Source: Bacteroidota bacterium (GTDB lineage Bacteria; Bacteroidota; Bacteroidia; Bacteroidales; SZUA-534). Taken from it: a stretch of DNA of 64,000 nt. The notes under the pieces were generated by a model. That model saw only the letters and a list, made by a program, of their open reading frames with translations. It was not told where the DNA came from and searched no databases. Below, in pieces: positions 1-64,000 of this stretch. Each line of letters opens with the position of its first letter. The stretch's first letter is position 1. The position numbers were made by a program, and so were the translations under genes. The stretch is taken from contig QKGS01000067.1 in assembly GCA_003250355.1 (NCBI GenBank), positions 186,001-250,000 on the forward strand, read 5' to 3'.

Positions 1-348
1 CCATTCTCGGTAAAAGACCCAAGATTTATATGGACAATTGAATATTGGGAAAACGTTTTTATTAATAACAGTATTCAATTACCATTTCTACTTTGGGTTA
101 CAAGAGATAAGCAAAGCGTAATGCATAGCCATGATCGAAGAGGAGAGCTTTCTGAAAATAAAAAACTTATAAGCTATAAAAACACCGAAAGCACATATGA
201 AGAATATTATGAATTTACAGAACAAAAATTTAATGCATATTCAGGACAAAAATTAAAACTTTCATATGAAGATATTTTAGCTGCGGTTTCATTGTTTAAA
301 CCTACAACAAAGCCTGATAAAAAGACATTTCTAAGAAAACTATTTTAG
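1..348 (+). CDS. Sulfotransferase-like protein, C-terminal part (5' end outside window)
   Basis: The frame is open from the first base, so this is the last ~115 residues of a longer gene; the ATG at 121 is internal. Visible near the start is a KDPRF segment, followed about 30 residues later by VTRDKQSVMHS. A Lys-Asp-Pro-Arg element followed by an R-[DP]-x-x-S-V-x-x-S element is the pattern of the PAPS-binding region of sulfotransferase-fold proteins. The last third is charged and helical. It sits 4 bases before a GT4 gene, in the same direction as the polysaccharide cluster, so a role in sulfating a surface glycan is plausible. The family call rests on short motifs in a fragment; another nucleotide-dependent transferase is possible. 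Confidence 0.6.
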   Translation, partial: PFSVKDPRFIWTIEYWENVFINNSIQLPFLLWVTRDKQSVMHSHDRRGELSENKKLISYKNTESTYEEYYEFTEQKFNAYSGQKLKLSYEDILAAVSLFKPTTKPDKKTFLRKLF

Positions 349-352
349 AGTT

Positions 353-1510
353 ATGTTGAAGCAATTAATTAGAAAACTAATACCTGCAACACCCGTTGTA
401 TTAAAAAACGTTTATAATATAGATAAAACGAAACCTAAAGCTCTTGTGTCGTACATAAGTAAGAATGTTTTTAAATATGATAGCGAAATACTACATAATA
501 ATATTATTGAATGCAGAGCTATTTGTGAAGTATTAGATGAGCTTGGTTATCAGGTTGATGTAGTAGATTATAACATTCCGACATATAGCACAAATGAGTA
601 TGAACTAATTATTGGTTTTGGAGAGTCTTTAGAAATAGCACTAAAAAAAAGAATAGAAACAAAACCGTATATTATAGCATACTATACAGGAACCAATCCT
701 TTAATATCGAATCCTAATACAATAAAACGGTGCATTGAAGCCTACAATAAAACCAATAGGCTTTTTTTATCATCTATAAGGTTTGTTGATAAGGTATATC
801 CTGCTCAAATAATTAACTCCGATTTAATGATACTTCTTGGAAATAAGTGTGTTAAAGAAACGTATGATGGGTATGGTATTTCTAAAATTGAAACAATTGA
901 TGCTCCGGCAGTAAAATTAAAAGCCGATTTAATAAGTAATAAACACTACAATACTGCAAAAAATAATTATTTGTATTTTTCCGGTTCAGGTAGTATTCAC
1001 AAGGGCTTAGACCTTTGCATTGAAGCTTTTGCCGATAATAAATTGAGGAAACAAAACCTTCATATTTGCGGACCTGTTGAATATGAAAAAGAGTTTTGGA
1101 ATTATTATTCACCAATAATCACGAAATCTGAAAATATACATTATTATGGTTTTGTAAGTATTTCAAATCCGGTATTTACCGAATTGCTCGAAAAGTGCGC
1201 TTTTATTATTTCTCCAACAGTATCGGAAGGGCAAAGTACCTCAATAATTAATGCAGTTGCAAATTCAGGTATTATACCTGTTACAACTAGTATTGCCGGA
1301 ATACCCAAATCAATAAATGTTTTTTATTTAGATGAACTGTGCAAAGAAAAAATAGAACAATCAGTTTTGTCATGCAGTAATTTAAATGATGAAGAGATAA
1401 AAGAAAAAACCAGTAATAATTTGGAAATTAGTCATATTTTTTCCTTGGAAACATTTAAGGGAAACATTAAAAAATATATAAAATCAGTATTATATAAAAC
1501 ATATCAGTAA
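353..1510 (+). CDS. Glycosyltransferase family 4 (GT-B) protein
   Basis: This 385-residue protein has a C-terminal half typical of GT4/group 1 glycosyltransferases. A YFSGSGSIHKGLDLCIEAF strand-loop-helix (about residue 205) corresponds to the G-x-x-x-x-K-G sugar-nucleotide segment, and SPTVSEGQSTSIINA (about 283) is the E-x(7)-E-like acceptor/donor region in degenerate form: the usual SxxEGxGxPxLEA is SEGQSTSIINA here. The N-terminal half begins with a Rossmann-like strand (KALVSYIS). No membrane segments are seen. It lies 4 bases after the sulfotransferase-like gene and 1 base before the next methyltransferase gene, so it is an operon member. The donor and acceptor cannot be read from the sequence. 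Confidence 0.8.
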   Translation: MLKQLIRKLIPATPVVLKNVYNIDKTKPKALVSYISKNVFKYDSEILHNNIIECRAICEVLDELGYQVDVVDYNIPTYSTNEYELIIGFGESLEIALKKRIETKPYIIAYYTGTNPLISNPNTIKRCIEAYNKTNRLFLSSIRFVDKVYPAQIINSDLMILLGNKCVKETYDGYGISKIETIDAPAVKLKADLISNKHYNTAKNNYLYFSGSGSIHKGLDLCIEAFADNKLRKQNLHICGPVEYEKEFWNYYSPIITKSENIHYYGFVSISNPVFTELLEKCAFIISPTVSEGQSTSIINAVANSGIIPVTTSIAGIPKSINVFYLDELCKEKIEQSVLSCSNLNDEEIKEKTSNNLEISHIFSLETFKGNIKKYIKSVLYKTYQ

Positions 1511-1511
1511 C

Positions 1512-2297
1512 ATGAAATGTAACATTTGCGGAAACAAAACAAGCATACTTTTTAGTAAAGACATACTTGGAAAATACCCTGTAAACTATCACCAATGCTC
1601 GGAATGCTTTTTTATACAAACCGATGAGCCATTTTGGATAAAAGAGGCGTATGAAAATGATGCTATCTCTGCATTGGATACCGGTATTGCCGACCGTAAC
1701 CTCGACAATGTTAACTTTATATCAAATATTCTAAATAAAACTATCAAGGGCAAAAATATATTTCTCGATTATGGTGGTGCTGAAGGTCTTTTTGTAAGGC
1801 TAATGAGAGATAAAGGATTTAACTTTTACCGATATGACAAATATGCAAAGAACATTTATGCACGTTTTTTTGATTATTCCGATATTGATGATAAAAATTC
1901 AAAATTTGATGTTATAACATGCTTCGAAGTATTTGAACATATACATAATCCACTTGATGAATTAAAACACTTACTAAATAAAACAAATGTTCTAATTTTT
2001 TCAACTGTATTACAACCTAATAAAGATTTGGAGAACTGGTGGTATCTAATACCTGAAACAGGTCAACATATTTCATTCTATCATCAAAAAACATTTGAAT
2101 ATATATGTTCAAATAATGATTTATACTTTTATAGTAATTATTACGACACCCATATAATTTCTAAAAACAAATTAGACTTAAAACCTTTAAGTTATTACAA
2201 AAAAAAATCTTGTATTAAAAAAAGAACACTGAAAGACCGTTTTACATATATTCAGGATGATTATAAAACTGTGATGTTGAAATTACAATCACGTTAA
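1512..2297 (+). CDS. Class I SAM-dependent methyltransferase with N-terminal zinc ribbon
   Basis: The 261-residue protein starts with CNICG (Cys3, Cys6) and has a second pair CSEC (Cys29, Cys32), a four-cysteine zinc knuckle common on sugar C- and O-methyltransferases. The Rossmann domain follows: motif I is FLDYGGAEGLFVRLM (about residue 83), motif II-like is FYRYDKY, and FDVITCFEVFEHIHNPLDEL (about 133) is the Methyltransf_23-type motif IV/post-motif region. It probably methylates a sugar or sugar-linked intermediate in the surface polysaccharide pathway. It is packed between a GT4 gene (1-base gap) and a sugar-nucleotide reductase gene (10-base gap). The substrate is unknown. Confidence 0.85.
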   Translation: MKCNICGNKTSILFSKDILGKYPVNYHQCSECFFIQTDEPFWIKEAYENDAISALDTGIADRNLDNVNFISNILNKTIKGKNIFLDYGGAEGLFVRLMRDKGFNFYRYDKYAKNIYARFFDYSDIDDKNSKFDVITCFEVFEHIHNPLDELKHLLNKTNVLIFSTVLQPNKDLENWWYLIPETGQHISFYHQKTFEYICSNNDLYFYSNYYDTHIISKNKLDLKPLSYYKKKSCIKKRTLKDRFTYIQDDYKTVMLKLQSR

Positions 2298-2307
2298 CCT
2301 ATTAAAT

Positions 2308-3249
2308 ATGAAGAAGGTACTAATTACAGGTATATCAGGTTTTGTGGCAAAATTCCTTGTTGAACATTTAAAGCATACTTATGCTGACATTAAAATATAC
2401 GGTATTTCGAGACAATATAAAGATAGTACTCCCAATGATATTGAGGTTTTTATTGCCGATTTACGTAACGAAGATATTTTACTGCAAATAATAAAAAAGG
2501 TATCGCCCGATATTATTTTTCATTTGGCTTCAGACAGTAGTGTGGCATATAGTTGGAAATATCCTTCGCTTAGCTTTCAAAATAACACTAATATATTTCT
2601 TCATGTCATTGAATGTGTAAGAAAACTGAATCTAAATACCAGAATACTTTCAATAGGCTCTTCAGAAGAATATGGCATAGTTAATAATGACATTTTGAGT
2701 GAAACTCATGAACTTAACCCAATAAGTCCGTATGCTGTTGCTCGGGTTTCGCAAGAAATGTTAAGTAAAGTATATGTTAATGGGTTTAATATCGATATTG
2801 TTCTTACCCGTTCATTTAACCACATTGGTCCCGGACAAAAAGATATTTTTGTAATATCATCATTTGCTAAACAAATTATTGAAAGGAAAAAGAAAAAAAC
2901 CAATGCCCATATTACCGTTGGAAATATTGATATTGTTAGAGACTTTGTCGATGTTCGTGATGTAGTTAAAGCATATACTACTATTGTTGAAAAAGGTGTA
3001 GCCGGTGAAGTTTATAATATTTGTAGCGGGTCTGGTATTTCACTAAAAGATATTTTAGAAAATCTTATGATTATTGCTGATTTTCAAACTCCATATATTG
3101 TAAATCAGGATTTGATTCGTCCATCAGACAACCCTATAATAATTGGAGATAATTCAAAAATAAAACGCGAATTGGGCTGGAATCCTAATATTTCAATAGA
3201 GCAAAGTTTGAAGGATATATTGAATTATTGGGACAATAATATTATTTAA
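2308..3249 (+). CDS. NAD(P)-dependent sugar epimerase/dehydratase, probable GDP-6-deoxy-4-keto-mannose reductase type
   Basis: An extended SDR of 313 residues, the usual size for this family. The N-terminal nucleotide-binding segment is VLITGISGFVAKFLVEHL; the expected T-G-x-x-G-F-x-G has Ala instead of the last Gly. Catalytic elements are SIGSSEEYG (about residue 112) and SPYAVARVSQEM (about 138), where the Tyr is followed at +4 by Arg instead of the usual Lys. NHIGPGQKDIFVISSFAKQI and DIVRDFVDVRDVVKAY are classic for GDP-mannose 4,6-dehydratase/RMD-like enzymes. The layout best fits an RMD-like reductase making a GDP-6-deoxyhexose such as rhamnose. It supplies sugar donor to the surrounding transferases. 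The exact substrate is inference. Confidence 0.8.
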   Translation: MKKVLITGISGFVAKFLVEHLKHTYADIKIYGISRQYKDSTPNDIEVFIADLRNEDILLQIIKKVSPDIIFHLASDSSVAYSWKYPSLSFQNNTNIFLHVIECVRKLNLNTRILSIGSSEEYGIVNNDILSETHELNPISPYAVARVSQEMLSKVYVNGFNIDIVLTRSFNHIGPGQKDIFVISSFAKQIIERKKKKTNAHITVGNIDIVRDFVDVRDVVKAYTTIVEKGVAGEVYNICSGSGISLKDILENLMIIADFQTPYIVNQDLIRPSDNPIIIGDNSKIKRELGWNPNISIEQSLKDILNYWDNNII

Positions 3250-3266
3250 CTTAACTTAATGTGATA

Positions 3267-4406
3267 ATGAATATACTCTACGATCATCAAATATTTGAAA
3301 ATCAAAACATAGGAGGTATTTCAAGGTATTTTTATGAATTAATAAATCCTGGTTTTAAAACAAATCATAATTTAAAACTGTCGTTAAAAAAAACTCATAA
3401 TTTATACATAAAACAGTCTGATAAATATTCATATATTTTTAATAATACCGAAAACCATTATAAGAACTTCATATTACCTTTTGAATTTAAAGGGAAACAC
3501 ACAATTTACAGTAAATACATTAGTTTTATTGACTATCAAAATATTAACAAGAATAATAGTGTAAGAGAGTTAAAAAAAGGTAAAACCGATATTTTTCATC
3601 CTACATATTACGATAACTATTTTATTGACAACATAGGCAAAATACCTTTTGTATTAACTGTTTATGATATGATTCATGAGAAGTTTGTGCAATATTTTGC
3701 CGATAACACAACAGAACTTAAAAAAAATTTATGTAAAAAAGCAACCAAGATAATTGCCATATCTGAATCAACTAAAAATGATTTAGTTGAACTTTTCAAA
3801 ATTGAAGAAAGCAAAATTGAAGTAATATATCTTGCTAACAGTTTAAATACCTCAGGCTATATAAAAGTGAATTTGAAATTGCCGGATAGATATATTCTAT
3901 TTGTAGGCAGCAGACTGGCATATAAGAATTTCCACCGATTTTATAATAGTATAATACCTATTTTACAGAGTGATAAAGATTTAAAAGTTATTTGCACCGG
4001 CTCCAATTTTTCGGAGAAAGAGATCGAATTATTCAAAAAAAGTAATATCGAAGATAGTTTTATACATTTTTATGCCAATGATAATGAGCTATTTGAATTA
4101 TATAAAAATGCTCTGTGTTTTGTTTTTCCTTCACTTTATGAAGGATTTGGAATACCTACTCTTGAAGCATTTATGGCCAAGTGTCCGGTAATATTGAGTA
4201 ACACAAGTTCAATGCCCGAAGTTGGTGGAGATGCAGCAATTTATATTGATCCATATAACGAAAATGATATTTATGAAAAAATAAATAGCATTGTTAATTC
4301 CAAAGCTCTTAGAGATGAGTACATTACAAAAGGGCTTGAACAACTCAAAAAATTTAACTGGGAAAAATGTTGTAAAGAGCATTATACCCTTTATGAAAAG
4401 TTGTAA
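3267..4406 (+). CDS. Glycosyltransferase family 4 (mannosyltransferase-like)
   Basis: Starting at ATG 3267 gives 379 residues beginning MNILYDHQIFENQNIGGIS, the normal N-terminus of GT4 proteins that open with a YDHQIF..GGISRYF motif. A GTG six bases upstream (3261) is in frame but less likely. Near residue 200 is ILFVGSRLAYKNFHRF (a GxRxxYKN donor segment), and FVFPSLYEGFGIPTLEAFM (about 290) is the E-x(7)-E motif with both Glu residues intact. Both are diagnostic of GT-B retaining glycosyltransferases that often use GDP-mannose. The protein is soluble or peripheral. It ends just before the next transferase gene; the clustered same-strand spacing indicates one transcript. Confidence 0.88.
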   Translation: MNILYDHQIFENQNIGGISRYFYELINPGFKTNHNLKLSLKKTHNLYIKQSDKYSYIFNNTENHYKNFILPFEFKGKHTIYSKYISFIDYQNINKNNSVRELKKGKTDIFHPTYYDNYFIDNIGKIPFVLTVYDMIHEKFVQYFADNTTELKKNLCKKATKIIAISESTKNDLVELFKIEESKIEVIYLANSLNTSGYIKVNLKLPDRYILFVGSRLAYKNFHRFYNSIIPILQSDKDLKVICTGSNFSEKEIELFKKSNIEDSFIHFYANDNELFELYKNALCFVFPSLYEGFGIPTLEAFMAKCPVILSNTSSMPEVGGDAAIYIDPYNENDIYEKINSIVNSKALRDEYITKGLEQLKKFNWEKCCKEHYTLYEKL

Positions 4407-4413
4407 ATATTAT

Positions 4414-5388
4414 ATGCGCCCAAAAATATCAATAATAACCCCCTCTTTCAACCAAGGACAATACTTGGAACAAACCATTGATTCCGTTTTATCACAAGGA
4501 TATCAAAACCTTGAATATATAATTATTGATGGAGGGAGCACCGATAACAGTGTTGAAATAATAAAGAAATACAAAAAGCATATACAATATTGGATAAGCG
4601 AACCCGACAATGGGCAAAGCGATGCTATAAATAAAGGATTAAGACGAGCGACAGGTGATGTATGTAACTGGCTGTGTTCCGATGATTATTATGAGACAAA
4701 CGCATTAAAACATATTAGCGAGGTTTTTACCAATCCCAATAATTTAGCTTGTTCGGGTAATATTTGCCTATTCGACGATAAGGGTTTCTCTGAGATTAAA
4801 AAAGGTACATTATTATACAATAGTTTACCCGAAACTATTGCCCGTTCAGTAAATGTTCAACCATCAACTTTTTTTAGAACTGATATTTTCAGACAGTTTA
4901 ATTATTTGAATACTAAGCTTCATTATTTTATGGATAAGGAGTTATGGATAAAATATCTTTTTACATATGATACCGGAAACTTTAAGTATATTGATTCTAC
5001 CATTGCATATTATCGTATTCAACCCGAATCAAAAACATTCAAAGAGATGGATAATATGATGATGAACCCCGATAAAAAATTCAAAATAGATAACAATTCC
5101 ATTTTTCACTCACTTGCTGAAAAGATAAATAATCAAAAACAATCATTAGTAATTGCTCAACTTACATCGGTTTTGGTGAATGACTATAAAATTGATATTG
5201 ATGCGAACAAAGAGTTAATACAGCAAGTGCTTGATTATTACATATATTACGAAGCTCTAAAACAATTTTATTATGGGAGCAAAAAAAAGTGCAAGCAACT
5301 TTTAAAATGTATAAATATTAATAACTTGAACGATGCATTACGTAATGACTTTTATTATTTAAAACGACGAAGCTTATTATCATTTTAA
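4414..5388 (+). CDS. Glycosyltransferase family 2
   Basis: Translation from ATG 4414 gives about 324 residues beginning MRPKISIITPSFNQGQYLE, the standard GT2 N-terminus. An in-frame ATG at 4393 would overlap the previous stop and is the alternative start. The GT-A fold markers are IIIDGGSTDNSVEII (about residue 38) and the DxD-like CSDDYY (about 90), with ISEPDNGQSDAINKG between them, which is typical of the WcaA-like subgroup. VQPSTFFR and a late MDKELWIKYLF (the ED-x-x-W-like element with Asp-Lys-Glu) follow. It is an inverting transferase for the surface glycan, acting on the cytoplasmic side. Sugar specificity is not visible. Confidence 0.87.
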   Translation: MRPKISIITPSFNQGQYLEQTIDSVLSQGYQNLEYIIIDGGSTDNSVEIIKKYKKHIQYWISEPDNGQSDAINKGLRRATGDVCNWLCSDDYYETNALKHISEVFTNPNNLACSGNICLFDDKGFSEIKKGTLLYNSLPETIARSVNVQPSTFFRTDIFRQFNYLNTKLHYFMDKELWIKYLFTYDTGNFKYIDSTIAYYRIQPESKTFKEMDNMMMNPDKKFKIDNNSIFHSLAEKINNQKQSLVIAQLTSVLVNDYKIDIDANKELIQQVLDYYIYYEALKQFYYGSKKKCKQLLKCININNLNDALRNDFYYLKRRSLLSF

Positions 5389-5390
5389 AA

Positions 5391-6329
5391 ATGGCATACT
5401 TTTCAATAATAACACCTGTTTACAACCGACAAGAATTAATAATTCCCACAATAGAGAGTGTAATAAATCAATCATTTGCCGATTGGGAATTAATACTTGT
5501 TAACGATGCATCGACCGATAATACTAAAGATGTTTTAGATAAATATTGCCAAAGCGATAACCGTATTAAAGTAATAAGTCATGATGTAAATAAAGAAAGA
5601 GGTTTTGCAAGAAACAATGGTATTAAAAATTCTAATGCTGAATATATTTGCTTTCTCGATAGCGATGACCTTTTCGATGTAACCCATCTGCAAAATTTTT
5701 ATAATTACATTGAAAAGAATAAACATCCGGTTGCCCTTATGTTCTCAAATACATATTTGATAAGTGATATTCATAATAGTAGCAATAGAACTAAAAAAAC
5801 AGCTCCTCAATATAATCATAATAGCAGATTTGCTTATATACTACACTATACTTTTAACCCAACACGTGTTTGTATTCATAAAGATATTTTAAATGAGTAT
5901 CAATTTGACCCTAAAATACCCGGATTAGAAGATCTTGACTTATGGTTACACATTGCACTTAAATATCCAATATTTTATTTGCCTGAATATACTTCAATGT
6001 ATTTGGTTCATAATGAATCATATTCAACAGGTGACAAAAACCGTTTCAAAAAGGAACTTAAAAATTTCAAGTATATTTTTGCTAAAAAACAATTTGAAGG
6101 AATATTGCCAAATAATGAAAAAAACAGGCTTTTAAGTATGTGTCATTTTCATCTTACCGAAAGTTATGAGTACAATAACGAAAAAACTAATCTATATAAA
6201 TCAATTATTAAATCATTTATTCTTTGCCCCAAAGGGTATAATGGCAAAACAAATAAAATATTATTGGTGCGTTTTTTATATAACTTACCTTTTTTAGGAG
6301 TTATTATTAAAAGAATAAAAAATAAGTAA
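5391..6329 (+). CDS. Glycosyltransferase family 2
   Basis: A 312-residue GT2 protein: FSIITPVYNRQELI at the N-terminus, LVNDASTDNTKDVL (about residue 37), RGFARNNGIKN and FLDSDDLFD (the DxD metal/nucleotide-binding motif, about 87), then EDLDLWLHIAL (about 180), the ED-x-x-x-W catalytic-base region. It starts 2 bases after the preceding stop and ends 1 base before the next GT2. It is similar in layout and wording to the next gene (FNPTRVCI here, GVPRVCIP there), suggesting the two arose by tandem duplication and diverged. Donor and acceptor are unknown. Confidence 0.87.
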   Translation: MAYFSIITPVYNRQELIIPTIESVINQSFADWELILVNDASTDNTKDVLDKYCQSDNRIKVISHDVNKERGFARNNGIKNSNAEYICFLDSDDLFDVTHLQNFYNYIEKNKHPVALMFSNTYLISDIHNSSNRTKKTAPQYNHNSRFAYILHYTFNPTRVCIHKDILNEYQFDPKIPGLEDLDLWLHIALKYPIFYLPEYTSMYLVHNESYSTGDKNRFKKELKNFKYIFAKKQFEGILPNNEKNRLLSMCHFHLTESYEYNNEKTNLYKSIIKSFILCPKGYNGKTNKILLVRFLYNLPFLGVIIKRIKNK

Positions 6330-6330
6330 A

Positions 6331-7236
6331 ATGCTTTTTTCAATAATACTACCTACATACAACCGGGCTAAAATGCTCCCTGTGGCAATTGAGAGTGTTT
6401 TGTTGCAGGAATATACAAATTGGGAATTGATTATAGTTGACGATGGTTCAACCGACAATACCAAGCAGGTAGTTCAGCAATATAACGATAATAGAATAAA
6501 ATATATATGGCAAGAAAATCAGGAGCGTAGTGCAGCACGTAATAATGGAATTAACAAAGCTTCGGGTAATTATATCTGTTTTTTAGATAGCGATGATTAT
6601 TTGTTAAGCAATCATTTGGCTGAGTTTTATTCATGTATTGAGCAGAATGGCGAAAAGTTTGCTATATACTTTTGTAATACCATGTGTGAGTATAAAGGGG
6701 AAATATCAGAAGTAAAACAAACATATATTAACACACGCAATAGTATAGAGTTTGCTTTTGCAAATACTATTGGAGTCCCCAGAGTTTGTATCCCTACCCG
6801 ATATATGTTGAAGCATAATTTCAACCCCCTCATTTCAATAGGCGAAGACAAGGATTTGTGGATACGTATAGCATCTGAACTTAATTTCATACATAACAAT
6901 AAATATACTACCGTATATAAAGAGCACGATAATCGTTCGGTTTCACTCTCAAATACCCGTTCATTTATTGATACTTATCACTTACTTAAACAGTTGAGAA
7001 ATAAAAACTCAAAACATATAAGTTCAAGAATTGCAAATAAAACAATTAGTACAGCTCTTTTTAATATTGCAAAGTCATATATCTATTTGCATATGAATGG
7101 CAAAGCAGCAGAATATATTTTGCGGTCTATATTTAAATGTCCGTTTATGAAAGTAAATATTCATAGAGTATTGTTGATATTAAGCCTTTGGGGAGGGTAT
7201 AAAAAGCAAATTTTAAATGAGTATCGAGAAGCTTAA
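6331..7236 (+). CDS. Glycosyltransferase family 2
   Basis: A 301-residue GT2 protein. Motifs in order: FSIILPTYNRAKMLP, VDDGSTDNTKQVV (about residue 37), RSAARNNGINKASGNY, FLDSDDYLLS (DxD, about 86) and GEDKDLWIRIAS (about 173). It is a probable diverged paralogue of the gene immediately upstream. Its last 20 bases overlap the start of the next GT4 gene, which suggests translational coupling within the polysaccharide operon. It is expected to act on a lipid-linked oligosaccharide at the inner face of the cytoplasmic membrane. Confidence 0.87.
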   Translation: MLFSIILPTYNRAKMLPVAIESVLLQEYTNWELIIVDDGSTDNTKQVVQQYNDNRIKYIWQENQERSAARNNGINKASGNYICFLDSDDYLLSNHLAEFYSCIEQNGEKFAIYFCNTMCEYKGEISEVKQTYINTRNSIEFAFANTIGVPRVCIPTRYMLKHNFNPLISIGEDKDLWIRIASELNFIHNNKYTTVYKEHDNRSVSLSNTRSFIDTYHLLKQLRNKNSKHISSRIANKTISTALFNIAKSYIYLHMNGKAAEYILRSIFKCPFMKVNIHRVLLILSLWGGYKKQILNEYREA

Positions 7237-8353
7237 AATACTGCAAATAATCCCAAACCTTAAAAAAGGAGGTGCCGAACGTTTAGTCCTCGATATTTGT
7301 CGTGAGCTAAGCGAACGTGCAGGAGTTGAGGTAAAACTTGTATGCCTTTCGCAGGAAAACGAATACCCGTTCCTTACCAATAATGTTGATTACACGGTAA
7401 TCCCTTCGAAATATATTCCCAGCATAACAGGTAAGCCGATTGTTGATATTCAAAACCTTCAAGAGTTTATCGATAATTTTCAGCCACATATTATTCACTC
7501 TCATCTGTGGGAAGCTGAAATTATAAGTAGGCAGGTAAATTATACTACGGCAAAATGGTTTAGCCATTTTCACGATAATATGGTTCAGTTATCAAAATTC
7601 AGTTTTCCCATAACTAAGCAAAAAGTTACAAATTACTATGAGCGCACATTGCTGCTAAATAGGTATAAACGGGTGAATAATAACTTTATATGTATTGCAA
7701 AACACTCGTTTAACTATGCAAAAGCAAACTTGCCACAAAGTCTTTTAAGCAATGTTCATTTGCTGCACAATGCAATTAATACCCGGAAATTTTCAAAAAA
7801 ATCAAGTATTGAACATTCTGATGAAATATTAAAGCTTATAAATGTTGGCAGCATGGTCGATAAAAAGAACCAATTATTTTTAATAGAAGTTGTAAAGGAA
7901 CTAAAACAAAAAGGGGTAAAGGTTCATTTGTCGTTATTAGGTGATGGAGTTAATATACAATTACTATCAAATAAAATTGTTGATTATAAGCTGGAAAATG
8001 AAGTTACACTACACGGCAATGTAAATAATCCGGAAGAGTATTATTGGGCTTCGAACATATATGTTCATTCGGCCAAATATGAGCCATTGGGTCTTGTGTT
8101 ACTTGAGGCTATGGCTGCCCAATTACCTGTTGTAACACTCAATGGGTACGGCAACCGCGATATTGTTGAGCAAGGTAAGAACGGATATATGATATTTGAA
8201 GAGAATGGAGAGTTATTTGCCGAAACAATAATTGAGTTGTGGAATAATAAAGAGCTTTACAAAAAAATGAGTAACTATGCCGTTGAATACGCTCAGCAAT
8301 ATGACATAAAAGAGTATTGCTGCAAATTAATTGAATTATATAAAACCAAATAA
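7217..8353 (+). CDS. Glycosyltransferase family 4
   Basis: The 378-residue protein opens LKILQIIPNLKKGGAERLV, the canonical GT4 N-terminus (KGGAER). The C-terminal Rossmann domain has LINVGSMVDKKNQLFLIE (about residue 208), GDGVNIQLL, and HSAKYEPLGLVLLEAMAAQLPVV (about 290), with the E-x(7)-E pair E-P-L-G-L-V-L-L-E intact. It is a retaining GT-B glycosyltransferase for the same surface polysaccharide. The ATG at 7217 lies 20 bases inside the upstream gene. No signal peptide or membrane helix is seen. Confidence 0.88.
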   Translation: MSIEKLKILQIIPNLKKGGAERLVLDICRELSERAGVEVKLVCLSQENEYPFLTNNVDYTVIPSKYIPSITGKPIVDIQNLQEFIDNFQPHIIHSHLWEAEIISRQVNYTTAKWFSHFHDNMVQLSKFSFPITKQKVTNYYERTLLLNRYKRVNNNFICIAKHSFNYAKANLPQSLLSNVHLLHNAINTRKFSKKSSIEHSDEILKLINVGSMVDKKNQLFLIEVVKELKQKGVKVHLSLLGDGVNIQLLSNKIVDYKLENEVTLHGNVNNPEEYYWASNIYVHSAKYEPLGLVLLEAMAAQLPVVTLNGYGNRDIVEQGKNGYMIFEENGELFAETIIELWNNKELYKKMSNYAVEYAQQYDIKEYCCKLIELYKTK

Positions 8354-8354
8354 A

Positions 8355-9269
8355 ATGAATTCGAAAAAAATTACCTCTAAACTATATTCATTAATTATTA
8401 CAATTTACAATACAATTCCTTGTAAAAGGCTATTGTGCATAGTTTTAAGATTTTTTAAGTTTGGTAAAGGTAAATTATATATCGACTTTAGGTTTACCGG
8501 ATTTTTTAAAGTAAAATCAAAACAATATTCATTTTATCTTTTCAATAACAAAGAGACTATTTCAAACGAAATATTTTGGAACGGGATAGGTAATACATGG
8601 GAAAAGGAGTCGATATGGCTTTGGGAAATATTATCAAAAAAATCGGATGTGATATTTGATATAGGAGCAAATACAGGCGTATATTCATTAATAGCTTGTA
8701 AGCAAAATAAAAATGCTCAAATTCATGCATTTGAACCATCTCGTGAAATATTTATAAGTCTTAAAAAAAATGCTTTAAAAAATTCCGACAATATTATTTG
8801 CAATAATAAAGCATTGAGTAGTAAGGAAACAACTCTTACTTTTTACGATACAAGTGGAAATACACAAACAAGCAGTTCGTTACACAAAGAGATGTTACAG
8901 CATCAACTATCCGACGACCAAATAATATCTTATAATGTTGAGTGTACTACACTTAATAATTATTGCAAAATCAATAATATTCAACAAATTGACCTAATTA
9001 AGCTCGATGTGGAATTGCACGAAAATGAAGTGATTGAGGGAGGATTGGAAATGATTAAAATATTATGCCCTGTAATATTTATTGAAATACTTAACGATAA
9101 ATTGGGTGAAGTAATTTCTGAAAAGTTTAATGGTTTAAATTATACTTTTCTGAGACTTGAAAAAAATAAATTAACTAAAGTTGATAAATTATTGGCACGG
9201 AACGATTGTTATAACTATGTATTAATGCCTGACAATAAAGTAAATGATATACAGGAGTATATTTTATAA
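8355..9269 (+). CDS. FkbM family methyltransferase
   Basis: Starting at ATG 8355 (one base after the preceding stop) gives 304 residues; a TTG 24 bases upstream would overlap the GT4 gene and is less likely. The SAM-binding core starts near residue 95 with VIFDIGANTGVYSLIA, followed by IHAFEPSREIF (motif II acidic residue), a typical CTTLNNYC segment, then IDLIKLDVELHENEVIEGG, the IDLIKID.EG..E signature of the FkbM family (the usual D-[VI]-[EQ]-G is D-V-E-L-H-E here). FkbM enzymes O-methylate sugars or polyketides. As the last gene of the cluster it probably caps or modifies a glycan residue. The hydrophobic, basic N-terminal 45 residues may sit at the membrane. Confidence 0.85.
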   Translation: MNSKKITSKLYSLIITIYNTIPCKRLLCIVLRFFKFGKGKLYIDFRFTGFFKVKSKQYSFYLFNNKETISNEIFWNGIGNTWEKESIWLWEILSKKSDVIFDIGANTGVYSLIACKQNKNAQIHAFEPSREIFISLKKNALKNSDNIICNNKALSSKETTLTFYDTSGNTQTSSSLHKEMLQHQLSDDQIISYNVECTTLNNYCKINNIQQIDLIKLDVELHENEVIEGGLEMIKILCPVIFIEILNDKLGEVISEKFNGLNYTFLRLEKNKLTKVDKLLARNDCYNYVLMPDNKVNDIQEYIL

Positions 9270-9287
9270 ATCAACAAACTGTTTAAA

Positions 9288-9623
9288 CTAAAGAAATAAG
9301 CGTACAATAAATTCCTCGCCAAACTCCTCAAAATCAATAGCTTTTCCTGCTTTTTTAGCTTCTTTGTAAACCATTGGTAATCCGCATCCAAGTTTGTCGA
9401 TATAGCGTAGATTTTCCATAAATCTCAGAATTACCGGGTTTATACTATACGACACTCCTGCCTTTAGTTGTTCAATTGTAATGGTATTAGGTAATTTGCC
9501 TGGTGAACGAAATTCAATACGGTTATTAAATAAAAATATTCTAATGCGCGAACCTTCAATTGAGTAATTACGATGAATAGCGGCGTTTGTTATTAGAATT
9601 ATTTTCTCCGCATTGCTACCCAA
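9288..9623 (-). pseudogene. Remnant of a RecG-like/Schlafen-type ATPase (C-terminal HATPase_c_4 piece)
   Basis: The readable part starts with NAAIHRNYSIEGSRIRIFLF, then NRIEFRSPGKLP and NPVILRFMENLRYIDKLGCGLP. This is the H-R-[DN]-Y / PG-x-LP / G-x-G-[LI] pattern of the C-terminal ATP-binding region of COG2865-type proteins, normally 400-500 residues long. Only ~105 residues remain. The only possible start is a TTG inside the 3' end of the EamA gene, so the N-terminal half is missing. It resembles the matching part of the intact gene at 27321-28826. It is most likely a decayed fragment left by a deletion or insertion at the end of the polysaccharide cluster. Confidence 0.65.
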
Positions 9624-10468
9624 ACCCTTTCTGGCAACATTTCAAATACCGAAACCCCCATAATAATAACCGCACCAATATAAAAATTAGAAGCAGGCAC
9701 TTCGTTAAAAATAAGGTATGCAATAACGGCTCCGTATACTAATTGCAACCCACTCAGAATACCAACCGTACTTACCGTAAAATGCTTATATGCATACACA
9801 ATAAGTCCGTGAGATCCAATAGTAAAGAAAGAGGCCAAAATTACTATTAACCCGGCTTCGGTTGCAGTAGGTATTATGAACTTTGGTGTAACCAGCCATA
9901 CCGGAGCTGAAAGTATCAGAAACGAAAACAAAATATGATACCCCATAGTGGTAACTGTGTTCACTTGTGTTAAATGCTTACGGGTTAGTATTCCCCTGAG
10001 CGAGAATAGAACGGCCGACAGCAAGCCAACAGCAATACCAATGGTTACATCATTCTGCAATGTAAGTTCGGGAATAAGGAAATATATACCTGCAAGTATT
10101 CCGAAGCCACCAAGAATTTGTTTTTGCGATATTTTGGTTTTAAAAAACAGCGATTCTAAAAATACCGATATCACAGGGTATGTAAACAGCGAAAGTATAC
10201 CAATGGCAACAGACGATAGTTTAATTGACAAAAAATATGTCCACCAGTGAAATCCCATAATACAACCGGTTATAAGCAGCCATATAAGCTCAATGCGGGT
10301 TACACGCACCTTTCTCATTATTGCCAGTAAGGCAAATGCTATTGCCGAACCAAACAGACAACGCCACCAGATAAGCGGCCCCGCCGGTATATTTATTCCG
10401 GTAGCAAACTGAGCGGGAATACTTAGCAAAAATATTCCCAAATGTAGCAATAGTACGTTCTTGTTCAT
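9599..10468 (-). CDS. EamA/RhaT family drug/metabolite transporter
   Basis: The 289-residue protein has about ten hydrophobic segments arranged as two EamA repeats. The first repeat includes ATGINIPAGPLIWWRCLFGSAIAFALL and a G-C-I-M-G-F-H-W-W-T-Y-F motif; the second begins near LLSAVLFSLRGILTRKHL. The length and topology match DMT-superfamily exporters. It probably exports a small metabolite from the cytoplasm; the substrate cannot be predicted. The gene ends inside the ATPase relic, whose open frame overlaps its last 25 bases, so its 3' end may mark an old rearrangement junction although the protein itself looks complete. Confidence 0.88.
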   Translation of the reverse strand: MNKNVLLLHLGIFLLSIPAQFATGINIPAGPLIWWRCLFGSAIAFALLAIMRKVRVTRIELIWLLITGCIMGFHWWTYFLSIKLSSVAIGILSLFTYPVISVFLESLFFKTKISQKQILGGFGILAGIYFLIPELTLQNDVTIGIAVGLLSAVLFSLRGILTRKHLTQVNTVTTMGYHILFSFLILSAPVWLVTPKFIIPTATEAGLIVILASFFTIGSHGLIVYAYKHFTVSTVGILSGLQLVYGAVIAYLIFNEVPASNFYIGAVIIMGVSVFEMLPERVWVAMRRK

Positions 10469-10510
10469 TTTGTCGGTTTATGAGTCGACAAAGGTAAACA
10501 GAGTTTTTTG

Positions 10511-12685
10511 TTATTGCTTCATAAACTTGCAGGTTTCATTTCCTATTTCTGTTTCAACATTAATAAGGTACAATCCCGAAGATAATGTCGCAATATCGGC
10601 CTGAATAGTATACTTATCATTACAGCTTTGCTGCCATACCAAAACACCCTGTCGGTTATATATGCTCACCTGCTTTACTATTTTGTCATTTTCAATAAAA
10701 ATGTAGTCTTGGGCAGGGTTAGGGAATACTTTCGCACTTACTGTTTGGTAATTACCTGCACTTAAGCCCGGAGTGTAGAAGTCTTCAAATTCGGAATCTA
10801 AAAATGCCAATCTCTCATTAATAAATGTTTTAATCCGGCTTATTTCTTCGGTATATGAAGTAGCCCAAGGTTTGGTTTCAACTACCTCGGTATAATTATT
10901 TTCTAATGTTCCCCATTTTTTAAAATGCCGCTCTTTAGCTACATCAACAAGGTTAGTAACCGAATCAATATAATTGTACAGGTATGTTTTATTGAAAATA
11001 GTACTTCGCAGTTCTTTATATCGATAGTACACTTGGTTTGAAAATATGGGGTCGTTCAACAGTTGTATTATCCATAAATCGGGAGCAGGGTTCATACTGC
11101 TGTAAACACCCGAAGCCCAGCCCGAGCCATTGTTAAATGAAACATATCGCCATGCCCAGTCAAAGTCCCATACCGGACCGGAGTATATAAGGCCACCGTT
11201 ACTGTCTTTCATTTTGTAGTAATACTTGCTCTTTTTGTATGCATCAATATTTCTGCAAAGTTCATTTATAAGGTAATAATCAATAAATGAGCGGGTATTA
11301 ATATATGGTGCATATCCGAGAACGGGGTCGGCAAAATTTTCTCCAAACAGAGCCGATTCAAAAGCATCAATATAATTTTCCAGATATTGCTTCTGAACAT
11401 CAACCAGTTCATCGGCTCTAGGGTCGTGATATATAAAGTTCACATCGTTAATCAAATAGCTTCGTGATATTTTGCTTGTCCAATAATCATTTTCGGTTGT
11501 TTCGTCTACTTTAAAAATATAACCTCCGGTTAGTTCATCGCCTGCAATGTCGGTCTCTTTCAGGTTCGATATGTCGACACGCCCTTTGTCGCGCTTTATT
11601 TTTTCAGCAAAGATATAAAGCCCCATATATTCATCGTTCAGCATTACCTCGCAATGCTTGGTGCGTGATGCATAGTGTCCCATTTTGTTAAACAGGTGAA
11701 GTGTAAGTGTATTTCTCAAAAGCGAGTTATCGCCAAAATTCGATATCAGAATCCAATCGTTTTCTTTAGGCATGTCCCACATAGGTACATTAAGGTTTTG
11801 TTCCAAATTGTCGCGGGTTTCTATTGCAAAAGGCTTTTGTGGAAATTCGGCCGATGAGTTGCCCCGTATCTCAATACCAATATTTCCATTGTAAATATTT
11901 GCCGTATCCGATTGTTTATTAAGTGTTCCGTTGTCAATTATTTTTAACGAAGCCTTTATTTTAGGGTCGTCATAATCTTCGTGCCAAGGAATAGTTGCGC
12001 CACCTTCGGTTTCAATAATAACAATAGGTAAGTTCGTAGAATCAAGTTTTACCTCTATTATTTCAAGCCAGGCCGGAGATGCGCCATATTGTATTGTTGC
12101 GGTTTTTATGCCCACAACAAAATCGGCAATCATACTCAAATCGTTCGATGAATTACTTCTGTTATGAACCTGAACTGCCAATACATTTGTACCGGATACT
12201 AAAATTGAAGAAAGAAAATCTTTGTTAATTTTAAAATATTCACGCTTGCCACCCTGATAAAGCAATGCTTCTCTGCTTGAACTTGCTAATTCATTATATG
12301 CCGGAGGAGTTCCTGCCAATCCGCTGCGGGCTATTTCAATTCCGTTCAGATATGCTACAAAAGCGTCATCATAGTCGATACATAAATATGCCGATTCTAT
12401 GTCAGATAATTGTGTTAAGCTAAATTCACGACGACAGTATAGTGATAATTCCTGATTAACAATTGTTGCATCGTCATTATCGCCAAAGCCCAAACCACCT
12501 GAACCTTGTGACCAACTACTTGCATCAAATCCATTTGCGCTCCAATTTGCCGGAGGCTCCGATACTCCCTCAAAATACTTCCATTGGTCTGAATAATTTA
12601 CTAATATTTCCCAATGGTCAACTTGTGAAAAAGTTGTACATATTGATAAGAATGATATTACAATTAAGGAGAATGATTTTTTCAT
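10511..12685 (-). CDS. Secreted CotH kinase family protein with T9SS C-terminal sorting domain
   Basis: 724 residues. A signal peptide (MKKSFSLIVISFLSICTTFSQ) is followed by a jelly-roll-like domain of roughly 25-190 (WKYFEG...ANGFDASSWSQGSGGLGFGD, a galactose-binding-like fold). The CotH domain spans about 210-560: IEIRGNSSAEFPQKPF, LRNTLTLHLFNKMG, GLYIFAEKIKRDKGRVDI, GGYIFKVD, and the kinase-like metal motif GPVWDFDWAW. The C-terminal ~75 residues (VFPNPAQDYIFIE ... SSGLYLINVETE) form a type A T9SS sorting domain, so the protein is secreted and anchored at the cell surface. CotH proteins phosphorylate partner proteins in Bacillus spores; the role in Bacteroidota is unknown. A -7 box (TAAGTTTG on the minus strand, 12711-12718) lies 26 bases upstream. 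Confidence 0.88.
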   Translation of the reverse strand: MKKSFSLIVISFLSICTTFSQVDHWEILVNYSDQWKYFEGVSEPPANWSANGFDASSWSQGSGGLGFGDNDDATIVNQELSLYCRREFSLTQLSDIESAYLCIDYDDAFVAYLNGIEIARSGLAGTPPAYNELASSSREALLYQGGKREYFKINKDFLSSILVSGTNVLAVQVHNRSNSSNDLSMIADFVVGIKTATIQYGASPAWLEIIEVKLDSTNLPIVIIETEGGATIPWHEDYDDPKIKASLKIIDNGTLNKQSDTANIYNGNIGIEIRGNSSAEFPQKPFAIETRDNLEQNLNVPMWDMPKENDWILISNFGDNSLLRNTLTLHLFNKMGHYASRTKHCEVMLNDEYMGLYIFAEKIKRDKGRVDISNLKETDIAGDELTGGYIFKVDETTENDYWTSKISRSYLINDVNFIYHDPRADELVDVQKQYLENYIDAFESALFGENFADPVLGYAPYINTRSFIDYYLINELCRNIDAYKKSKYYYKMKDSNGGLIYSGPVWDFDWAWRYVSFNNGSGWASGVYSSMNPAPDLWIIQLLNDPIFSNQVYYRYKELRSTIFNKTYLYNYIDSVTNLVDVAKERHFKKWGTLENNYTEVVETKPWATSYTEEISRIKTFINERLAFLDSEFEDFYTPGLSAGNYQTVSAKVFPNPAQDYIFIENDKIVKQVSIYNRQGVLVWQQSCNDKYTIQADIATLSSGLYLINVETEIGNETCKFMKQ

Positions 12686-12856
12686 AATTTTATATTCGAG
12701 TTGTTATATTCAAACTTAAAAATTAATGCTTGAAAATAATGTTTTAACCCATTACAAAAACTATACAATCTGAAATATTGGTATTGTTTTACAATAAACT
12801 AAATAAAAAACAGGTAAATAAACTTTACTAGCTTTGCAGTAAAAATATTTTCAAAA

Positions 12857-13390
12857 ATGAGCAGAGGAAGAAGCAATCGTTCGGGAAAAAATCAGGGACA
12901 ACGACCAAATCAACGCCCGGCAACTATGCGAACACGAATAGGTTCGGGTAACGAAACAGAGGTAACACTCAGTTTGTTGAAAGAGCTTTTACACTCACGA
13001 AACGAAAGCGAACAATACTTTGCAAAGCAAAAACTAAAAGCTTACGAAAATGCTCTGATATTAAAGTCCGGAGTTCGTGTAAAACGTAAAGGCGAAGCAA
13101 AAACTCAACCACCCGAAAAAGGCGATACAATAACTGTCAGGTACACCGGAGCCCGCCCCGATGGTAAATTCTTCGATTCAGGAAATATTACATTTATAGT
13201 AGGCAAAGGAGAGGTAATACAGGCTTGGGACGAAGCTTTTTTACATATTAACGAAGGGCAGGATGCAACAATATTCTGTCCGTCGGCTACTGCTTACGGC
13301 AAACGGGGAGCCGGAAAATTGATTCCTCCGCATACAACTCTTATTTTTGATGTAACCCTGCTGAAGATATCTAGACTTAGAAAACAGTAA
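12857..13390 (+). CDS. FKBP-type peptidyl-prolyl cis-trans isomerase
   Basis: A 177-residue protein. Residues ~90-177 form one FKBP domain: GDTITVRYTGARPDGKFFDS, FIVGKGEVIQAWDEAFLHI, PSATAYGKRGAGKLIPPHTTLIFDVTLL, with the usual Y-T-G, V-I-x-x-W-[DE], A-Y-G and I-P-P residues. The first ~30 residues are rich in Arg, Asn, Gln and Gly (SRGRSNRSGKNQGQRPNQR) without a signal peptide or lipobox, unlike most Bacteroidota FKBPs, which are exported. Residues 30-75 form a charged helix, as in the FkpA/Mip dimerisation arm. It should be a cytoplasmic folding helper, possibly binding nucleic acid or ribosomes through the basic tail (inference). A -7 box TAGCTTTG at 12829-12836 lies 20 bases before the ATG. 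Confidence 0.88.
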   Translation: MSRGRSNRSGKNQGQRPNQRPATMRTRIGSGNETEVTLSLLKELLHSRNESEQYFAKQKLKAYENALILKSGVRVKRKGEAKTQPPEKGDTITVRYTGARPDGKFFDSGNITFIVGKGEVIQAWDEAFLHINEGQDATIFCPSATAYGKRGAGKLIPPHTTLIFDVTLLKISRLRKQ

Positions 13391-13434
13391 TACGGGCTTA
13401 CCGGGACAAGCAAATAAATAATTGGATTGTACAA

Positions 13435-13466
13435 TTTGTATAATCTAATGGCGTTTTGTATTTTTG
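13435..13466 (+). promoter_or_regulatory. Bacteroidota sigma-ABfr type promoter
   Basis: TTTG at 13435-13438, a 20-base spacer and TATTTTTG at 13459-13466 match the -33/-7 consensus TTTG-N19/20-TAnnTTTG. Transcription should start near 13473, about 12 bases before the ATG at 13485 of the GNAT-like/HTH pair. Confidence 0.65.
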
Positions 13467-13484
13467 TATAAGGCATTTAATAAT

Positions 13485-13991
13485 ATGAATATAAAAATAC
13501 AAGAGAATAAAACAGGGAATTGGATTGAAGCTTCAATTATTGATGGAACTAACATTCAGCTACCAAATATTCAAATGGATTGGAGATTCAATTTTGCAAA
13601 ACACTCAAAAGAAAAATACGCTTACTCTTTTGCATTAGTAACCAAACTAAATCCGGATACAATACAAGGGTGTTTGATATACAAAATGCAGAATAATGAA
13701 GAACCGTATATGGCATATTTAGAAATTGCCCCTTATAATAGAGGTATAGAAAAGGAATTTCTTGATATTGCAGGTTATTTAATTGCATATGCATGCAGAT
13801 TAAGCTTTAAGTTAGGAAAAAATTATTTTAAAGGTTGGTTAGCATTTGATGTCTTAGAAGAAAAGAAGGAGGATGAATTAAAGTTAATGACCATATATTC
13901 ATCAAAGTATGGGGCTAAAAGATTTGGTAAAACAACAATGATTATTGAGCCAGTAAAAGGTGAAGAACTAATAAGAGAATACTTAAAGTAA
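13485..13991 (+). CDS. GNAT-fold acetyltransferase-like protein (first gene of a two-gene toxin-antitoxin-like module)
   Basis: 168 residues from ATG 13485; a TTG at 13464 overlaps the promoter and is rejected. The sequence fits a diverged GNAT layout: strand pair YSFALVTKL/QGCLIYKM, central strand AYLEIAPYNRG (the beta4/beta5 region), a helix (EFLDIAGYLIAYACRLSFKLG) in the position of the CoA-binding helix, KGWLAFDV, then YGAKRFGKTTMIIEP. The classical R/Q-x-x-G-x-G/A pyrophosphate loop is not evident. It is 17 bases upstream of an XRE-like HTH gene, the organisation of GNAT-type toxin modules. No known toxin family could be assigned with certainty; it could also be a stand-alone modifying enzyme. 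Confidence 0.6.
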   Translation: MNIKIQENKTGNWIEASIIDGTNIQLPNIQMDWRFNFAKHSKEKYAYSFALVTKLNPDTIQGCLIYKMQNNEEPYMAYLEIAPYNRGIEKEFLDIAGYLIAYACRLSFKLGKNYFKGWLAFDVLEEKKEDELKLMTIYSSKYGAKRFGKTTMIIEPVKGEELIREYLK

Positions 13992-14008
13992 GTTTAAAAT
14001 TATATGTC

Positions 14009-14485
14009 ATGAAAACAAAAAATACAAATACCGAGATTACTAATAATGATATATGGAATAATAATAAAGCACAAAAACTCAGAGACCATATATTATCAGA
14101 ATCTAAAAAGCAATCGGCAGAAAGATTATTAAGAAATGAATTATTGTCAATTCAGTATAAAATCGAAGATTATATTGACAATGAAGATATTGATACAGAA
14201 ATGAAGATTCTTGATTTTGTAAAACTTTACCTTAATTCATTTAATATTACAAAAAAGAAACTTGCATCTGCTTTTGAAATGAAAGACTCTAACCTTCATA
14301 AATATTTAAAAGGAGAAAGAAAATTAAATCCGGATATAGTTTTCAAGTTGAGCTCATTTTCTCATACAAAACCTGAATTATGGTACTTTATACAAGCAAA
14401 AAATGAATTACTAAAACTTAAGAAAGAAAAGAATAATTTGAATCAATATAAAAAATACAGTTATGAAAATATTATGGAACTATAA
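14009..14485 (+). CDS. Helix-turn-helix (XRE/HigA-like) protein, probable antitoxin
   Basis: 158 residues. The first ~65 are acidic and helical (SAERLLRNELLSIQYKIEDYIDNED). Residues ~85-125 form an XRE-type HTH: NITKKKLASAFEMKDSNLHKYL followed by KGERKLNPDIVFKLSSF, the helix-turn-helix plus GxRxLxxxxAxKL element of the HigA/antitoxin class. The gene follows the GNAT-like gene by 17 bases under one promoter. The arrangement and size suggest an antitoxin or autoregulator that binds its partner through the N-terminal helices (inference). The C-terminal tail is lysine- and asparagine-rich. Confidence 0.72.
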   Translation: MKTKNTNTEITNNDIWNNNKAQKLRDHILSESKKQSAERLLRNELLSIQYKIEDYIDNEDIDTEMKILDFVKLYLNSFNITKKKLASAFEMKDSNLHKYLKGERKLNPDIVFKLSSFSHTKPELWYFIQAKNELLKLKKEKNNLNQYKKYSYENIMEL

Positions 14486-14512
14486 AACATAAATTAAATT
14501 GTATAAAAAACA

Positions 14513-15376
14513 TTGAACAAGACAATAGATAAAATACAGTTTAAAGGAGGCTTACCCCTTGAATTTGAAATAATTGATGTTTCAAAAACCTATGCCTTAA
14601 AAAAGGGGATGATGGCAAAGCCTCACAGGGCTCAGTTCTATCACATTCTTTGGATTGATAAAGGAAAAGGTACTCACTTTGTTGATTTCAACCCTATTGA
14701 ATATACCGATAATTCAATAATATTTATACCATGCAACAGTGTTAATAAATTTGACTCAGAGGGTATATATACCGGCAAAGCAATTCTGTTTACCGATTCA
14801 TTTTTTTGTAAAAACAGTAATGACCATAAATATTTAAACTCCAGTATTTTATTCAGTGATTTGTATCCGCCGGCAGTAATTAAACACTGTTTGGGCGAAT
14901 GTGAGTTAAGTACATTAATGAATGCAATGGAAACTGAATTTATTCGTGAAGCAGATAATGCCCAATATCAGATATTGCATAATATGCTTCATATATTTTT
15001 ATTACAGGCTGAACGCGAAATGCGAAAGCAAGGGTTTCTGGAATTAAAAACCGGCACAAACCTCGATTATTTACTGGTATTTAAAGAATTACTTACGAAG
15101 AATTTCAGAACTGAAAAAACGGTAAGTAAATATGCTTCAGATATAAATATTACCGAAAAACAATTGCATAAAGCTACTACTACCTTGCTTGATAAAACCC
15201 CGAAGCAGTTAATTGATGAGCAGATAATACTTGAAGCAAAACGGTTGCTTGTACACAGTAATCAATCAATTAAGGAAATAGCCTACGAACTGGGTTACGA
15301 TGAACCTACCAATTTTATAAAATACTTCCGTAAACATAACGGCTGTACACCTTCTGAGTTTAGAGAAAGTTATTAG
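14513..15376 (+). CDS. AraC family transcriptional regulator
   Basis: 287 residues starting at a TTG (14513); an in-frame stop at 14504 leaves no earlier start and the next Met is near residue 33 inside the sensor domain. The N-terminal cupin-like sensor reads AQFYHILWIDKGKGTHFVDF and NSIIFIPCNSVNKFD. The C-terminal double HTH begins near residue 195: TVSKYASDINITEKQLHKA, then SNQSIKEIAYELGYDEPTNFIKYFRKHNGCTPSEFR, the standard AraC/XylS signature. It lies 395 bases upstream of a co-directed SnoaL-like lipoprotein gene that it may control (inference). Confidence 0.92.
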   Translation: MNKTIDKIQFKGGLPLEFEIIDVSKTYALKKGMMAKPHRAQFYHILWIDKGKGTHFVDFNPIEYTDNSIIFIPCNSVNKFDSEGIYTGKAILFTDSFFCKNSNDHKYLNSSILFSDLYPPAVIKHCLGECELSTLMNAMETEFIREADNAQYQILHNMLHIFLLQAEREMRKQGFLELKTGTNLDYLLVFKELLTKNFRTEKTVSKYASDINITEKQLHKATTTLLDKTPKQLIDEQIILEAKRLLVHSNQSIKEIAYELGYDEPTNFIKYFRKHNGCTPSEFRESY

Positions 15377-15771
15377 TCGGCAGTCGGCAGTATCCGGTAG
15401 GCAGCCTCTATAAGATGGGGTCATTGCGAGGGTATTCCCCGAAGCAATATATTTAATTATAAAAGCGGAAGAAAACTATCCGCAAAGGTTTAACCCGCTT
15501 TATTCATTAGGTTTTCAAAACAAGTATTAATAGTTCGGGTTTAATTTTCCAATTCTCAGATTTTCAGATTTTCACATTTTATTCTCGCTATTTTAACCTC
15601 TACATCCCTATCGTTCTTGAGACTGCCTACTGCCCACTGAGGGCTGCTTACTGCTGAATAAGGCCTAAATTTACCATCCAAGGGAGCAAACTTACCTTTC
15701 CCACCTTTTGCATTTGAGCGACCTTTGTCATGTAACAATTTTAAATAAGAACAAGGTCAAAAATTAAACTA
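15377..15771 (+). other. Non-coding interval with repeat debris
   Basis: This 395-base gap has no credible gene. It holds GTCGGCAG/GGCAG direct repeats just after the AraC stop (15376-15405), a piece of the element beginning GTCATTGCGAG (15420-15430), whose reverse complement recurs at 25923-25933, and a dispersed repeat at 15488-15545. It ends in a GACCTTTGTCATG sequence ahead of the lipoprotein gene. A 60-residue minus-strand frame across it has no recognisable content. Confidence 0.55.
15488..15545 (+). repeat. Dispersed intergenic repeat, copy A
   Basis: Starts GTTTAACCCGCTTTATTCAT and ends AGTTCGGGTTTAAT, so its ends are imperfect inverted repeats of AACCCG/CGGGTT. The first ~30 bases recur almost identically at 23800-23830, and the closing AGTTCGGGTTTAAT recurs at 23971-23984. 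A partial match is at 16794-16821. Confidence 0.6.
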
Positions 15772-16659
15772 ATGAGAACACTGAATTTAATTATTGCATT
15801 AGCTGTAGCATTAACAGCTTGCAGTAAAGAGAATGCAAATGAATCAACAACAAAAAATGATGAAAAAATGGAAGTATCGAACAAACAAAAAGTATCAGAG
15901 CTATTAAAGAGTATTGAAACAGGAGCTCAGGAACCTGCAGGTTATATTAACCCTGCGAAGTATATTCAACACAATCAGGGAGTGGCCGATGGTATTCAGG
16001 GTTTTGGAGCTGTATTGGGTCAATTGGCAGAAGCAGCGGCTCACAATCCTGAACTTGCCCCTAAATCGAATACAGTACGAATATTTGCCGATGGCGATTA
16101 TATTATAGCTCACACCGAATACAACTTTTTCGGACCTAAAATTGGGTTTGACATTTTCCGGTTCGAGAACGGGCTTATTGTTGAACACTGGGATAACTTA
16201 CAGGAAACTGTTACCAATACTGCCTCGGGGCGTAGCATGACCGACGGCCCTGCTGAGGTGAAAGATTTGGATAAAACCGAAGCCAACAAAACACTGGTTA
16301 AGAATATGATTAACGATATATTCTTTGGCGCAGCACCCGAAAATATTACTAATTATATCTCTCTTGACCAGTATAACCAACATAATCCATATGTAAAAGA
16401 CGGGTTGGCAGCTTTCGGTGAAGCTATGGAAGAGATGGCAAAAGCCGGTATGCCTATGATTTTTGAAAAGAACCATGCAGTATTTGGCGAAGGTAACTTT
16501 GTACTAAGTGTTACTGAAGGTATATTTATGAATGAGAAAGTTTCTTTCTATGACCTGTTCAGAATTGAAAATGGTAAAATTGTTGAGCACTGGGATACTA
16601 TTGAAAAAATAACTCCGGAGTCAGAAGCTAAGAATAGCAACGGAAAGTTTAATTTTTAA
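15772..16659 (+). CDS. Lipoprotein with two SnoaL/NTF2-like domains
   Basis: 295 residues. The N-terminus MRTLNLIIALAVALTAC has a lipobox (LTAC, Cys17), so it is a lipid-anchored envelope protein. Two ~120-residue SnoaL-like halves follow: the first with YIQHNQGVADGIQGFGAVL and FDIFRFENGLIVEHWDNLQE, the second with YNQHNPYVKDGLAAFGEAM and YDLFRIENGKIVEHWDTIEK. The paired Q-H-N and I-V-E-H-W-D motifs are the SnoaL-like polyketide-cyclase-related signature, here duplicated within one chain. The function may be binding or turnover of a small hydrophobic ligand, with no specific substrate visible. The upstream AraC gene may regulate it. Confidence 0.82.
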   Translation: MRTLNLIIALAVALTACSKENANESTTKNDEKMEVSNKQKVSELLKSIETGAQEPAGYINPAKYIQHNQGVADGIQGFGAVLGQLAEAAAHNPELAPKSNTVRIFADGDYIIAHTEYNFFGPKIGFDIFRFENGLIVEHWDNLQETVTNTASGRSMTDGPAEVKDLDKTEANKTLVKNMINDIFFGAAPENITNYISLDQYNQHNPYVKDGLAAFGEAMEEMAKAGMPMIFEKNHAVFGEGNFVLSVTEGIFMNEKVSFYDLFRIENGKIVEHWDTIEKITPESEAKNSNGKFNF

Positions 16660-16696
16660 TTCTGTGTTATCTGCCGTCCTCTTAATAAAACAATAA

Positions 16697-16729
16697 AGTT
16701 CTGTCAGGTTTCCAAAACCTGACAGAACT
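16697..16729 (+). repeat. Perfect palindrome (AGTTCTGTCAGGT arms)
   Basis: Two 13-base arms, AGTTCTGTCAGGT and ACCTGACAGAACT, flank a 7-base loop, 38 bases after the lipoprotein stop. It can form a strong hairpin but is followed by A rather than T on the plus strand, so it is not a textbook terminator. It looks like one of several palindromic intergenic units in this region. Confidence 0.6.
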
Positions 16730-16836
16730 AAAAAAATAGCCGGAAACCCAAATCGTTTTATCTTATCTTCCATTTTGCAACAATTCAATTGCATGGTTTT
16801 AACCCGCTTTATCGTTAGTTTGTCTTTGGATGATGG

Positions 16837-16931
16837 TGTCCAAAAAGTCTGATAATATCTAATAGAGTTAGATATTTGAGATAAGTCTCGAATAGGTATA
16901 CAAAAAAGGGCTATCAAATACTTTTTGGACA
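16837..16931. repeat. MITE-like element with TGTCCAAAAAGT terminal inverted repeats
   Basis: TGTCCAAAAAGT (16837-16848) and its exact reverse complement ACTTTTTGGACA (16920-16931) enclose 71 bases. The outer right flank reads AGCCCC, so the end in full resembles GGGGCTGTCCAAAAAGT, the style of an insertion-sequence end. No transposase fits inside, so this is a small non-autonomous element or an IS scar. The surrounding interval 16660-16968 contains no gene. Confidence 0.55.
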
Positions 16932-16968
16932 GCCCCTGCAAAAGCCTTTATTCACAAGGGAAATATCT

Positions 16969-17247
16969 TTACCCCCTCTCACTCCCTATTTTCACAACCT
17001 CTTTCATTTTCTCCATTACATGGTCGTAACCTTTACCTTTCACGTGTGGTAAAATACAATCGCTGCAATTCTTAATATTCTTTGTGTATTTCAAATTGCC
17101 CCCGCATTTATCTTTTAACATATAAAGCGGGCAAAAGCAAAACAAACAGTTAAACTCATCGGGATTATTTGTTTTATGGCACGGGAAATATTCGCAATTG
17201 CGGTTTTGTACAAACTTATAGTTCTCGGTTTCGGGGAGTTTTATCAT
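16969..17247 (-). CDS. Cysteine-rich small domain protein (cobalamin-pathway associated family)
   Basis: 92 residues with ten cysteines: NCEYFPCHKT, FNCLFCFCPLYMLKDKCGG and NCSDCILPH. This C-x4-C ... C-x2-C-x-C-P ... C-G-G ... C-x2-C arrangement is the Cys-rich small domain (PF04071) often found with cobalamin biosynthesis genes; it presumably binds metal or an Fe-S cluster. The protein is complete, has no signal peptide and should be cytoplasmic. The neighbouring genes are unrelated, but a cobalamin-riboswitch-controlled gene lies about 4 kb away. Confidence 0.8.
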   Translation of the reverse strand: MIKLPETENYKFVQNRNCEYFPCHKTNNPDEFNCLFCFCPLYMLKDKCGGNLKYTKNIKNCSDCILPHVKGKGYDHVMEKMKEVVKIGSERG

Positions 17248-17348
17248 GTTGTTTATTCAATGTTTAACTGCAAAGTAAGCAAATGATTATAAATTATATC
17301 ATTAAATGAACACTTGTATCTTAAAACCTATAACCTGTAACCTGCAAC

Positions 17349-19268
17349 CTACATCCATTCAAACGCACTCCTGTACGCCTCTATTTCATTTATATAGTCG
17401 AGGTAACTTCCGTAAAATGAATCGTTTCCTATGGTTGCACTATCGCCGAAAACTACAATTTTCCGCTTTGCACGGGTAAGAGCAACGTTCATACGGCGGG
17501 TATCCGACAAAAAGCCTATCTCGCCCTTATCGTTGGAACGCACAAGGCTTATATAAACTATATCGCGTTCCTGCCCCTGAAACGAGTCGATGGTTTTAAT
17601 CTGAAAACGGTCAGCTATTTCATGTTCTTTCAGGTCACTGTTCTCAAAAGCGTTTTGCAAATATTCAACCTGCGCCTTATACGGCGAAATAATTCCGATA
17701 CTTTCAACCTCATCGGAGATACCCTGATTATACAAGTTTGAAATATAGTTTGTCAAATGTTTTATAAGCAAATCGGCCTCTTCGGGGTTAAAGGCACTCT
17801 TGGTTTCGGGATTGTGTTGCTCAACAAATCCGGTTCCTGCTGTGTCAACAAATTCAACCGGCGTATCACCTGTAAACATTGTTCTGTCCGCAACCGATTC
17901 ATGTGCCACTAAAGCATTATTATAAAATGCTTTACTGCTGAATTTCATTATCGCCTCATTCATACGGTACTGAACCGAAAGCATTACATCGGCATTGTTT
18001 CTCGATATGGCTTTTTCAAACAGTGTAACATCAAGACCTTCCTTAGCAGCATCAAAACTTTTAATAGTTGGCGGCAACTGACAGTGGTCGCCTGCAAATA
18101 CAACCCTGTTTGCCTTAATTACAGGCAGCCAGCTTGCCGGTTCCAAGCCTTGTGCCGCTTCGTCGATAAACACGGTTGAGAAAAAACGGCTGCGCAAAAT
18201 ATCGTTCGAAGCCCCCACCAAAGTACAGGCTATTACCCGCGAGCTATCAATTATGTCGTCTTTTATATATCGGGAAAGTACATCGGCCTCTTTACGCAAG
18301 CGGTCGGCTTCGGCAAATAACATTTTACGTTGCTCGCGTTCGGTTTTCCCAAAATGCCGTTTGTACTTATGAGCCATACGGCGGTATTCATCGGCACTTC
18401 GACGAAGCGATTTAAGCTCCTTGTACCTGCTGTGGTTCAGTATTTTACTATCAATAGTATTATCCATTACAGCCTTAGTAACCCTTGCCGGATGCCCTAT
18501 GCGTGCTACATTAACACCATAATCGCTAAGCCGCTCTACAATAAGGTCAACAGCGGCATTGCTTGGTGCACAAACCAGTACCTGTGTTTCGGTTCGGAGC
18601 AAAGCCACAATACTTTCAATCAGGGTAGTGGTTTTTCCGGTTCCGGGCGGCCCATGAATAATCGCTACATCATTTGCGGCAAGCACGTATTGTAAAGCTT
18701 TATTCTGACTTTCGTTCAAATGCGGTATTGCAATATCGGGCAATTCATTGAACCGTGCATTATCGGTTCCGAGTATAATTCTGATTAATTCATTGAGTCG
18801 CTCGTTCTCGCCCGACATTATATATTTTAATCCTTTCTCCATTTCGGAGTATGAATTTTCATCGAACAAAAGCTGAACGCCCAGTCTGTTGCCGTAAGTC
18901 CAGTCAGGAATCTCGTCGCAATTCAGAGTTATAAGCATATCGTGTTCATTAACCTGATTCACTACTCCGTTAACAGCTCCGTATTCATCGTCGAGCAAAT
19001 CGGAATTGAAAAAGCTTATTATTTTACCCGACTGAAACAGATGATTGTAGTTATGTTCACGATGCCTTACTACCTTTACCATTATACGCTCTGCAGCATT
19101 GTATTGTGTTTTTTCAATTGCCACCGGATACCAACATACACCGCTTTTACGCCTTTCGGTAAGCGAAGTGCTTTGTATCCGCTCATTGTATTGTTTCAGG
19201 TCTTCGGCTTTCTCTTTCTGCAGCAGAACTTTTAAATTTTCCAGTTCTGCTTTTATTTGTTGATTCAT
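17349..19268 (-). CDS. Superfamily 1B DNA/RNA helicase (IGHMBP2/Dna2-Nam7 type)
   Basis: 639 residues from the ATG at 19268 (MNQQIKAELENL); the frame extends 27 codons further, but that stretch is unlike the family and would abut the HxlR gene. Motifs in order: Q-motif/Walker A HGPPGTGKTTTLIES (about residue 206), Ia VLVCAPSNAAVDLIVERL, Walker B VFIDEAAQGLEP, III FAGDHCQLPPTIKS, IV SVQYRMNEAIM, V IKTIDSFQGQERDIVYISLVRS and VI RMNVALTRAKRK. An N-terminal OB-like/stalk region precedes them. This is the IGHMBP2-like 5'-3' helicase common in Bacteroidota. It is cytoplasmic and acts on nucleic acid; the specific process is unknown. Confidence 0.92.
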   Translation of the reverse strand: MNQQIKAELENLKVLLQKEKAEDLKQYNERIQSTSLTERRKSGVCWYPVAIEKTQYNAAERIMVKVVRHREHNYNHLFQSGKIISFFNSDLLDDEYGAVNGVVNQVNEHDMLITLNCDEIPDWTYGNRLGVQLLFDENSYSEMEKGLKYIMSGENERLNELIRIILGTDNARFNELPDIAIPHLNESQNKALQYVLAANDVAIIHGPPGTGKTTTLIESIVALLRTETQVLVCAPSNAAVDLIVERLSDYGVNVARIGHPARVTKAVMDNTIDSKILNHSRYKELKSLRRSADEYRRMAHKYKRHFGKTEREQRKMLFAEADRLRKEADVLSRYIKDDIIDSSRVIACTLVGASNDILRSRFFSTVFIDEAAQGLEPASWLPVIKANRVVFAGDHCQLPPTIKSFDAAKEGLDVTLFEKAISRNNADVMLSVQYRMNEAIMKFSSKAFYNNALVAHESVADRTMFTGDTPVEFVDTAGTGFVEQHNPETKSAFNPEEADLLIKHLTNYISNLYNQGISDEVESIGIISPYKAQVEYLQNAFENSDLKEHEIADRFQIKTIDSFQGQERDIVYISLVRSNDKGEIGFLSDTRRMNVALTRAKRKIVVFGDSATIGNDSFYGSYLDYINEIEAYRSAFEWM

Positions 19269-19348
19269 TGTTTTTGAAATAGGATGTAAAGGTATGTTTA
19301 AATTTATCAAATTATGAGCAAGGTTTAATTTGTAGAGATTATTCCGCA

Positions 19349-19690
19349 TTACACTATATCCTCTTTATTCATCTTCTCCCTTGCCCATTCGCCCAAATGC
19401 TTAAAAAACGGAATCAACTCTTTTCCTGTTTCGGATAAAGAGTATTCAACCTTGGGCGGAACTTCAGGGTACACTTTTCGAATTATTAAATTATCCTCCT
19501 CAAGTTCCCTTAAAGTTTGAGTAAGCATTTTTGAGGTTATGTTGTCAATCTTCTTTTTTATTTCGCCATAGCGCAACACATTATCGGCTTTAAAAATGTA
19601 CCAAAGTATTCTTGCTTTGTGCTTTCCGCCTATTCTTCTGAAAGCATAATCTAATGCACAAGCCGGTGCTCCTGAATCTTTTTTTGCCAT
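19349..19690 (-). CDS. HxlR family transcriptional regulator
   Basis: 113 residues from ATG 19690 (MAKKDSGAPACALDYAF), the normal HxlR length; an upstream TTG at 19723 is less likely. Winged-helix features: C-A-L-D-Y-A-F-R-R-I-G-G-K-H (usual GGKW), ILWYIFKADNVLRYGEIKKK, NITSKMLTQTLRELEEDNLI, and VYPEVPPKVEYSLSETGKEL. It is divergent from the nitroreductase gene and a 7-7-7 palindrome lies between them, the usual layout in which HxlR proteins repress an adjacent redox gene in response to quinones, aldehydes or thiol stress. Confidence 0.92.
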   Translation of the reverse strand: MAKKDSGAPACALDYAFRRIGGKHKARILWYIFKADNVLRYGEIKKKIDNITSKMLTQTLRELEEDNLIIRKVYPEVPPKVEYSLSETGKELIPFFKHLGEWAREKMNKEDIV

Positions 19691-19752
19691 TTCTTTAAAA
19701 ATTTTTATAGTTGTAACTATCAAATAATCAATAAAAGTATCTTTTTAGTAAC

Positions 19753-19773
19753 TACATACCTAAAAAGTATGTA
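19753..19773. promoter_or_regulatory. Probable HxlR operator palindrome
   Basis: TACATAC-CTAAAAA-GTATGTA is a perfect 7-base inverted repeat with a 7-base spacer, directly against the -33 element of the nitroreductase promoter and 63 bases upstream of the hxlR-type start codon. The position fits repression of the nitroreductase and autoregulation. Confidence 0.6.
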
Positions 19774-19774
19774 C

Positions 19775-19805
19775 TTGATGTAAAGATACATATAGTTTAT
19801 TTTTG
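19775..19805 (+). promoter_or_regulatory. Promoter for the nitroreductase transcript
   Basis: TTG at 19775-19777, 20 bases, then TATTTTTG at 19798-19805 match the Bacteroidota -33/-7 pattern. The start near 19812 would give a leader of about 300 bases that contains the hairpin array at 19845-20030. Confidence 0.6.
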
Positions 19806-19844
19806 TGGCACGAAGTATTTTAATGCGAAGATTTGGAAAGGTTA

Positions 19845-20030
19845 AGGCTGAAAGCCTGAAATGTAAAAGCACAGGGTAAGCCCTGTGATAAATTAACAAA
19901 ATAGTATAAAGCCTGAAAGGCTGACCTGTTCTGAGATGGTTTTACAGGTAGCTCTTTCGGAGCTAAAATGAATTTGCTGCAATTCCGTAGGGTTAAAACC
20001 CTACGATTTCATAGACAAGCCTTTCAGGCT
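19845..20030 (+). repeat. Array of six short perfect hairpins
   Basis: In order: AGGCT-GAA-AGCCT (19845), CACAGGG-TAAG-CCCTGTG (19870), AGCCT-GAA-AGGCT (19910), AGCTC-TTTCG-GAGCT (19950), CGTAGGGTT-AA-AACCCTACG (19986) and AGCCT-TTC-AGGCT (20018). All are intact within 186 bases and share an AGCCT/AGGCT core. This looks like a compound palindromic repeat element lodged in the 5' leader of the nitroreductase gene; no protein is encoded. Confidence 0.7.
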
Positions 20031-20117
20031 ATATTGAATTATAAATTAGAATTATTCGGGAGAGGACTCCAAATCACACCTCGAATATGCTGGGAAAAAA
20101 GTAAAAATTATAAAACT

Positions 20118-20663
20118 ATGGACGCAATAGAAATGATTAAAGAACGCCGTAGCGTTCGCAAATTCAAAAACGAGAAAGTAAGCCGTGAAACTATGAAGGA
20201 AATAATAGAATTAAGCCGCTGGGCTCCTTCGTGGGGAAATTTTCAGGTTGCCCGATACACATTAGTCGATAACGATGATATAATAAAGCAAATTGGAGAA
20301 AAAGCTGTTCACGGATTCGGGTATAATATTAAAACTTTGCAAAATGCCCAAAGTGTAGCAGTATTAAGCTTTGTAAAAGGTAAAAGCGGCAAATTGTATG
20401 CCGATGATTATGCAACATCGAAAGGTAGTGTGTGGGAAGTTTTTGATGCAGGTATAGCTTGTCAGACATTCTGTTTAGCAGCTCATGCCAAAGGGATTGG
20501 AACTTGTATATTCGGAGTAATTGACGATAAAACCATTTCTGAGATAGTGAACTTACCCGAAGAAGAAACCGTTGCCGCTTTAATAGTTTACGGATACGAA
20601 GAAGGTGAGCATGCCGCCCCAACACCGAGAATGGAAGTAGAGGAGATAGCAAGGTTTGTATAG
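20118..20663 (+). CDS. Nitroreductase family protein (FMN-dependent)
   Basis: 181 residues from ATG 20118 (MDAIEMIKERRSVRKFKNE). A longer frame to 19968 runs through the repeat array and is rejected. Markers: I-K-E-R-R-S-V-R-K-F (FMN phosphate-binding Arg residues), LSRWAPSWGNFQVARYTLV (the APSxxNxQ-like segment), FDAGIACQTFCLAAHAKGIGTCIFGV and an LPEEETVAALIVYGYEEGE tail. It is an NAD(P)H-dependent flavin reductase of nitro-, quinone- or enone-type compounds in the cytoplasm. It is divergent from and probably regulated by the HxlR gene. Confidence 0.9.
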   Translation: MDAIEMIKERRSVRKFKNEKVSRETMKEIIELSRWAPSWGNFQVARYTLVDNDDIIKQIGEKAVHGFGYNIKTLQNAQSVAVLSFVKGKSGKLYADDYATSKGSVWEVFDAGIACQTFCLAAHAKGIGTCIFGVIDDKTISEIVNLPEEETVAALIVYGYEEGEHAAPTPRMEVEEIARFV

Positions 20664-20719
20664 GGAGTGAAACGTTTAACGTAATAAAAAAGCACCTATC
20701 TTTGAATAACGCGATAATT

Positions 20720-20896
20720 ATGTAAACTACAATTAAAAAAGGAGCTTCAAAGGAGGAGATTAAGTCAATCTTCTCAAAGATGTTTAAATGCAAAGAAACA
20801 TCAAAAGGTTTCGATGTTTTTAAATTTTATGGCACAGTTAAGTTTGAAGATAGTGCTTTAGAAATTCAAAAGCGTTTGCGTAATGGCTGGGAATAG
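20720..20896 (+). pseudogene. Decayed small antitoxin-like gene with stop at codon 2
   Basis: ATG at 20720 is immediately followed by TAA, after which the frame stays open for 57 codons (TTIKKGASKEEIKSIFSKMF ... ALEIQKRLRNGWE) to the stop at 20896. The closing L-E-I-Q-K-R-x-R-x-x-W-E is familiar from short Bacteroidota antitoxins that precede PIN-type toxins. A TATCTTTG -7-like box lies 16 bases before the ATG (20697-20704). A following ATG at 20903 gives only 8 codons, so the partner toxin is gone. One base change (TAA to AAA) would restore the gene. Confidence 0.55.
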
Positions 20897-20981
20897 TATT
20901 TTATGAAAGTTGAAAAACTTATTGAATAAAAAATAGTGACCGATTAACTCAGCCACCATTTTTATATAAATTCCCTTATCC

Positions 20982-22304
20982 TTAGTTTGAAATTACGCGA
21001 GTTTTATCTTCCGATAAATGCCCTTCGAAAATACTGTTACCATTTCTCATAGCGCAGAAATCACCACACATAGTACAGCTGTCTTCAAGAGCCGGCATAC
21101 GCGATGCTCTTATCTCTGAAGCTTGCTTTGGGAACAGAAGCTGTTTGTTCAGGTCGTCCCATCGCATTTCGCGTCGGTTAATAGCTACTTGCTTTTGTTT
21201 TTCTTTAGCATGAGGATACTTAACTATATCGCCGCAGGCTACAGCCAAACGTGTGGCACGTACCCCCTCACGAACGTCCTGAACATTAGGTAATGCAAGG
21301 TGCTCGGCCGGAGTAATATAGCAAACAAGGTCAGCACCATAACGTGCCGATTGTGATGCACCAATTGCTGCAGTAATGTGGTCGTAACCGGCACCGTTAT
21401 CAAGTGGAATAGGGCCAAGAACATAGTAAGGAGCATTTCCGCTCATTGCTTTTTCTAATTTGATATTAGCCTCAATTTCATCTAATGGAATATGGCCGGG
21501 GCCTTCAACCATCATCTGACAACCCAGCTTCCTCCCTATTTCGGCCAATTCGCAGTTGGTAATCATTTCTGCCATTTGAGCCCTGTCGTGGCTATCCCAT
21601 AATGCCGCCGAACGCAAACCATTACCCAGCGAAAGTACAGCATCATATTTTTTCATTAATCCACACACACGGTCAAACTGCTCATAAAGAGGATTTTCTC
21701 TGTTATTCTTTTCCATCCATGAAGCAAGAAAAGTACCACCCTTTGATGCCAGTCCTCCATATCGGTAACCTTGTTTTTTCAAACGCTCAATAGAGTATTG
21801 GTTAATACCGCAGTGAATAGCCATAAAGCTTATACCATCGGCAAGTTGTCGTTCAATTATTTCAAACAGATACTCAGGATCAAGTTTGTCGGGAGAACCG
21901 TATTTGATAGCAGCTTCGTGAAATGCCTGATACAAAGGAACGGTACCAACTGCCAGATTTGTTGCCGACAATATTTCACAACGTATTTCGTCAATATTAC
22001 CACTTGCCGAAAGCTCCATAAGTGTATCTGCACCTTCCTCTTCGGCCGCTCTTGCTTTCTCTTTTTCAAGCTCTATGCTACATATATCCGACGATGTGCC
22101 GATAGATGCATTTACTTTAGTTGATAATCCTGTACCAATACCTGAAACTATCTGATTCTTTCGTGTAGTATTGTTTGGTATAACTATTTCGCCTTTAGCA
22201 ACAAGTTCACATATCTCTTTTGAACATTTATTCTCTTTGTCTGCTACGGCTTTCATCTCTTTGGTTACTATGCCTTGTCCGGCACTTTCTAATTGTGTTA
22301 ACAT
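20982..22304 (-). CDS. bzaF: ThiC-family radical SAM enzyme, probable 5-hydroxybenzimidazole synthase (BzaF); alternatively phosphomethylpyrimidine synthase ThiC
   Basis: 440 residues, the short form without the long N-terminal extension of most Gram-negative ThiC proteins. The C-terminal SAM/4Fe-4S motif is C-x2-C-x3-C (Cys410, 413, 417, in DSCTMCGDFCAMR). The zinc-binding histidines sit in EGPGH (His271) and TPAEH (His335). Canonical ThiC has a G-D-[GA]-[LC]-R-P-G element and T-D-I-A-P-G-Y-D-H; here they read GNGLRSA (227-233) and LDNGAGYDH. ThiC paralogues of the Bza type turn aminoimidazole ribotide into 5-hydroxybenzimidazole, the lower ligand of B12, under anaerobic conditions. The upstream element is a cobalamin riboswitch, no TPP riboswitch is present and no other thi gene is near. 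Family membership is certain; the BzaF reading is inference from control region and motif changes. Confidence 0.75.
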   Translation of the reverse strand: MLTQLESAGQGIVTKEMKAVADKENKCSKEICELVAKGEIVIPNNTTRKNQIVSGIGTGLSTKVNASIGTSSDICSIELEKEKARAAEEEGADTLMELSASGNIDEIRCEILSATNLAVGTVPLYQAFHEAAIKYGSPDKLDPEYLFEIIERQLADGISFMAIHCGINQYSIERLKKQGYRYGGLASKGGTFLASWMEKNNRENPLYEQFDRVCGLMKKYDAVLSLGNGLRSAALWDSHDRAQMAEMITNCELAEIGRKLGCQMMVEGPGHIPLDEIEANIKLEKAMSGNAPYYVLGPIPLDNGAGYDHITAAIGASQSARYGADLVCYITPAEHLALPNVQDVREGVRATRLAVACGDIVKYPHAKEKQKQVAINRREMRWDDLNKQLLFPKQASEIRASRMPALEDSCTMCGDFCAMRNGNSIFEGHLSEDKTRVISN

Positions 22305-22582
22305 AATTTTTTTTTGATTTTTTAAATTAATTCTACTCGTTCTTAATAATTATTCTCTACAAAAATTATGTCCCTTAGTAATAGTTTCCCAACATCGTAT
22401 CAACTTTTAAAAATTAAACATACACACATCGCCATATTGCTATAGCACAACATGTTACCGACATAGTTAGTATATACAAATACACTAATTATGCCTCTGA
22501 TTCACATAATTAAAAAGTCAAATGGAGTTATTTACGAACTCATTTAGCCTTTATTCCCGAAAGCATTATTATAATATAATGT
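22305..22582 (-). other. Long leader between cobalamin riboswitch and ThiC-family gene
   Basis: About 280 AT-rich bases with no open frame of substance, no TPP aptamer (no CTGAGA element) and no clear intrinsic terminator on the minus strand. It presumably forms the expression platform or is the remnant of a deleted first gene. Confidence 0.45.
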
Positions 22583-22768
22583 TAAGGCAGGTCTTCCGGC
22601 TCTCCCAATTTTCATTACCTTCCCATTCCTCTTACATGAACAGTGGTGTGAGTTATGAAAACTTAACGTAAATAATTACGTCATTGGGATTACGGCTGCG
22701 GGTACAGCTCCCGAATTAAACGGGATTCCCTATTAAGGTATTCTCTGTTGTGAAAATATCCACCTTCG
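22583..22768 (-). promoter_or_regulatory. Cobalamin (adenosylcobalamin-class) riboswitch
   Basis: Read on the minus strand, the element contains the invariant blocks of the B12 aptamer in order: GGTGGATATTTTC near the 5' end, AATCCCG...TTCGGGAGC, CTGTACCCGCAGCCGTAA, CACCACTGTT, GGGAAGG and finally GCCGGAAGACCTGCC (consensus GCCAGGAGACCTGCC), which is the B12 box. A TACATTTG -7 promoter box lies just upstream (22772-22779 on the plus strand, reverse complement). It faces the ThiC-family gene, so expression of that gene should fall when cobalamin is plentiful. Confidence 0.9.
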
Positions 22769-22845
22769 CCACAAATGTAATTTTATTTTTTTTATAATGT
22801 AAAAACAAACTACTATATATTTTGTAAACTCATATATAAACAGTA

Positions 22846-23799
22846 ATGTTGAATAAACAAAAACCAAACAATATGTATATAAGATTTATAATAAGCGTAT
22901 TAGTACTTATAGCTATCATTATTCTGAATAACTTTTTAAAAACAAACCAGTACTTTGAATACGAAATTACCAATACTATTTATCATATTTTAACTATTGC
23001 AATATCATCATGGGTTCTAATTGAAATTGTTAAAATATTTAAACGGCGGTTACTCCGCAAATACGATATATCTGATGAAGATAACCTTAAATCGAGAAAG
23101 CTGCATACCCAAATAAATATATTGGAGAAAGTAATTATATCAATCATCATAATTACTTCCATAGGTCTGATACTCATTTCAATAGAGAGCATAAGGAAAA
23201 TTGGCGTAGGGCTATTTGCCTCGGCAGGTGTGGTTGGTATTATTATCGGACTATCGGCACAAAAAATATTCGGTGCTCTGTTGGCAGGGGTACAAATAGC
23301 TATTACTCAGCCTTTCAGAGTAGACGATGCTGTTGTTGTTGAGAACGAATGGGGATGGATAGAGGAAATAAACCTTACATATGTGGTAGTACGATTGTGG
23401 GATAAGCGTCGTTTGGTTTTACCTGCAACGTACTTCCTCGAAAAGCCTTTTCAGAACTGGACACGCACTACCGCCGATATTATAGGCTCAGTTTTTCTTT
23501 ATACCGATTACACAATCTCGTTCGATGCTCTAAGAACAGAATTAACCCGAATACTCGAAAACTGCGACTTATGGGATAAAAAAGTTAATGTACTGCAAGT
23601 AACCGACTCTAAAGCAAGTTCTGTGGAAATAAGAATACTGGTTAGTGCCAAAAATTCTCCCACGGCATGGGATTTACGTGTACACGTACGTGAAAAAATG
23701 ATTGAATTTATTCAGCAAAATTATCCTGAGAGTTTGCCCAAAACCCGTGTCATGATTCACGAATCGGACTATCCAGAGTATCTTCATTCGCACAATTAG
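22846..23799 (+). CDS. MscS family mechanosensitive ion channel
   Basis: 317 residues with three or four transmembrane segments (about 12-29, 45-65, 90-110 and 120-150) followed by the MscS beta domain. The pore helix reads LFASAGVVGIIIGLSAQKIFGALLAGVQIAITQPFRVDDAVVVE, the TM3/QPF.VGD region of MscS-like channels. Further on are W-G-W-I-E-E-I-N-L-T-Y-V-V-V-R-L-W-D and P-A-T-Y-F-L-E-K-P-F-Q-N-W. It is an inner-membrane channel releasing solutes under hypo-osmotic shock; many relatives of this MscM-like length exist. It is divergent from the cobalamin riboswitch. Confidence 0.9.
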   Translation: MLNKQKPNNMYIRFIISVLVLIAIIILNNFLKTNQYFEYEITNTIYHILTIAISSWVLIEIVKIFKRRLLRKYDISDEDNLKSRKLHTQINILEKVIISIIIITSIGLILISIESIRKIGVGLFASAGVVGIIIGLSAQKIFGALLAGVQIAITQPFRVDDAVVVENEWGWIEEINLTYVVVRLWDKRRLVLPATYFLEKPFQNWTRTTADIIGSVFLYTDYTISFDALRTELTRILENCDLWDKKVNVLQVTDSKASSVEIRILVSAKNSPTAWDLRVHVREKMIEFIQQNYPESLPKTRVMIHESDYPEYLHSHN

Positions 23800-23985
23800 T
23801 TTTAACCCGCATTATTCATTAGGTTTTCAAGATTATCATTAATCAATTATTAATCAGCACCTTTCTAATGCAACGCATTAGAGCGGGCTGAACCCAGATG
23901 GTTAATTGATGTTTTCCATTAACCATCTGTATTGTTTCTATTTACCCTCATTATTTCAATTCTATTGCATAGTTCGGGTTTAATA
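23800..23985 (+). repeat. Dispersed intergenic repeat, copy B, with internal hairpins
   Basis: Starts TTTTAACCCGCATTATTCAT and ends AGTTCGGGTTTAAT like copy A, but carries a longer middle. That middle includes the palindrome TCTAATGC-AAC-GCATTAGA (about 23864-23882) and a perfect 11-base pair of arms, AGATGGTTAAT/ATTAACCATCT, at 23896-23928. The hairpins lie downstream of the MscS stop and may act as its terminator. Confidence 0.6.
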
Positions 23986-24006
23986 AATCTTTATACCTTT
24001 GCATCG

Positions 24007-24354
24007 ATGAATAAAAACGGACTACGTAAAAATAACAATACACTTTACTTCAAAAAATGGAGCAGAAAAGCGTATGCTATATTTGCATCATTGGGTGTTG
24101 CGGTTATAATTGGTCAATTATCGACCGACGTAGCTCAATGGCTTTCAGAAGTAAATGGTCAGACTAATATTCAGGATGAGCAATATTTAAAAATATCAGA
24201 TGGAAATGACGAAGAAAATGACGAGGAACAACTTCAGGTTGAGGTATTAGCCGTTGCTGCAACATCTGCCGATGGTTGTGAAACTTTTGTAAATATACAA
24301 TTAGAAAAAAAAGCCGTTAAATACATAGTATTTAACGGCTTTTTTTATAAATAG
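24007..24354 (+). CDS. Small protein with KKWSRKAYAIFASLG N-terminal motif, unknown function
   Basis: 115 residues from ATG 24007. The N-terminus is basic (NKNGLRKNNNTLYFKKWSRKAYAIFASLG), followed by one hydrophobic stretch (VAVIIGQLSTDVAQWL) and an acidic, glutamine-rich middle (DGNDEENDEEQLQVEVLAV). A K-W-[SNT]-R-K-x-Y-A-[VI]-F-x-S-L-G motif followed by a hydrophobic segment is, to my recollection, found at the N-termini of Bacteroidota TonB-dependent cobalamin receptors; here it heads a stand-alone short protein. The last 16 codons run through a perfect transcription terminator. A TACCTTTG -7 box at 23994-24001 implies a leaderless or nearly leaderless mRNA. Confidence 0.6.
   Translation: MNKNGLRKNNNTLYFKKWSRKAYAIFASLGVAVIIGQLSTDVAQWLSEVNGQTNIQDEQYLKISDGNDEENDEEQLQVEVLAVAATSADGCETFVNIQLEKKAVKYIVFNGFFYK
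24306..24346 (+). terminator. Strong intrinsic terminator overlapping the end of the small gene
   Basis: Perfect 19-base arms, A7-GCCGTTAAATAC and GTATTTAACGGC-T7, with a 3-base loop. The structure lies wholly inside the coding frame of the small protein, whose stop codon is at 24352-24354. It is bidirectional in principle. Confidence 0.85.
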
Positions 24355-24408
24355 ATTTTTTGATGATTGAGAGAGAATGCTTCAAAGAGCTGGAGTAATC
24401 ATACAAAA

Positions 24409-24595
24409 GTGCGTTGGGGTGCACAAAAGAGCGGAATTTTGATACGACTGAGCCGAACGTAAAGTTAAATCAAGGTATCTGATGATAAATCTAACTTGAA
24501 TTCGGCTTATTATTTGAAAGTAGTTAGTTAAGTATTGAAATTCGGTTTTGTGCTTGACTTTTTTGCTTCGTTTTTGGGTTAAGCCAAAAATGAAG
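24409..24595 (+). repeat. 187-bp direct repeat, copy 1 (upstream of bioB)
   Basis: Aligns end to end with 25626-25811. The last ~70 bases differ at only two positions, and the middle (CTAACTTGAATTCGG, TTATTTGAAAGTAG) is also conserved. The copy ends in a stem CTTCGTTTTTGG/CCAAAAATGAAG. It ends 27 bases before the bioB ATG. Confidence 0.85.
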
Positions 24596-24621
24596 AGAAT
24601 AAAATAAAAAACAAACAAAAT

Positions 24622-25578
24622 ATGATACAACAAATTAAAAACAAAATCCTCGCAGGAGGAACAATAACCGAAGCTGAAGCTTTGAGTTTATTAAAAACTG
24701 AAAACAAAGAAGAACTCTACAATGCAGCCGACGAAGTGCGCCAAAAATTCAAAGGCGATAAATTCGATATGTGTAGTATAATGAATGCAAAGTCGGGCAA
24801 ATGTTCGCAAGATTGTAAATGGTGTTCGCAATCGGTATTTCATAAAACAAATATTGAGGAGTACGAACTGGTTGACCTAAAGGAAGCTGAAAAAATGGCG
24901 AAAGAGAATGCCGCAAAAGGGGTACACAAATTTTCACTTGTAACAAGTGGCAAAGCCATTTCAAATTCAAACCTCGATAAGCTTTGCGGTGTTTACAGAA
25001 ATATACAAAAGTCAACACCAATTCACCTATGTGCATCAATGGGTTTGCTTACAAAAGAGCAACTTCAAAAACTAAAAAACTCAGGTGTAAAACATTATCA
25101 CTGTAATATTGAAACAGCTCCCTCGCATTTCGGCAAACTTGTAACCACACATACTATTGAGCAAAAAGTAGAAACAATAAAAGCTGCTCAGGAAATTGGT
25201 ATGGGAGTTTGCTCGGGCGGAATTATCGGAATGGGAGAAACCCCCGAACAAAGAATTGAGATGGCATTTTTTCTGAAAAAGTTAGATATTATATCTATCC
25301 CGATAAATATTCTTATGCCGGTTGAAGGTACAAAAATGGAAGGTATGCCAAAACTCAGCGATGAAGAAATACTTACAACATTTGCACTGTTCCGCCTCAT
25401 AAACCCTACGGCAAATATCCGTTTGGCAGGAGGCCGAAGCCTTATTCAGCATATTCAGGACAAAGCATTAAAAGCCGGAGTAAGTGCAGCACTGGTAGGC
25501 GACTATTTAACAACAGTTGGAACAAACATAACCGAGGATAAAGAAACATTTGAAAAAGCGGGTTTTTGCTGTAAATAG
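24622..25578 (+). CDS. bioB: Biotin synthase BioB
   Basis: 318 residues. The radical-SAM cluster motif CSQDCKWCSQS gives Cys61, Cys65 and Cys68. The later HLCASMG, HYHCNIETAP, G-V-C-S-G-G-I-I-G-M-G-E-T and R-L-A-G-G-R segments supply the 2Fe-2S ligands and substrate residues of BioB. It inserts sulfur into dethiobiotin, the last step of biotin synthesis, in the cytoplasm. The length is normal for the family. It is the first gene of the biotin locus, separated from bioA by a second copy of the 187-bp repeat. Confidence 0.97.
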   Translation: MIQQIKNKILAGGTITEAEALSLLKTENKEELYNAADEVRQKFKGDKFDMCSIMNAKSGKCSQDCKWCSQSVFHKTNIEEYELVDLKEAEKMAKENAAKGVHKFSLVTSGKAISNSNLDKLCGVYRNIQKSTPIHLCASMGLLTKEQLQKLKNSGVKHYHCNIETAPSHFGKLVTTHTIEQKVETIKAAQEIGMGVCSGGIIGMGETPEQRIEMAFFLKKLDIISIPINILMPVEGTKMEGMPKLSDEEILTTFALFRLINPTANIRLAGGRSLIQHIQDKALKAGVSAALVGDYLTTVGTNITEDKETFEKAGFCCK

Positions 25579-25625
25579 AAATGCGGAAAACACGGATTGA
25601 AAATTGAGTAAGAAACATAAAATCG

Positions 25626-25811
25626 GTGCGCTGGGGTGCACAAAAAAGCAGAATTTTGATACAACTAAGCCGAACGATAAGTTAAATATTTGCACTAATG
25701 ATTCATCTAACTTGAATTCGGATGATTATTTGAAAGTAGGTAGATAAGTATTGAAATTCGGTTTTGTGCTTGACTTTTTTGCTTCGTTTTTGGGTCAAGC
25801 CAAAAATGAAG
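25626..25811 (+). repeat. 187-bp direct repeat, copy 2 (between bioB and bioA)
   Basis: Second copy of the element at 24409-24595, same orientation, 48 bases after the bioB stop. It carries the same terminal stem. The remaining part of the gap (25812-25945) holds AT-rich sequence and the end of a second repeat type, ATCGCTCGCAATGAC (25919-25933), whose complement is also found at 15420. Confidence 0.85.
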
Positions 25812-25945
25812 GATTAAAAGAAAGTGCAAGGAAACTAAGAGAATTAACATTTTAATAAATATGAGCCTATATTGAGCAGATTACCTTTGGTGAGCTTCAC
25901 TTCGTTTCGGTTGCTTTGCTATCGCTCGCAATGACTTTTAATTAT

Positions 25946-27226
25946 ATGAACACAGAACAATTACTTACTATCGACAAAACCCACATATGGCACCCCTATA
26001 CGTCAATGACAAACCCATTGACGGTATATCCGGTTCACAGGGCTGAAGGATGTACTATTTACCTTACCAACGGCAATGAACTTACCGATGGTATGTCGTC
26101 GTGGTGGGCAGCAGTTCACGGATATAATCATCCTGTTTTGAACAAGGCGGTTGAGGAGCAGATTACGAAAATGGCACACATAATGTTCGGTGGACTTACT
26201 CATGAACCGGCAGTATTATTGTCCGAAAAACTTGTTCAATTAACACCCGAAGGCTTAACAAAAGTATTTTACAGCGATTCAGGCTCCGTTGCAGTTGAAG
26301 TAGCTATGAAAATGGCTTTGCAATACTGGTCATCGAAAGGAGAGAAAACAAAAGCTAAATTCGCAACCATCAGAAACGGTTATCATGGTGACACTTGGCA
26401 CGCCATGTCGGTTTGCGACCCCGATACCGGAATGCACCATATATTCAACCGAAGCTTACCTATACACTATTTTGTGCCGCAACCACAAATTCGGTTTGGA
26501 GAAGAGTGGAATTGCGAAGATATCCGTCCAATGGCGGAACTGTTAGAGCAAAAACACAATGAAATAGCAGCCGTAATACTTGAACCTATTGTTCAGGGAG
26601 CAGGCGGAATGTGGTTCTATTCGCCTCAATACTTAACCGAACTAAAAACACTCTGTGCCCAACACAACATACTGCTTATTGCCGACGAAATAGCAACAGG
26701 CTTCGGGCGCAGTGGTGAACTCTTTGCCTGCAACTATGCCAATATTACCCCCGATATTATGTGCTTAGGTAAGGCCATAACAGGCGGTTACATGAGCTTT
26801 GCAGCAACATTAACAACCGATAGTATTGCTGAAGCAATAAGCTCGGGCGAGGCCGGAGTATTTATGCACGGCCCTACATTTATGGCTAATCCGCTGGCGT
26901 GCGCTGTTGCAAATGCAAGTATCGATTTACTTTTGCAAAGCAACTGGCAGGCGAGAATCAAAAATATTGAAAGCAAGTTAAACTCAAATTTAAAGGCTTG
27001 CGCCAACATGAGCGGGGTTGCCGATGTAAGAGTGCTTGGAGCTATTGGTGTAGTGGAACTGAAAAAACCTGTAAATATGGCAGTAATACAAAAAATGTTT
27101 GTAGACCGCGGTGTTTGGGTTCGCCCTTTCGGAAAGCTTGTGTATCTGATGCCTCCGTTTGTTATTAGCAATGAAGAGCTTGATAAACTGTGTACAGCAG
27201 TTGTTGAAGTGATAGGTCAGATTTAA
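25946..27226 (+). CDS. bioA: Adenosylmethionine-8-amino-7-oxononanoate aminotransferase BioA
   Basis: 426 residues from ATG 25946 ([20 protein letters not shown]); ten more in-frame codons upstream belong to a repeat. Family marks: [77 protein letters not shown] and the PLP lysine in [17 protein letters not shown] fold-type I transaminase that uses S-adenosylmethionine to convert KAPA to DAPA in biotin synthesis. It is 94 bases upstream of the DUF4062 gene in the same direction. Confidence 0.96.
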
Positions 27227-27320
27227 TAATGTGAAAATTTGGGAATGTACTGCGTTTTACCCCTACCCCCCCCTTAAGAAAAATATAGTAATTTCATTAT
27301 ATTAAATATATAGTTGGCAG

Positions 27321-28826
27321 ATGAAACATAAGGTATTTATATCAAGCGTACAAACCGAATTCGCAAACGAGCGTAAGCTATTAGCAGATTATTTTCGAAA
27401 TGATGCTCTTTTGCAATTATTTTTCGACCCTTTTATTTTTGAAGAAGTGCCTGCTAATACTCAAAGTGCAGAAAATGTATATTTAAGTGAAGTAAAAATT
27501 TCGACAGTGTATATAGGCTTGTTAGGTGAAAATTATGGTTCAGAAGACTATGAAGGTATTTCTCCCACAGAAAGAGAATACAACAAAGCAAAACAGGAAA
27601 ACATACAACGTTGGATTTTTATTAAGGATACACCTCAAAGAGATATTAAAGAACAAGTTTTTATAAGCAAAATTGAAAAGGATGTTTCCCGCAAAAAGTT
27701 TTTTGATTTTGAAGAACTTAAAGATGCTGTTTACCGTTCTTCTGTTTTATATTTGAGACAATGTGGTTTTATTGACAGTCATGATTTTGATGATAGTTTG
27801 CATTCAGAAGCTTCTGTTTCTGACACAGACCATGAATTGATAACAGAGTTTGTAACAATAGCTCGGAATAAACGTAATTTCCCATTAAAAGAGACCGATT
27901 CTGTAGAGAAAGTTTTAAAATCGCTGAAAATGTTGCGAAACAATAAGCTAACAAATAGTGCTCTGTTGGTCTTTAATAAAAATCCTCAACAATTTTTCCC
28001 ATCAGCAACAATTAAATGTGCTTATTTCCATGGTGTGAAAATTCAAAAGCCTATACCCGATTATAAGGAATATGGAGGAACGGTGTTTTCAATGGCAGAA
28101 AGTGCAGTTGATTTTGTGTTATCAAAAATCAGCCTTACAACAGGAACACGCGATAAAAGCAATAGGGTAGATACTGTTTATGAAATACCTAGAAGAGCTA
28201 TTGCTGAAGCTATTATTAATGCAGTTGCTCATCGTAACTATCTGAGTAATTCAAGCATACAAGTTTCGGTGTTTAAAGATAGAATTGAAGTTTTAAATTC
28301 AGGTAATCTTCCGGCTGAGCTGAGTTTGGAAAACTTAAAAAAACCGCATAATTCATATCCGCATAACCCGATTTTAGCCGATGCCCTGTTCTTAACAGGA
28401 GATATTGAAAGGTATGGAACAGGAACCTTAGATATATATGAATTAACAGAAGAACAACATTTGAAGGAACCTACATTTTCCATTGATAATGGTTTCAAAG
28501 TGACATTATGGCGTCCATCGGCAAATAATGATACCATACATGATACCATACATGATACCATACATGATGAAGATGGTTTTATAGAAGTTACAAACTTATC
28601 GAACAGGCTTGTTCTTGCTTTAAATAATGATATGAATAGAAATGAGATAATGGAAATTCTGGAATTAAAGAATAGAGCTCATTTTGTTTCAGAATATCTG
28701 AAACCCGCCTTATTAGCACAATTAATAGAAATGACTATCCCAGATAAGCCTAAAAGCAAAAATCAAAAATATCGGCTTACAATAACAGGAAAAAAATTAC
28801 AAGAAAAGCTTAAAGTTAAACAATGA
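27321..28826 (+). CDS. DUF4062 - COG2865-like ATPase - winged-helix fusion inside the biotin operon
   Basis: 501 residues. Residues 1-~100 are DUF4062 (KVFISSVQTEFANERKLLADYF, ENYGSEDYEGISPTEREYN), instead of the AlbA_2/Schlafen domain usual in COG2865 proteins. Residues ~165-380 are the COG2865 core: LTNSALLVFNKNPQQFFPSA, E-A-I-I-N-A-V-A-H-R-N-Y, FKDRIEVLNSGNLP and ERYGTGTLDIYE (HATPase_c_4 type). The C-terminus (~405-501) is a winged helix like those of Fic/RecG-like proteins: MEILELKNRAHFVSEYLKPAL, I-E-M-T-I-P-D-K-P. A DTIH tetrapeptide repeated three times links the two. Relatives are annotated as transcriptional regulators or defence-linked ATPases. The stop overlaps the bioF start (ATGA), so the two are translationally coupled. 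The function is unknown. Confidence 0.78.
   Translation: MKHKVFISSVQTEFANERKLLADYFRNDALLQLFFDPFIFEEVPANTQSAENVYLSEVKISTVYIGLLGENYGSEDYEGISPTEREYNKAKQENIQRWIFIKDTPQRDIKEQVFISKIEKDVSRKKFFDFEELKDAVYRSSVLYLRQCGFIDSHDFDDSLHSEASVSDTDHELITEFVTIARNKRNFPLKETDSVEKVLKSLKMLRNNKLTNSALLVFNKNPQQFFPSATIKCAYFHGVKIQKPIPDYKEYGGTVFSMAESAVDFVLSKISLTTGTRDKSNRVDTVYEIPRRAIAEAIINAVAHRNYLSNSSIQVSVFKDRIEVLNSGNLPAELSLENLKKPHNSYPHNPILADALFLTGDIERYGTGTLDIYELTEEQHLKEPTFSIDNGFKVTLWRPSANNDTIHDTIHDTIHDEDGFIEVTNLSNRLVLALNNDMNRNEIMEILELKNRAHFVSEYLKPALLAQLIEMTIPDKPKSKNQKYRLTITGKKLQEKLKVKQ
28530..28565 (+). repeat. In-frame 12-bp tandem repeat (3 units)
   Basis: GATACCATACAT is repeated exactly three times inside the DUF4062 gene, encoding DTIH three times. 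The period is a multiple of 3, so copy-number change would alter the linker length without a frameshift. Confidence 0.9.
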
Positions 28827-29965
28827 ACTATTCAGAACAACTAAACAAAATATCATCACACGGTCTACGGCGTGAACTTCGTGCTATACAGCCATTGCCA
28901 AACGGATATTGCATATATAAGGGGCAAAAAATGGTGAACCTGTCATCGAACGATTATCTGGGGCTGGCAACCGATGAAAATCTGAAAAAAGAGTTCAATG
29001 AATTGCTTATGCAAAATACTGACTGGATGCAGTTTGGCAGTTCATCATCACGTTTGCTTACCGGAAATACCGGGTTATACGATAAAACCGAAGCACTGAT
29101 TAAAAACTGGTATGGTGCAGAATCGGCTCTGTTTTTCAATAGCGGATACCATGCCAACACAGGAATATTAGCAGCTTTATCCGACAAAGGCGATTTAATA
29201 TTATCCGATAAACTTTGCCATGCCAGCATTATCGACGGAATACGATTGAGCAATGCAGACCATATTCGCTACAAGCATTCAGATGTAAATCACATTGAAT
29301 CGATACTTGAAAAAAAGCGTACAAACTACAACAGGGTATTTATTGTATCAGAATCAATATTCAGTATGGATGGCGATGAAGCAGACCTTAGAAAATTGGT
29401 AGAACTGAAACAAAAATACGATGCTATACTTTATGTAGATGAAGCCCACGCAGTAGGTGCGGTAGGCAATAACGGTCTGGGGTTGTGCGAAGTTCAGAAT
29501 GTGGTGCATGATATTGATATACTTGTAGGTACCATGGGTAAGGCTATGGCATCGGTTGGAGCGTATGCAGTATTTGGCGAACAGCTTAGGCAAATGCTTA
29601 TAAATAAAGCCCGCACACTGATTTTTACCACCGCACTGCCAAATATAAATATGGCTTGGACAGCATTCGTTATTGAAAAAATGCCTTATTTTGTAGAGCA
29701 AAGGCAAAAACTGGCACAATTATCAAAGTCAGCAAAACAAAATATTAATATAGAGAACAGTTTTCAAGGATTCATAATACCACATATTGTGGGAGAAAAC
29801 GAAGTAGCTGTAAAATTATCGGAACATTTGCAAAAGCAAGGATTTTTAGTTTTCCCAATTCGCCCGCCTACCGTTCCCCAGGGAACAGCAAGGCTTAGAA
29901 TTTCGCTTACGGCTAATATTAAGAAAAGCAGCCTAAACGATTTTTTTAAAATATTAAAACAATAA
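28823..29965 (+). CDS. bioF: 8-amino-7-oxononanoate synthase BioF
   Basis: 380 residues of the alpha-oxoamine synthase family. Marks: LSSNDYLGLATD, GSSSSRLLTGNTGLYDKTEALIKNWYGAESALFFNSGYHAN, SDKLCHASIIDGIRLS, ESIFSMDGDEADL, YVDEAHAVGAVGNNGLGLCE and the PLP lysine in GTMGKAMASVGAY. It condenses pimeloyl-ACP with L-alanine to give KAPA. The ATG overlaps the stop of the DUF4062 gene by four bases (ATGA). Confidence 0.96.
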   Translation: MNYSEQLNKISSHGLRRELRAIQPLPNGYCIYKGQKMVNLSSNDYLGLATDENLKKEFNELLMQNTDWMQFGSSSSRLLTGNTGLYDKTEALIKNWYGAESALFFNSGYHANTGILAALSDKGDLILSDKLCHASIIDGIRLSNADHIRYKHSDVNHIESILEKKRTNYNRVFIVSESIFSMDGDEADLRKLVELKQKYDAILYVDEAHAVGAVGNNGLGLCEVQNVVHDIDILVGTMGKAMASVGAYAVFGEQLRQMLINKARTLIFTTALPNINMAWTAFVIEKMPYFVEQRQKLAQLSKSAKQNINIENSFQGFIIPHIVGENEVAVKLSEHLQKQGFLVFPIRPPTVPQGTARLRISLTANIKKSSLNDFFKILKQ

Positions 29966-29986
29966 AACAATTTATACAGTGCAAAT

Positions 29987-30038
29987 ACTCATATCTCACT
30001 ACTCATATCTCACTACTCATATCTCACTACTCATATCT
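29987..30038 (+). repeat. 14-bp tandem repeat, 3.7 copies
   Basis: ACTCATATCTCACT is repeated exactly at 29987, 30001 and 30015, with a partial fourth unit ending at 30038. It fills nearly the whole gap between bioF and bioG and ends 5 bases before the bioG ATG, so copy number would change the spacing in the ribosome-binding region. Confidence 0.92.
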
Positions 30039-30043
30039 AAAAA

Positions 30044-30703
30044 ATGAAACACAAATTTTTATATAAAAACAATTCAAATTCGGCTATACTGTTTTTCAAT
30101 GGTTGGGGGTGCGACGAAAAACCTTTCTCATTCATACAGTCGGGCTCAAGCGACGTGCTAATGATGTATGACTACTCCGCATTGGATATAAGCAGAGAAC
30201 TAATAAGCGAGATTAAAAGTTACAAATATTTGTATGTAGCCGCATGGTCGTTTGGAGTATGGGTAGCACAGTACTTTGCCGAGAAGCATGAACTAAACAT
30301 ATCAAAAGCAGTAGCTTATAACGGAACACTAAACCCCATTCATACATCGGAGGGGATACCTGAGGTTATTGCGCAACTAACTCTCGATAAGCTTACCGAT
30401 GTTTCGTTACAAAAATTTCAAAAGCGGATGGTTGGTGAAGCAAACTGGAGTAAAATAGAACAAAATTTACCCAAAAGAGATTTAGAGAATATCCGTTCTG
30501 AGTTGCAATCACTATATGGTTTTTTTAATACTAATCCCCTTGAAGGGAATATTTTTAACAAAGTAGTTTGTAGCAAAAACGATGTTATTTTTTCAATTCA
30601 GAATCAGAAAAATTTCTGGCGCGGAAAAACTGACATAACCGAAGTAAATGAACCCCATTTTTGCTTTTACCGATACAAAAAATGGTATGAATTAGCAGTG
30701 TAA
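30044..30703 (+). CDS. bioG: Pimeloyl-[acyl-carrier protein] methyl ester esterase BioG
   Basis: 219 residues, DUF452/BioG family alpha/beta hydrolase. Marks: ILFFNGWGCDEKPF (oxyanion region), MMYDYSAL, AAWSFGVWVAQYFAE with the nucleophile in W-S-F-G-V-W (about residue 69), AYNGTLNPI and the catalytic-His region EPHFCFYRYKKW near the C-terminus. It hydrolyses pimeloyl-ACP methyl ester, ending the BioC-dependent pimelate route. BioG is the usual BioH replacement in Bacteroidota and fits directly next to bioC. Confidence 0.93.
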   Translation: MKHKFLYKNNSNSAILFFNGWGCDEKPFSFIQSGSSDVLMMYDYSALDISRELISEIKSYKYLYVAAWSFGVWVAQYFAEKHELNISKAVAYNGTLNPIHTSEGIPEVIAQLTLDKLTDVSLQKFQKRMVGEANWSKIEQNLPKRDLENIRSELQSLYGFFNTNPLEGNIFNKVVCSKNDVIFSIQNQKNFWRGKTDITEVNEPHFCFYRYKKWYELAV

Positions 30704-30735
30704 TTTGTTTTATTTATACACTTGATGTTAACAAA

Positions 30736-31503
30736 ATGATATCGAAAAATTTATTAAAACAACGGTTTTGTAGTGCTAGTTCCACTTACAACAAGCACGC
30801 TGTAATTCAGTCTAAAATGGCTGTAGAGCTGGTTGAAATAGCAAATTGCATATTGCCCCTAAAAAGCAAAAATATTCTGGAATTAGGCTGCGGAACAGGT
30901 TTGCTAACAACTGAAATACTTAAAATATTTTCACCCGCCAATTATTACATAAACGATATTGTTCCTGATATACAGGAATATATAACACCAATTACTACTC
31001 ATTATAAAAATACCGATTTCAATTATATCTTCGGGGATATTGAATATCTGAATTTTCCTGACAATCAGAATATTATTTGGTCAGGTGCTACTATTCAGTG
31101 GGTTCAGGATTTAGAAACATTTTTTATGAAAATGAATAGATTGTTAACCAATAACGGCTATTTGGCACTCTCAACGTTCGGACCCGATAATTACAAAGAG
31201 ATAAAATCAATAACCACGCAGGGAATAGAATATCTTTCAATGCCGGAGTTGTTAAAAAAAGCAATGCCATGGTTTGAAGTTATAAAAGCAAAAGAAACAA
31301 CCGAGGAATTACTTTTCAATTCCCCTGTTGAAGTTCTTAAACATATGCGTTTAACAGGTGTTAATGCAATATCGGAAAGCAGTTGGACAAAAAGAGACCT
31401 CAATAAATTTTGCAAAAGCTATGAAAACTTCATGCAAAACAATAAATACATACTTACCTATAATCCATACTACATAGTTTTAAAGAAAAAAGAGACATTT
31501 TAA
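30736..31503 (+). CDS. bioC: Malonyl-[acyl-carrier protein] O-methyltransferase BioC
   Basis: 255 residues. The N-terminus LLKQRFCSASSTYNKHAVIQ is the RF..A...Y...A..Q pattern of BioC; SAM motif I is ILELGCGTGLLTTEIL (about residue 40), then YYINDIVPDI, and NIIWSGATIQWVQDLETFF corresponds to the LALQWC.D region. It methylates malonyl-ACP to disguise it for fatty acid elongation to pimeloyl-ACP methyl ester. It lies 32 bases after bioG. Confidence 0.93.
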   Translation: MISKNLLKQRFCSASSTYNKHAVIQSKMAVELVEIANCILPLKSKNILELGCGTGLLTTEILKIFSPANYYINDIVPDIQEYITPITTHYKNTDFNYIFGDIEYLNFPDNQNIIWSGATIQWVQDLETFFMKMNRLLTNNGYLALSTFGPDNYKEIKSITTQGIEYLSMPELLKKAMPWFEVIKAKETTEELLFNSPVEVLKHMRLTGVNAISESSWTKRDLNKFCKSYENFMQNNKYILTYNPYYIVLKKKETF

Positions 31504-31544
31504 ACTTTTCAACTAAATTTGCAGCAGCAAAAAAATAATTTAAC

Positions 31545-32375
31545 ATGAGAGCATACAGAAGCCCAATGTTTGGGAATATACCACCGGTTATTAAAAATTT
31601 ACTGTTAATTAATATTGTACTATTCGGAGCCGAATTTGTATTACGCGGTATGGGAATTGACCTTACCCGTTTATTGGCATTACACAATATTCAATCGGGA
31701 TATTTTAAGCCGTTTCAATTTGTTACACATATGTTCATGCATGGCAATTTAACACATATTTTTTTCAATATGTTTGCCCTGTATATGTTTGGCCGAATGC
31801 TTGAAATGGTATGGGGGCCCAAACGCTTTCTAATATACTATTTTGTTACAGGATTAGGTGCTGCGGCTCTGCATAGCTTGGTTAACTACATTAGCCTGAA
31901 AGGAATACACACCGACCTTACAGCATTGGTTAACACACCATCACCCGATTTGTTTTTGGCATTCGTTAGAGAATACCTTCCCAATGCTTCGCCCGAAATA
32001 AATGAACTTATAAACTCATACAGCGAGTTCCCGAACAACTCAGCTATACAAGCAAATGTTATAGCCATAGCCGACAAAATATTCCAGCTTCACTTAAATA
32101 CTCCCACTGTTGGAGCATCAGGTGCGGTATTTGGCGTACTGCTGGCATTCGGTATGCTATTCCCTAATACACAGCTTATGCTACTATTCCCTCCTATTCC
32201 TATTAAGGCCAAATACTTTGTTATAGGATACGGAGCTATTGAGCTTTTTGCTGTGGTAATGCCTCGCTCCGGCGATAATGTGGCTCACTTTGCCCATCTT
32301 GGCGGTATGATTTTCGGTTATATCCTTATTAAATACTGGAATAGCAAAGGAATAGGCAATTATCAACATTTTTAA
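31545..32375 (+). CDS. Rhomboid family intramembrane serine protease
   Basis: 276 residues with six hydrophobic segments. The rhomboid marks are FVTHMFMHGNLTHIFFNMFALYMFG (the H-x-x-x-N loop/TM2), GASGAVFGVLLAFGMLFP with the catalytic Ser in G-x-S-G (about residue 191) and H-F-A-H-L-G-G-M-I-F-G-Y with the catalytic His. A ~70-residue soluble insert between TM3 and TM4 is common in Bacteroidota rhomboids. It cleaves membrane proteins within the inner membrane; substrates are unknown. A TAAATTTG -7 box lies at 31514-31521. The second rhomboid follows after 13 bases. Confidence 0.92.
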   Translation: MRAYRSPMFGNIPPVIKNLLLINIVLFGAEFVLRGMGIDLTRLLALHNIQSGYFKPFQFVTHMFMHGNLTHIFFNMFALYMFGRMLEMVWGPKRFLIYYFVTGLGAAALHSLVNYISLKGIHTDLTALVNTPSPDLFLAFVREYLPNASPEINELINSYSEFPNNSAIQANVIAIADKIFQLHLNTPTVGASGAVFGVLLAFGMLFPNTQLMLLFPPIPIKAKYFVIGYGAIELFAVVMPRSGDNVAHFAHLGGMIFGYILIKYWNSKGIGNYQHF

Positions 32376-32388
32376 AATATTTAAAAAT

Positions 32389-33285
32389 ATGAACTCATAC
32401 AGCAATAGTATAATTGACGAACTAAAGCATACTTTCAAACAAGGCAGTATGCTAACACGCCTTATATATATAAATTTAATAGTTTTTTTGGCCGTAAAAC
32501 TGGTTGACATAGTACTCTTCCTGTTTTCAATAGGTGGTGAAAACCTACTTGTGCACTGGCTTGCAGTACCTGCCGAACCTACGCAACTATTATTTAAACC
32601 GTGGACAATACTGTCGTATATGTTTCTTCACCAGGGATTTATACATATACTGTTTAATATGCTTTGGCTTTTTTGGTTTGGAAAAATATTTTTAGAATAC
32701 CTAACCGGAAAACAACTACTCAATGTATATCTACTAGGTGGAATATCGGGTGCTGTATTATATATAATAGCATTCAATGCTTTTCCTGCATTCAATGAGT
32801 CGCTCCAATTCTCTATTGCTTTGGGGGCTAGCGCATCGGTATTGGCAATAGTAGTATCAACTGCAACCTATGTACCCAATTATACTCTGCATCTAATGTT
32901 TATAGGACCTGTAAAAATTAAATACATTGCTCTGGTTTCGGTACTGCTCGACCTGGTATTCCTTATGGATGGCAATGCCGGCGGACATATAGCTCATATA
33001 GGAGGTGCTATATTCGGCTATTATTATGCAACTCAATTCAAAAAAGGGAAAGATGTATCGAAAGGTTTTGGTAAGGTTGTCGATAGTTTTTCAACAGCAT
33101 TTAAACCTAAATCGAAATTGAAAGTTACTCACAAACGCAAAGAAACCGACATGGAATACAACACACGCCGAGCCGATGAACAAAAAGATATTGACGCTAT
33201 ACTTGAAAAAATTGCACGCTCAGGATATCAAAGTTTAACAAATAAAGAGAAAGATATGCTTTTTCGTCAGAGTAGAAAAAACTAA
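32389..33285 (+). CDS. Rhomboid family intramembrane serine protease with C-terminal cytoplasmic tail
   Basis: 298 residues. Marks: LSYMFLHQGFIHILFNMLWLFWFGKIF, GASASVLAIVVSTATYVPN (catalytic Ser in G-A-S-A) and GGHIAHIGGAIFGYYYA (catalytic His). Residues ~215-298 form a charged extension (FKPKSKLKVTHKRKETDMEY ... QKDIDAILEKIARSGYQSLTNKEKDMLFR), typical of the Bacteroidota subfamily with a DUF6576-like tail. It is the tandem partner of the preceding rhomboid and probably an operon member with the EEP gene 27 bases downstream. Confidence 0.9.
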   Translation: MNSYSNSIIDELKHTFKQGSMLTRLIYINLIVFLAVKLVDIVLFLFSIGGENLLVHWLAVPAEPTQLLFKPWTILSYMFLHQGFIHILFNMLWLFWFGKIFLEYLTGKQLLNVYLLGGISGAVLYIIAFNAFPAFNESLQFSIALGASASVLAIVVSTATYVPNYTLHLMFIGPVKIKYIALVSVLLDLVFLMDGNAGGHIAHIGGAIFGYYYATQFKKGKDVSKGFGKVVDSFSTAFKPKSKLKVTHKRKETDMEYNTRRADEQKDIDAILEKIARSGYQSLTNKEKDMLFRQSRKN

Positions 33286-33312
33286 ATTAGCGCACCTTTT
33301 TAACCACAGCTA

Positions 33313-34413
33313 ATGATACGAAAACTTATACGACACGGCGTTTTTATCTTGAATATTGCAGCAGCTTTCATGTTGGCAATATCATTGCTTACCCCTTATA
33401 TTGCACCGGGCAGGCTCTCTATTTTCCCCATTTTAGGTCTTGGGTTTCCTGTTCTGCTTATTATCAATATACTGTTTGTTTGCTATTGGATAGTATTCAA
33501 ATCGAAACGAATACTATTATCTCTTATCATTATTGCTTTCATAACAGGAAAGTCATTTATTGAGAAAAAAACCATTCGAAATAATGAGGAAACCTCTCAA
33601 AAAAGCCATGTAGGCAATTTCAAACTGCTAACTTACAACGTACGTACATTCAATGTTTATAAACGTAGTAACGATGAATTTATTCCTGAAAAAATATTCG
33701 ATATGCTTAGAAGCGAAAACCCCGACTTTGCTTTTTTTCAGGAATACTACAACAACCCTGTGCAATATCCAATGCACGATTCTCTTATGAGATTTCAGAA
33801 ATTCAAATACCACCATATAACCTATTTCGATACTAAAAGAAAAATCAATTACGGTATTGCAACATACAGCAAATACCCCATTATACGAAAAGAGAATATA
33901 ACATTCGACGGAACAAGCAATATGTTCCTTTGTACCGATATTCTGTTTCATGGCGACACCATTCGATTGCTAAACTGCCACTTGCAGAGCACTCGCCTGT
34001 CGGCAAAAGACCGCGAAATGATTCAAAAACTGAGCGACATTCAGGAAAAAGCATCGCAAGAAGCAGTAAAAGGGTTACTCTACCGGCTAAGTACAGCCTT
34101 TCAAAAAAGAGTGCAACAAGCCGAAGCTTTAGCCGAACATATTGAAGATTCACCATACCCGGTTATTTGTGGCGGTGATATGAACGACACCCCCAATAGC
34201 TATACTTACCAAATAATTAATTCACTCCTTACCGATTCATTCAGAAGCAAAGGACGGTTACTTGGTTACACATACAAAGAACTGTTTTTCCCACTCAGAA
34301 TAGATTATATATTCTATTCAAACCGATTGCGTTGTAACAGCATTAATACAATAAGTGTAAAATACTCTGACCACGAACCACTTATTGGCGAATACACATT
34401 ACTTGAAAAGTAA
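33313..34413 (+). CDS. Membrane-anchored endonuclease/exonuclease/phosphatase (EEP) family protein
   Basis: 366 residues. The first ~80 hold two or three hydrophobic segments (FILNIAAAFMLAISLL; LGFPVLLIINILFVCYWIVF; ILLSLIIIAFITG). The EEP domain starts near 95: LLTYNVRTFN (metal Asn), FAFFQEYYNNP (Glu), LLNCHLQST, CGGDMNDTPNSY (Asp/Asn pair), RIDYIFYS and SDHEPLIGEY (final catalytic His). All key residues of the Mg-dependent phosphohydrolase fold are present. It probably faces the periplasm; the substrate (lipid phosphate, nucleotide or DNA) is unknown. Confidence 0.88.
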   Translation: MIRKLIRHGVFILNIAAAFMLAISLLTPYIAPGRLSIFPILGLGFPVLLIINILFVCYWIVFKSKRILLSLIIIAFITGKSFIEKKTIRNNEETSQKSHVGNFKLLTYNVRTFNVYKRSNDEFIPEKIFDMLRSENPDFAFFQEYYNNPVQYPMHDSLMRFQKFKYHHITYFDTKRKINYGIATYSKYPIIRKENITFDGTSNMFLCTDILFHGDTIRLLNCHLQSTRLSAKDREMIQKLSDIQEKASQEAVKGLLYRLSTAFQKRVQQAEALAEHIEDSPYPVICGGDMNDTPNSYTYQIINSLLTDSFRSKGRLLGYTYKELFFPLRIDYIFYSNRLRCNSINTISVKYSDHEPLIGEYTLLEK

Positions 34414-34439
34414 TATTTACTATCTTTCAAAATAAAATA

Positions 34440-35540
34440 ATGAATTCAAAAGTAAAATATATAATTGGAGCCATTGGTGTTATTCTGTTGGTTTTTGGCT
34501 TATGGTTTTTCAGGTCTATTGTTGCATACATATTCATTTCCGGAGCTATCTCTATTCTAGGACAACCCATAGTACGCCTGCTTAGAAAAATAAAAATAGG
34601 AAAACGCTCTGTACCCAATGCTCTTATTGCTACTATTACACTGGTAGTTATATGGATGATAATATTTACATTCTTCCGATTCTTTATTCCACTTATATAT
34701 ACCGAAGCTTACGAATTGTCAAACATTAATACCGATGTTCTGTATGAAAAAATTGAAGAGCCGCTCGATAATTTACGATACACCCTTAAAAGCACCGGAT
34801 ACTTTCAAGACGAAGCCACTTTTGAAGACTATTTTACCGAAAAAGCCAACAGAATTTTAAGTGTAAACTACATAACCAATATTGCTTCAAATATTACATC
34901 AATGCTGGGCAATTTGGTAATTGCTTTTTTTGCTATATCATTTATTACATTCTTTTTTCTTAAAGACTCTTCACTGTTTGGTGCCGGTATTATGCTTTTT
35001 GTGCCCGACAAATATCTAAACGAGGCACAGCATGTAATGGATTCTATTCGCCGACTACTTACACGCTATCTGGTTGGTATTTTCATAGAGGTAATATGTG
35101 TTATGACCCTTATTACAACCGGGCTATGGCTAATAGGCATAGGCTTAAACCATGCTCTTATATGCGGACTGTTTGCAGGTATCTTAAACGTAATTCCATA
35201 TGTAGGCCCATGGATTGGAGCTATTTTTGGCGTTGCTATTAGCTTTGCTACAAACCTCGACCTGGCTTTTCAAACCGAACTGTTACCACTTTTGTTTTAC
35301 ACCGTACTTGTTTTTCTAATAACACAAACTATTGACAACGTACTATTTCAACCACTTATATATTCAAGTAGTGTTAATGCTCATCCGTTAGAAATATTTA
35401 TAGTAATAATGATGGCAGCCAGCCTTGCCGGAATTACAGGTATGATACTTGCCATTCCCAGCTATACGGTATTGCGCGTTGTATCGAAAGAATTTTTCAG
35501 CGGTTTTAAAATTGTAAAAAAGCTTACACAGAATATCTGA
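34440..35540 (+). CDS. AI-2E family transporter (PerM-like)
   Basis: 366 residues with seven or eight hydrophobic segments: two at the N-terminus (IIGAIGVILLVFGLWFF, IVAYIFISGAISIL), a soluble middle of roughly 90-150, then a C-terminal bundle. The family region is LICGLFAGILNVIPYVGPWIGAIFGVAISFA followed by QTIDNVLFQPLIYSSSVNAHPLEIFIVIMMAASLAGITGMILAIP, which is diagnostic. It is an inner-membrane exporter or ion/proton antiporter of the UPF0118/AI-2E group; the substrate is not predictable. It follows the EEP gene by 26 bases. Confidence 0.93.
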   Translation: MNSKVKYIIGAIGVILLVFGLWFFRSIVAYIFISGAISILGQPIVRLLRKIKIGKRSVPNALIATITLVVIWMIIFTFFRFFIPLIYTEAYELSNINTDVLYEKIEEPLDNLRYTLKSTGYFQDEATFEDYFTEKANRILSVNYITNIASNITSMLGNLVIAFFAISFITFFFLKDSSLFGAGIMLFVPDKYLNEAQHVMDSIRRLLTRYLVGIFIEVICVMTLITTGLWLIGIGLNHALICGLFAGILNVIPYVGPWIGAIFGVAISFATNLDLAFQTELLPLLFYTVLVFLITQTIDNVLFQPLIYSSSVNAHPLEIFIVIMMAASLAGITGMILAIPSYTVLRVVSKEFFSGFKIVKKLTQNI

Positions 35541-35646
35541 TACGTGTTATGTATAATTTGGATTTATATTTTTTCAGGTTCATTTTTTTTATATGTTTGT
35601 AATTACAATGTTGTAGTTAGTACATAACCATAGCTCTTTCAGGGAA

Positions 35647-36273
35647 ATGAAAATAAATATCACAAAAAAATATCGAATCATAATAGCAGCCTTTATGCTA
35701 TTATTTTCATCTCAAATATTGTTTTCACAAACCCCTTGTACTAATGGTACCAAAGCCGATTTTATTACCGATAGCGTTTATTATTCATCGTATTCACGAA
35801 TGTTTACCGATATTTCAACTCCGGCATCGTCAATAGTTAAGCGAATATGGTACTTTGGCAACAACGATTCACTTTATACCGACACTACCGCAATACTGTA
35901 TAAATACAAAAAAGAAGGTACATATACCGTTACTTTAAAAGTAATAGACAAAACAGGTTGTAGCGACACTGCCTCTACTACGTTTACCATAAGCGATATG
36001 TTTATAGTTCCTAATGTTTTTACACCCAACAACGATAATATTAACGACCTGTTTATAGTACGTTCAAATGGTGAAAATAAATTTTCGATAACCATATACA
36101 GCCGCTGGGGCAAGCAAGTATTTTTCCGTGAAGGTCAACAACAAATAGTTTGGGACGGCAAACTGCCCAATGGAAAGTTAGTTCCGGTAGCTACATACTA
36201 CTACATAATATCGGTCGATGATTCCGACAAAGCTTATGAACCTGAAAAAGGATTTGTTTCTGTATTTTATTAG
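35647..36273 (+). CDS. Short secreted protein with PKD-like domain and CHU_C (gliding-motility/T9SS) C-terminal domain
   Basis: 208 residues. A signal peptide (IIIAAFMLLFSSQILFSQ) is followed by one PKD-like beta-sandwich (ADFITDSVYYSSYSRMFTD ... YKKEGTYTVTLKVIDKTGCSDTAS), then CHU_C: FIVPNVFTPNNDNINDLFIV, ITIYSRWGKQVFF, WDGKLPNGKLVPVATYYYII. The FTPN-x-D-G/N-x-N-D opening and the W-D-G-x-x-x-G-x-x-V-P element mark the type B T9SS sorting domain. It is exported by type IX secretion; at this size it is close to a minimal substrate. A TATGTTTG -7 box is at 35592-35599. Confidence 0.88.
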   Translation: MKINITKKYRIIIAAFMLLFSSQILFSQTPCTNGTKADFITDSVYYSSYSRMFTDISTPASSIVKRIWYFGNNDSLYTDTTAILYKYKKEGTYTVTLKVIDKTGCSDTASTTFTISDMFIVPNVFTPNNDNINDLFIVRSNGENKFSITIYSRWGKQVFFREGQQQIVWDGKLPNGKLVPVATYYYIISVDDSDKAYEPEKGFVSVFY

Positions 36274-36279
36274 CCCCCG

Positions 36280-36311
36280 TTTAATATTACTTCTTATTAT
36301 TTTTAAATTTG
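36280..36311 (+). promoter_or_regulatory. Probable promoter of the second sugar operon
   Basis: TTTA at 36280-36283, a 20-base spacer and TAAATTTG at 36304-36311 approximate the Bacteroidota consensus. The start would be near 36318, ~70 bases before the GT2 gene at 36387. Confidence 0.45.
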
Positions 36312-36386
36312 CATCAAAAGTAAGTCAGAATTTATTGTTCTGAGTCAATAATATTTTGCAAAAGCTCGAAATTTAAAAAGCAAAAA

Positions 36387-37265
36387 ATGATAAATAAGGT
36401 TAGCAAAGTTCTTAGGTCAACTAAAGAGAAATACAAATTTACAATATTACTACCAAGCTGGAATAACCTTGAATATCTGAAACTTTGCGTTGAGAGTATT
36501 TTACAAAACTCTTGCTACGAGTTACAAATAATTGTAATAATAAACGAAGGTTCCGACGGCACAAAAGAATGGATTGATTCGCAAAACAATATCGATTATT
36601 TATATGCCACTGAAAATATTGGAATTTGCTATGCACTAAACCTATGTCGATCACTTATAAAGTCAGACTATATTATATATATGAACGATGATATGTATGC
36701 TTTACCCGACTGGGACAAGGAGCTTGCAAACGAAATAGAAAAAGTGGGAACAAAAGCATTTATGCTATCGAGTACCATGATTGAACCATACGAAACCGGT
36801 AACAACTGCGTTATAGTTAAAGATTATGGTACCGATATTTCAAATTTCAAAAAAAATGAACTCTTAAACGATTTCCACTCTTTTGAAAAAGGCGATTGGA
36901 GTGGAAGCACATGGCCACCAAATGTTGTTCATATCGATATGTGGGATGCCGTGGGCGGCATGAGCATAGAGTTTCACCCCGGAATGGGTTCTGACCCCGA
37001 TTTGTCGAGAAAACTTTACGAAAGCGGAGTGCGTTTGTTTAAAGGGGTGGGCAAAAGCAGAGTATATCACTTTGGTTCAAAGTCGACAGGAAGAGTGAAA
37101 AAAAATAACGGGCGAAAATTATTTTTACAAAAATGGGGTATTACACCTCGTGAATTTTGCGACTCATATATTAAAAGAGGCAAACCATATTCGGTTATTT
37201 TACATGAACCAAAACTATCGACCGGCTCAAAAATAATTAATAAATTAAAATTAATATTTGGCTAG
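36387..37265 (+). CDS. Glycosyltransferase family 2
   Basis: 292 residues. GT-A marks: FTILLPSWNNLEYLKLCVESIL, IIVIINEGSDGTKEWI, ENIGICYALNLCRSL, IIYMNDDMYALPDWD (DxD in M-N-D-D-M) and a late GGMSIEFHPGMGSDPDLSRKL, the acidic catalytic region with D-P-D. It is cytoplasmic or peripheral. It starts a three-gene run with an O-antigen-ligase-like gene and another GT2, consistent with a second glycan (lipopolysaccharide-type) locus. Confidence 0.86.
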   Translation: MINKVSKVLRSTKEKYKFTILLPSWNNLEYLKLCVESILQNSCYELQIIVIINEGSDGTKEWIDSQNNIDYLYATENIGICYALNLCRSLIKSDYIIYMNDDMYALPDWDKELANEIEKVGTKAFMLSSTMIEPYETGNNCVIVKDYGTDISNFKKNELLNDFHSFEKGDWSGSTWPPNVVHIDMWDAVGGMSIEFHPGMGSDPDLSRKLYESGVRLFKGVGKSRVYHFGSKSTGRVKKNNGRKLFLQKWGITPREFCDSYIKRGKPYSVILHEPKLSTGSKIINKLKLIFG

Positions 37266-37290
37266 TATAGTGTATTGATAATTACTGTAA

Positions 37291-38871
37291 ATGAGTATTA
37301 TAAATTGGTATAAAAAGCAAAACATATTTGGAGGCAAAATTCATTTTTTTGTCCTAATATTTATTGCTATATCGCTACCTCTGTCACCTTATATTCTAAG
37401 CATGACCCAAATATGGCTTGCTATGAACTATCTGCTCGAAGGCAAATACATTGATAAATTGAAACAAATAGGTAATAACAAAATACTGTGGGCATTTTTG
37501 CTTTTCCCCGCCATACATTTGTTGGGTTTAATCAATACATCAAACTTTGACTGGGCCGGACACGACCTTTTAATAAAACTCCCCGCTCTGTCGTTTCCTA
37601 TAATACTGGCCACTACTACACCATTATCAAAAAAACGTTTACATATAGTTATGTGGTTTTTCGTGGCCGCTTGTTTTTCGGGAACTGTTATTAGTATGTT
37701 TGTAAAAGCAGGATACATACCTTCAGTATCTAACGACCACAGAGGCATTTCAATATTTATATCTCATATTCGCTTTTCGCTAATGATAGTACTGGCTCTG
37801 TTTTTTATTATTACGAATCTTATCAAAAATTTTAAAACTCTTCCTATTAGAACCATTTTTATATCATTTATACTAATTATCTGGTTCTTATACTTCTTGG
37901 GCATTCTTCAGGTTATGGTTAGCTGGGTTATTCTTGTAATACTAATCACTTACATAATCATTCACTTGTTGAATAAAATAAAAAATAACATAACTAAGTT
38001 TCTATCACTAACAACAATAGCCATAATACCTTTTCTTATTTTCTTATATATACTTAATGTTTACAATAACTTTAAAGTTACCGATACCGACATAAGCAAA
38101 CTACCTGCCCATACCATTAATGGCAATGAATACAGCACCTATATTCCCACTTCTGCAATTGAAAATGGCAATTATACATTTTCACTAATGTGCGACAAAG
38201 AGCTTGAAACAGAGTGGAATAAAAGAAGCAACATACCATATTCCGGAACTTTATCAACTGGGCATAGCTTAAAATATACTTTGATTCGTTTTCTCACCTC
38301 AAAAGGATTCAGTAAAGATAGTGTTGGCATTTCAATGCTAACGAACAATGAAATAAGTGCTATTGAAAACAATACTCCCAATTGCATATATCTTGAAAAA
38401 TCGCCGGTATATGTAAGAATATATGAAGTAATATGGGAAATAAACGCATATATATCAACCGACAATGCCAGCGGAATGTCAGCACCTATGCGAATAGAAT
38501 TTTTGAAAGCCGGGTATTATTTACTGAAAGAAAACCTAATTTGGGGAACCGGCACAGGCGATATCAAAGATGAATACAATAAAGTTTACGATAAAATTGA
38601 TAGTAATCTTGAAAATACTTATAGGCTTAGAGCACACAATCAATACCTTACATTCTTCATAACATTTGGTTTAATAGGTGGCATTATGCTAATAATATCA
38701 ATGACTGCACCATACTTTATGGTTCGTAAAAAATCAATGGCCTTAACCTGCTTTTTTATAATTATAATTATAAGTATGATTAGTGAAGATACACTGGAAA
38801 CTCAAGCCGGAATTACTTTCTACAGTTTGTTCTATCCTCTTTTAGTTTATAACAACAAAAATTTGTCATAA
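37291..38871 (+). CDS. O-antigen ligase/polymerase-like membrane protein (Wzy/WaaL family)
   Basis: 526 residues, about ten transmembrane segments, with a large periplasmic loop of roughly 265-450 (FKVTDTDISKLPAHTINGNE ... EKSPVYVRIYEVIWEINAYI) before the last three helices. The conserved loop-end block is PMRIEFLKAGYYLLKENLIWGTGTGDIKDEY followed by RAHNQYLTFFITFGLIG, the [RK]-x-x-x-W-x-x-G/G-x-G-x-x-x-x and H-N-x-[YF]-L motifs of the O-antigen ligase domain. It joins or polymerises lipid-linked glycan at the periplasmic face. The final A of its stop codon is the first base of the next gene's ATG. Confidence 0.87.
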   Translation: MSIINWYKKQNIFGGKIHFFVLIFIAISLPLSPYILSMTQIWLAMNYLLEGKYIDKLKQIGNNKILWAFLLFPAIHLLGLINTSNFDWAGHDLLIKLPALSFPIILATTTPLSKKRLHIVMWFFVAACFSGTVISMFVKAGYIPSVSNDHRGISIFISHIRFSLMIVLALFFIITNLIKNFKTLPIRTIFISFILIIWFLYFLGILQVMVSWVILVILITYIIIHLLNKIKNNITKFLSLTTIAIIPFLIFLYILNVYNNFKVTDTDISKLPAHTINGNEYSTYIPTSAIENGNYTFSLMCDKELETEWNKRSNIPYSGTLSTGHSLKYTLIRFLTSKGFSKDSVGISMLTNNEISAIENNTPNCIYLEKSPVYVRIYEVIWEINAYISTDNASGMSAPMRIEFLKAGYYLLKENLIWGTGTGDIKDEYNKVYDKIDSNLENTYRLRAHNQYLTFFITFGLIGGIMLIISMTAPYFMVRKKSMALTCFFIIIIISMISEDTLETQAGITFYSLFYPLLVYNNKNLS

Positions 38872-39635
38872 TGGTAAAAATATCTGCTGTAATAATTACT
38901 TATAATGAGGAAAAAGACATTGCCCGTGCAATAGAATCGGTTAATGGAATTGCCGACGAAGTTCTTGTTGTTGACTCATTCTCGACCGACAAAACACAAG
39001 AGATATGTGAAAGTATGGGTGCTAAATTTATTCAAAATAAATTTGAAGGACATATACAGCAAAAAAACTTTGCCGCATTGCAAGCTAAATACGACTATGT
39101 ATTATCGCTCGATGCCGACGAAGCTCTCGATAATACCTTGCGTAAAAATATTCTAAACGCAAAAAATAATTTCAATGCCGATGGTTATAAATTTAACCGC
39201 CTTACAAACTACTGTGGCAAATGGATTAAACATTGCGGCTGGTATCCCGATACCAAACTTCGATTATGGGACAGACGTAAAGGAGAATGGGGTGGCGACA
39301 ATCCTCACGACAAATACATAATGAATGAAGGTTCGATTATTAAACACCTGAAAGGCAATATACTGCATTATTCATATCATACTATTCATCAACACATTGC
39401 TCAGGCTAATAAGTTCTCAAATATTGGAGCATTATCATCGTTTAATAAAGGGAGAAAAATGAGCCTTGTGAAAATAGTAGTTTTCCCCTTTTGGAAATTT
39501 CTAAATATTTACCTTTTCAGGGGCGGCTTCCTCGATGGCTATTACGGTTTTATTATTTGTATGATAAGTACACACGAATCATTTCTAAAATATGTAAAGC
39601 TACGTGAATTAAACAAAGGCAAAAAGTTGGAATAA
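38871..39635 (+). CDS. Glycosyltransferase family 2 (WaaE/KdtX-like)
   Basis: 254 residues. Marks: ISAVIITYNEEKDIARAIESV, LVVDSFSTDKTQEICESMGA, FEGHIQQKNFAAL, LSLDADEALD (DxD, about residue 82) and YPDTKLRLWDRRKGEWGG. This is the layout of the WaaE-type LPS core beta-glucosyltransferases with the short Q-K-N and W-Y-P-D elements. Overlap by one base with the preceding ligase-like gene (TAATG) indicates coupling. It converges on the Sua5/TsaC gene with a single base between the stop codons. Confidence 0.88.
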   Translation: MVKISAVIITYNEEKDIARAIESVNGIADEVLVVDSFSTDKTQEICESMGAKFIQNKFEGHIQQKNFAALQAKYDYVLSLDADEALDNTLRKNILNAKNNFNADGYKFNRLTNYCGKWIKHCGWYPDTKLRLWDRRKGEWGGDNPHDKYIMNEGSIIKHLKGNILHYSYHTIHQHIAQANKFSNIGALSSFNKGRKMSLVKIVVFPFWKFLNIYLFRGGFLDGYYGFIICMISTHESFLKYVKLRELNKGKKLE

Positions 39636-39636
39636 A

Positions 39637-40248
39637 CTATATCAACTCACCCTTCCCTTCACGTATTATTTCTATTTCATCGCCCGTACAATCAACCACT
39701 GTCGAGGCTGTATTGTCACCATATCCTCCATCAATAACAATATCTACAAGGTTTTCGTATTTTTCATAAATTAGTTCCGGGTCGGTTGTGTATTCCAGTA
39801 TATCATCTTCATCGTGTATTGATGTAGAAAGAATAGGACACCCCAGTTCTTTAACTATTTCTCGTATTATGTTATTATCAGGAACTCTAACCCCAACAGT
39901 CTTTTTACGTTGTTTAGTTACTTTAGGTACATTATTACCGGCTTCCAAAATAAAAGTAAAAGGGCCGGGCAAATTTCTTTTCATTAGTTTAAACACATCG
40001 TTAGACAAAGGCTTAACATACTCCGATATGTTTGAAATATCGTAGCATATAAATGAAAACTGTGCTTTTTCAAGTTTTATACCTCGTAGCTTAGCAACCT
40101 GTTCTACAGCCTTGGGCTTATCAATTGCACAGCCCATACCATATACAGTATCGGTAGGATAAATAATAACCCCTCCATTCTTTAACACCTCAACAACCCG
40201 CTTTATCTCTTTCTGATTCGGATTATCCTCATATATTTTAACTAACAT
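39637..40248 (-). CDS. L-threonylcarbamoyladenylate synthase (Sua5/YciO/YrdC family)
   Basis: 203 residues. Marks: V-V-E-V-L-K-N-G-G-V-I-I-Y-P-T-D-T-V-Y-G-M-G-C-A, the KRG-like LRGIKLEKAQFSFICYD (the usual K-x-R is K-A-Q here), RNLPGPFTFILEA, TVGVRVPDN and PILSTSIHDED (usual ST-S-A-N-x-S/G). This is the shorter YciO-like variant typical of Bacteroidota; it forms threonylcarbamoyl-AMP for tRNA t6A37 or is a YciO paralogue with related chemistry. It is cytoplasmic and convergent with the GT2 gene. Confidence 0.85.
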   Translation of the reverse strand: MLVKIYEDNPNQKEIKRVVEVLKNGGVIIYPTDTVYGMGCAIDKPKAVEQVAKLRGIKLEKAQFSFICYDISNISEYVKPLSNDVFKLMKRNLPGPFTFILEAGNNVPKVTKQRKKTVGVRVPDNNIIREIVKELGCPILSTSIHDEDDILEYTTDPELIYEKYENLVDIVIDGGYGDNTASTVVDCTGDEIEIIREGKGELI

Positions 40249-40398
40249 AATGTTTGATTTTTCTGGCTGTTAATACTTAATCATTATTTCTATTAAGATT
40301 TTACCCCCTATATTTAAAAAGGTTACAATTATACATTTAAAGGTTGAAATAAACATATTTTTATATGAGCAAGTATATCACTATTTACAAATAATTCA

Positions 40399-40430
40399 TT
40401 TGTAGAGACCGCCCATTTACATTATATTTG
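40399..40430 (+). promoter_or_regulatory. Bacteroidota promoter upstream of the DUF4290 gene
   Basis: TTTG at 40399-40402, a 20-base spacer and TATATTTG at 40423-40430 match the consensus exactly. The start near 40437 gives a ~43-base leader to the ATG at 40480. Confidence 0.7.
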
Positions 40431-40479
40431 CATTTTGTGTATAAACTTACCTACACTTACAATTAACGAATTTATAATA

Positions 40480-41112
40480 ATGGATTATAATACATCAAGA
40501 GAGAAGCTACACCTTCCTGAATATGGAAGAAATATTCAAAAAATGGTTAACCACATTAGGTCTGTTAACGATAAGGAAGAACGCAATAACCTTGCACAGG
40601 CCTTAATTCAAATAATGGGAAACATGAATCCGCATTTGCGCGACGTTGCCGATTTTCAACACAAACTATGGGATCACCTAGCCATAATTTCAAATTTTGA
40701 CCTTGATGTAGACTCTCCTTTTGCACCTCCAAGTAAAGAAGATATATATCAGAAACCTGAATCACTACCATATAAAAATGCACGAGAAGTAAAATTCAAG
40801 CACTATGGTAGAGTATTGCAAGATATGATTCGCAAAGCTATTGAACTTGAAGCCGGCGAAGAAAAAGATTACCTTATTGAGGTTATTTGTAACCAAATGA
40901 AAAAATCATACATTCTATGGAATAGAGATACTATTACCGATGAAATAGTTTTTGCCGATTTTGAAACACTATCGGCCGGTCAATTGCAAATTCCTGAAGG
41001 TTTAAAACTTAGGGAACAGCGTGATTTGGTTCAGCAAAAAACAACTAGTACCACAAGGCAGCAAAAACAAAACCCCAGACAACAACTGCAAAAAAACAGA
41101 AAAAGAAAGTAA
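40480..41112 (+). CDS. DUF4290 domain-containing protein
   Basis: 210 residues from ATG 40480 (MDYNTSREKLHLPEYGRNI); fifteen further upstream codons overlap the promoter leader. The conserved block L-P-E-Y-G-R-N-I-Q-K-M-V, then LAQALIQIMGNMNPHLRD, FQHKLWDHLAIIS and YGRVLQDMIRKAIELEAGEEK, is the DUF4290 family of Bacteroidota. The C-terminal ~40 residues are low-complexity Gln/Lys/Arg (TTSTTRQQKQNPRQQLQKNR). It is cytoplasmic and of unknown function. A terminator follows at 41135. Confidence 0.9.
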   Translation: MDYNTSREKLHLPEYGRNIQKMVNHIRSVNDKEERNNLAQALIQIMGNMNPHLRDVADFQHKLWDHLAIISNFDLDVDSPFAPPSKEDIYQKPESLPYKNAREVKFKHYGRVLQDMIRKAIELEAGEEKDYLIEVICNQMKKSYILWNRDTITDEIVFADFETLSAGQLQIPEGLKLREQRDLVQQKTTSTTRQQKQNPRQQLQKNRKRK

Positions 41113-41134
41113 AACTTATCAATACAAAAAAAGT

Positions 41135-41157
41135 GCCGGCAAATATGCCGGCCTTGT
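41135..41157 (+). terminator. Intrinsic terminator after the DUF4290 gene
   Basis: GCCGGCA-AATA-TGCCGGC perfect 7-base stem followed by a T-rich tract (CTTGTTGTTT), 22 bases after the stop codon. The interval on to 41274 holds nothing else recognisable. Confidence 0.7.
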
Positions 41158-41274
41158 TGTTTCTATTGCATTAAGCATTATTTAAGAATATTATGGAACT
41201 ATATAATACAGCTCAGAAGAAGGTGTCGTAACATTGGTAAATATTTTATTGCCGGTAATTTAAAATATAAGCAA

Positions 41275-42462
41275 TCAATAAGTTTCATTATATATTTCAG
41301 CCATTATTTTTATCCCTTTGCAAATATCTTCAGGTTCACAACACGAAAAGTTGAGGCGTAATGTATTTACATCATTTTTATTAATATAAAATGGAACTCC
41401 CGGAATAAATGCAACATTACGTTTCAATGCCTTTTCAAAAAAACGAATAGAAGAGAAACCCTCAGGCATAGTTGCCCAAGTAAACATTCCTCCTTTAGAG
41501 CGAGTGTATTTTACCTCTTCCCCAAAATATTTATCAATACACTCAAACATAACCATGGCCTGTTTTTTATAAGCTGTGGTAACCTTTTGTAAATGTTCTG
41601 CAATATTGTTGTTCTTTAAAAAATCGATAACTACACATTGAGAGAATACATTAGTATGCAAGTCGGCTGCCTGTTTAGCAGTTTCGAGTTTATTAATTAT
41701 TTCATTATTTGCTATAATCCAACCTATTCGAAACCCCGGAACTATCATTTTTGAAAACGACCCAAGTAAAATTGTATTATCAGGAGCGTATGTGTAAATA
41801 TTTGGTGGCAAATTATCTTCAAAACTTATTTTACCGTAAGGGTCGTCTTCTATTATTAACGAATCTGTTTTTTTTGCATAGCTTGCAATTTCCTTTCTTT
41901 TCTCATTCGAGTATGTAACACCACTTGGATTTTGAAAGTTAGATATAAGGTAAGTGAACTTACTGTTACATATAGCTTCTTTCCATTTTTCAATATTTAT
42001 ACCGTCATAGTTAAGTTCAATAGGCTTAAATACCGGATTGTACATTGAAAAAGCCTGTATAGCTCCTAAATACGAAGGTTCTTCAATAATAATCTTATCG
42101 GCAGGGTTAATAAAAACTTTGCCAATAAGGTCAAGAGCCTGTTGCGAACCGGTGGTAATAAGTATGTTCTCAACAGGAATATTAATTCCTTGTGAATTGT
42201 AAAAACTCGAAATTATTTCTCTTAACTCGGGCAATCCAAAGCTGAGACTGTATTGTAATGCTGTATTTGGGTTGCTGTGTAATACACGGGCAGCAGACCG
42301 GGCTAGGGCTTGTGCAGGAAAGTATTTTTTATTAGGTAAGCCACCAGCAAACGAAATTATTTCTTTGTTGGTTGCCGACTTCAATATGTCGCGAATAAAC
42401 GACCTTGGAACCTGATTAATTCGTTCCGAAAACTTTGCTTCAATACAGCTTTTCTGTGTCAT
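41275..42462 (-). CDS. PLP-dependent aminotransferase, class I/II (LysN/MocR-like fold), under leucine-rich leader control
   Basis: 395 residues. Fold-type I aminotransferase marks: ISFAGGLPNKKYFP, ALQYSLSFGLPELREIISSFY, ILITTGSQQALDLIGKVFINP, IEEPSYLGAIQAF, YLISNFQNPSGVTYSNEKR, IIEDDPYGKISFE and the PLP-binding lysine in LLGSFSKMIVPGFRIGWI. The opening block resembles 2-aminoadipate aminotransferase/LysN and aromatic or branched-chain aminotransferases of subgroup Ib; no N-terminal DNA-binding domain is present. Two leader-peptide/terminator attenuators, both rich in Leu codons, lie directly upstream. A branched-chain amino acid substrate is therefore the best inference; alpha-aminoadipate remains possible. 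Confidence 0.88.
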   Translation of the reverse strand: MTQKSCIEAKFSERINQVPRSFIRDILKSATNKEIISFAGGLPNKKYFPAQALARSAARVLHSNPNTALQYSLSFGLPELREIISSFYNSQGINIPVENILITTGSQQALDLIGKVFINPADKIIIEEPSYLGAIQAFSMYNPVFKPIELNYDGINIEKWKEAICNSKFTYLISNFQNPSGVTYSNEKRKEIASYAKKTDSLIIEDDPYGKISFEDNLPPNIYTYAPDNTILLGSFSKMIVPGFRIGWIIANNEIINKLETAKQAADLHTNVFSQCVVIDFLKNNNIAEHLQKVTTAYKKQAMVMFECIDKYFGEEVKYTRSKGGMFTWATMPEGFSSIRFFEKALKRNVAFIPGVPFYINKNDVNTLRLNFSCCEPEDICKGIKIMAEIYNETY

Positions 42463-42490
42463 AATTATTAAATATTTAAGTTATTAAAAG

Positions 42491-42530
42491 CTAAAAAGCC
42501 CCTTGAATTGTATATCAAGGGGCTTTTTAG
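42491..42530 (-). terminator. Attenuator terminator 2, 28 bases before the aminotransferase start
   Basis: Perfect 16-base arms (CTAAAAAGCCCCTTGA/TCAAGGGGCTTTTTAG) with an 8-base loop; on the minus strand the 3' arm ends in T5AG. It lies between the stop of leader peptide 2 and the aminotransferase ATG, the position of a transcription attenuator. It is symmetrical, so it could also work on the plus strand. Confidence 0.8.
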
Positions 42531-42551
42531 TTTGCTTATTGAATGTATACA

Positions 42552-42632
42552 TCAATATCCCCTCAGCTTCCTGTTAAGTAGTAGTGCTAATAGTAATGCT
42601 GCTGAAAGGATATTTGTATTGTTAATGATCAT
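42552..42632 (-). CDS. Leader peptide 2 (Leu-rich, 26 residues)
   Basis: A short frame on the minus strand: begins MIINNTNILSAA, continues LLLALLLNRK and ends LRGY before TGA at 42552. It has eight Leu codons, six of them within LLLALLL, plus three Ile codons, and is followed 21 bases later by a perfect terminator stem, the classic architecture of amino acid attenuation. Leu-tRNA shortage would stall the ribosome in the LLLALLL block. No separate promoter is seen between terminator 1 and this frame. Confidence 0.7.
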   Translation of the reverse strand: MIINNTNILSAALLLALLLNRKLRGY

Positions 42633-42660
42633 TCTGTTTATATGGTTTTGAAAAATCTGC

Positions 42661-42696
42661 AAAAAAATACCCCGACTCGGTAAACCGGTCGGGGTA
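42661..42696 (-). terminator. Attenuator terminator 1
   Basis: On the minus strand TACCCCGAC-CGG-TTTA-CCG-A-GTCGGGGTA forms a 12-pair stem with one bulged A, followed by T7. It lies 36 bases after the stop of leader peptide 1 and upstream of leader peptide 2. Confidence 0.8.
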
Positions 42697-42731
42697 CAAT
42701 ATTTTAAATTATACATAGCTACACCGGTACA

Positions 42732-42791
42732 TCATCTGTTGACTAACAGAAGGGCAAGGGCTAGTGCGTTATGTAATGTTGTTTTTGTCAT
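42732..42791 (-). CDS. Leader peptide 1 (Leu/Ala/Val-rich, 19 residues)
   Basis: Minus-strand frame MTKTTLHNALALALLLVNR followed by TGA. Leu makes up 6 of 19 residues, in an ALALALLLV block. It sits 7 bases downstream of a TACATTTG -7 promoter box and upstream of terminator 1. Composition and position indicate an attenuation leader responding to Leu (and perhaps Val/Ala) supply. Confidence 0.68.
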   Translation of the reverse strand: MTKTTLHNALALALLLVNR

Positions 42792-42798
42792 TTGTTTG

Positions 42799-42806
42799 CA
42801 AATGTA
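42799..42806 (-). promoter_or_regulatory. -7 promoter element of the attenuator-aminotransferase transcript
   Basis: TACATTTG on the minus strand fits TAnnTTTG; the matching -33 TTTG is weak. Its box ends 7 bases before the leader 1 ATG, so the leader mRNA would be nearly leaderless. Confidence 0.45.
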
Positions 42807-42862
42807 TGATTATTTCATAATAAAACTATGCATTAATCATACTTTTATTAAAAAATTGAATC

Positions 42863-43696
42863 TTAATCAAGTACTCCAAATACCCGCTCATTAAGCTCTT
42901 GTACAGGCCTTGCATTATTTACAGGCATAGCACCGCTCAATGCTTTAATTTGCTCTGCAGAAGCTTCCATACATTTTCTGCGAACAAACCAATTAACCCC
43001 TTCAGTACATGGCGGAGTTGTTAATGAACCTTCGTATATATAAAACTCATCGGTTGTTTTAAATATATTTCCCGGGCATATTTCTGAAGTAATAATGCTT
43101 TTATTACCCTCAGTTGTAGGCATATTTGCAATTATCCCTTTTAAAAACTCATTCTCTTTACCTTTTTTGAAAAATACTCCAATAACAGATATTTCTCCTT
43201 CATCAGAAACGTGAACAAAGTGTACTTCCGATGGCATTGGTTCTCCATCGATAGTATGTTCACTAGGGCAGTGAAAGTGAAATTGTTTAAGTGTAAACAC
43301 CTTTCCGTTTACCTCAAGCTTGTTACTGTCGGAAGCAAAGTTTACTTGTACCGAATGACCATTGTTAATAAACTCAAGACCTGTAAAGCATTTGTATGAA
43401 CTTTTAATTTTCACATCGGTTGATATTGCAAGGCTCGATGTTAAATCTATCGGCGACTGACGCTCTCCATTACATGTTGAGTATGCCGGGCAAAGGTTGG
43501 CCCAGTTTTCGGGTCCACTCTCTCCTTCGTAGGCCCAATGGGCATTCTCCACAGCATGAGCCGAATCGTCATGAGCTGCATTTAGTTCTGCATGAGTATT
43601 TTCATGGTCGGCAGGGTGGCTCTTTTTTCCAGTCGAATTGCATGAAAAAAACGTAATGGTTATAACACTAAGTAAGATTAAATTTAATGTTTTCAT
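42863..43696 (-). CDS. Alpha-carbonic anhydrase lipoprotein
   Basis: 277 residues. The N-terminus MKTLNLILLSVITITFFSC is a lipoprotein signal (Cys19), followed by a His-rich linker (residues ~25-55, seven His). The enzyme domain has HWAYEGESGPENWANLCPAY, GERQSPIDL, FHFHCPSEHTIDG with the first two zinc His, EVHFVHVSDEGE with the third, then YEGSLTTPPCTEGVNWFV, the T-T-P-P-C substrate pocket. It interconverts CO2 and bicarbonate outside the cytoplasm, lipid-anchored in the envelope. Monocistronic; it ends upstream of the attenuator promoter of the aminotransferase gene. Confidence 0.95.
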   Translation of the reverse strand: MKTLNLILLSVITITFFSCNSTGKKSHPADHENTHAELNAAHDDSAHAVENAHWAYEGESGPENWANLCPAYSTCNGERQSPIDLTSSLAISTDVKIKSSYKCFTGLEFINNGHSVQVNFASDSNKLEVNGKVFTLKQFHFHCPSEHTIDGEPMPSEVHFVHVSDEGEISVIGVFFKKGKENEFLKGIIANMPTTEGNKSIITSEICPGNIFKTTDEFYIYEGSLTTPPCTEGVNWFVRRKCMEASAEQIKALSGAMPVNNARPVQELNERVFGVLD

Positions 43697-43925
43697 AAAA
43701 ATATAATTTTGTTAAACTTTAGTTTCTAATAAAAGTAAAATGAAAAATTGGGTTGACTAATTTAATATATTAGTTTATAGAACATATAATATTGGTGTAT
43801 ATTTTTTAAATGCCTATAAACAACTGTATTACAGCTAACTATATTTGCTTGTGAACTCGAAATATCATTTTGTAAATGTATTTAAGTAATAAAATCATAT
43901 ATAACCATGCAGAAATTGCATTAAG

Positions 43926-46900
43926 TTAAAAACGAGCATTAACACTACATACTTTTTTAAAGCTTTTAATCGTCCCTTTAGTATCAAATACTTCAATATA
44001 AATTACATATATCCCAATAGGTACTTTGGTATTATTATCGGTTAATCCATCCCAAGTCCATATTCCATTTTGAGCAAGTAGCTCATTTTCAGCGATAGAC
44101 TTTATTTTATATCCATTTTTGTTGAAAATACTTACATTACCAACTAATCCGGGATTGTTGAAAGTGTAGAATATTTTTAAAATATCGTCGTAGCCATCGT
44201 TATCGGGCGAGAAATTTTTGGGTTCTAAATGGATTTCATCGTTAGATTGTAAATCATACTCTTTATACATAGAATTAATGTAAGTGGGTGTAGCCCAACC
44301 CGAATACGATGATGCACTATGCCAGTTTCCTTTGTCGTTAGTTGGGAGCAAAGGGCTAATTCGTTCCAGGCTTACCCCTTTGGTTTCGGATAACAGTTTA
44401 AAGTGCATTTTTTCGCAGTATGTAAATTCATCAATTATATTATTTACAGAATCAAGCAGTACAATTGACCCGCCGGTGTTGGGTAGCGAAGGTATTTTAG
44501 CTTCAATTACAGCAAATTTATTATCAACATTGTAGCACCCTGTAACCATATTTATATCACTGCAAACTACAACATAGCTTTGTGGCATTAACAAATAACC
44601 ATCGGCCGATATTTCATACTTAGTTTTTAATAAGCCCAAATCATCATACGACGATAAATACAATTTATTGAGGTTAAAAGCTTTATTGGTTGGGTTATAC
44701 AGCTCCACAAAGTCGGTACAATTCGGTAAGGGGTCAAAAAGCAGTTCATTTATTAAAATATCATTTACCGAAAATAATTTTGGTATCATAAATGAGGCTT
44801 CGTTTTTATCAATCACATTCCCGCTAATATCGGTTGTATTTGCATTTGCCGTAAGGGTATATTCCTTATTTTGTTCAAATGCAAAGCTAAAAACAAGTAT
44901 TGCATAACTGTAATCGGGTTGTTGCCAATTAACTGAAATAGGAATATCTCTATCATTTATTTTAAAATGTGGAGGTGCTTTGAAATTCATTGTTTTATCG
45001 AAATATACTTTCACTGAATTATCGGAAATAGGAACAATTTTCACAATATTGGGGCGGTCAGCATCTTGATTATCAGTATATATACTATTTATTTGCCCCG
45101 GTGTGCCACCTTTAATGTCGTTGCAGCCTTTCCAATTTTTATTGTTACAAGTATTTTTATAGTCAATGCGTTCTAAACTATAACCTCCATCGGCTTTCAA
45201 CTCTTCACTTATCCAGCTGTTTTTGTATTTAGTATAATATATAGGCAAAGTATCGGCATTATAAATAGTTATTGAGCCGGATTCTGACAGTGCCGGCATT
45301 AATGGTATTCCTATGCATTTGCCGTAAGGCGAAAGGGCGGAGGTATCGTTTCTATCACATATGATTATATATTCATGTGCTTTAATTACAGTGCTGTCAA
45401 TTGGTTTAAATGATGTGCCGTAATTGAAAATCCACCCTTTAGTACAAATATCGAAATCGGTTCGGTTATAAAGCTCAACATATTCAGCATCGGGCAGGCC
45501 ATAGTCGGCACTTGGTTTTGCCATAATTTCGTTTATCACAATATCGCCATAAGTGGCACTTAAGTTAAATGTAAAGCTTGTTCGCAAATTATTGGCAGCG
45601 TTACCTTCATTGTCGTGAAGTTTATTTATAGATATATTATATGTTCCTGTATTCAGTGGCGAAGTAGCAATAATAAAACTTTCACTGGTTAATCCCGCAG
45701 TGATATTTTCAATAGCAATACTATTGCCATACTCATTTGTTATTGTAATATTAGCTGCATTTAATTCATGTGATGAAATATTTTCTGAAAATTTCAATTC
45801 AATTGCATTTTGAGACAATGCCTTTGAATGCAAAAGTACAGGAGCCTGGTCAACCTGAAAAAATAATTCCGGAATAAATGTTAGCTTGCCGGCCCTCGAT
45901 GCTGTTTGGTGTTTGAATACCAAACCGTGATAGTTCAAGGAGTAGTAAGTTGCATCAATTTTCGTGTTTGAATATTCTAATGAACTAAAAATATAGCCTT
46001 CGTTCCAGCCAATTTGCCACAGCCCATTATTGGAACGGGTTATTTCAATTGCACAAGCTGTGTTTTCGTTCCAATCTAACTTCGATTGTAACAGCAGTAT
46101 TTTATTGCTGTTTGCATCAATTCGCCAAAGCGAAAGGGTATCTGAAATACCACTCATGTTAACTCCGGCAGCATACCCGTAAATATTGTCGCTTGTTAAG
46201 TTTTTGTCCGAAGCCATAAGGTAATACCAAAAACAATTTGACGCCGATGGGTCGAAATCGGCCGTTTCAATTATAAAATGCCAGGCTGTTTTACCTTTGC
46301 CAAATGTATTGGCGGTATCATAATGCTGTGAAATGTAGCTTATTCCTGTTATATCTGAAATATTGTGCTTTATGGCTATTTTGCTGTTAATTGTAATTGT
46401 ATCCCAATTATTAGTGTTTATCCAATTGGTTAGTCCGGCAGCTTTTAACTTAGGGATATAAACCGGATATGCTCCAATAATAGTTTTACTAAATGGTTTA
46501 AGAGTGCTGCTATTAGCTGTAATGGAAAAAGTATCGGCAACCGAATAGCTGAATCCATATTGACTATATACTCCTGAATTAAACTTATTGAATTTGCTCG
46601 TAGGTTGTGAAAAAGTTCCTTTATCAAAATCGGCAGTTATTGAAATATTGGAATTGTAATCGGTATCAATAGTACCTAGCGAATCGGTTGCACATAGATT
46701 AATTGAAAAAAGCGAATCTGTGAATACTATATCACTAATACCGGAGTCGGTAATTTTTGTGGCATTTATATCAATATTACTTGCACCACCATAAAGTTTA
46801 ACCTCATCGATTCTAAATATACCATTCCCCGATGAGGCTCTGCTTCCATTAAGCCTGCCATATATTTTTATTTCAGCTTGTGCAAAATTATTATATCCCT

Positions 46901-47333
46901 GTAATGGTATTTCTACATTTATTACACTGTCTTTAATAATAATACTATATGCAGAGTCATTATTAATTGCAACTGTTACAAATTCAGGACCCGATGCTGT
47001 TGCATACATCTGAAACGAAAGCTTATTCAACGCAATATTGTAGCCTGTTAAAGCATTTACCGTGAAGGAGAAATACTTTGAGTTTATAAGGTCTCCTGAC
47101 CCCCATCCGCCACTCTCTTCAATGTACGGTTCATTAGTAAAATAGGTTCCGGTTGTAATATTAGTTCCAATAGTTCCGGCCGAAAGTGAGAAAGTACCGG
47201 CAATAATAAGTGAATCAGAAAATGAAGCTTCAATGTATGGTTGGTTATTGAAATTATACTCTGTAAGTAATTGAGAATATGACAATAAGCAGCATAATAA
47301 TGCTATTACAGTGAAAAACGCATTTTTTTTCAT
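43926..47333 (-). CDS. Large secreted lamin-tail-domain protein with T9SS-type/FlgD-like C-terminus
   Basis: 1135 residues with a signal peptide (AFFTVIALLCCLLSYSQ). The first ~180 residues form a beta-sandwich (YNFNNQPYIEASFSDSLIIAG). A central Ig-like region (VLLHSKALSQNAIELKFSENI) precedes two lamin-tail domains: GDIVINEIMAKPSADYGLPDAEYVELYNR (about residue 595) and NDILINELLFDPLPNCTDFVELYNP (about 855). The C-terminal ~100 residues (FSPDNDGYDDILKIFYTF ... NGIWTWDGLTDNNTKVPIGIYVIYIEV) are a FlgD-like/CHU_C-type sorting domain. It is a surface or secreted protein of unknown function; lamin-tail proteins in Bacteroidota often carry hydrolase or adhesive roles. It is divergent from asd. Confidence 0.82.
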   Translation of the reverse strand: MKKNAFFTVIALLCCLLSYSQLLTEYNFNNQPYIEASFSDSLIIAGTFSLSAGTIGTNITTGTYFTNEPYIEESGGWGSGDLINSKYFSFTVNALTGYNIALNKLSFQMYATASGPEFVTVAINNDSAYSIIIKDSVINVEIPLQGYNNFAQAEIKIYGRLNGSRASSGNGIFRIDEVKLYGGASNIDINATKITDSGISDIVFTDSLFSINLCATDSLGTIDTDYNSNISITADFDKGTFSQPTSKFNKFNSGVYSQYGFSYSVADTFSITANSSTLKPFSKTIIGAYPVYIPKLKAAGLTNWINTNNWDTITINSKIAIKHNISDITGISYISQHYDTANTFGKGKTAWHFIIETADFDPSASNCFWYYLMASDKNLTSDNIYGYAAGVNMSGISDTLSLWRIDANSNKILLLQSKLDWNENTACAIEITRSNNGLWQIGWNEGYIFSSLEYSNTKIDATYYSLNYHGLVFKHQTASRAGKLTFIPELFFQVDQAPVLLHSKALSQNAIELKFSENISSHELNAANITITNEYGNSIAIENITAGLTSESFIIATSPLNTGTYNISINKLHDNEGNAANNLRTSFTFNLSATYGDIVINEIMAKPSADYGLPDAEYVELYNRTDFDICTKGWIFNYGTSFKPIDSTVIKAHEYIIICDRNDTSALSPYGKCIGIPLMPALSESGSITIYNADTLPIYYTKYKNSWISEELKADGGYSLERIDYKNTCNNKNWKGCNDIKGGTPGQINSIYTDNQDADRPNIVKIVPISDNSVKVYFDKTMNFKAPPHFKINDRDIPISVNWQQPDYSYAILVFSFAFEQNKEYTLTANANTTDISGNVIDKNEASFMIPKLFSVNDILINELLFDPLPNCTDFVELYNPTNKAFNLNKLYLSSYDDLGLLKTKYEISADGYLLMPQSYVVVCSDINMVTGCYNVDNKFAVIEAKIPSLPNTGGSIVLLDSVNNIIDEFTYCEKMHFKLLSETKGVSLERISPLLPTNDKGNWHSASSYSGWATPTYINSMYKEYDLQSNDEIHLEPKNFSPDNDGYDDILKIFYTFNNPGLVGNVSIFNKNGYKIKSIAENELLAQNGIWTWDGLTDNNTKVPIGIYVIYIEVFDTKGTIKSFKKVCSVNARF

Positions 47334-47435
47334 TTTTTGGGTTAAAATCTTAATAAAAGAGACTAATTTTGAAGTCGTTAAGTTAGATAAACTTTATCTA
47401 TTGAAAAATTAATTTTTTTAAAACAAAATTGTAAA

Positions 47436-48440
47436 ATGAAGATTGCAGTTGTTGGAGCCAGCGGCGCTGTTGGCCAGGAGTTTTTAAGTATTCTTGCGGA
47501 ACGTAGGCTTCCCGAATTTGAGTTGGTATTATTCGGTTCTGCCCGTAGTGCAGGTCGTGAGTACAATTTTAAGGGTAAAAAACTAGTAGTAAAGGAGCTT
47601 AAACACAACGACGATTTTAAAGATATTGATATTGCACTTGTATCGGCAGGAGGAAGCACATCATTGGAATTTGCAGAAACTATTACCAAACATGGAGCTG
47701 TTATGATTGATAACTCAAGTGCTTTTCGTATGGATACCGACGTTCCTTTGGTTGTACCTGAGGTAAATGCTGAGCAGGCATTTAACCGTCCGCGTAATAT
47801 TATTGCAAACCCTAACTGTACTACTATTCAAATGGTAGTTGCCCTTAAAGCATTGGAAGGTATTTCGCATATTAAAAGAGTACATGTTTCGAGCTATCAG
47901 TCGGCATCGGGTGCAGGAGCCAGCGGAATGGCTGAGCTTGAAAAACAGGTTGAAGAATTTGTTGCAAATAAAAACCTAACTGTTGAGGCTTTTAAGCATC
48001 AAATTTTATTTAATGTTATCCCTCATATCGACGTATTTACCGATAATGGTTATACAAAAGAGGAGATGAAAATGTACAAAGAGACTAAAAAAATAATGGA
48101 CTCCGATATTGAAGTTAGTGCTACCTGCGTGCGTGTACCTGTAATGCGTGCACACTCTGAATCGGTTTGGTGTGAAACCGAAAAACCTGTTTCGCCCGAA
48201 GAGTTCCGCAAAGCTTGTGAAGCTACTAAAGGTATTACTGTAATTGATAAGCCTGAAGATTTACAATATCCTATGCCATTGCACATTGCAGGAAAAGACG
48301 ATGTGTATGTAGGTCGTATTCGTAAAGATTTGGCTAATCCTAACGGTATTACTTTCTGGTGTGTTAGCGACCAAATTCGTAAGGGTGCGGCTCTTAATGC
48401 AGTTCAAATTGCTGAGTACTTAATTGAAAAAGGTTTATAA
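47436..48440 (+). CDS. asd: Aspartate-semialdehyde dehydrogenase
   Basis: 334 residues. Marks: [20 protein letters not shown] (NADP-binding G-A-x-G-x-V-G), [64 protein letters not shown] with the catalytic Cys (about residue 128), and [18 protein letters not shown] with the catalytic His (about 242). It reduces aspartyl phosphate to the semialdehyde for Lys/DAP, Thr and Met synthesis. A TAATTTTG -7 box is at 47364-47371 and a terminator follows at 48469. Confidence 0.97.
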
Positions 48441-48468
48441 TTAACCTTTTTGAAAATATCATTGTTAG

Positions 48469-48498
48469 AACCACTTCCTTTTTGGGAGTGGTTTTTTT
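48469..48498 (+). terminator. Intrinsic terminator after asd
   Basis: AACCACTTCC/GGGAGTGGTT arms around a T5 loop, followed by T7, 29 bases after the stop codon. Confidence 0.8.
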
Positions 48499-48584
48499 GT
48501 TTTGAATAATACCTAACCATGAAAAAAAAGAGCATGAAAATTTTTTTTATGTTGGCTCAAGAAGCTTCTGCCACTGACTAACAC

Positions 48585-50201
48585 TTATATTCCTGATATA
48601 AAATTACTTAGATTTACACTCCTGTCAAGATTCATTTTTTTTCGTAATCTGTGATGGCTCATATGTACACTCGAAGCCGATATACCCAACAAATGAGCCA
48701 TCTCTTTTGCCGAAAAGTTGAGTTTTATAAGGGCGCAATGTTTCAAGTCGGTAGAAGTAAGTTCAGGATATTTTTCGCTCAATTGTTTGTAAAAATTTTG
48801 GTTAACCGATATGAACCGCTTGTTAAATTCATCCCAATAATTGCTGCGATTGCTTTTTGAACTGTCAATAATGCTCCTCTTTTTGGAGCTGTCTTTAATA
48901 TTATCGTTAATAAACTTAATAAGCTCCGACATCGCCTTCTCTTTTTCAACAAATTGAAGTGTGTATGAGGTTAACTCTTTGTTTTTTTCTCTCAACACTT
49001 TACTGCTGATTTCCTGCTTTATTTTATGTCGTTTACGTTGAGCAAGGTTTTGAATAAGTAGAATTACAACTATTAGTACCGAAATAAATATTGAAGCAAA
49101 CATGATTACTTTAGTTAAATATTTTTCTTTTTCAAGTAGTTCCTTGTCTTTTTGGGCAATTTCAATATTCTTACTGGTCAACTCCTCTCTATTCTTATTT
49201 TTAATCTCAAGTAACTCACTGTTTTTAATGCTCTTAGAACCAAAAATACTGTCATTCAAAACTTTTGACCGGTACAAATAATCATATGCAGCTTTATAAT
49301 CGTTGTTAAATTTATAAATATCAGATAGTTTGTACATAAAATCAGCTTCCAAAACCTTATGGGCATTGTATTTTGAAATAGCATCAAGTCCTTTTTTATA
49401 ATATAAGGTAGCTTCGGTAAATTTTTCCTGCCATGCTTTAGCATCGCCCATTAAATTGTAAAGAATAACCAAATACCCCTTATTGTTTGTATAGTAAGTT
49501 GACTCGTGATTATTGATATTCTCAAAATCGATTATAATTTCATACAGTAATACTTCGGCTTTTTTATACTCTCCATTTATAAAATAGATATTTGCAAGCT
49601 CGGTGCTAAGAAATCCTTTCCCAATTTTATCCTGATTAATGCGCTCTGAATACATAAAGCATGTGTCGAGATATTTTTTCGACCTGTCGGTATCTTTAAT
49701 CTGGTTGTACAGCATTACCAAATTAAAATACCTCGATATTAATTCCTGCCCACGCTCTTTGCTACCATCATATAGTTCTTTGCTTATATTTAACGATTTA
49801 TGCAAAAAACTCTCAGACTCAGTATGCTGCCCAAAAATAAAATATAGCATCCCAATATTTTCATAAACCCGATTAAGCACTTTGGGGTTATTTAGCTCTT
49901 CGGCAATAGTTAGTACCTGCCATGCGTAATCATACGATTTACTAAAATTCAGGTGCATACGGTATATTTCTGAAATAGTGCGCAAGCATTCTGTAAGCAT
50001 GATACTGTCATGCATTTCAGTATTTGCCATTACACATTTATTAAGCAAATATATCGCTTGTTCAGGGTCGGTCAACGATACTTCAACTGCACGTTTATAC
50101 ATACTCTTTACGTCATCAGTTGAAAAACTAAGCGATGAACAAACAATTGGACTACTAAAAAGTATACTCAGTGTACAAAGCAAAGCTATCCTATTTATCA
50201 T
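48585..50201 (-). CDS. TPR-containing, membrane-anchored LuxR-like transcriptional regulator
   Basis: 538 residues. A signal peptide (MINRIALLCTLSILFSSPIVCS) leads a periplasmic array of TPR-like helices to about residue 345 (KGFLSTELANIYFINGEYKKAEVLL; YKKGLDAISKYNAHKVLEADF). A coiled-coil stretch (NREELTSKNIEIAQKDKELLEKE) precedes one transmembrane helix (VIMFASIFISVLIVVILLI, about 365-385). The cytoplasmic tail ends with an HTH: LTSTDLKHCALIKLNFSAKEMAHLLGISASSVHMSHHRLRKKM. This is the common Bacteroidota one-component sensor design. It is divergent from the GH86 gene across a 400-base gap, so it may control it (inference). Confidence 0.85.
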   Translation of the reverse strand: MINRIALLCTLSILFSSPIVCSSLSFSTDDVKSMYKRAVEVSLTDPEQAIYLLNKCVMANTEMHDSIMLTECLRTISEIYRMHLNFSKSYDYAWQVLTIAEELNNPKVLNRVYENIGMLYFIFGQHTESESFLHKSLNISKELYDGSKERGQELISRYFNLVMLYNQIKDTDRSKKYLDTCFMYSERINQDKIGKGFLSTELANIYFINGEYKKAEVLLYEIIIDFENINNHESTYYTNNKGYLVILYNLMGDAKAWQEKFTEATLYYKKGLDAISKYNAHKVLEADFMYKLSDIYKFNNDYKAAYDYLYRSKVLNDSIFGSKSIKNSELLEIKNKNREELTSKNIEIAQKDKELLEKEKYLTKVIMFASIFISVLIVVILLIQNLAQRKRHKIKQEISSKVLREKNKELTSYTLQFVEKEKAMSELIKFINDNIKDSSKKRSIIDSSKSNRSNYWDEFNKRFISVNQNFYKQLSEKYPELTSTDLKHCALIKLNFSAKEMAHLLGISASSVHMSHHRLRKKMNLDRSVNLSNFISGI

Positions 50202-50600
50202 TTCGAGTATTGTATATATATAATTAACACATCAGTTTCCAATGTAAAGTACACGAACTACAAAATGTAAATATATAAATTAATATTAATTTGAATATAT
50301 TTATCAACTATATATTTGATTATATGTATGTTAAATCTATAAATTCATATCTTGAATTATTCATTTATGTATATATAATAATATCCAACCAAATACTGTT
50401 GTAAATAAATTGTATATCACTATTATGTAATTGTAAATATTGTGTGAGGATTATTTTGTGTATATAATATATACTCAATATATATTTGGATTTCCGTAAT
50501 AACTTTTATCCGGGGGGAGGGAGTTACAACGAAATATCAAAAGCTGATTTTTAGAATTTAAACTAATTCTGGAGCTATTACTAACTAATTATTTATTAAA
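50202..50600. promoter_or_regulatory. AT-rich 400-bp divergent control region
   Basis: There is no gene in this interval. It is extremely AT-rich with repeated TATATA and TATATATTTG-like runs (50205-50220, 50313-50340, 50463-50490), a G-rich run GGGGGGAGGGA near 50512, and the start sites of the regulator (minus) and GH86 gene (plus) at its ends. No exact TTTG-N20-TAnnTTTG pair was found. It presumably carries the promoters and regulator sites of both genes. Confidence 0.5.
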
Positions 50601-53600
50601 ATGAGAATTATCAAAACATTTTCAATTGTTTTATTCTCCTTAATTGCTTTTTTGTTAAATGCACAAGGAGACGTTTATGTGAACATGAATATGGTTCACT
50701 GGGTCGATACCGTGTCTGATTTTGGTAGAGACCGTCATTTAGTACTACATGCCGACCCAACCGAAGACGATTGGCAGAACGAAGGCGACAAAATGGATTA
50801 TTTGGTCAATGACCTTGATGCATATTTTGGTCGCGACAACGGTTACGCATCATGGTATTGCAGTCAAACACCTCAAGACCCTAAAAAACCAAACTGGTTC
50901 GATTACGAATGGATGAAACAAACCGGAGGTCCTGCTGCAAAAAACAATTATGCACAACTTGCAAAAAGAACTCAGGGGCATCAGTTCGATAAAAAAGGGC
51001 ATATGATAATGGGAACTAACCCACAACCACTATATCCTTCTCTGGGTACCGATGCAAAGTTGGGTTGGCAACCTTTAACAACCGAAACATCGGCACAATG
51101 GCAGGGTGAATATCTGGCTAATTATTTTAGCAAAGGCGATGGAGATGCAGGTATGCCTATTCCTGAATACTGGGAAGTAGTAAATGAAATAGATATGGTT
51201 ATGAACCTTCATGCATCGTATCTTATTACAAGCTATGAAACTATATGGCGATACCACAACCAGGCAGCAAAGGCTATAAAAGAAAAGCTTGGCAATAAAG
51301 CACCTAAGGTAGGTGGTATGACATGGGGAATGCACGACTTTCACCGTGGCGATGGTGTTACAAACAGAGCTTTAGGAGTTGAATCAGATAAAACTGCAGG
51401 ATACTCATGGAGCGCATATGAAGATATGTATCTTTCTAACCTTAAAAGAAACAACTATACTCAGGATGATTGGTATCAGTGGGATTGCTATTGGCAAGGG
51501 TTCCTTGAGAAATGTGGCGATTATATGGATTATCATTCAATTCATATATATGACTGGCCTGAATATGAACAAACTACGCCTACTATCAGAGTAGGAGGTC
51601 ATACCGAAGCAATGCTTGATATGTTAGAGTGGTATGATATAAAAATGGCAGGAAATCCCTCACCAAAAGAGGTTGTAGTTTCTGAATATGGTGCAGTAGC
51701 AGGCGAGTATAATGCAGGTTTATTTGGCAAGGATTCTCGCCGAAGAGATTGGGAAAACCTAAAGCCTTTTAACTCAATGTTAATGCAGTTTCTTGAGCGC
51801 CCGAATACAATACGTTTAACCTCACAGTTTACCCCCGTTATTGCACATTGGGGCGACGGACTAATTACAGCCGGAGTACGATATCCATACAAAATGCTCG
51901 ACGATGAAGACAAAGACGGAGAATACGACTGGACAGAATTCATTAAATTCTATGAACTATGGAGCGATGTTAACGGTACTCGCATAGAAACAAAATCGAC
52001 AGATGTTGATGTACAAGTTGACGCTTATGTTGATGGGAATCATTTGTATTTGATTCTGAACAATATGCTGGAGAAAACAAAAACTCTGAATATGCATTAT
52101 TATGAAGATGATAATATTGAAGTTCAGAGTGTTTCAGTTAAAGACCTTTGGCTCGACGAATCAATTGGCAAAGGGCTACCAACTCTTACTCGATATGTTG
52201 TAAGTAACCTTCCAGGACAAATTACTTTGAAACCCGACGCTACCATGATACTCGATATAGAATTTGCAAGTGCTGTATCGTTGGATAAAACGTGTCGTGA
52301 GTACAAACTTATGGGTGAACGTTTGAATAATACTACCGATACTACCGATGCCGGAACTCAAAAATTTACCATAAATACTAAGCAAAACCCGGTTCAGGCA
52401 ATGAAAATATCGAATGTTCCTTCCTTTTCGGGTTCCGATGAAGTTACACTCAGAATTACCGGTTCATTCTACAACGATGCCAACAACCAAATAAATACTT
52501 TGGGAGTATCAGTAAACGGTAATGCTTTAAATCCAAGTAAATTTTTCCGTGGTGAAATGAAAGCTAAACACAATCTATGTTTAACAACTATTGAGGTTGA
52601 TGTTCCATTGGCTTATCTGAAAACAGGCGACAACAATATTTCTGTTTCATACGGCAATACAGCAGGTTTTGCTTGTTGTCAGTTACAATACTGGAAATAC
52701 AGCGATGCTCCGGGAAGGGGCAACGACAATATAGCCGTAACAGGAATTACCGTTCCTTCGGTTCTGTCAATGCAAGTGGGTGAGCAAAAGTCTATTAATG
52801 CAGTTATTGCTCCTGCAAATGCCAGTAACAAAACTATTACTTGGGCATCGGACAACGGAGCCGTAGAGGTTGATAAGTACGGTTTAATAACAGCAAAAAG
52901 CACAGGTTCAGCAACTATTACTGCAACTTGCGGAGGTAATAGCAATCAATGTATAGTTACTGTTAACGACTTTACTCCAAAAGCTGCAACAGGCGTTTCA
53001 TTTGCCGAGTCGCCGGTTTTAAATTTAGGACATAACGAATTTTACCGTTTAACTCCGGTTATTTCACCTAATAATGCCGATATTCAATCTATTACATGGA
53101 CATCGTCGAACGAAGATGTCGTGCTTGTATACAACAACGGAACTATTAATGGTATAGAAATAGGGGGCTCAGCTTCGGTAACTGTTTCGGTTAAAGACAA
53201 ATCGGGTAATACGCACCAAGCAAGTATTTTGGTAAATGTTGGTGTGGCAGGCAATGAATACATTAGTTGTGCCGGAATTGAAGATACCGTTTCTGCAGGT
53301 ACCGAATTTGGTTTTACTGTTACTGTTAATACACTCACAACTCGTGATATTAAACTTGAACTAACTCAGGGTTCTACCATATTAGGTACAGGAACAGCTT
53401 CGGTTGTAAAAAATGGTATGTCAAGAGTTGCCGTTAGTGTTGAAACAGGCGCAATCCCCGATGAAGGTAATTATACCGTTAAAGGATATTTGCTTGATGG
53501 AGCTAATGTAATTTCACTATATGAAGAGCCTCTATTTGTTCAAAAATTACTACCCGACAGCATTTCTGTAAAAGATTGGTTGTGGGAGATTCAAAAAAAT

Positions 53601-55529
53601 GGCGGAACACTTCAAATACAAGCAACAGTATATCCCGAAGATGCCTTTAACAAAACTATTTTATGGTCGTCAAGCGATAATTCAAAGGCTACTGTCGATG
53701 CAAACGGATTAGTAACCGGAGGTTCAACAACAGGCTTGGTTACTATTACTGCTACAACTCAGTCGGGTGGAATTACAAAAGAAATTGTTATTGATGTAAA
53801 AGATAATCTTGTAGTAACGGCAACAAACATTTCTCTGCCAAATGTAATAAATGTTTTCCCTGGTACAACTCACGAAGTAATGGTACAATATAATCCGTCA
53901 TGGGCTACCGATAAAGATATTACCTGGAATGTAGGAAACACAGGTATTGTAAACTTCACCTCGGGAAATACAATGACTGTATCAGGTGCCGATGGAACCT
54001 CAACAACTATTTCAGGTACATATAACTCTAATACAAGCCTTACTGTTTCTGCTACTGTAAAAGTAAGCAACAAAATTATAATTGAAGCTGAAGGATTTGT
54101 AACCACAGGAGGCTCATATAACGACGATGCTGATGGAGGAACAAATGTAACAGGTGCAGGAGCAAACAGATACACAACCGGAGGTAAAGGTGCAATTAAC
54201 TTTATAAATTCAGGCGACTGGATGACATATCCAACATATATACCTGTTACCGGTATGTATAATATCTCATTCTATGCCGGAACAGCAGCCGATATTACCG
54301 ATGGTGTAATTAGCTTTAAAGTTGATGGCGAAGCTCTTGGCAATGTAACAGTTAAAAACGGAGGGTGGGACAATTTCCAACTGGTTACCATAAACAATGT
54401 ATACATTGAAAAAGGAGCACAAACCATTACACTTGAGGCAGTTGGCGGGTCTCTTTACCAGTGGAATCTTGAGCATTTTGAACTAGAAATGGCAGGCCCT
54501 GTAAATGTAACAAGTGTAAAAGTAACACCTGAAGAGTGGAAGCTTGTTGCAGCCGGAACTAAGAAGTTAACAGCAACAGTATTACCGGAAAGTGCAACAA
54601 ACCAAACAATAACTTGGAGTTCCGATGCTACGGGAGTAGCTACCGTTGATCCTTCAACAGGTGTGGTTACTGCTGTTGGAACAGGTACTGCAAATATTAT
54701 TGCAACTACCGATGATGGTTCTTTCAAAGATACTTGTCTAGTAACTGTACAGTCACAAATATTAGTTGAAAGTATTGAAGTTACTCCAAATCAAATACAA
54801 TTATCGGCCGGAAACAGCCGACAACTTTCGGTTATAGTATATCCTGAGTATGCTGTTAACAAAACTCTCTCATTTACATCGAACAATACCGATACTGCTA
54901 CTGTAAGTACAACAGGTTTGGTAACAGGAGTTGGTAATGGTAAAACTACCATTACAATTGCAACAACCGATGGTAGCGGCATAACAAAAGATGTAGAAAT
55001 AATAGTAGCTCCGGTTGCTGTTCAGAGTGTTGCTGTTTCGCCTGCTACCGTAGCTGTAAATGTAGGTAGTACAGTTGCCTTAAATGCTATAATATCGCCA
55101 AGCAATGCAAGCAATAAAAATGTAACTTGGAGTTCCAATGCCGAAGGTATTGCTTCTGTTAGTCAAACAGGTGTAGTGCGAGGCGAAAGTGCAGGAAACG
55201 CTACCATAACAGTTACTACACAAGATGGAGCAAAACTGGCTACTTGTACTGTTACAGTATCCACAGGTGTTTCGGCAGATGAAAATAGCTTCAATAATTT
55301 AATTGTTTATCCTAACCCTGCATTCGATGTATTGAATATATCGGGCTTAGTTAACGGAAAATATACAATTAGAATTTTCAATATGATAGGTGCAAATGTT
55401 ATTACAAATGAAATTGAAACAAATAACGAATATGCAGTCTCAGTAGATAACCTTCAAGCCGGTATTTATATGCTGGTTATTGAGAGCGAAACCGGCGTAA
55501 AAACCGTACGCTTTCAAAAGGGTATTTAA
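50601..55529 (+). CDS. GH86 beta-agarase/porphyranase-like enzyme with Big_2 repeats, CBM6-like domain and T9SS sorting domain
   Basis: 1642 residues. After the signal peptide (to ~22), the catalytic TIM barrel spans ~25-560: VNMNMVHWVDTVSDFGRDR, YFGRDNGYASWY, the acid/base in YWEVVNEIDM (Glu196) and nucleophile in VVVSEYGAVAG (Glu362), with a beta-sandwich to ~710. Seven Big_2-like Ig modules (for example VLSMQVGEQKSINAVIAPAN) follow, interrupted by a ~100-residue domain at ~890-985 and a CBM6-like module at ~1160-1296 (IIIEAEGFVTTGG ... GDWMTYPTYIPVTG). The last ~75 residues (LIVYPNPAFDVLNISG ... GIYMLVIESETG) are a type A T9SS domain. GH86 enzymes cut agarose or porphyran. Agarase versus porphyranase cannot be decided here. 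Confidence 0.82.
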   Translation: MRIIKTFSIVLFSLIAFLLNAQGDVYVNMNMVHWVDTVSDFGRDRHLVLHADPTEDDWQNEGDKMDYLVNDLDAYFGRDNGYASWYCSQTPQDPKKPNWFDYEWMKQTGGPAAKNNYAQLAKRTQGHQFDKKGHMIMGTNPQPLYPSLGTDAKLGWQPLTTETSAQWQGEYLANYFSKGDGDAGMPIPEYWEVVNEIDMVMNLHASYLITSYETIWRYHNQAAKAIKEKLGNKAPKVGGMTWGMHDFHRGDGVTNRALGVESDKTAGYSWSAYEDMYLSNLKRNNYTQDDWYQWDCYWQGFLEKCGDYMDYHSIHIYDWPEYEQTTPTIRVGGHTEAMLDMLEWYDIKMAGNPSPKEVVVSEYGAVAGEYNAGLFGKDSRRRDWENLKPFNSMLMQFLERPNTIRLTSQFTPVIAHWGDGLITAGVRYPYKMLDDEDKDGEYDWTEFIKFYELWSDVNGTRIETKSTDVDVQVDAYVDGNHLYLILNNMLEKTKTLNMHYYEDDNIEVQSVSVKDLWLDESIGKGLPTLTRYVVSNLPGQITLKPDATMILDIEFASAVSLDKTCREYKLMGERLNNTTDTTDAGTQKFTINTKQNPVQAMKISNVPSFSGSDEVTLRITGSFYNDANNQINTLGVSVNGNALNPSKFFRGEMKAKHNLCLTTIEVDVPLAYLKTGDNNISVSYGNTAGFACCQLQYWKYSDAPGRGNDNIAVTGITVPSVLSMQVGEQKSINAVIAPANASNKTITWASDNGAVEVDKYGLITAKSTGSATITATCGGNSNQCIVTVNDFTPKAATGVSFAESPVLNLGHNEFYRLTPVISPNNADIQSITWTSSNEDVVLVYNNGTINGIEIGGSASVTVSVKDKSGNTHQASILVNVGVAGNEYISCAGIEDTVSAGTEFGFTVTVNTLTTRDIKLELTQGSTILGTGTASVVKNGMSRVAVSVETGAIPDEGNYTVKGYLLDGANVISLYEEPLFVQKLLPDSISVKDWLWEIQKNGGTLQIQATVYPEDAFNKTILWSSSDNSKATVDANGLVTGGSTTGLVTITATTQSGGITKEIVIDVKDNLVVTATNISLPNVINVFPGTTHEVMVQYNPSWATDKDITWNVGNTGIVNFTSGNTMTVSGADGTSTTISGTYNSNTSLTVSATVKVSNKIIIEAEGFVTTGGSYNDDADGGTNVTGAGANRYTTGGKGAINFINSGDWMTYPTYIPVTGMYNISFYAGTAADITDGVISFKVDGEALGNVTVKNGGWDNFQLVTINNVYIEKGAQTITLEAVGGSLYQWNLEHFELEMAGPVNVTSVKVTPEEWKLVAAGTKKLTATVLPESATNQTITWSSDATGVATVDPSTGVVTAVGTGTANIIATTDDGSFKDTCLVTVQSQILVESIEVTPNQIQLSAGNSRQLSVIVYPEYAVNKTLSFTSNNTDTATVSTTGLVTGVGNGKTTITIATTDGSGITKDVEIIVAPVAVQSVAVSPATVAVNVGSTVALNAIISPSNASNKNVTWSSNAEGIASVSQTGVVRGESAGNATITVTTQDGAKLATCTVTVSTGVSADENSFNNLIVYPNPAFDVLNISGLVNGKYTIRIFNMIGANVITNEIETNNEYAVSVDNLQAGIYMLVIESETGVKTVRFQKGI

Positions 55530-55549
55530 TTAATAGTAATAGTTTTTTT

Positions 55550-55579
55550 AGAGCCGCAGCAATGTGGCTCTTTTTGTTT
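55550..55579 (+). terminator. Intrinsic terminator after the GH86 gene
   Basis: AGAGCCGC/GTGGCTCT stem (one G-T pair) with a 6-base loop and a T-rich tail, 20 bases after the stop. Confidence 0.75.
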
Positions 55580-55597
55580 TTACAATAGTGAAATAAG

Positions 55598-55628
55598 TTG
55601 ACTATAAGCTGGTTGTTTTGTAATTTTG
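55598..55628 (+). promoter_or_regulatory. Promoter of the Uma2-type gene
   Basis: TTG at 55598-55600, 20 bases, TAATTTTG at 55621-55628. The ATG at 55634 is only 5 bases past the -7 box, so the mRNA would be leaderless or nearly so. Confidence 0.6.
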
Positions 55629-55633
55629 TATTT

Positions 55634-56284
55634 ATGAAAACTTCAGAAAATAAAAATATAGTTAGTGAGCCAGTTGTAAGTTATGGTGTTTCGCAACCAA
55701 CTGATATTACCGATATCTCAATGCTAGATATGAGTAAGGTTTACACCTATGCTAATTATTTGACATGGAGGTTTAAGGAGCGTATTGAGATAATAAAAGG
55801 GAAGATATTTAAAATGTCGCCTGCTCCGGCAAGAAAGCATCAGGATATATCAGCAAAACTCTTTGTAAAAATAGGAAGTTACCTTGAAAACAAATCATGT
55901 AAGTATTATTCCGCTCCGTTTGATGTTCGTTTTCCAAACGGGAATAATGATAACGACCCGTTTACCGTAGTGCAACCTGATATATGCATAGTTTGCGACC
56001 ATTCAAAACTTGACGATAAAGGTTGTAACGGAGCTCCTGACTTTATTGTTGAAATTCTTTCGCCTTCAACAGCAGCAAAAGATATTCAGGATAAATTTGA
56101 ACTCTACGAAGAGAATGGAGTAAAAGAGTATTGGATTGTAGACCCTGAGAATAAAATATTGGATATTTTTACATTAAAATCAGGCAAATATGTACTTGTG
56201 AGTAAGTATAATGAAGAGCAAAATGTTAGTCCGGTTTTATTTCCTGACCTTATTATTGAGTTAGGTAAAATATTTAATCAATAA
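55634..56284 (+). CDS. Uma2 family (PD-(D/E)XK nuclease-fold) protein
   Basis: 216 residues from ATG 55634 (MKTSENKNIVSEP); 12 more codons upstream overlap the promoter. The Uma2/DUF820 core is RIEIIKGKIFKMSPAPARKHQDISAKLF, then F-D-V-R-F with QPDICIVCD (catalytic Asp), G-A-P-D-F-I-V-E-I-L-S-P-S-T (E-x-K-like: E-I-L) and KFELYEENGVKEYWIVDPENK. The fold is that of restriction-type nucleases, but the cellular role of stand-alone Uma2 proteins is unknown. No partner toxin or methylase gene is next to it. Confidence 0.88.
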   Translation: MKTSENKNIVSEPVVSYGVSQPTDITDISMLDMSKVYTYANYLTWRFKERIEIIKGKIFKMSPAPARKHQDISAKLFVKIGSYLENKSCKYYSAPFDVRFPNGNNDNDPFTVVQPDICIVCDHSKLDDKGCNGAPDFIVEILSPSTAAKDIQDKFELYEENGVKEYWIVDPENKILDIFTLKSGKYVLVSKYNEEQNVSPVLFPDLIIELGKIFNQ

Positions 56285-56378
56285 TGTAGCAATGAATTGC
56301 AACATCTAAATTTTCAGCAAATATACCATATATTAAACCATAACTATGCATTAGAATTGAAAACCTTAGTGTTAATAT

Positions 56379-59078
56379 CTAATGTGGCAATGTATATTTA
56401 GCCTCAAAAAACTGCTGAAATCGAGCTATATTTTTGTCTTCAAATAATTTTTTATAATTATCTTCGGTCATAATGTAAGTTCGGTAAGCATCGGAGTCAA
56501 TATTTTCAAATACTTCGCCTGAAATAATAACCGACTCGTAATAATTCGACACCATTTTGGCATTTTTAAACGGAGTAACTTTTATTACATTGTACGAAGC
56601 AGAAAGCATCTCGGTAGTTACATCAAAAGTGAGAAAGTCGTAATAATCGAGGTTAAAGTTACGCAAGTCGTAAGCAATTAAGTTTTCGTCGGCTTTTTGG
56701 TTATTTACAACTATAACGTAACAGTGTGGAGCATTGGGGTTGTAGTTATACATAGATATATCGAACGAGTCGGCAAGTTGAATATTGTCAATATCGCCTC
56801 CAAATTCTTTTTTAAGTTCCTCTATCTTAGCAAGATTAACCACACGGAATTCACGGTCAAGAGCAAATAATACTTCGTTGGCATATTCGGCCTCATCGGT
56901 TCCCTTATATTTTTCAATATAATCAGTTAAAATACTTTTAAATGTTACTGTGTCGGCAGAACGACCACGGCAAAGGGTGTGTAGCAGTTCAAATTTTGGC
57001 ATAAGCTTACTTTCGCTAAACTCGTTATTTACGTAAGTGTAGTTGGTTTCTACTTCGGCACAGTTCTCATTTATAAAGTACTGGTAAGTAGCCTTATACA
57101 TAAAGTTGAGTTTGTTAGCCATGGCATCGAGGGTTTTATAATACTCAGGGTTAAGCAGTATTTTGGCATAATCACTCTCAGGATATTCGGCTATTATTTT
57201 GTTTTTAAATTCGTTAGCTTTAGGTGTGTTTTTTTCAAGAGTATACATTTTGAACATACTGTAATATACCATTAGCCTTTTTTCAGTATTGGGGAAACGT
57301 GAAAGTAGAATATTATAAGTTTCAATACTTTTAGGTTCGTCGGCAAATTTTTCGAAATAAATAGTTGCAAGATTATAGTATGCTTGTTCTATTTTATTAT
57401 TAGATTCTGTAATAGCCGAATCGGTTACAGGAAGGTCTACCATGTAAAACTCACGTGTTTTGTTGTTGAGCTTTAATTTAGTACTGTCGGTGGTTCCGTC
57501 CTGTTCTTCGTCCGACAATTCCCAGTTAACTTCGGTTTTGTTTTTACGTCGCCAGTTATCTTCATTTTTACGATCGCCCCATTGTGATTTAAAATCGGCG
57601 GCACCCATACTAATCATTGCAGGGTTGTAAAAATACCATTTTCCCCCCGATGAGTTTTCATACTGCGAAGCTTGTTGCCGGTTGTATGCCATATCGCGTA
57701 AACGCTGAGCTTCGAGTTCTTTTTTGAGGTTTTCTTCGGCAACAACCTGTTTTATAATATTATCAATAAATGTGTTTCTGTCCTGAACCGACATGGTTGC
57801 TACACGTTGCAAGCTATCTTCGGTAGCAATAGTTCGTAGGTTTAGAACCAGTTTGTTAAGATTGTCGGTTTTTCGTTTTATATCCTTATAATCGGGGTGT
57901 TCGCTATCGAGATATGTAATGGTACTGTCGTAGTACATATTGGCATTTTCATAATCGGGGCGAGCAAAGTATATGTCGGCTACGGCCAAATAAGAGATTG
58001 ATTTCTGGTATGTATTTTCTTTGCTAACTTTGGTCGATGTTTTATATAGTTCAATAGCTTCTTTTTCATTTCCATTGAGATAAGCTATTTTTGCAAGAGC
58101 GTAATATATTTGGTCTTGATAGTCGATATTTTTATCGTCTTTGAGCATTTTATAAAGCTGACGTTCCAGTTCTTTACTGTCGCCTGTTGATGCATTGAAA
58201 ATAGAGGCTCTGTTTATTTTTGCATTGAAGGCCATTTCGTATTCGGGCTTGGCATTTATAACCATACCGTATGTTTCGTAAGCATGGTTGTTCATTTCTG
58301 CCTCCTGATACAGTTGGGCCAGCAAATACTGATATCGAGTGCGTTTCTTTTTGTTCTTTGTGGCCGGAATAGTTCTATCAAGATATGGAATAGCATCGGC
58401 ATATCTACCCTGACGAATAAGTATGTCGGCATAGGTTACTTCAATATCGGCTGTTAACGAATATGGAACTTTTTCTTTATCGGCTTGTAGTTTGCTTAGA
58501 AAATCCATAGCCTTATCGTACTTTCCCATTTCGGTATATGTGCGTGCCAGCCATAGGTAGGCTTCATATTTGGCAGGAATATCGCCATACTGTTTTATAA
58601 TAAAACTGAAAGTTTCTATTGCAGGAAAATATTCGCCTTTTATAAGGTTTGCTTTACCTATAAGCAGGTATGCATCATCAATCCAGGCAACAAATTCATT
58701 TTTATTTTGAAATTCTTTTTGTTTGGCATTGAGTTTTTTGCCTGCTTTTTTCTTAGGCTTTTTTGTTATTGAATGTTTACGAACACACTTTGCCCCTTTT
58801 TCAATAGCTCTGTTCATATCGGAGTAAACAGCCCGTGCCGCTTCTTTATTGCTATATTTAAACACAGGCAGTACAAGCGAATAATTATCTTTATACGAAG
58901 CGTCAATTTTTTTCATGCCTGTTTTGTAAGCATCTACTCCGTTGTAGTATACATTGAAATATGCAGTTGTATTGTGGTACTGGCGGTTTACAAAAGTGTT
59001 CTTTTCTGTTTTACATCCTGTAAGTGGAAATACTATAACAGTAAAAACTATGAGGAATATTTTAATTAAAGATTTCAA
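56379..59078 (-). CDS. porW: Type IX secretion system lipoprotein PorW/SprE (TPR protein)
   Basis: 899 residues starting at TTG 59078; a stop five codons upstream excludes a longer start. Lipobox FPLTGC (Cys22). It then reads TFVNRQYHNTTAYFNVYYNGVDAYKTG, the [FY]-x-N-R-x-x-H-x-x-x-x-x-[FY]-N-x-x-[FY]-N-G block of PorW/SprE. TPR helices run to ~410 (AIETFSFIIKQYGDIPAKYEAYLWLARTYTEMGKYDKAMDFL). A charged middle (~455-530) is followed by further TPR-like repeats (ETYNILLSRFPNTEKRLMVYYSM) and an acidic C-terminal domain. PorW is an outer-membrane-linked periplasmic component needed for T9SS assembly and gliding. It fits the T9SS substrates elsewhere in the window. Confidence 0.9.
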   Translation of the reverse strand: MKSLIKIFLIVFTVIVFPLTGCKTEKNTFVNRQYHNTTAYFNVYYNGVDAYKTGMKKIDASYKDNYSLVLPVFKYSNKEAARAVYSDMNRAIEKGAKCVRKHSITKKPKKKAGKKLNAKQKEFQNKNEFVAWIDDAYLLIGKANLIKGEYFPAIETFSFIIKQYGDIPAKYEAYLWLARTYTEMGKYDKAMDFLSKLQADKEKVPYSLTADIEVTYADILIRQGRYADAIPYLDRTIPATKNKKKRTRYQYLLAQLYQEAEMNNHAYETYGMVINAKPEYEMAFNAKINRASIFNASTGDSKELERQLYKMLKDDKNIDYQDQIYYALAKIAYLNGNEKEAIELYKTSTKVSKENTYQKSISYLAVADIYFARPDYENANMYYDSTITYLDSEHPDYKDIKRKTDNLNKLVLNLRTIATEDSLQRVATMSVQDRNTFIDNIIKQVVAEENLKKELEAQRLRDMAYNRQQASQYENSSGGKWYFYNPAMISMGAADFKSQWGDRKNEDNWRRKNKTEVNWELSDEEQDGTTDSTKLKLNNKTREFYMVDLPVTDSAITESNNKIEQAYYNLATIYFEKFADEPKSIETYNILLSRFPNTEKRLMVYYSMFKMYTLEKNTPKANEFKNKIIAEYPESDYAKILLNPEYYKTLDAMANKLNFMYKATYQYFINENCAEVETNYTYVNNEFSESKLMPKFELLHTLCRGRSADTVTFKSILTDYIEKYKGTDEAEYANEVLFALDREFRVVNLAKIEELKKEFGGDIDNIQLADSFDISMYNYNPNAPHCYVIVVNNQKADENLIAYDLRNFNLDYYDFLTFDVTTEMLSASYNVIKVTPFKNAKMVSNYYESVIISGEVFENIDSDAYRTYIMTEDNYKKLFEDKNIARFQQFFEAKYTLPH

Positions 59079-59123
59079 AAATTTTTTGTTTTATTTTTTA
59101 AACTGACAAATGGCAAAAATATT

Positions 59124-60446
59124 TTATTTTTTGATATTCTTTTCTGCTTCAATGGTTATTTTGTTAAGAAACTCGCTTAAAAGCTTTGTTTGATAATAGT
59201 TTGAGAAGTTTTCAATATTATTGGGTTTGTTATTTAATATACCATCTTCAAACTCGGCATACTTATTTTGGATAAAGAGTTTTAGATTATCATAATCAGT
59301 ATAATTAAAAGTACTTCCTGCATTACATTCACTCACAATTTTTGCAGCATCGCTTTCAACAGGACCAAGACAAAGAATAGTTTTATTGGCGCGGAGCAAT
59401 TCAAAAAGTTTTCCGGGGATTCTACCCATTACATTTTTAGCTTTATTGAGAGGCAACAGAAGTATATTGCTGTTTAATGTTAGTAGTAATGCTTGTTCTC
59501 TCGAAATTTTTCCAAGATTATTGAAATTATCATTGAGGTTTAGTTTATTTATTTTATCAATTATTGAATAATCGACCAAACCAGCAAAGCTGATTCTTAG
59601 TTTTTTCGCAAAATCGGGATTGTTAATTTTAATATCAGCAATAACCTGAAGCAATGTGTCGGGGCTTCGGTCAATACCTAATTGTCCTGCATGAACAATG
59701 GTAAAAAACTCATTGATTTTTGGTTCCATATTTTTGAAATCGTCTTCGTCGTAACCATAGTAAATTGGGCTTACATTTTTTGCTCCAATACTTTCAAGGT
59801 CATTGGCCCACGAAGGACTTGCAATGGTAATTTTATTGGCAATTCGGAATACCTTTTGTTCCATTCTGCGGTGTCGCCAATCGGCTATTTTTGAAATAGG
59901 GAACATTTCATAATAGTCGACCTGAGTCCAGGGGTCTTGAAAGTCGGCGAGCCACGGAATATTGTACTTTTGGGCAAGTTTACAGGCAATAACTGTATTG
60001 GTATGTGGAGGCCCGTCGGAAAATATTGCATCTATTTTATTTTCTTTCAGATATTTCGATAAGAATTTAACCGATGGTTTTATCCACAAGCAGCGGGCAT
60101 CGGGGATAAAGAAGTTTGCTCTAATCCACATTGCCAATTTGTCGGTAATGCTACGTTTACGATCTCTTACATATACAGGGTTTTGTGAGTCGGAATTACT
60201 TCTTCCCGATACTTTTTTAAACAAATTGAAAGGTTCTAGTATTGGTTGCTTCAAAATAGTAATACCGGCGGGAATGTCTTTCTCGTTTGAGTAGTCGAGA
60301 TAGTCGTACTGAGCATTTGCCGGGGTGTAAATAACAGGCTCCCAACCAAAACAGTGCAGGTATTTTGCGATTTTCAAACAGCGCAACACGCTAATACCTC
60401 CCGACGGAGGCCAGTGATATGTAACAATAAGAACCTTTTTACTCAT
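59124..60446 (-). CDS. Glycosyltransferase family 4
   Basis: 440 residues. The N-terminus KVLIVTYHWPPSGGISVLRCLKIAKYL has the P-P-x-G-G-x-x-x-x-R acceptor element. A middle segment has DGPPHTNTVIACKLAQKYNIPWLADFQDPW, and the C-terminal half has TIVHAGQLGIDRSPDTLLQVIAD, NNLGKISREQALLLTLNSNILLLPL and RIPGKLFELLRANKTILCLGP (K-x-x-E-x-x, the second catalytic region). This is the WcaI/colanic-like GT4 subgroup. It is located between porW and the S41 protease on the same strand with gaps of 45 and 13 bases. A link to T9SS-exported glycans (A-LPS) is only inference. Confidence 0.86.
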   Translation of the reverse strand: MSKKVLIVTYHWPPSGGISVLRCLKIAKYLHCFGWEPVIYTPANAQYDYLDYSNEKDIPAGITILKQPILEPFNLFKKVSGRSNSDSQNPVYVRDRKRSITDKLAMWIRANFFIPDARCLWIKPSVKFLSKYLKENKIDAIFSDGPPHTNTVIACKLAQKYNIPWLADFQDPWTQVDYYEMFPISKIADWRHRRMEQKVFRIANKITIASPSWANDLESIGAKNVSPIYYGYDEDDFKNMEPKINEFFTIVHAGQLGIDRSPDTLLQVIADIKINNPDFAKKLRISFAGLVDYSIIDKINKLNLNDNFNNLGKISREQALLLTLNSNILLLPLNKAKNVMGRIPGKLFELLRANKTILCLGPVESDAAKIVSECNAGSTFNYTDYDNLKLFIQNKYAEFEDGILNNKPNNIENFSNYYQTKLLSEFLNKITIEAEKNIKK

Positions 60447-60459
60447 TATTTTTCAATAA

Positions 60460-62133
60460 CTATTTTGCCTGTGCAGTAAGAATATTTTTATACTCGTCCA
60501 TATTGTTGAGTATTCTGATACCCTCTGTAATAGCAGGGTCGTCGTTGAGCATACTTTGAGCTCTGCCTGTTTGAAAATAATAACGGCTGGTTATTTCTTC
60601 AACCAAAAGCGACGATATTTCATCTTTAAATGTTTGAAGGTCTTTTTGTTTGTCGTGAGCAAGTAGTTTTCTTAACTCATCAATTTCGCCGTTAAGGCGG
60701 TTTGCATATTTTTCTTCTTTTATAGTTTTTTCTAAATTATCGAGTACATTTTGACATTTCATGGTATAATCGTATTCTTTATCGGCAAGGAATTCAATAA
60801 ATTCATTGTACATATTGTCGGTAATTTTGAATTTATCGGCCGGTTCTATTGAGTCGTATCGGAACTGGAACTCGGTAGCAAAGTCGAAAATAAGGTTTTT
60901 GGTGTAAAGGCTAACTGCAATGTTGCTTAGAACAGGTGACTCAACTTTAATATCGGGTTCAATACCGCCACCATCGTAAACAGAGCGGCCGGCTTTGGTT
61001 TTAAATTCTGAGATAAGAGAGTCGGGTACACGCCCTACGCTGCCATCTTCGTTGCGGTTTGAGTAATCGAGAGCTTGAATACAGCGACCGCTTGGGGTGT
61101 AATATTTTGCAGTGGTAAGTTTTAATTTGGTATTGTAGCTTAGGTCGCGTGTGGTTTGTACAAGTCCTTTTCCAAAAGTACGAGTACCAACAATTACACC
61201 ACGGTCAAGGTCTTGCATTACCCCCGAAACAATTTCTGAAGCAGAAGCAGAACCGCTATTGGTTAAAATTACAAGTGGAATATTTAGGTCGAGAGGGTCG
61301 TTCATAGCATTGTACGACATATTCCATTGTTGAATTTTACCTTTGGTATTAACAATAACTTGGTCTTTAGGTACAAATAGGTTCGATATTGCAACGGCTT
61401 CGTTTAACAAACCACCGGGGTTGCCTCTGAGGTCAAACACCAATGATTTCATTCCGTGGTTATTTTGCAGCTCTTTAAAAGCATCTTTTACTTCCTGACT
61501 ACAAGCTTCGGTAAAGCTTGAAAGTCTTATGTAACCTATGGTTTCGTTGAGCATACCGTAGTAAGGAACACTGTTTATTTTTATTTTTTCGCGAATAACA
61601 GTTACTTCCAACAGTTCGGGTTTGCCTAAACGTTCAATGCTTAATTTTATTTCGGTTCCGGGTTCACCTTTCAGTAGTTCGCTTATTTGCTCGGTGTTTT
61701 TACTTTTAGCCGATTTGCCGTTTACTTTCACAATTTTATCGCCAGCCTTTAAGCCTGCTTTATGTGCAGGAAACCCTTCGTATGGTTCGGCTATAATTAC
61801 ATACTCGTTGCTTCTACGAATAAGAGCACCTATGCCACCATACTTACCTGTGGTCATGAATTTATAGTCTTCCATATCGGATTCGGGAATAAATACAGTA
61901 TATGGGTCGAGCGATTCGAGCATATTGTCGATACTTGTTTTTACCAGTTCGCCCGGGTCTACTTCATCGACATAAAGCATATTTATTTCACGAAACAGGG
62001 TGTGATAAATATCGAGGTTTTTAGCTATTTCAAAGTTTTTGTCGTCAAAGTTTACAAAGCTTATTGCCGATACGGCAGCAATAACTAAAAGAGTAAGCTT
62101 TATTTTTTTATTGAACCAATTGGTTTTATTCAT
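60460..62133 (-). CDS. S41 family C-terminal processing peptidase (Prc/CtpA-like)
   Basis: 557 residues from ATG 62133 (MNKTNWFNKKIKLTLLVIA); a TTG 18 bases earlier is less likely. An N-terminal membrane anchor (~15-30) is followed by the PDZ domain (YGGIGALIRRSNEYVIIAEPYEGFPAHKAGLKAGDKIVKVNG) at ~90-165. The S41 catalytic core runs from VPYYGMLNETIGYIRLSSF through FDLRGNPGGLLNEAV to ILTNSGSASASEIVSGVMQDLDRGVIVG, with the nucleophile in S-A-S-A-S-E and Lys in GTRTFGKGLVQT. A long C-terminal helical tail follows. It is periplasmic, processing envelope proteins. Order hemD-rnpA-ctp is common in Bacteroidota. Confidence 0.93.
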   Translation of the reverse strand: MNKTNWFNKKIKLTLLVIAAVSAISFVNFDDKNFEIAKNLDIYHTLFREINMLYVDEVDPGELVKTSIDNMLESLDPYTVFIPESDMEDYKFMTTGKYGGIGALIRRSNEYVIIAEPYEGFPAHKAGLKAGDKIVKVNGKSAKSKNTEQISELLKGEPGTEIKLSIERLGKPELLEVTVIREKIKINSVPYYGMLNETIGYIRLSSFTEACSQEVKDAFKELQNNHGMKSLVFDLRGNPGGLLNEAVAISNLFVPKDQVIVNTKGKIQQWNMSYNAMNDPLDLNIPLVILTNSGSASASEIVSGVMQDLDRGVIVGTRTFGKGLVQTTRDLSYNTKLKLTTAKYYTPSGRCIQALDYSNRNEDGSVGRVPDSLISEFKTKAGRSVYDGGGIEPDIKVESPVLSNIAVSLYTKNLIFDFATEFQFRYDSIEPADKFKITDNMYNEFIEFLADKEYDYTMKCQNVLDNLEKTIKEEKYANRLNGEIDELRKLLAHDKQKDLQTFKDEISSLLVEEITSRYYFQTGRAQSMLNDDPAITEGIRILNNMDEYKNILTAQAK

Positions 62134-62205
62134 TTTGAGTTGTTTTAGCAATTTTTACGAGAGCATGAAAATAATATATTCGGGACTGATTTTTATATTT
62201 TTTAT

Positions 62206-62619
62206 TTAAAAATCAGTTCTTTTTAATGATATTTCTTTTAAACGAACCAAAATTTTCTTCATGCGACTTTCCATTTCGCCATATGACACAAAGTCTTTGG
62301 CCACATATATAACCATAAATGAGAGGTTAATATTGTATTCCTGAATTTCAGATATAAGAATATGCTTGTTTTTACGAAATGCTTCGCGCATTCTGCGTTT
62401 AATCAGGTTTCTGTCAACTGCTTTTTTAAAGTTTCGCTTTGCAACAGAAACGCCAAAGTGATATTCAAATTTGGAACTTTCGTGTTGTATTTCCCAAACT
62501 ATTTTAAAAGGGTAAATGAGAATAGACTGGTTGATAGAGAACAACCTGGAAATAGTTTTCTGACTTTTAAGTCGTTCTGATTTGCTAATTGTAGCCGGTA
62601 GGTTTCCTGAGTTATTCAA
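62206..62619 (-). CDS. rnpA: Ribonuclease P protein component RnpA
   Basis: 137 residues with a probable TTG start at 62619 (NNSGNLPATISKSERLKSQKTI). The diagnostic basic helix is G-V-S-V-A-K-R-N-F-K-K-A-V-D-R-N-L-I-K-R-R-M-R-E-A-F-R, the RNR motif of the protein subunit that helps the RNase P RNA trim tRNA 5' leaders. Length is a little above the ~115-120 of many relatives because of the N-terminal extension. It sits between hemD (43-base gap) and the S41 gene (72-base gap). Confidence 0.95.
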   Translation of the reverse strand: MNNSGNLPATISKSERLKSQKTISRLFSINQSILIYPFKIVWEIQHESSKFEYHFGVSVAKRNFKKAVDRNLIKRRMREAFRKNKHILISEIQEYNINLSFMVIYVAKDFVSYGEMESRMKKILVRLKEISLKRTDF

Positions 62620-62662
62620 TGTAATGGGTGGAAAAATGCCCTGTCAAAGACAGGGCAAGGAA

Positions 62663-63418
62663 TTATTTTTTCAATTTTTTGTTAGAGTTTAGAATGAACT
62701 GGTCAAGAGCCATTGTCATAGAAGGAGCTTCGGGCATAGGAGCCTGAATATCGAGTCTTAGAGATGCATCTTTTACAGCTTTAGCTGTTGTAGCACCAAA
62801 GGCTGCAATGCAAATGTCTTTTTGTTCAAACTTTGGAAAATTCTCAAGTAACGATTTAATACCCGATGGGCTAAAAAAAACTAAAACGTCGTAGTTAACA
62901 TCGTTTAAGTCCGATAAGTCGCTGGCAACAGTTTTGTAAAGAATAGCAATTTTGTAATTAACTTTCAGTTTGTTAAGAGTGTCGGGAATTTCAGGTTTGT
63001 GTTTATCTGATACCGGCACAAAATACTTTTCTCCTTTGTGTTTTTCAAACAATGAAGCTAAGTCGGTGAATTGTCCGTTGCCATAGAAAATTTTACGTTT
63101 ACGGTATACAATGTATTTTTGAAGATAGAGAGCAATGGCCTCTGAGACACAAAAATATTTCATTGTGTCGGGTACTGTAATTCTCATTTCTTCACAAATG
63201 CGGAAGTAGTTATCAACAGATGTTTTACTGGTAAAAACAACAGACGAATAGTCTAAAATGTTGATTCTTTCTTTCCTAAACTCTTTTGTCTCTACTCCTT
63301 GAACCTGAATGAATGGTCTGAAGTCAATTTTTAGACCATGTTTTTCAGCTAAATCGAAATAAGGAGACTTTTCAGTAGAGGGTTGAGGTTGCGAAACCAG
63401 AATTCTTTTTACTTTCAA
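62663..63418 (-). CDS. hemD: Uroporphyrinogen-III synthase HemD
   Basis: 251 residues with a TTG start at 63418 (KVKRILVSQPQPSTEKSPY); a stop six codons upstream leaves no ATG. Two Rossmann-like lobes are present: FIQVQGVETKEFRKERINILDYSSVVFTSKTSVDNYF in the first, and NYDVLVFFSPSGIKSLLENFP with CIAAFGATTAKAV in the second. These are the S-[KR]-x-x-V-x-x-F and F-x-S-[PS]-S-x-[IV]-x-x-L elements of HemD. It closes hydroxymethylbilane to uroporphyrinogen III for haem, sirohaem and B12. DUF4271 and hemD are regular neighbours in Bacteroidota. Confidence 0.93.
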   Translation of the reverse strand: MKVKRILVSQPQPSTEKSPYFDLAEKHGLKIDFRPFIQVQGVETKEFRKERINILDYSSVVFTSKTSVDNYFRICEEMRITVPDTMKYFCVSEAIALYLQKYIVYRKRKIFYGNGQFTDLASLFEKHKGEKYFVPVSDKHKPEIPDTLNKLKVNYKIAILYKTVASDLSDLNDVNYDVLVFFSPSGIKSLLENFPKFEQKDICIAAFGATTAKAVKDASLRLDIQAPMPEAPSMTMALDQFILNSNKKLKK

Positions 63419-63457
63419 TTTTCTTAGTTTTTGTTATACATCATAAATATCATTGAG

Positions 63458-64000
63458 CTACATCAGCTCAGATATTATCTTGAATAATACCGTTACGGGT
63501 AGAATTTCAAGTGCACAAAGATACAAAAACAAATAAAAAAGTGAAACTCTATTTCTTATAGAAAATACTATACCCCTTGAAATTCGCATTATGTAAAAGA
63601 ATATTAATAGTAAAAAGCCAATATTAAAGCCCCAAGGAACTACCTTTAGTGGAACAAAAGGGATAACAGATACAAGCGGGAGTAGGCAAAATGATAATAT
63701 TTTATTGTATATAAAAACAGTTGAGTTATAGCTTACAAATGAACCTTTGCCAAGGAATAAAAAATCGAGTAGTAGTAGCGAAAAGCTTTTTGTTGCATAA
63801 ATAATAATACAAATAGTAAATGTGATTAGGTAAAGTATGAATCCTGACTTTTCCCAAATTAGAATATTATTATATATAAGCCATTGTGTTATAAATAGAG
63901 GCAGCACTAGAAAAAAAAGTGCATTCATAAAATAGAACACTCTCTTTCGTAACGCATTTGGTTCGTCTTGTATCCGTTTAGCGGTATGGTAATTGTACGA
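63458..64000 (-). CDS. DUF4271 membrane protein, C-terminal part (5' end outside window)
   Basis: The frame stays open to the window end, so this is partial; about 180 residues are visible. They begin SYNYHTAKRIQDEPNALRKR, then MNALFFLVLPLFITQWLIY and at least four more hydrophobic segments (FILYLITFTICIIIYATKSF; ILSFCLLPLVSVIPFVPL; GFLLLIFFYIMRISRGIV; LFYLFLYLCALEILPVTVLFKI). The E-I-L-P-x-x-x-x-x-K-x end and the R-G near residue 120 of the visible part are typical of DUF4271. It is an inner-membrane protein of unknown function, first visible gene of the hemD-rnpA-ctp-GT4-porW run. Confidence 0.85.
   Translation of the reverse strand, partial: SYNYHTAKRIQDEPNALRKRVFYFMNALFFLVLPLFITQWLIYNNILIWEKSGFILYLITFTICIIIYATKSFSLLLLDFLFLGKGSFVSYNSTVFIYNKILSFCLLPLVSVIPFVPLKVVPWGFNIGFLLLIFFYIMRISRGIVFSIRNRVSLFYLFLYLCALEILPVTVLFKIISELM

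Follow-up and report, generated by a model that had tools for sequence, protein, structure and literature searches.

Two probable leader-peptide attenuators in series upstream of an aminotransferase gene in Bacteroidales

The window analysed here, a stretch of 64,000 nucleotides from a member of the Bacteroidales, carries on its minus strand an aminotransferase gene preceded by two short open reading frames (ORFs), each followed by an intrinsic terminator. A promoter-like box lies in front of the first ORF, and each ORF holds a block of codons for alanine and branched-chain amino acids (Table 1). A leader ORF together with its terminator is called a unit below. The aminotransferase ATG lies 28 bases 3' of terminator 2. 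The upstream neighbour in the window, a carbonic anhydrase by Pfam and without NCBIfam match, is encoded on the same strand; its end at 42863 leaves 57 bases to the box. The gene downstream of the aminotransferase lies on the opposite strand. Elsewhere in the window a Cobalamin riboswitch (RF00174) is found at 22569-22782 on the minus strand, with 86.3 bits. The elements before the aminotransferase had been described in a sequence-only reading, whose coordinates and element order were borne out to the base when the minus strand was re-read; its 26-residue leader 2, perfect 16-base terminator and ATG 28 bases further on were all recovered. For terminator 1, the run of seven T stands as described, but the stem is predicted to fold into 13 pairs with one bulged base rather than into the 12 pairs given.

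Table 1. Elements of the aminotransferase locus in the window.
Feature	Coordinates	Strand	Basis
Presumed promoter -7 box TACATTTGC	42798..42806	minus	Sequence; box matching at least 6/7 before leader 1 in 17/24 tandem loci
Leader ORF 1 MTKTTLHNALALALLLVNR, 19 codons, ATG 42791, stop TGA; A/L/V codon block	42732..42791	minus	Sequence and detector
Antiterminator 1, 5' arm TACCGGTG, begins 3 bases past leader 1 stop	42722..42729	minus	Predicted fold; p 0.23 alone; first-unit arms of relatives near stop
Antiterminator 1, 3' arm GACCGGTT, within 5' arm and loop of terminator 1	42683..42690	minus	Predicted fold
Intrinsic terminator 1, stem and run of seven T	42661..42697	minus	Sequence and fold
Leader ORF 2 MIINNTNILSAALLLALLLNRKLRGY, 26 residues with ALLLALLL, stop TGA; L/A/I codon block	42552..42632	minus	Sequence and detector
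Unit 2 protector hairpin, arm 1 AATATCCTTTCAGC, inside leader 2	42601..42614	minus	Predicted fold
Unit 2 protector hairpin, arm 2 GCTGAGGGGATATT, ends at leader 2 stop; includes antiterminator arm	42554..42567	minus	Predicted fold
Antiterminator 2, 5' arm TGAGGGGA, last codons of leader 2	42558..42565	minus	p 0.117 alone; matching arm covaries in 18 f68 relatives
Antiterminator 2, 3' arm GCCCCTTG, in 5' arm of terminator 2	42516..42523	minus	Predicted fold
Intrinsic terminator 2, perfect 16-pair stem, 8-base loop	42491..42530	minus	Sequence and fold
Aminotransferase, 395 aa, PF00155, ATG 42462	41275..42462	minus	Profile and similarity searches

The 344-nt region has a folding energy of -96.6 kcal/mol, compared with -56.9 +/- 4.9 kcal/mol for shuffled sequences (z -8.1; 0/100 shuffles as low), and its predicted fold as a whole is the terminated state. 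Unit 1 is predicted to form a two-part antiterminator, ACCGGT...ACCGGT with an inner helix. For unit 2, the predicted folds comprise the pairing of the two protector arms, seen in the window by predicted fold only, the alternative pairing of the two antiterminator arms, and terminator 2 as the end state. No riboswitch or leader family of Rfam reaches its gathering score in the region, and in 17 loci only tRNAs reach the cut-off. Among 16 sub-threshold Rfam matches, most of which look like chance, the best relevant ones fall on unit 2 (42491-42625, minus strand), namely Thr_leader with 32 bits (cut-off 55) and His_leader with 27.5 bits (cut-off 49).

Orthologues of the aminotransferase were collected at a threshold of E 1e-100 (1e-95 in one of the three carrier-family searches). 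The resulting 38 distinct genes comprise the gene of the window itself, one gene from the family sample (20 genomes), 12 from the order sample (393 genomes) and 24 from three carrier families (71, 23 and 100 genomes); 20 of the 38 loci belong to a single family, f68. A class-level search of 396 genomes matched the own genome alone at E 1e-105, an order-level search with another query gave matches (10/391) that all lie in genomes already in the sample, and a peptide-pattern search of the named genome collection returned only two distant relatives, with 27% and 25% identity. Up to 560 nt upstream of each orthologue were scanned with two detectors, both restricted to ATG starts and both designed after the first examples had been inspected. 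The strict detector required an ATG leader with at least six Leu/Ile/Val codons in a dense block and a terminator within 90 nt, and the second detector counted Ala as well as Leu/Ile/Val. Shuffle controls consisted of 40 rounds of dinucleotide shuffling, that is, 1,520 regions. The upstream stretch of L067 is cut by a contig end and that of L069 comprises 322 nt; L012, with a hydrophobic short ORF but no detector-accepted terminator, was scored as having no unit.

With the Ala-counting detector, 53 units are found upstream of the 38 orthologues, two in 24 loci, one in 5 and none in 9, against single units in 2/38 reverse-strand controls and 1 unit in the 1,520 shuffled regions. A pair of leaders, which the sequence-only reading had proposed to seek before orthologous aminotransferases, is present in 24 of 38 cases, and over these tandem loci both leaders have nearly the same composition in Ala, Val, Leu and Ile. 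The strict detector finds 42 units (at least one in 26 loci, two in 16), none in 38 reverse-strand controls, and 2 units but never a pair in the 1,520 shuffled regions. When windows from the loci at large were scanned, 48 of 1,058 held a unit and 2 held two; most of these are the leaders under study, and reading of the list leaves 7 unrelated chance matches with one unit each. Of the nine loci without a unit by detector, L067 is truncated by its contig end, which leaves 8/38 with full upstream sequence and no unit; L010, L013 and L059 each show just one. By eye, the other two of the five single-unit loci gain a second: L060 has another unit, and L078 shows an upstream terminator at the edge of the stretch, its leader 1 lying outside. 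Only for the tree were both scored as having two units.

The gene that precedes the leaders varies among loci whereas the tandem pair is kept. Since the pair follows the aminotransferase and not the gene before it, terminator 1 is not part of the upstream gene. Within f68 the terminators are mostly unit-specific, of the GCCATTCTC type in unit 1 and the GCCCTTTCC type in unit 2, with a few variants. As the units mostly keep their own terminator sequences, neither is a recent duplicate of the other. On a maximum-likelihood tree of the aminotransferases, the state of two units requires 2 changes, compared with 9.6 when labels are shuffled, and tandem units are found in both deep branches. One reading of this distribution is an old pair that may have been reduced or lost in one sub-branch; the tree is rooted by midpoint only, and so we infer the order of gain and loss events. 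In L070 and L068, leader 2 appears stretched between its start and the A/V/I block, and the extra sequence, which in L070 has CCCC and GGGG segments, looks as if a small element had been inserted into the leader ORF.

The box TACATTTGC is taken here to be a -7 promoter box of the Bacteroidetes type, TAnnTTTG. Within 45 nt before leader 1, a match of at least 6/7 to TAnnTTTGY occurs in 17/24 tandem loci, compared with 6.9 in shuffles, and all 17 boxes start 13-17 nt before the ATG, a distance at which shuffles give 1.05/24; in the window this distance is 15 nt. Among equal matches the one nearest to the ATG was kept, and shuffles were handled alike. Before leader 2, a box is found in 5/24 tandem loci against 7.2 in shuffles, and at 13-17 nt in 3/24 against 1.05. 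The exact TAnnTTTG occurs in 4/24 loci before leader 1 and in 0/24 between the units. In the window, the T run of terminator 1 contains a partial promoter-like match, TTTTTTTGC, 35 nt upstream of the leader 2 ATG, which calls for caution. Over the tandem loci the boxes favour a start of transcription before leader 1 and not before leader 2, in agreement with the earlier proposal that the two units stand in series on apparently one transcript. The carbonic anhydrase gene lies on the same strand and ends shortly before the box, so read-through from it is possible. The spacing from box to ATG suggests that the 5' untranslated part before leader 1 is very short or absent, in which case translation of leader 1 may take place on an mRNA that is nearly leaderless.

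Relatives also carry candidates for the competing structures that attenuation would require. In 18 f68 relatives, the unit 2 antiterminator is a 14-pair helix that joins the stop-codon region of leader 2 with the 5' arm and loop of terminator 2, and this helix and terminator 2 are mutually exclusive. It is paired in 87.9% of 247 cells, compared with at most 51.1% when slid by 1-3 columns. Of its 14 pairs, 6 are changed on both sides (6/500 shuffles as high), and there are 19 double-change cells against 6.5 in shuffles (0/500 as high); further pair types are not above shuffles (120/500 as high). In unit 1 of the 18 f68 relatives, a leader arm reading Ile-His-Ile pairs with a stretch that holds part of the antiterminator. 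This hairpin, which by analogy is in the place of the protector hairpin of classical attenuators, is 95.1% paired, against at most 54.2% for slid versions, with a covariation score reached by 4/500 shuffles; just one of its pairs is changed on both sides, and 310/500 shuffles are as high. All rows in both covariation tests come from f68. A unit 2 protector in f68 (GUG...CAC) is 83.3% paired, above slid versions; it was dropped as a candidate since a slide of -3 columns gives a higher covariation score.

When the antiterminator arms were compared with shuffled arms over all loci, the duplex was better (p<=0.05) in 19/24 second units, 7/24 first units and 3/5 single units. Among leaders upstream of ilvD, 13 of the 17 that could be tested (terminator detected) passed. 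The two antiterminators of the window do not beat shuffled arms (p 0.23 in unit 1 and 0.117 in unit 2), and not being significant alone, the case for them rests on the relatives. Setting each terminator against possible antiterminators, as the sequence-only reading had suggested, thus gives a covarying competitor for unit 2 in 18 relatives and a weaker one for unit 1, but no significant pairing in the window itself. Relative to the leader stop, the arm begins at a median of 0 in first units, about the end of the stop codon, and 10 nt before it in second units. The second antiterminator overlaps the end of leader 2, in relatives also its stop codon, and the first lies at or just after the stop. 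From the end of the A/V/L/I block to the antiterminator arm, the median distance is 14 nt in first units and 8 nt in second units, about the downstream reach of a stalled ribosome.

The codon content of the leaders points to what is sensed. Ala occurs in the cores of 32/42 aminotransferase leaders picked by Leu/Ile/Val alone and of 46/52 picked with Ala counted; L060, in which the choice of leader is uncertain, was excluded from the Ala and spacing counts. The cores without Ala (6/52: one of L003, both of L007, both of L058 and that of L059) mean that Ala sensing is not universal. Leaders upstream of ilvD in the same order have V/I/L-rich cores with Ala in 0/20 (17 genomes), and the four leaders recognised in 8 leuA loci hold Leu/Ile and no Ala. 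Outside f68, Ala is still present in 9/15 aminotransferase leader cores against 0/20 for ilvD. Close relatives are not independent, so Fisher values overstate the certainty, and the contrast between gene types is the argument. The 20 ilvD leaders come from 24 loci found and 20 scanned, with G057 (wrong ORF) and G009 and G019 (near copies of G011) dropped; three of the 20 (G008b, G023 and G011) have no detected terminator, though stems are visible. The leuA leaders are ORFs in L080, L082, L084 and L085, two of them with a detected terminator, from 8 main loci in which short ORFs in L083 and L086 were left out. In the own genome, leuA has no leader in the 700 nt examined, and ilvD (L037) has a single unit. 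Tandem leaders are also seen upstream of ilvD in G387, G008 and G003 (upstream loci L024, L026 and L025): both leaders have terminators in G387, the second stem lacks a clear T run in G008, and the second leader has its own TATATTTG box in G003.

Leucine-specific sensing was rejected as a general account, since relatives use Val and Ile as much as Leu. The codon bias had been read as Leu/Val/Ile and as a sign of a branched-chain substrate; the branched-chain link stands, but the signature among orthologues is Ala, Val, Leu and Ile and not just the last three. As the codons match the pathway products in the case of ilvD and leuA, alanine and branched-chain amino acids are predicted for this aminotransferase. 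The closest solved relatives of the enzyme, nearly full length, are the PH0207/KAT II homologue (E 2e-92) and LysN (E 5e-84), which agrees with its earlier description as LysN-like, and its best named relatives are 2-aminoadipate, kynurenine and multiple-substrate aminotransferases. K238 and R24, residues that we take to have functional roles, are invariant in 11 aligned orthologues, and R24 aligns with an Arg of LysN. In 5/38 relatives the gene adjoins ilvD or an ilvB-like gene. It lies directly behind ilvD in L009 and L011, followed by a frame that is ilvB-like by its first residues, in an apparent ilv operon without own leader units. In L014, L017 and L057 it lies behind a gene resembling the acetolactate synthase large subunit, which is partial in these loci and scores below curated cut-offs. 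The genes adjoining ilv genes fall in the sub-branch of the tree in which the pair may have been reduced or lost. Leader codons and gene neighbours together favour Ala and branched-chain substrates rather than 2-aminoadipate, and the enzyme is probably an alanine/branched-chain amino acid transaminase. A role as a stand-in for a missing IlvE was considered and gave no sign: class IV aminotransferases (PF01063; IlvE and the other enzymes of this family were counted together) are present in 29/29 genomes searched, carriers included.

We interpret the locus as a 5' leader in which two complete transcription attenuators of the ribosome-mediated type, one after the other, control a single aminotransferase gene, a reading to which we give a probability of about 0.8. 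Leader-peptide attenuation, as first proposed for this locus, is supported by the leaders, the terminators and the antiterminator that covaries in relatives. Transcription would begin immediately upstream of leader 1. With ample charged tRNAs for Ala, Val, Leu and Ile, the ribosome would reach the leader 1 stop and cover the antiterminator arm, and with the arm covered terminator 1 would form and most transcripts would end there. A ribosome stalled in the A/V/L/I block would leave the arm free to pair with the 5' arm of that terminator, so that RNA polymerase would continue. Leader 2 would then repeat the test of leader 1, with a ribosome at its stop codon masking the 5' arm of the antiterminator, and the gene would be made only by polymerases that pass both units. 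If the units let through fractions p1 and p2, the output would be p1 x p2, which gives a lower leak and a steeper response. Reading the same amino acids twice would thus likely yield a multiplied, very low-leak and pseudo-cooperative response. We know of no leader-peptide attenuator that senses alanine. The more specific proposal, that the conserved pair, both members reading Ala/Val/Leu/Ile, is a ribosome-based two-stage amplifier that includes alanine, is old in the order and recurs before ilvD, seems to us to have slightly less than an even chance.

Other readings of the same elements have to be weighed. Regulation might be the work of unit 2 only; unit 1 would then be an independent short transcript (a micropeptide gene or a small RNA) finishing at terminator 1, with a weak promoter between the units. 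Such an arrangement would fit the partial box before leader 2 in 5/24 loci, the window included and 3 of them at 13-17 nt, the weaker antiterminators of first units (17/24 not significant), the single units of L010, L013 and L059, and the clear TATATTTG box before the second leader of the ilvD tandem in G003. Against it, the box at fixed spacing before leader 1 is seen in 17/24 loci, whereas that before leader 2 is not above the 7.2 of shuffles, and exact boxes are confined to leader 1 (4/24 against 0/24 between the units). Unit 1 moreover travels with the aminotransferase while the upstream neighbour changes, and it has its own conserved protector hairpin and the same A/V/I/L codons as unit 2. 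We regard this arrangement as unlikely. Slightly less probable still is a true AND gate of different amino acids, for example Leu/Ala/Val in unit 1 and Ile/Leu/Ala in unit 2. The sequence-only reading had left the choice between an AND gate and a graded response, and in the window leader 1 lacks Ile and leader 2 lacks Val. Over the 24 tandem loci, however, the two leaders are almost equal in composition (leader 1/leader 2: A.29/.26, V.23/.25, I.31/.29, L.17/.20), so the leaders more probably test one input twice in succession than combine different inputs in an AND gate.

Two further explanations dispense with attenuation as the function of the leaders, and both appear very improbable. The strong stems, the AT-rich intergenic stretch and the gene upstream on the same strand would suit ordinary tandem terminators that insulate the aminotransferase from read-through, the small ORFs being due to chance; covarying antiterminators would then serve no purpose, and leaders dense in A/V/I/L with terminators occur in 29/38 orthologues against 1 unit in 1,520 shuffled regions. 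The hydrophobic character of the leaders could instead mean that their products are functional micropeptides, such as membrane peptides, with RNA structure secondary. Most leaders, however, have only 17-31 residues with short cores, and their sequence diverges with composition kept. That composition also tracks the downstream gene, with no Ala before ilvD or in leuA leaders, and the conserved Ile-His-Ile of f68 leader 1 coincides with an RNA pairing arm. Serial attenuation by two leader peptides thus remains the preferred reading. The original interpretation is partly supported: it appears right in kind, and the comparison refines it in three respects (alanine, the same signal read twice, an antiterminator at the stop codon).

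In classical attenuation one leader is followed by one terminator. The attenuators of ilvGMEDA and leu in E. coli and those of the ilvBN type combine a leader ORF rich in codons for the product amino acid with an intrinsic terminator, a competing antiterminator and a protector hairpin. The locus described here resembles them in the first three of these parts: an ORF with a run of codons for the presumed products lies between the promoter box, recognised by sequence, and the gene, together with an intrinsic terminator and, for unit 2 in relatives, a competing antiterminator. For the protector hairpin the support differs by unit: covariation for unit 1 in f68, a weak case for unit 2 in f68, and a predicted fold in the window. 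It differs from them in that two full units precede one gene, Ala codons stand among the branched-chain ones, the leader 2 stop codon of relatives falls within the unit 2 antiterminator, and the regulated gene is a single aminotransferase gene not of the IlvE fold class. Among the matches listed in our literature search, whose coverage leaves most subscription journals outside, there is no case of serial amino-acid leader-peptide attenuators before one gene. A comparative study of 2010 by Lopatovskaya and co-workers may include cases from Bacteroidetes.

Tandem attenuation as such is known. The mgtCBR leader of Salmonella has tandem attenuators that respond to ATP and proline; in 2012 the authors regarded it as a singular example (PMC3641672). 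Like our locus, it combines two short ORFs with two attenuators in a single leader RNA. The signals in mgtCBR are different, however, and its stem-loops are described as not resembling intrinsic terminators (PMC3641672), whereas both units here have intrinsic terminators and share roughly one codon set. By the proxy of codon composition in 24 loci, different signals of the mgtCBR type are not found here. Tandem homologous riboswitches are described as pairs of complete sensors for the same ligand in which each sensor has an expression platform of its own, giving a pseudo-cooperative or more digital response (PMC9481103), and tandem T-boxes are documented, with modes of action called unknown by the source (PMC7583486). 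The likeness lies in two complete sensors of one signal with separate expression platforms, and the difference in that these RNAs sense directly, whereas a leader peptide and proposed ribosome stalling would do so here (PMC9481103, PMC7583486). The terms 'leader peptide' and 'attenuator' do not occur in the main text of PMC9481103. A survey of 2010 noted that in several Gammaproteobacteria the rimP leader carries a second, tandem terminator (PMC2965389). The novelty first claimed for the tandem design is therefore limited, since tandem attenuators are known from mgtCBR and from riboswitches; it holds for serial amino-acid leader peptides, of which there is none among the matches listed.

For bacteria outside the classical models, the same survey states that demonstrated leader-peptide systems were until then limited to Proteobacteria and Actinobacteria, and it added Firmicutes (PMC2965389). 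Within the phylum, clues of leader-peptide attenuation before amino acid operons are reported for a Flavobacterium (PMC9723704), and for Bacteroides there are short ORFs that resemble leader peptides (PMC7366714). Our locus resembles these candidates in having short ORFs upstream of a gene in the same phylum, the operons of the former being for amino acid biosynthesis; unlike what those sources present as clues only, it has a tandem design and an aminotransferase as its target (PMC9723704, PMC7366714).

The present locus and its relatives extend the comparative record of attenuators beyond Proteobacteria, Actinobacteria and Firmicutes. Leader codons would also be of use in predicting enzyme substrates, here pointing to an alanine/branched-chain transaminase. 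If the proposed mechanism is true, these bacteria would sharpen tRNA-charging signals by repeating the test, a ribosome counterpart of tandem riboswitches.
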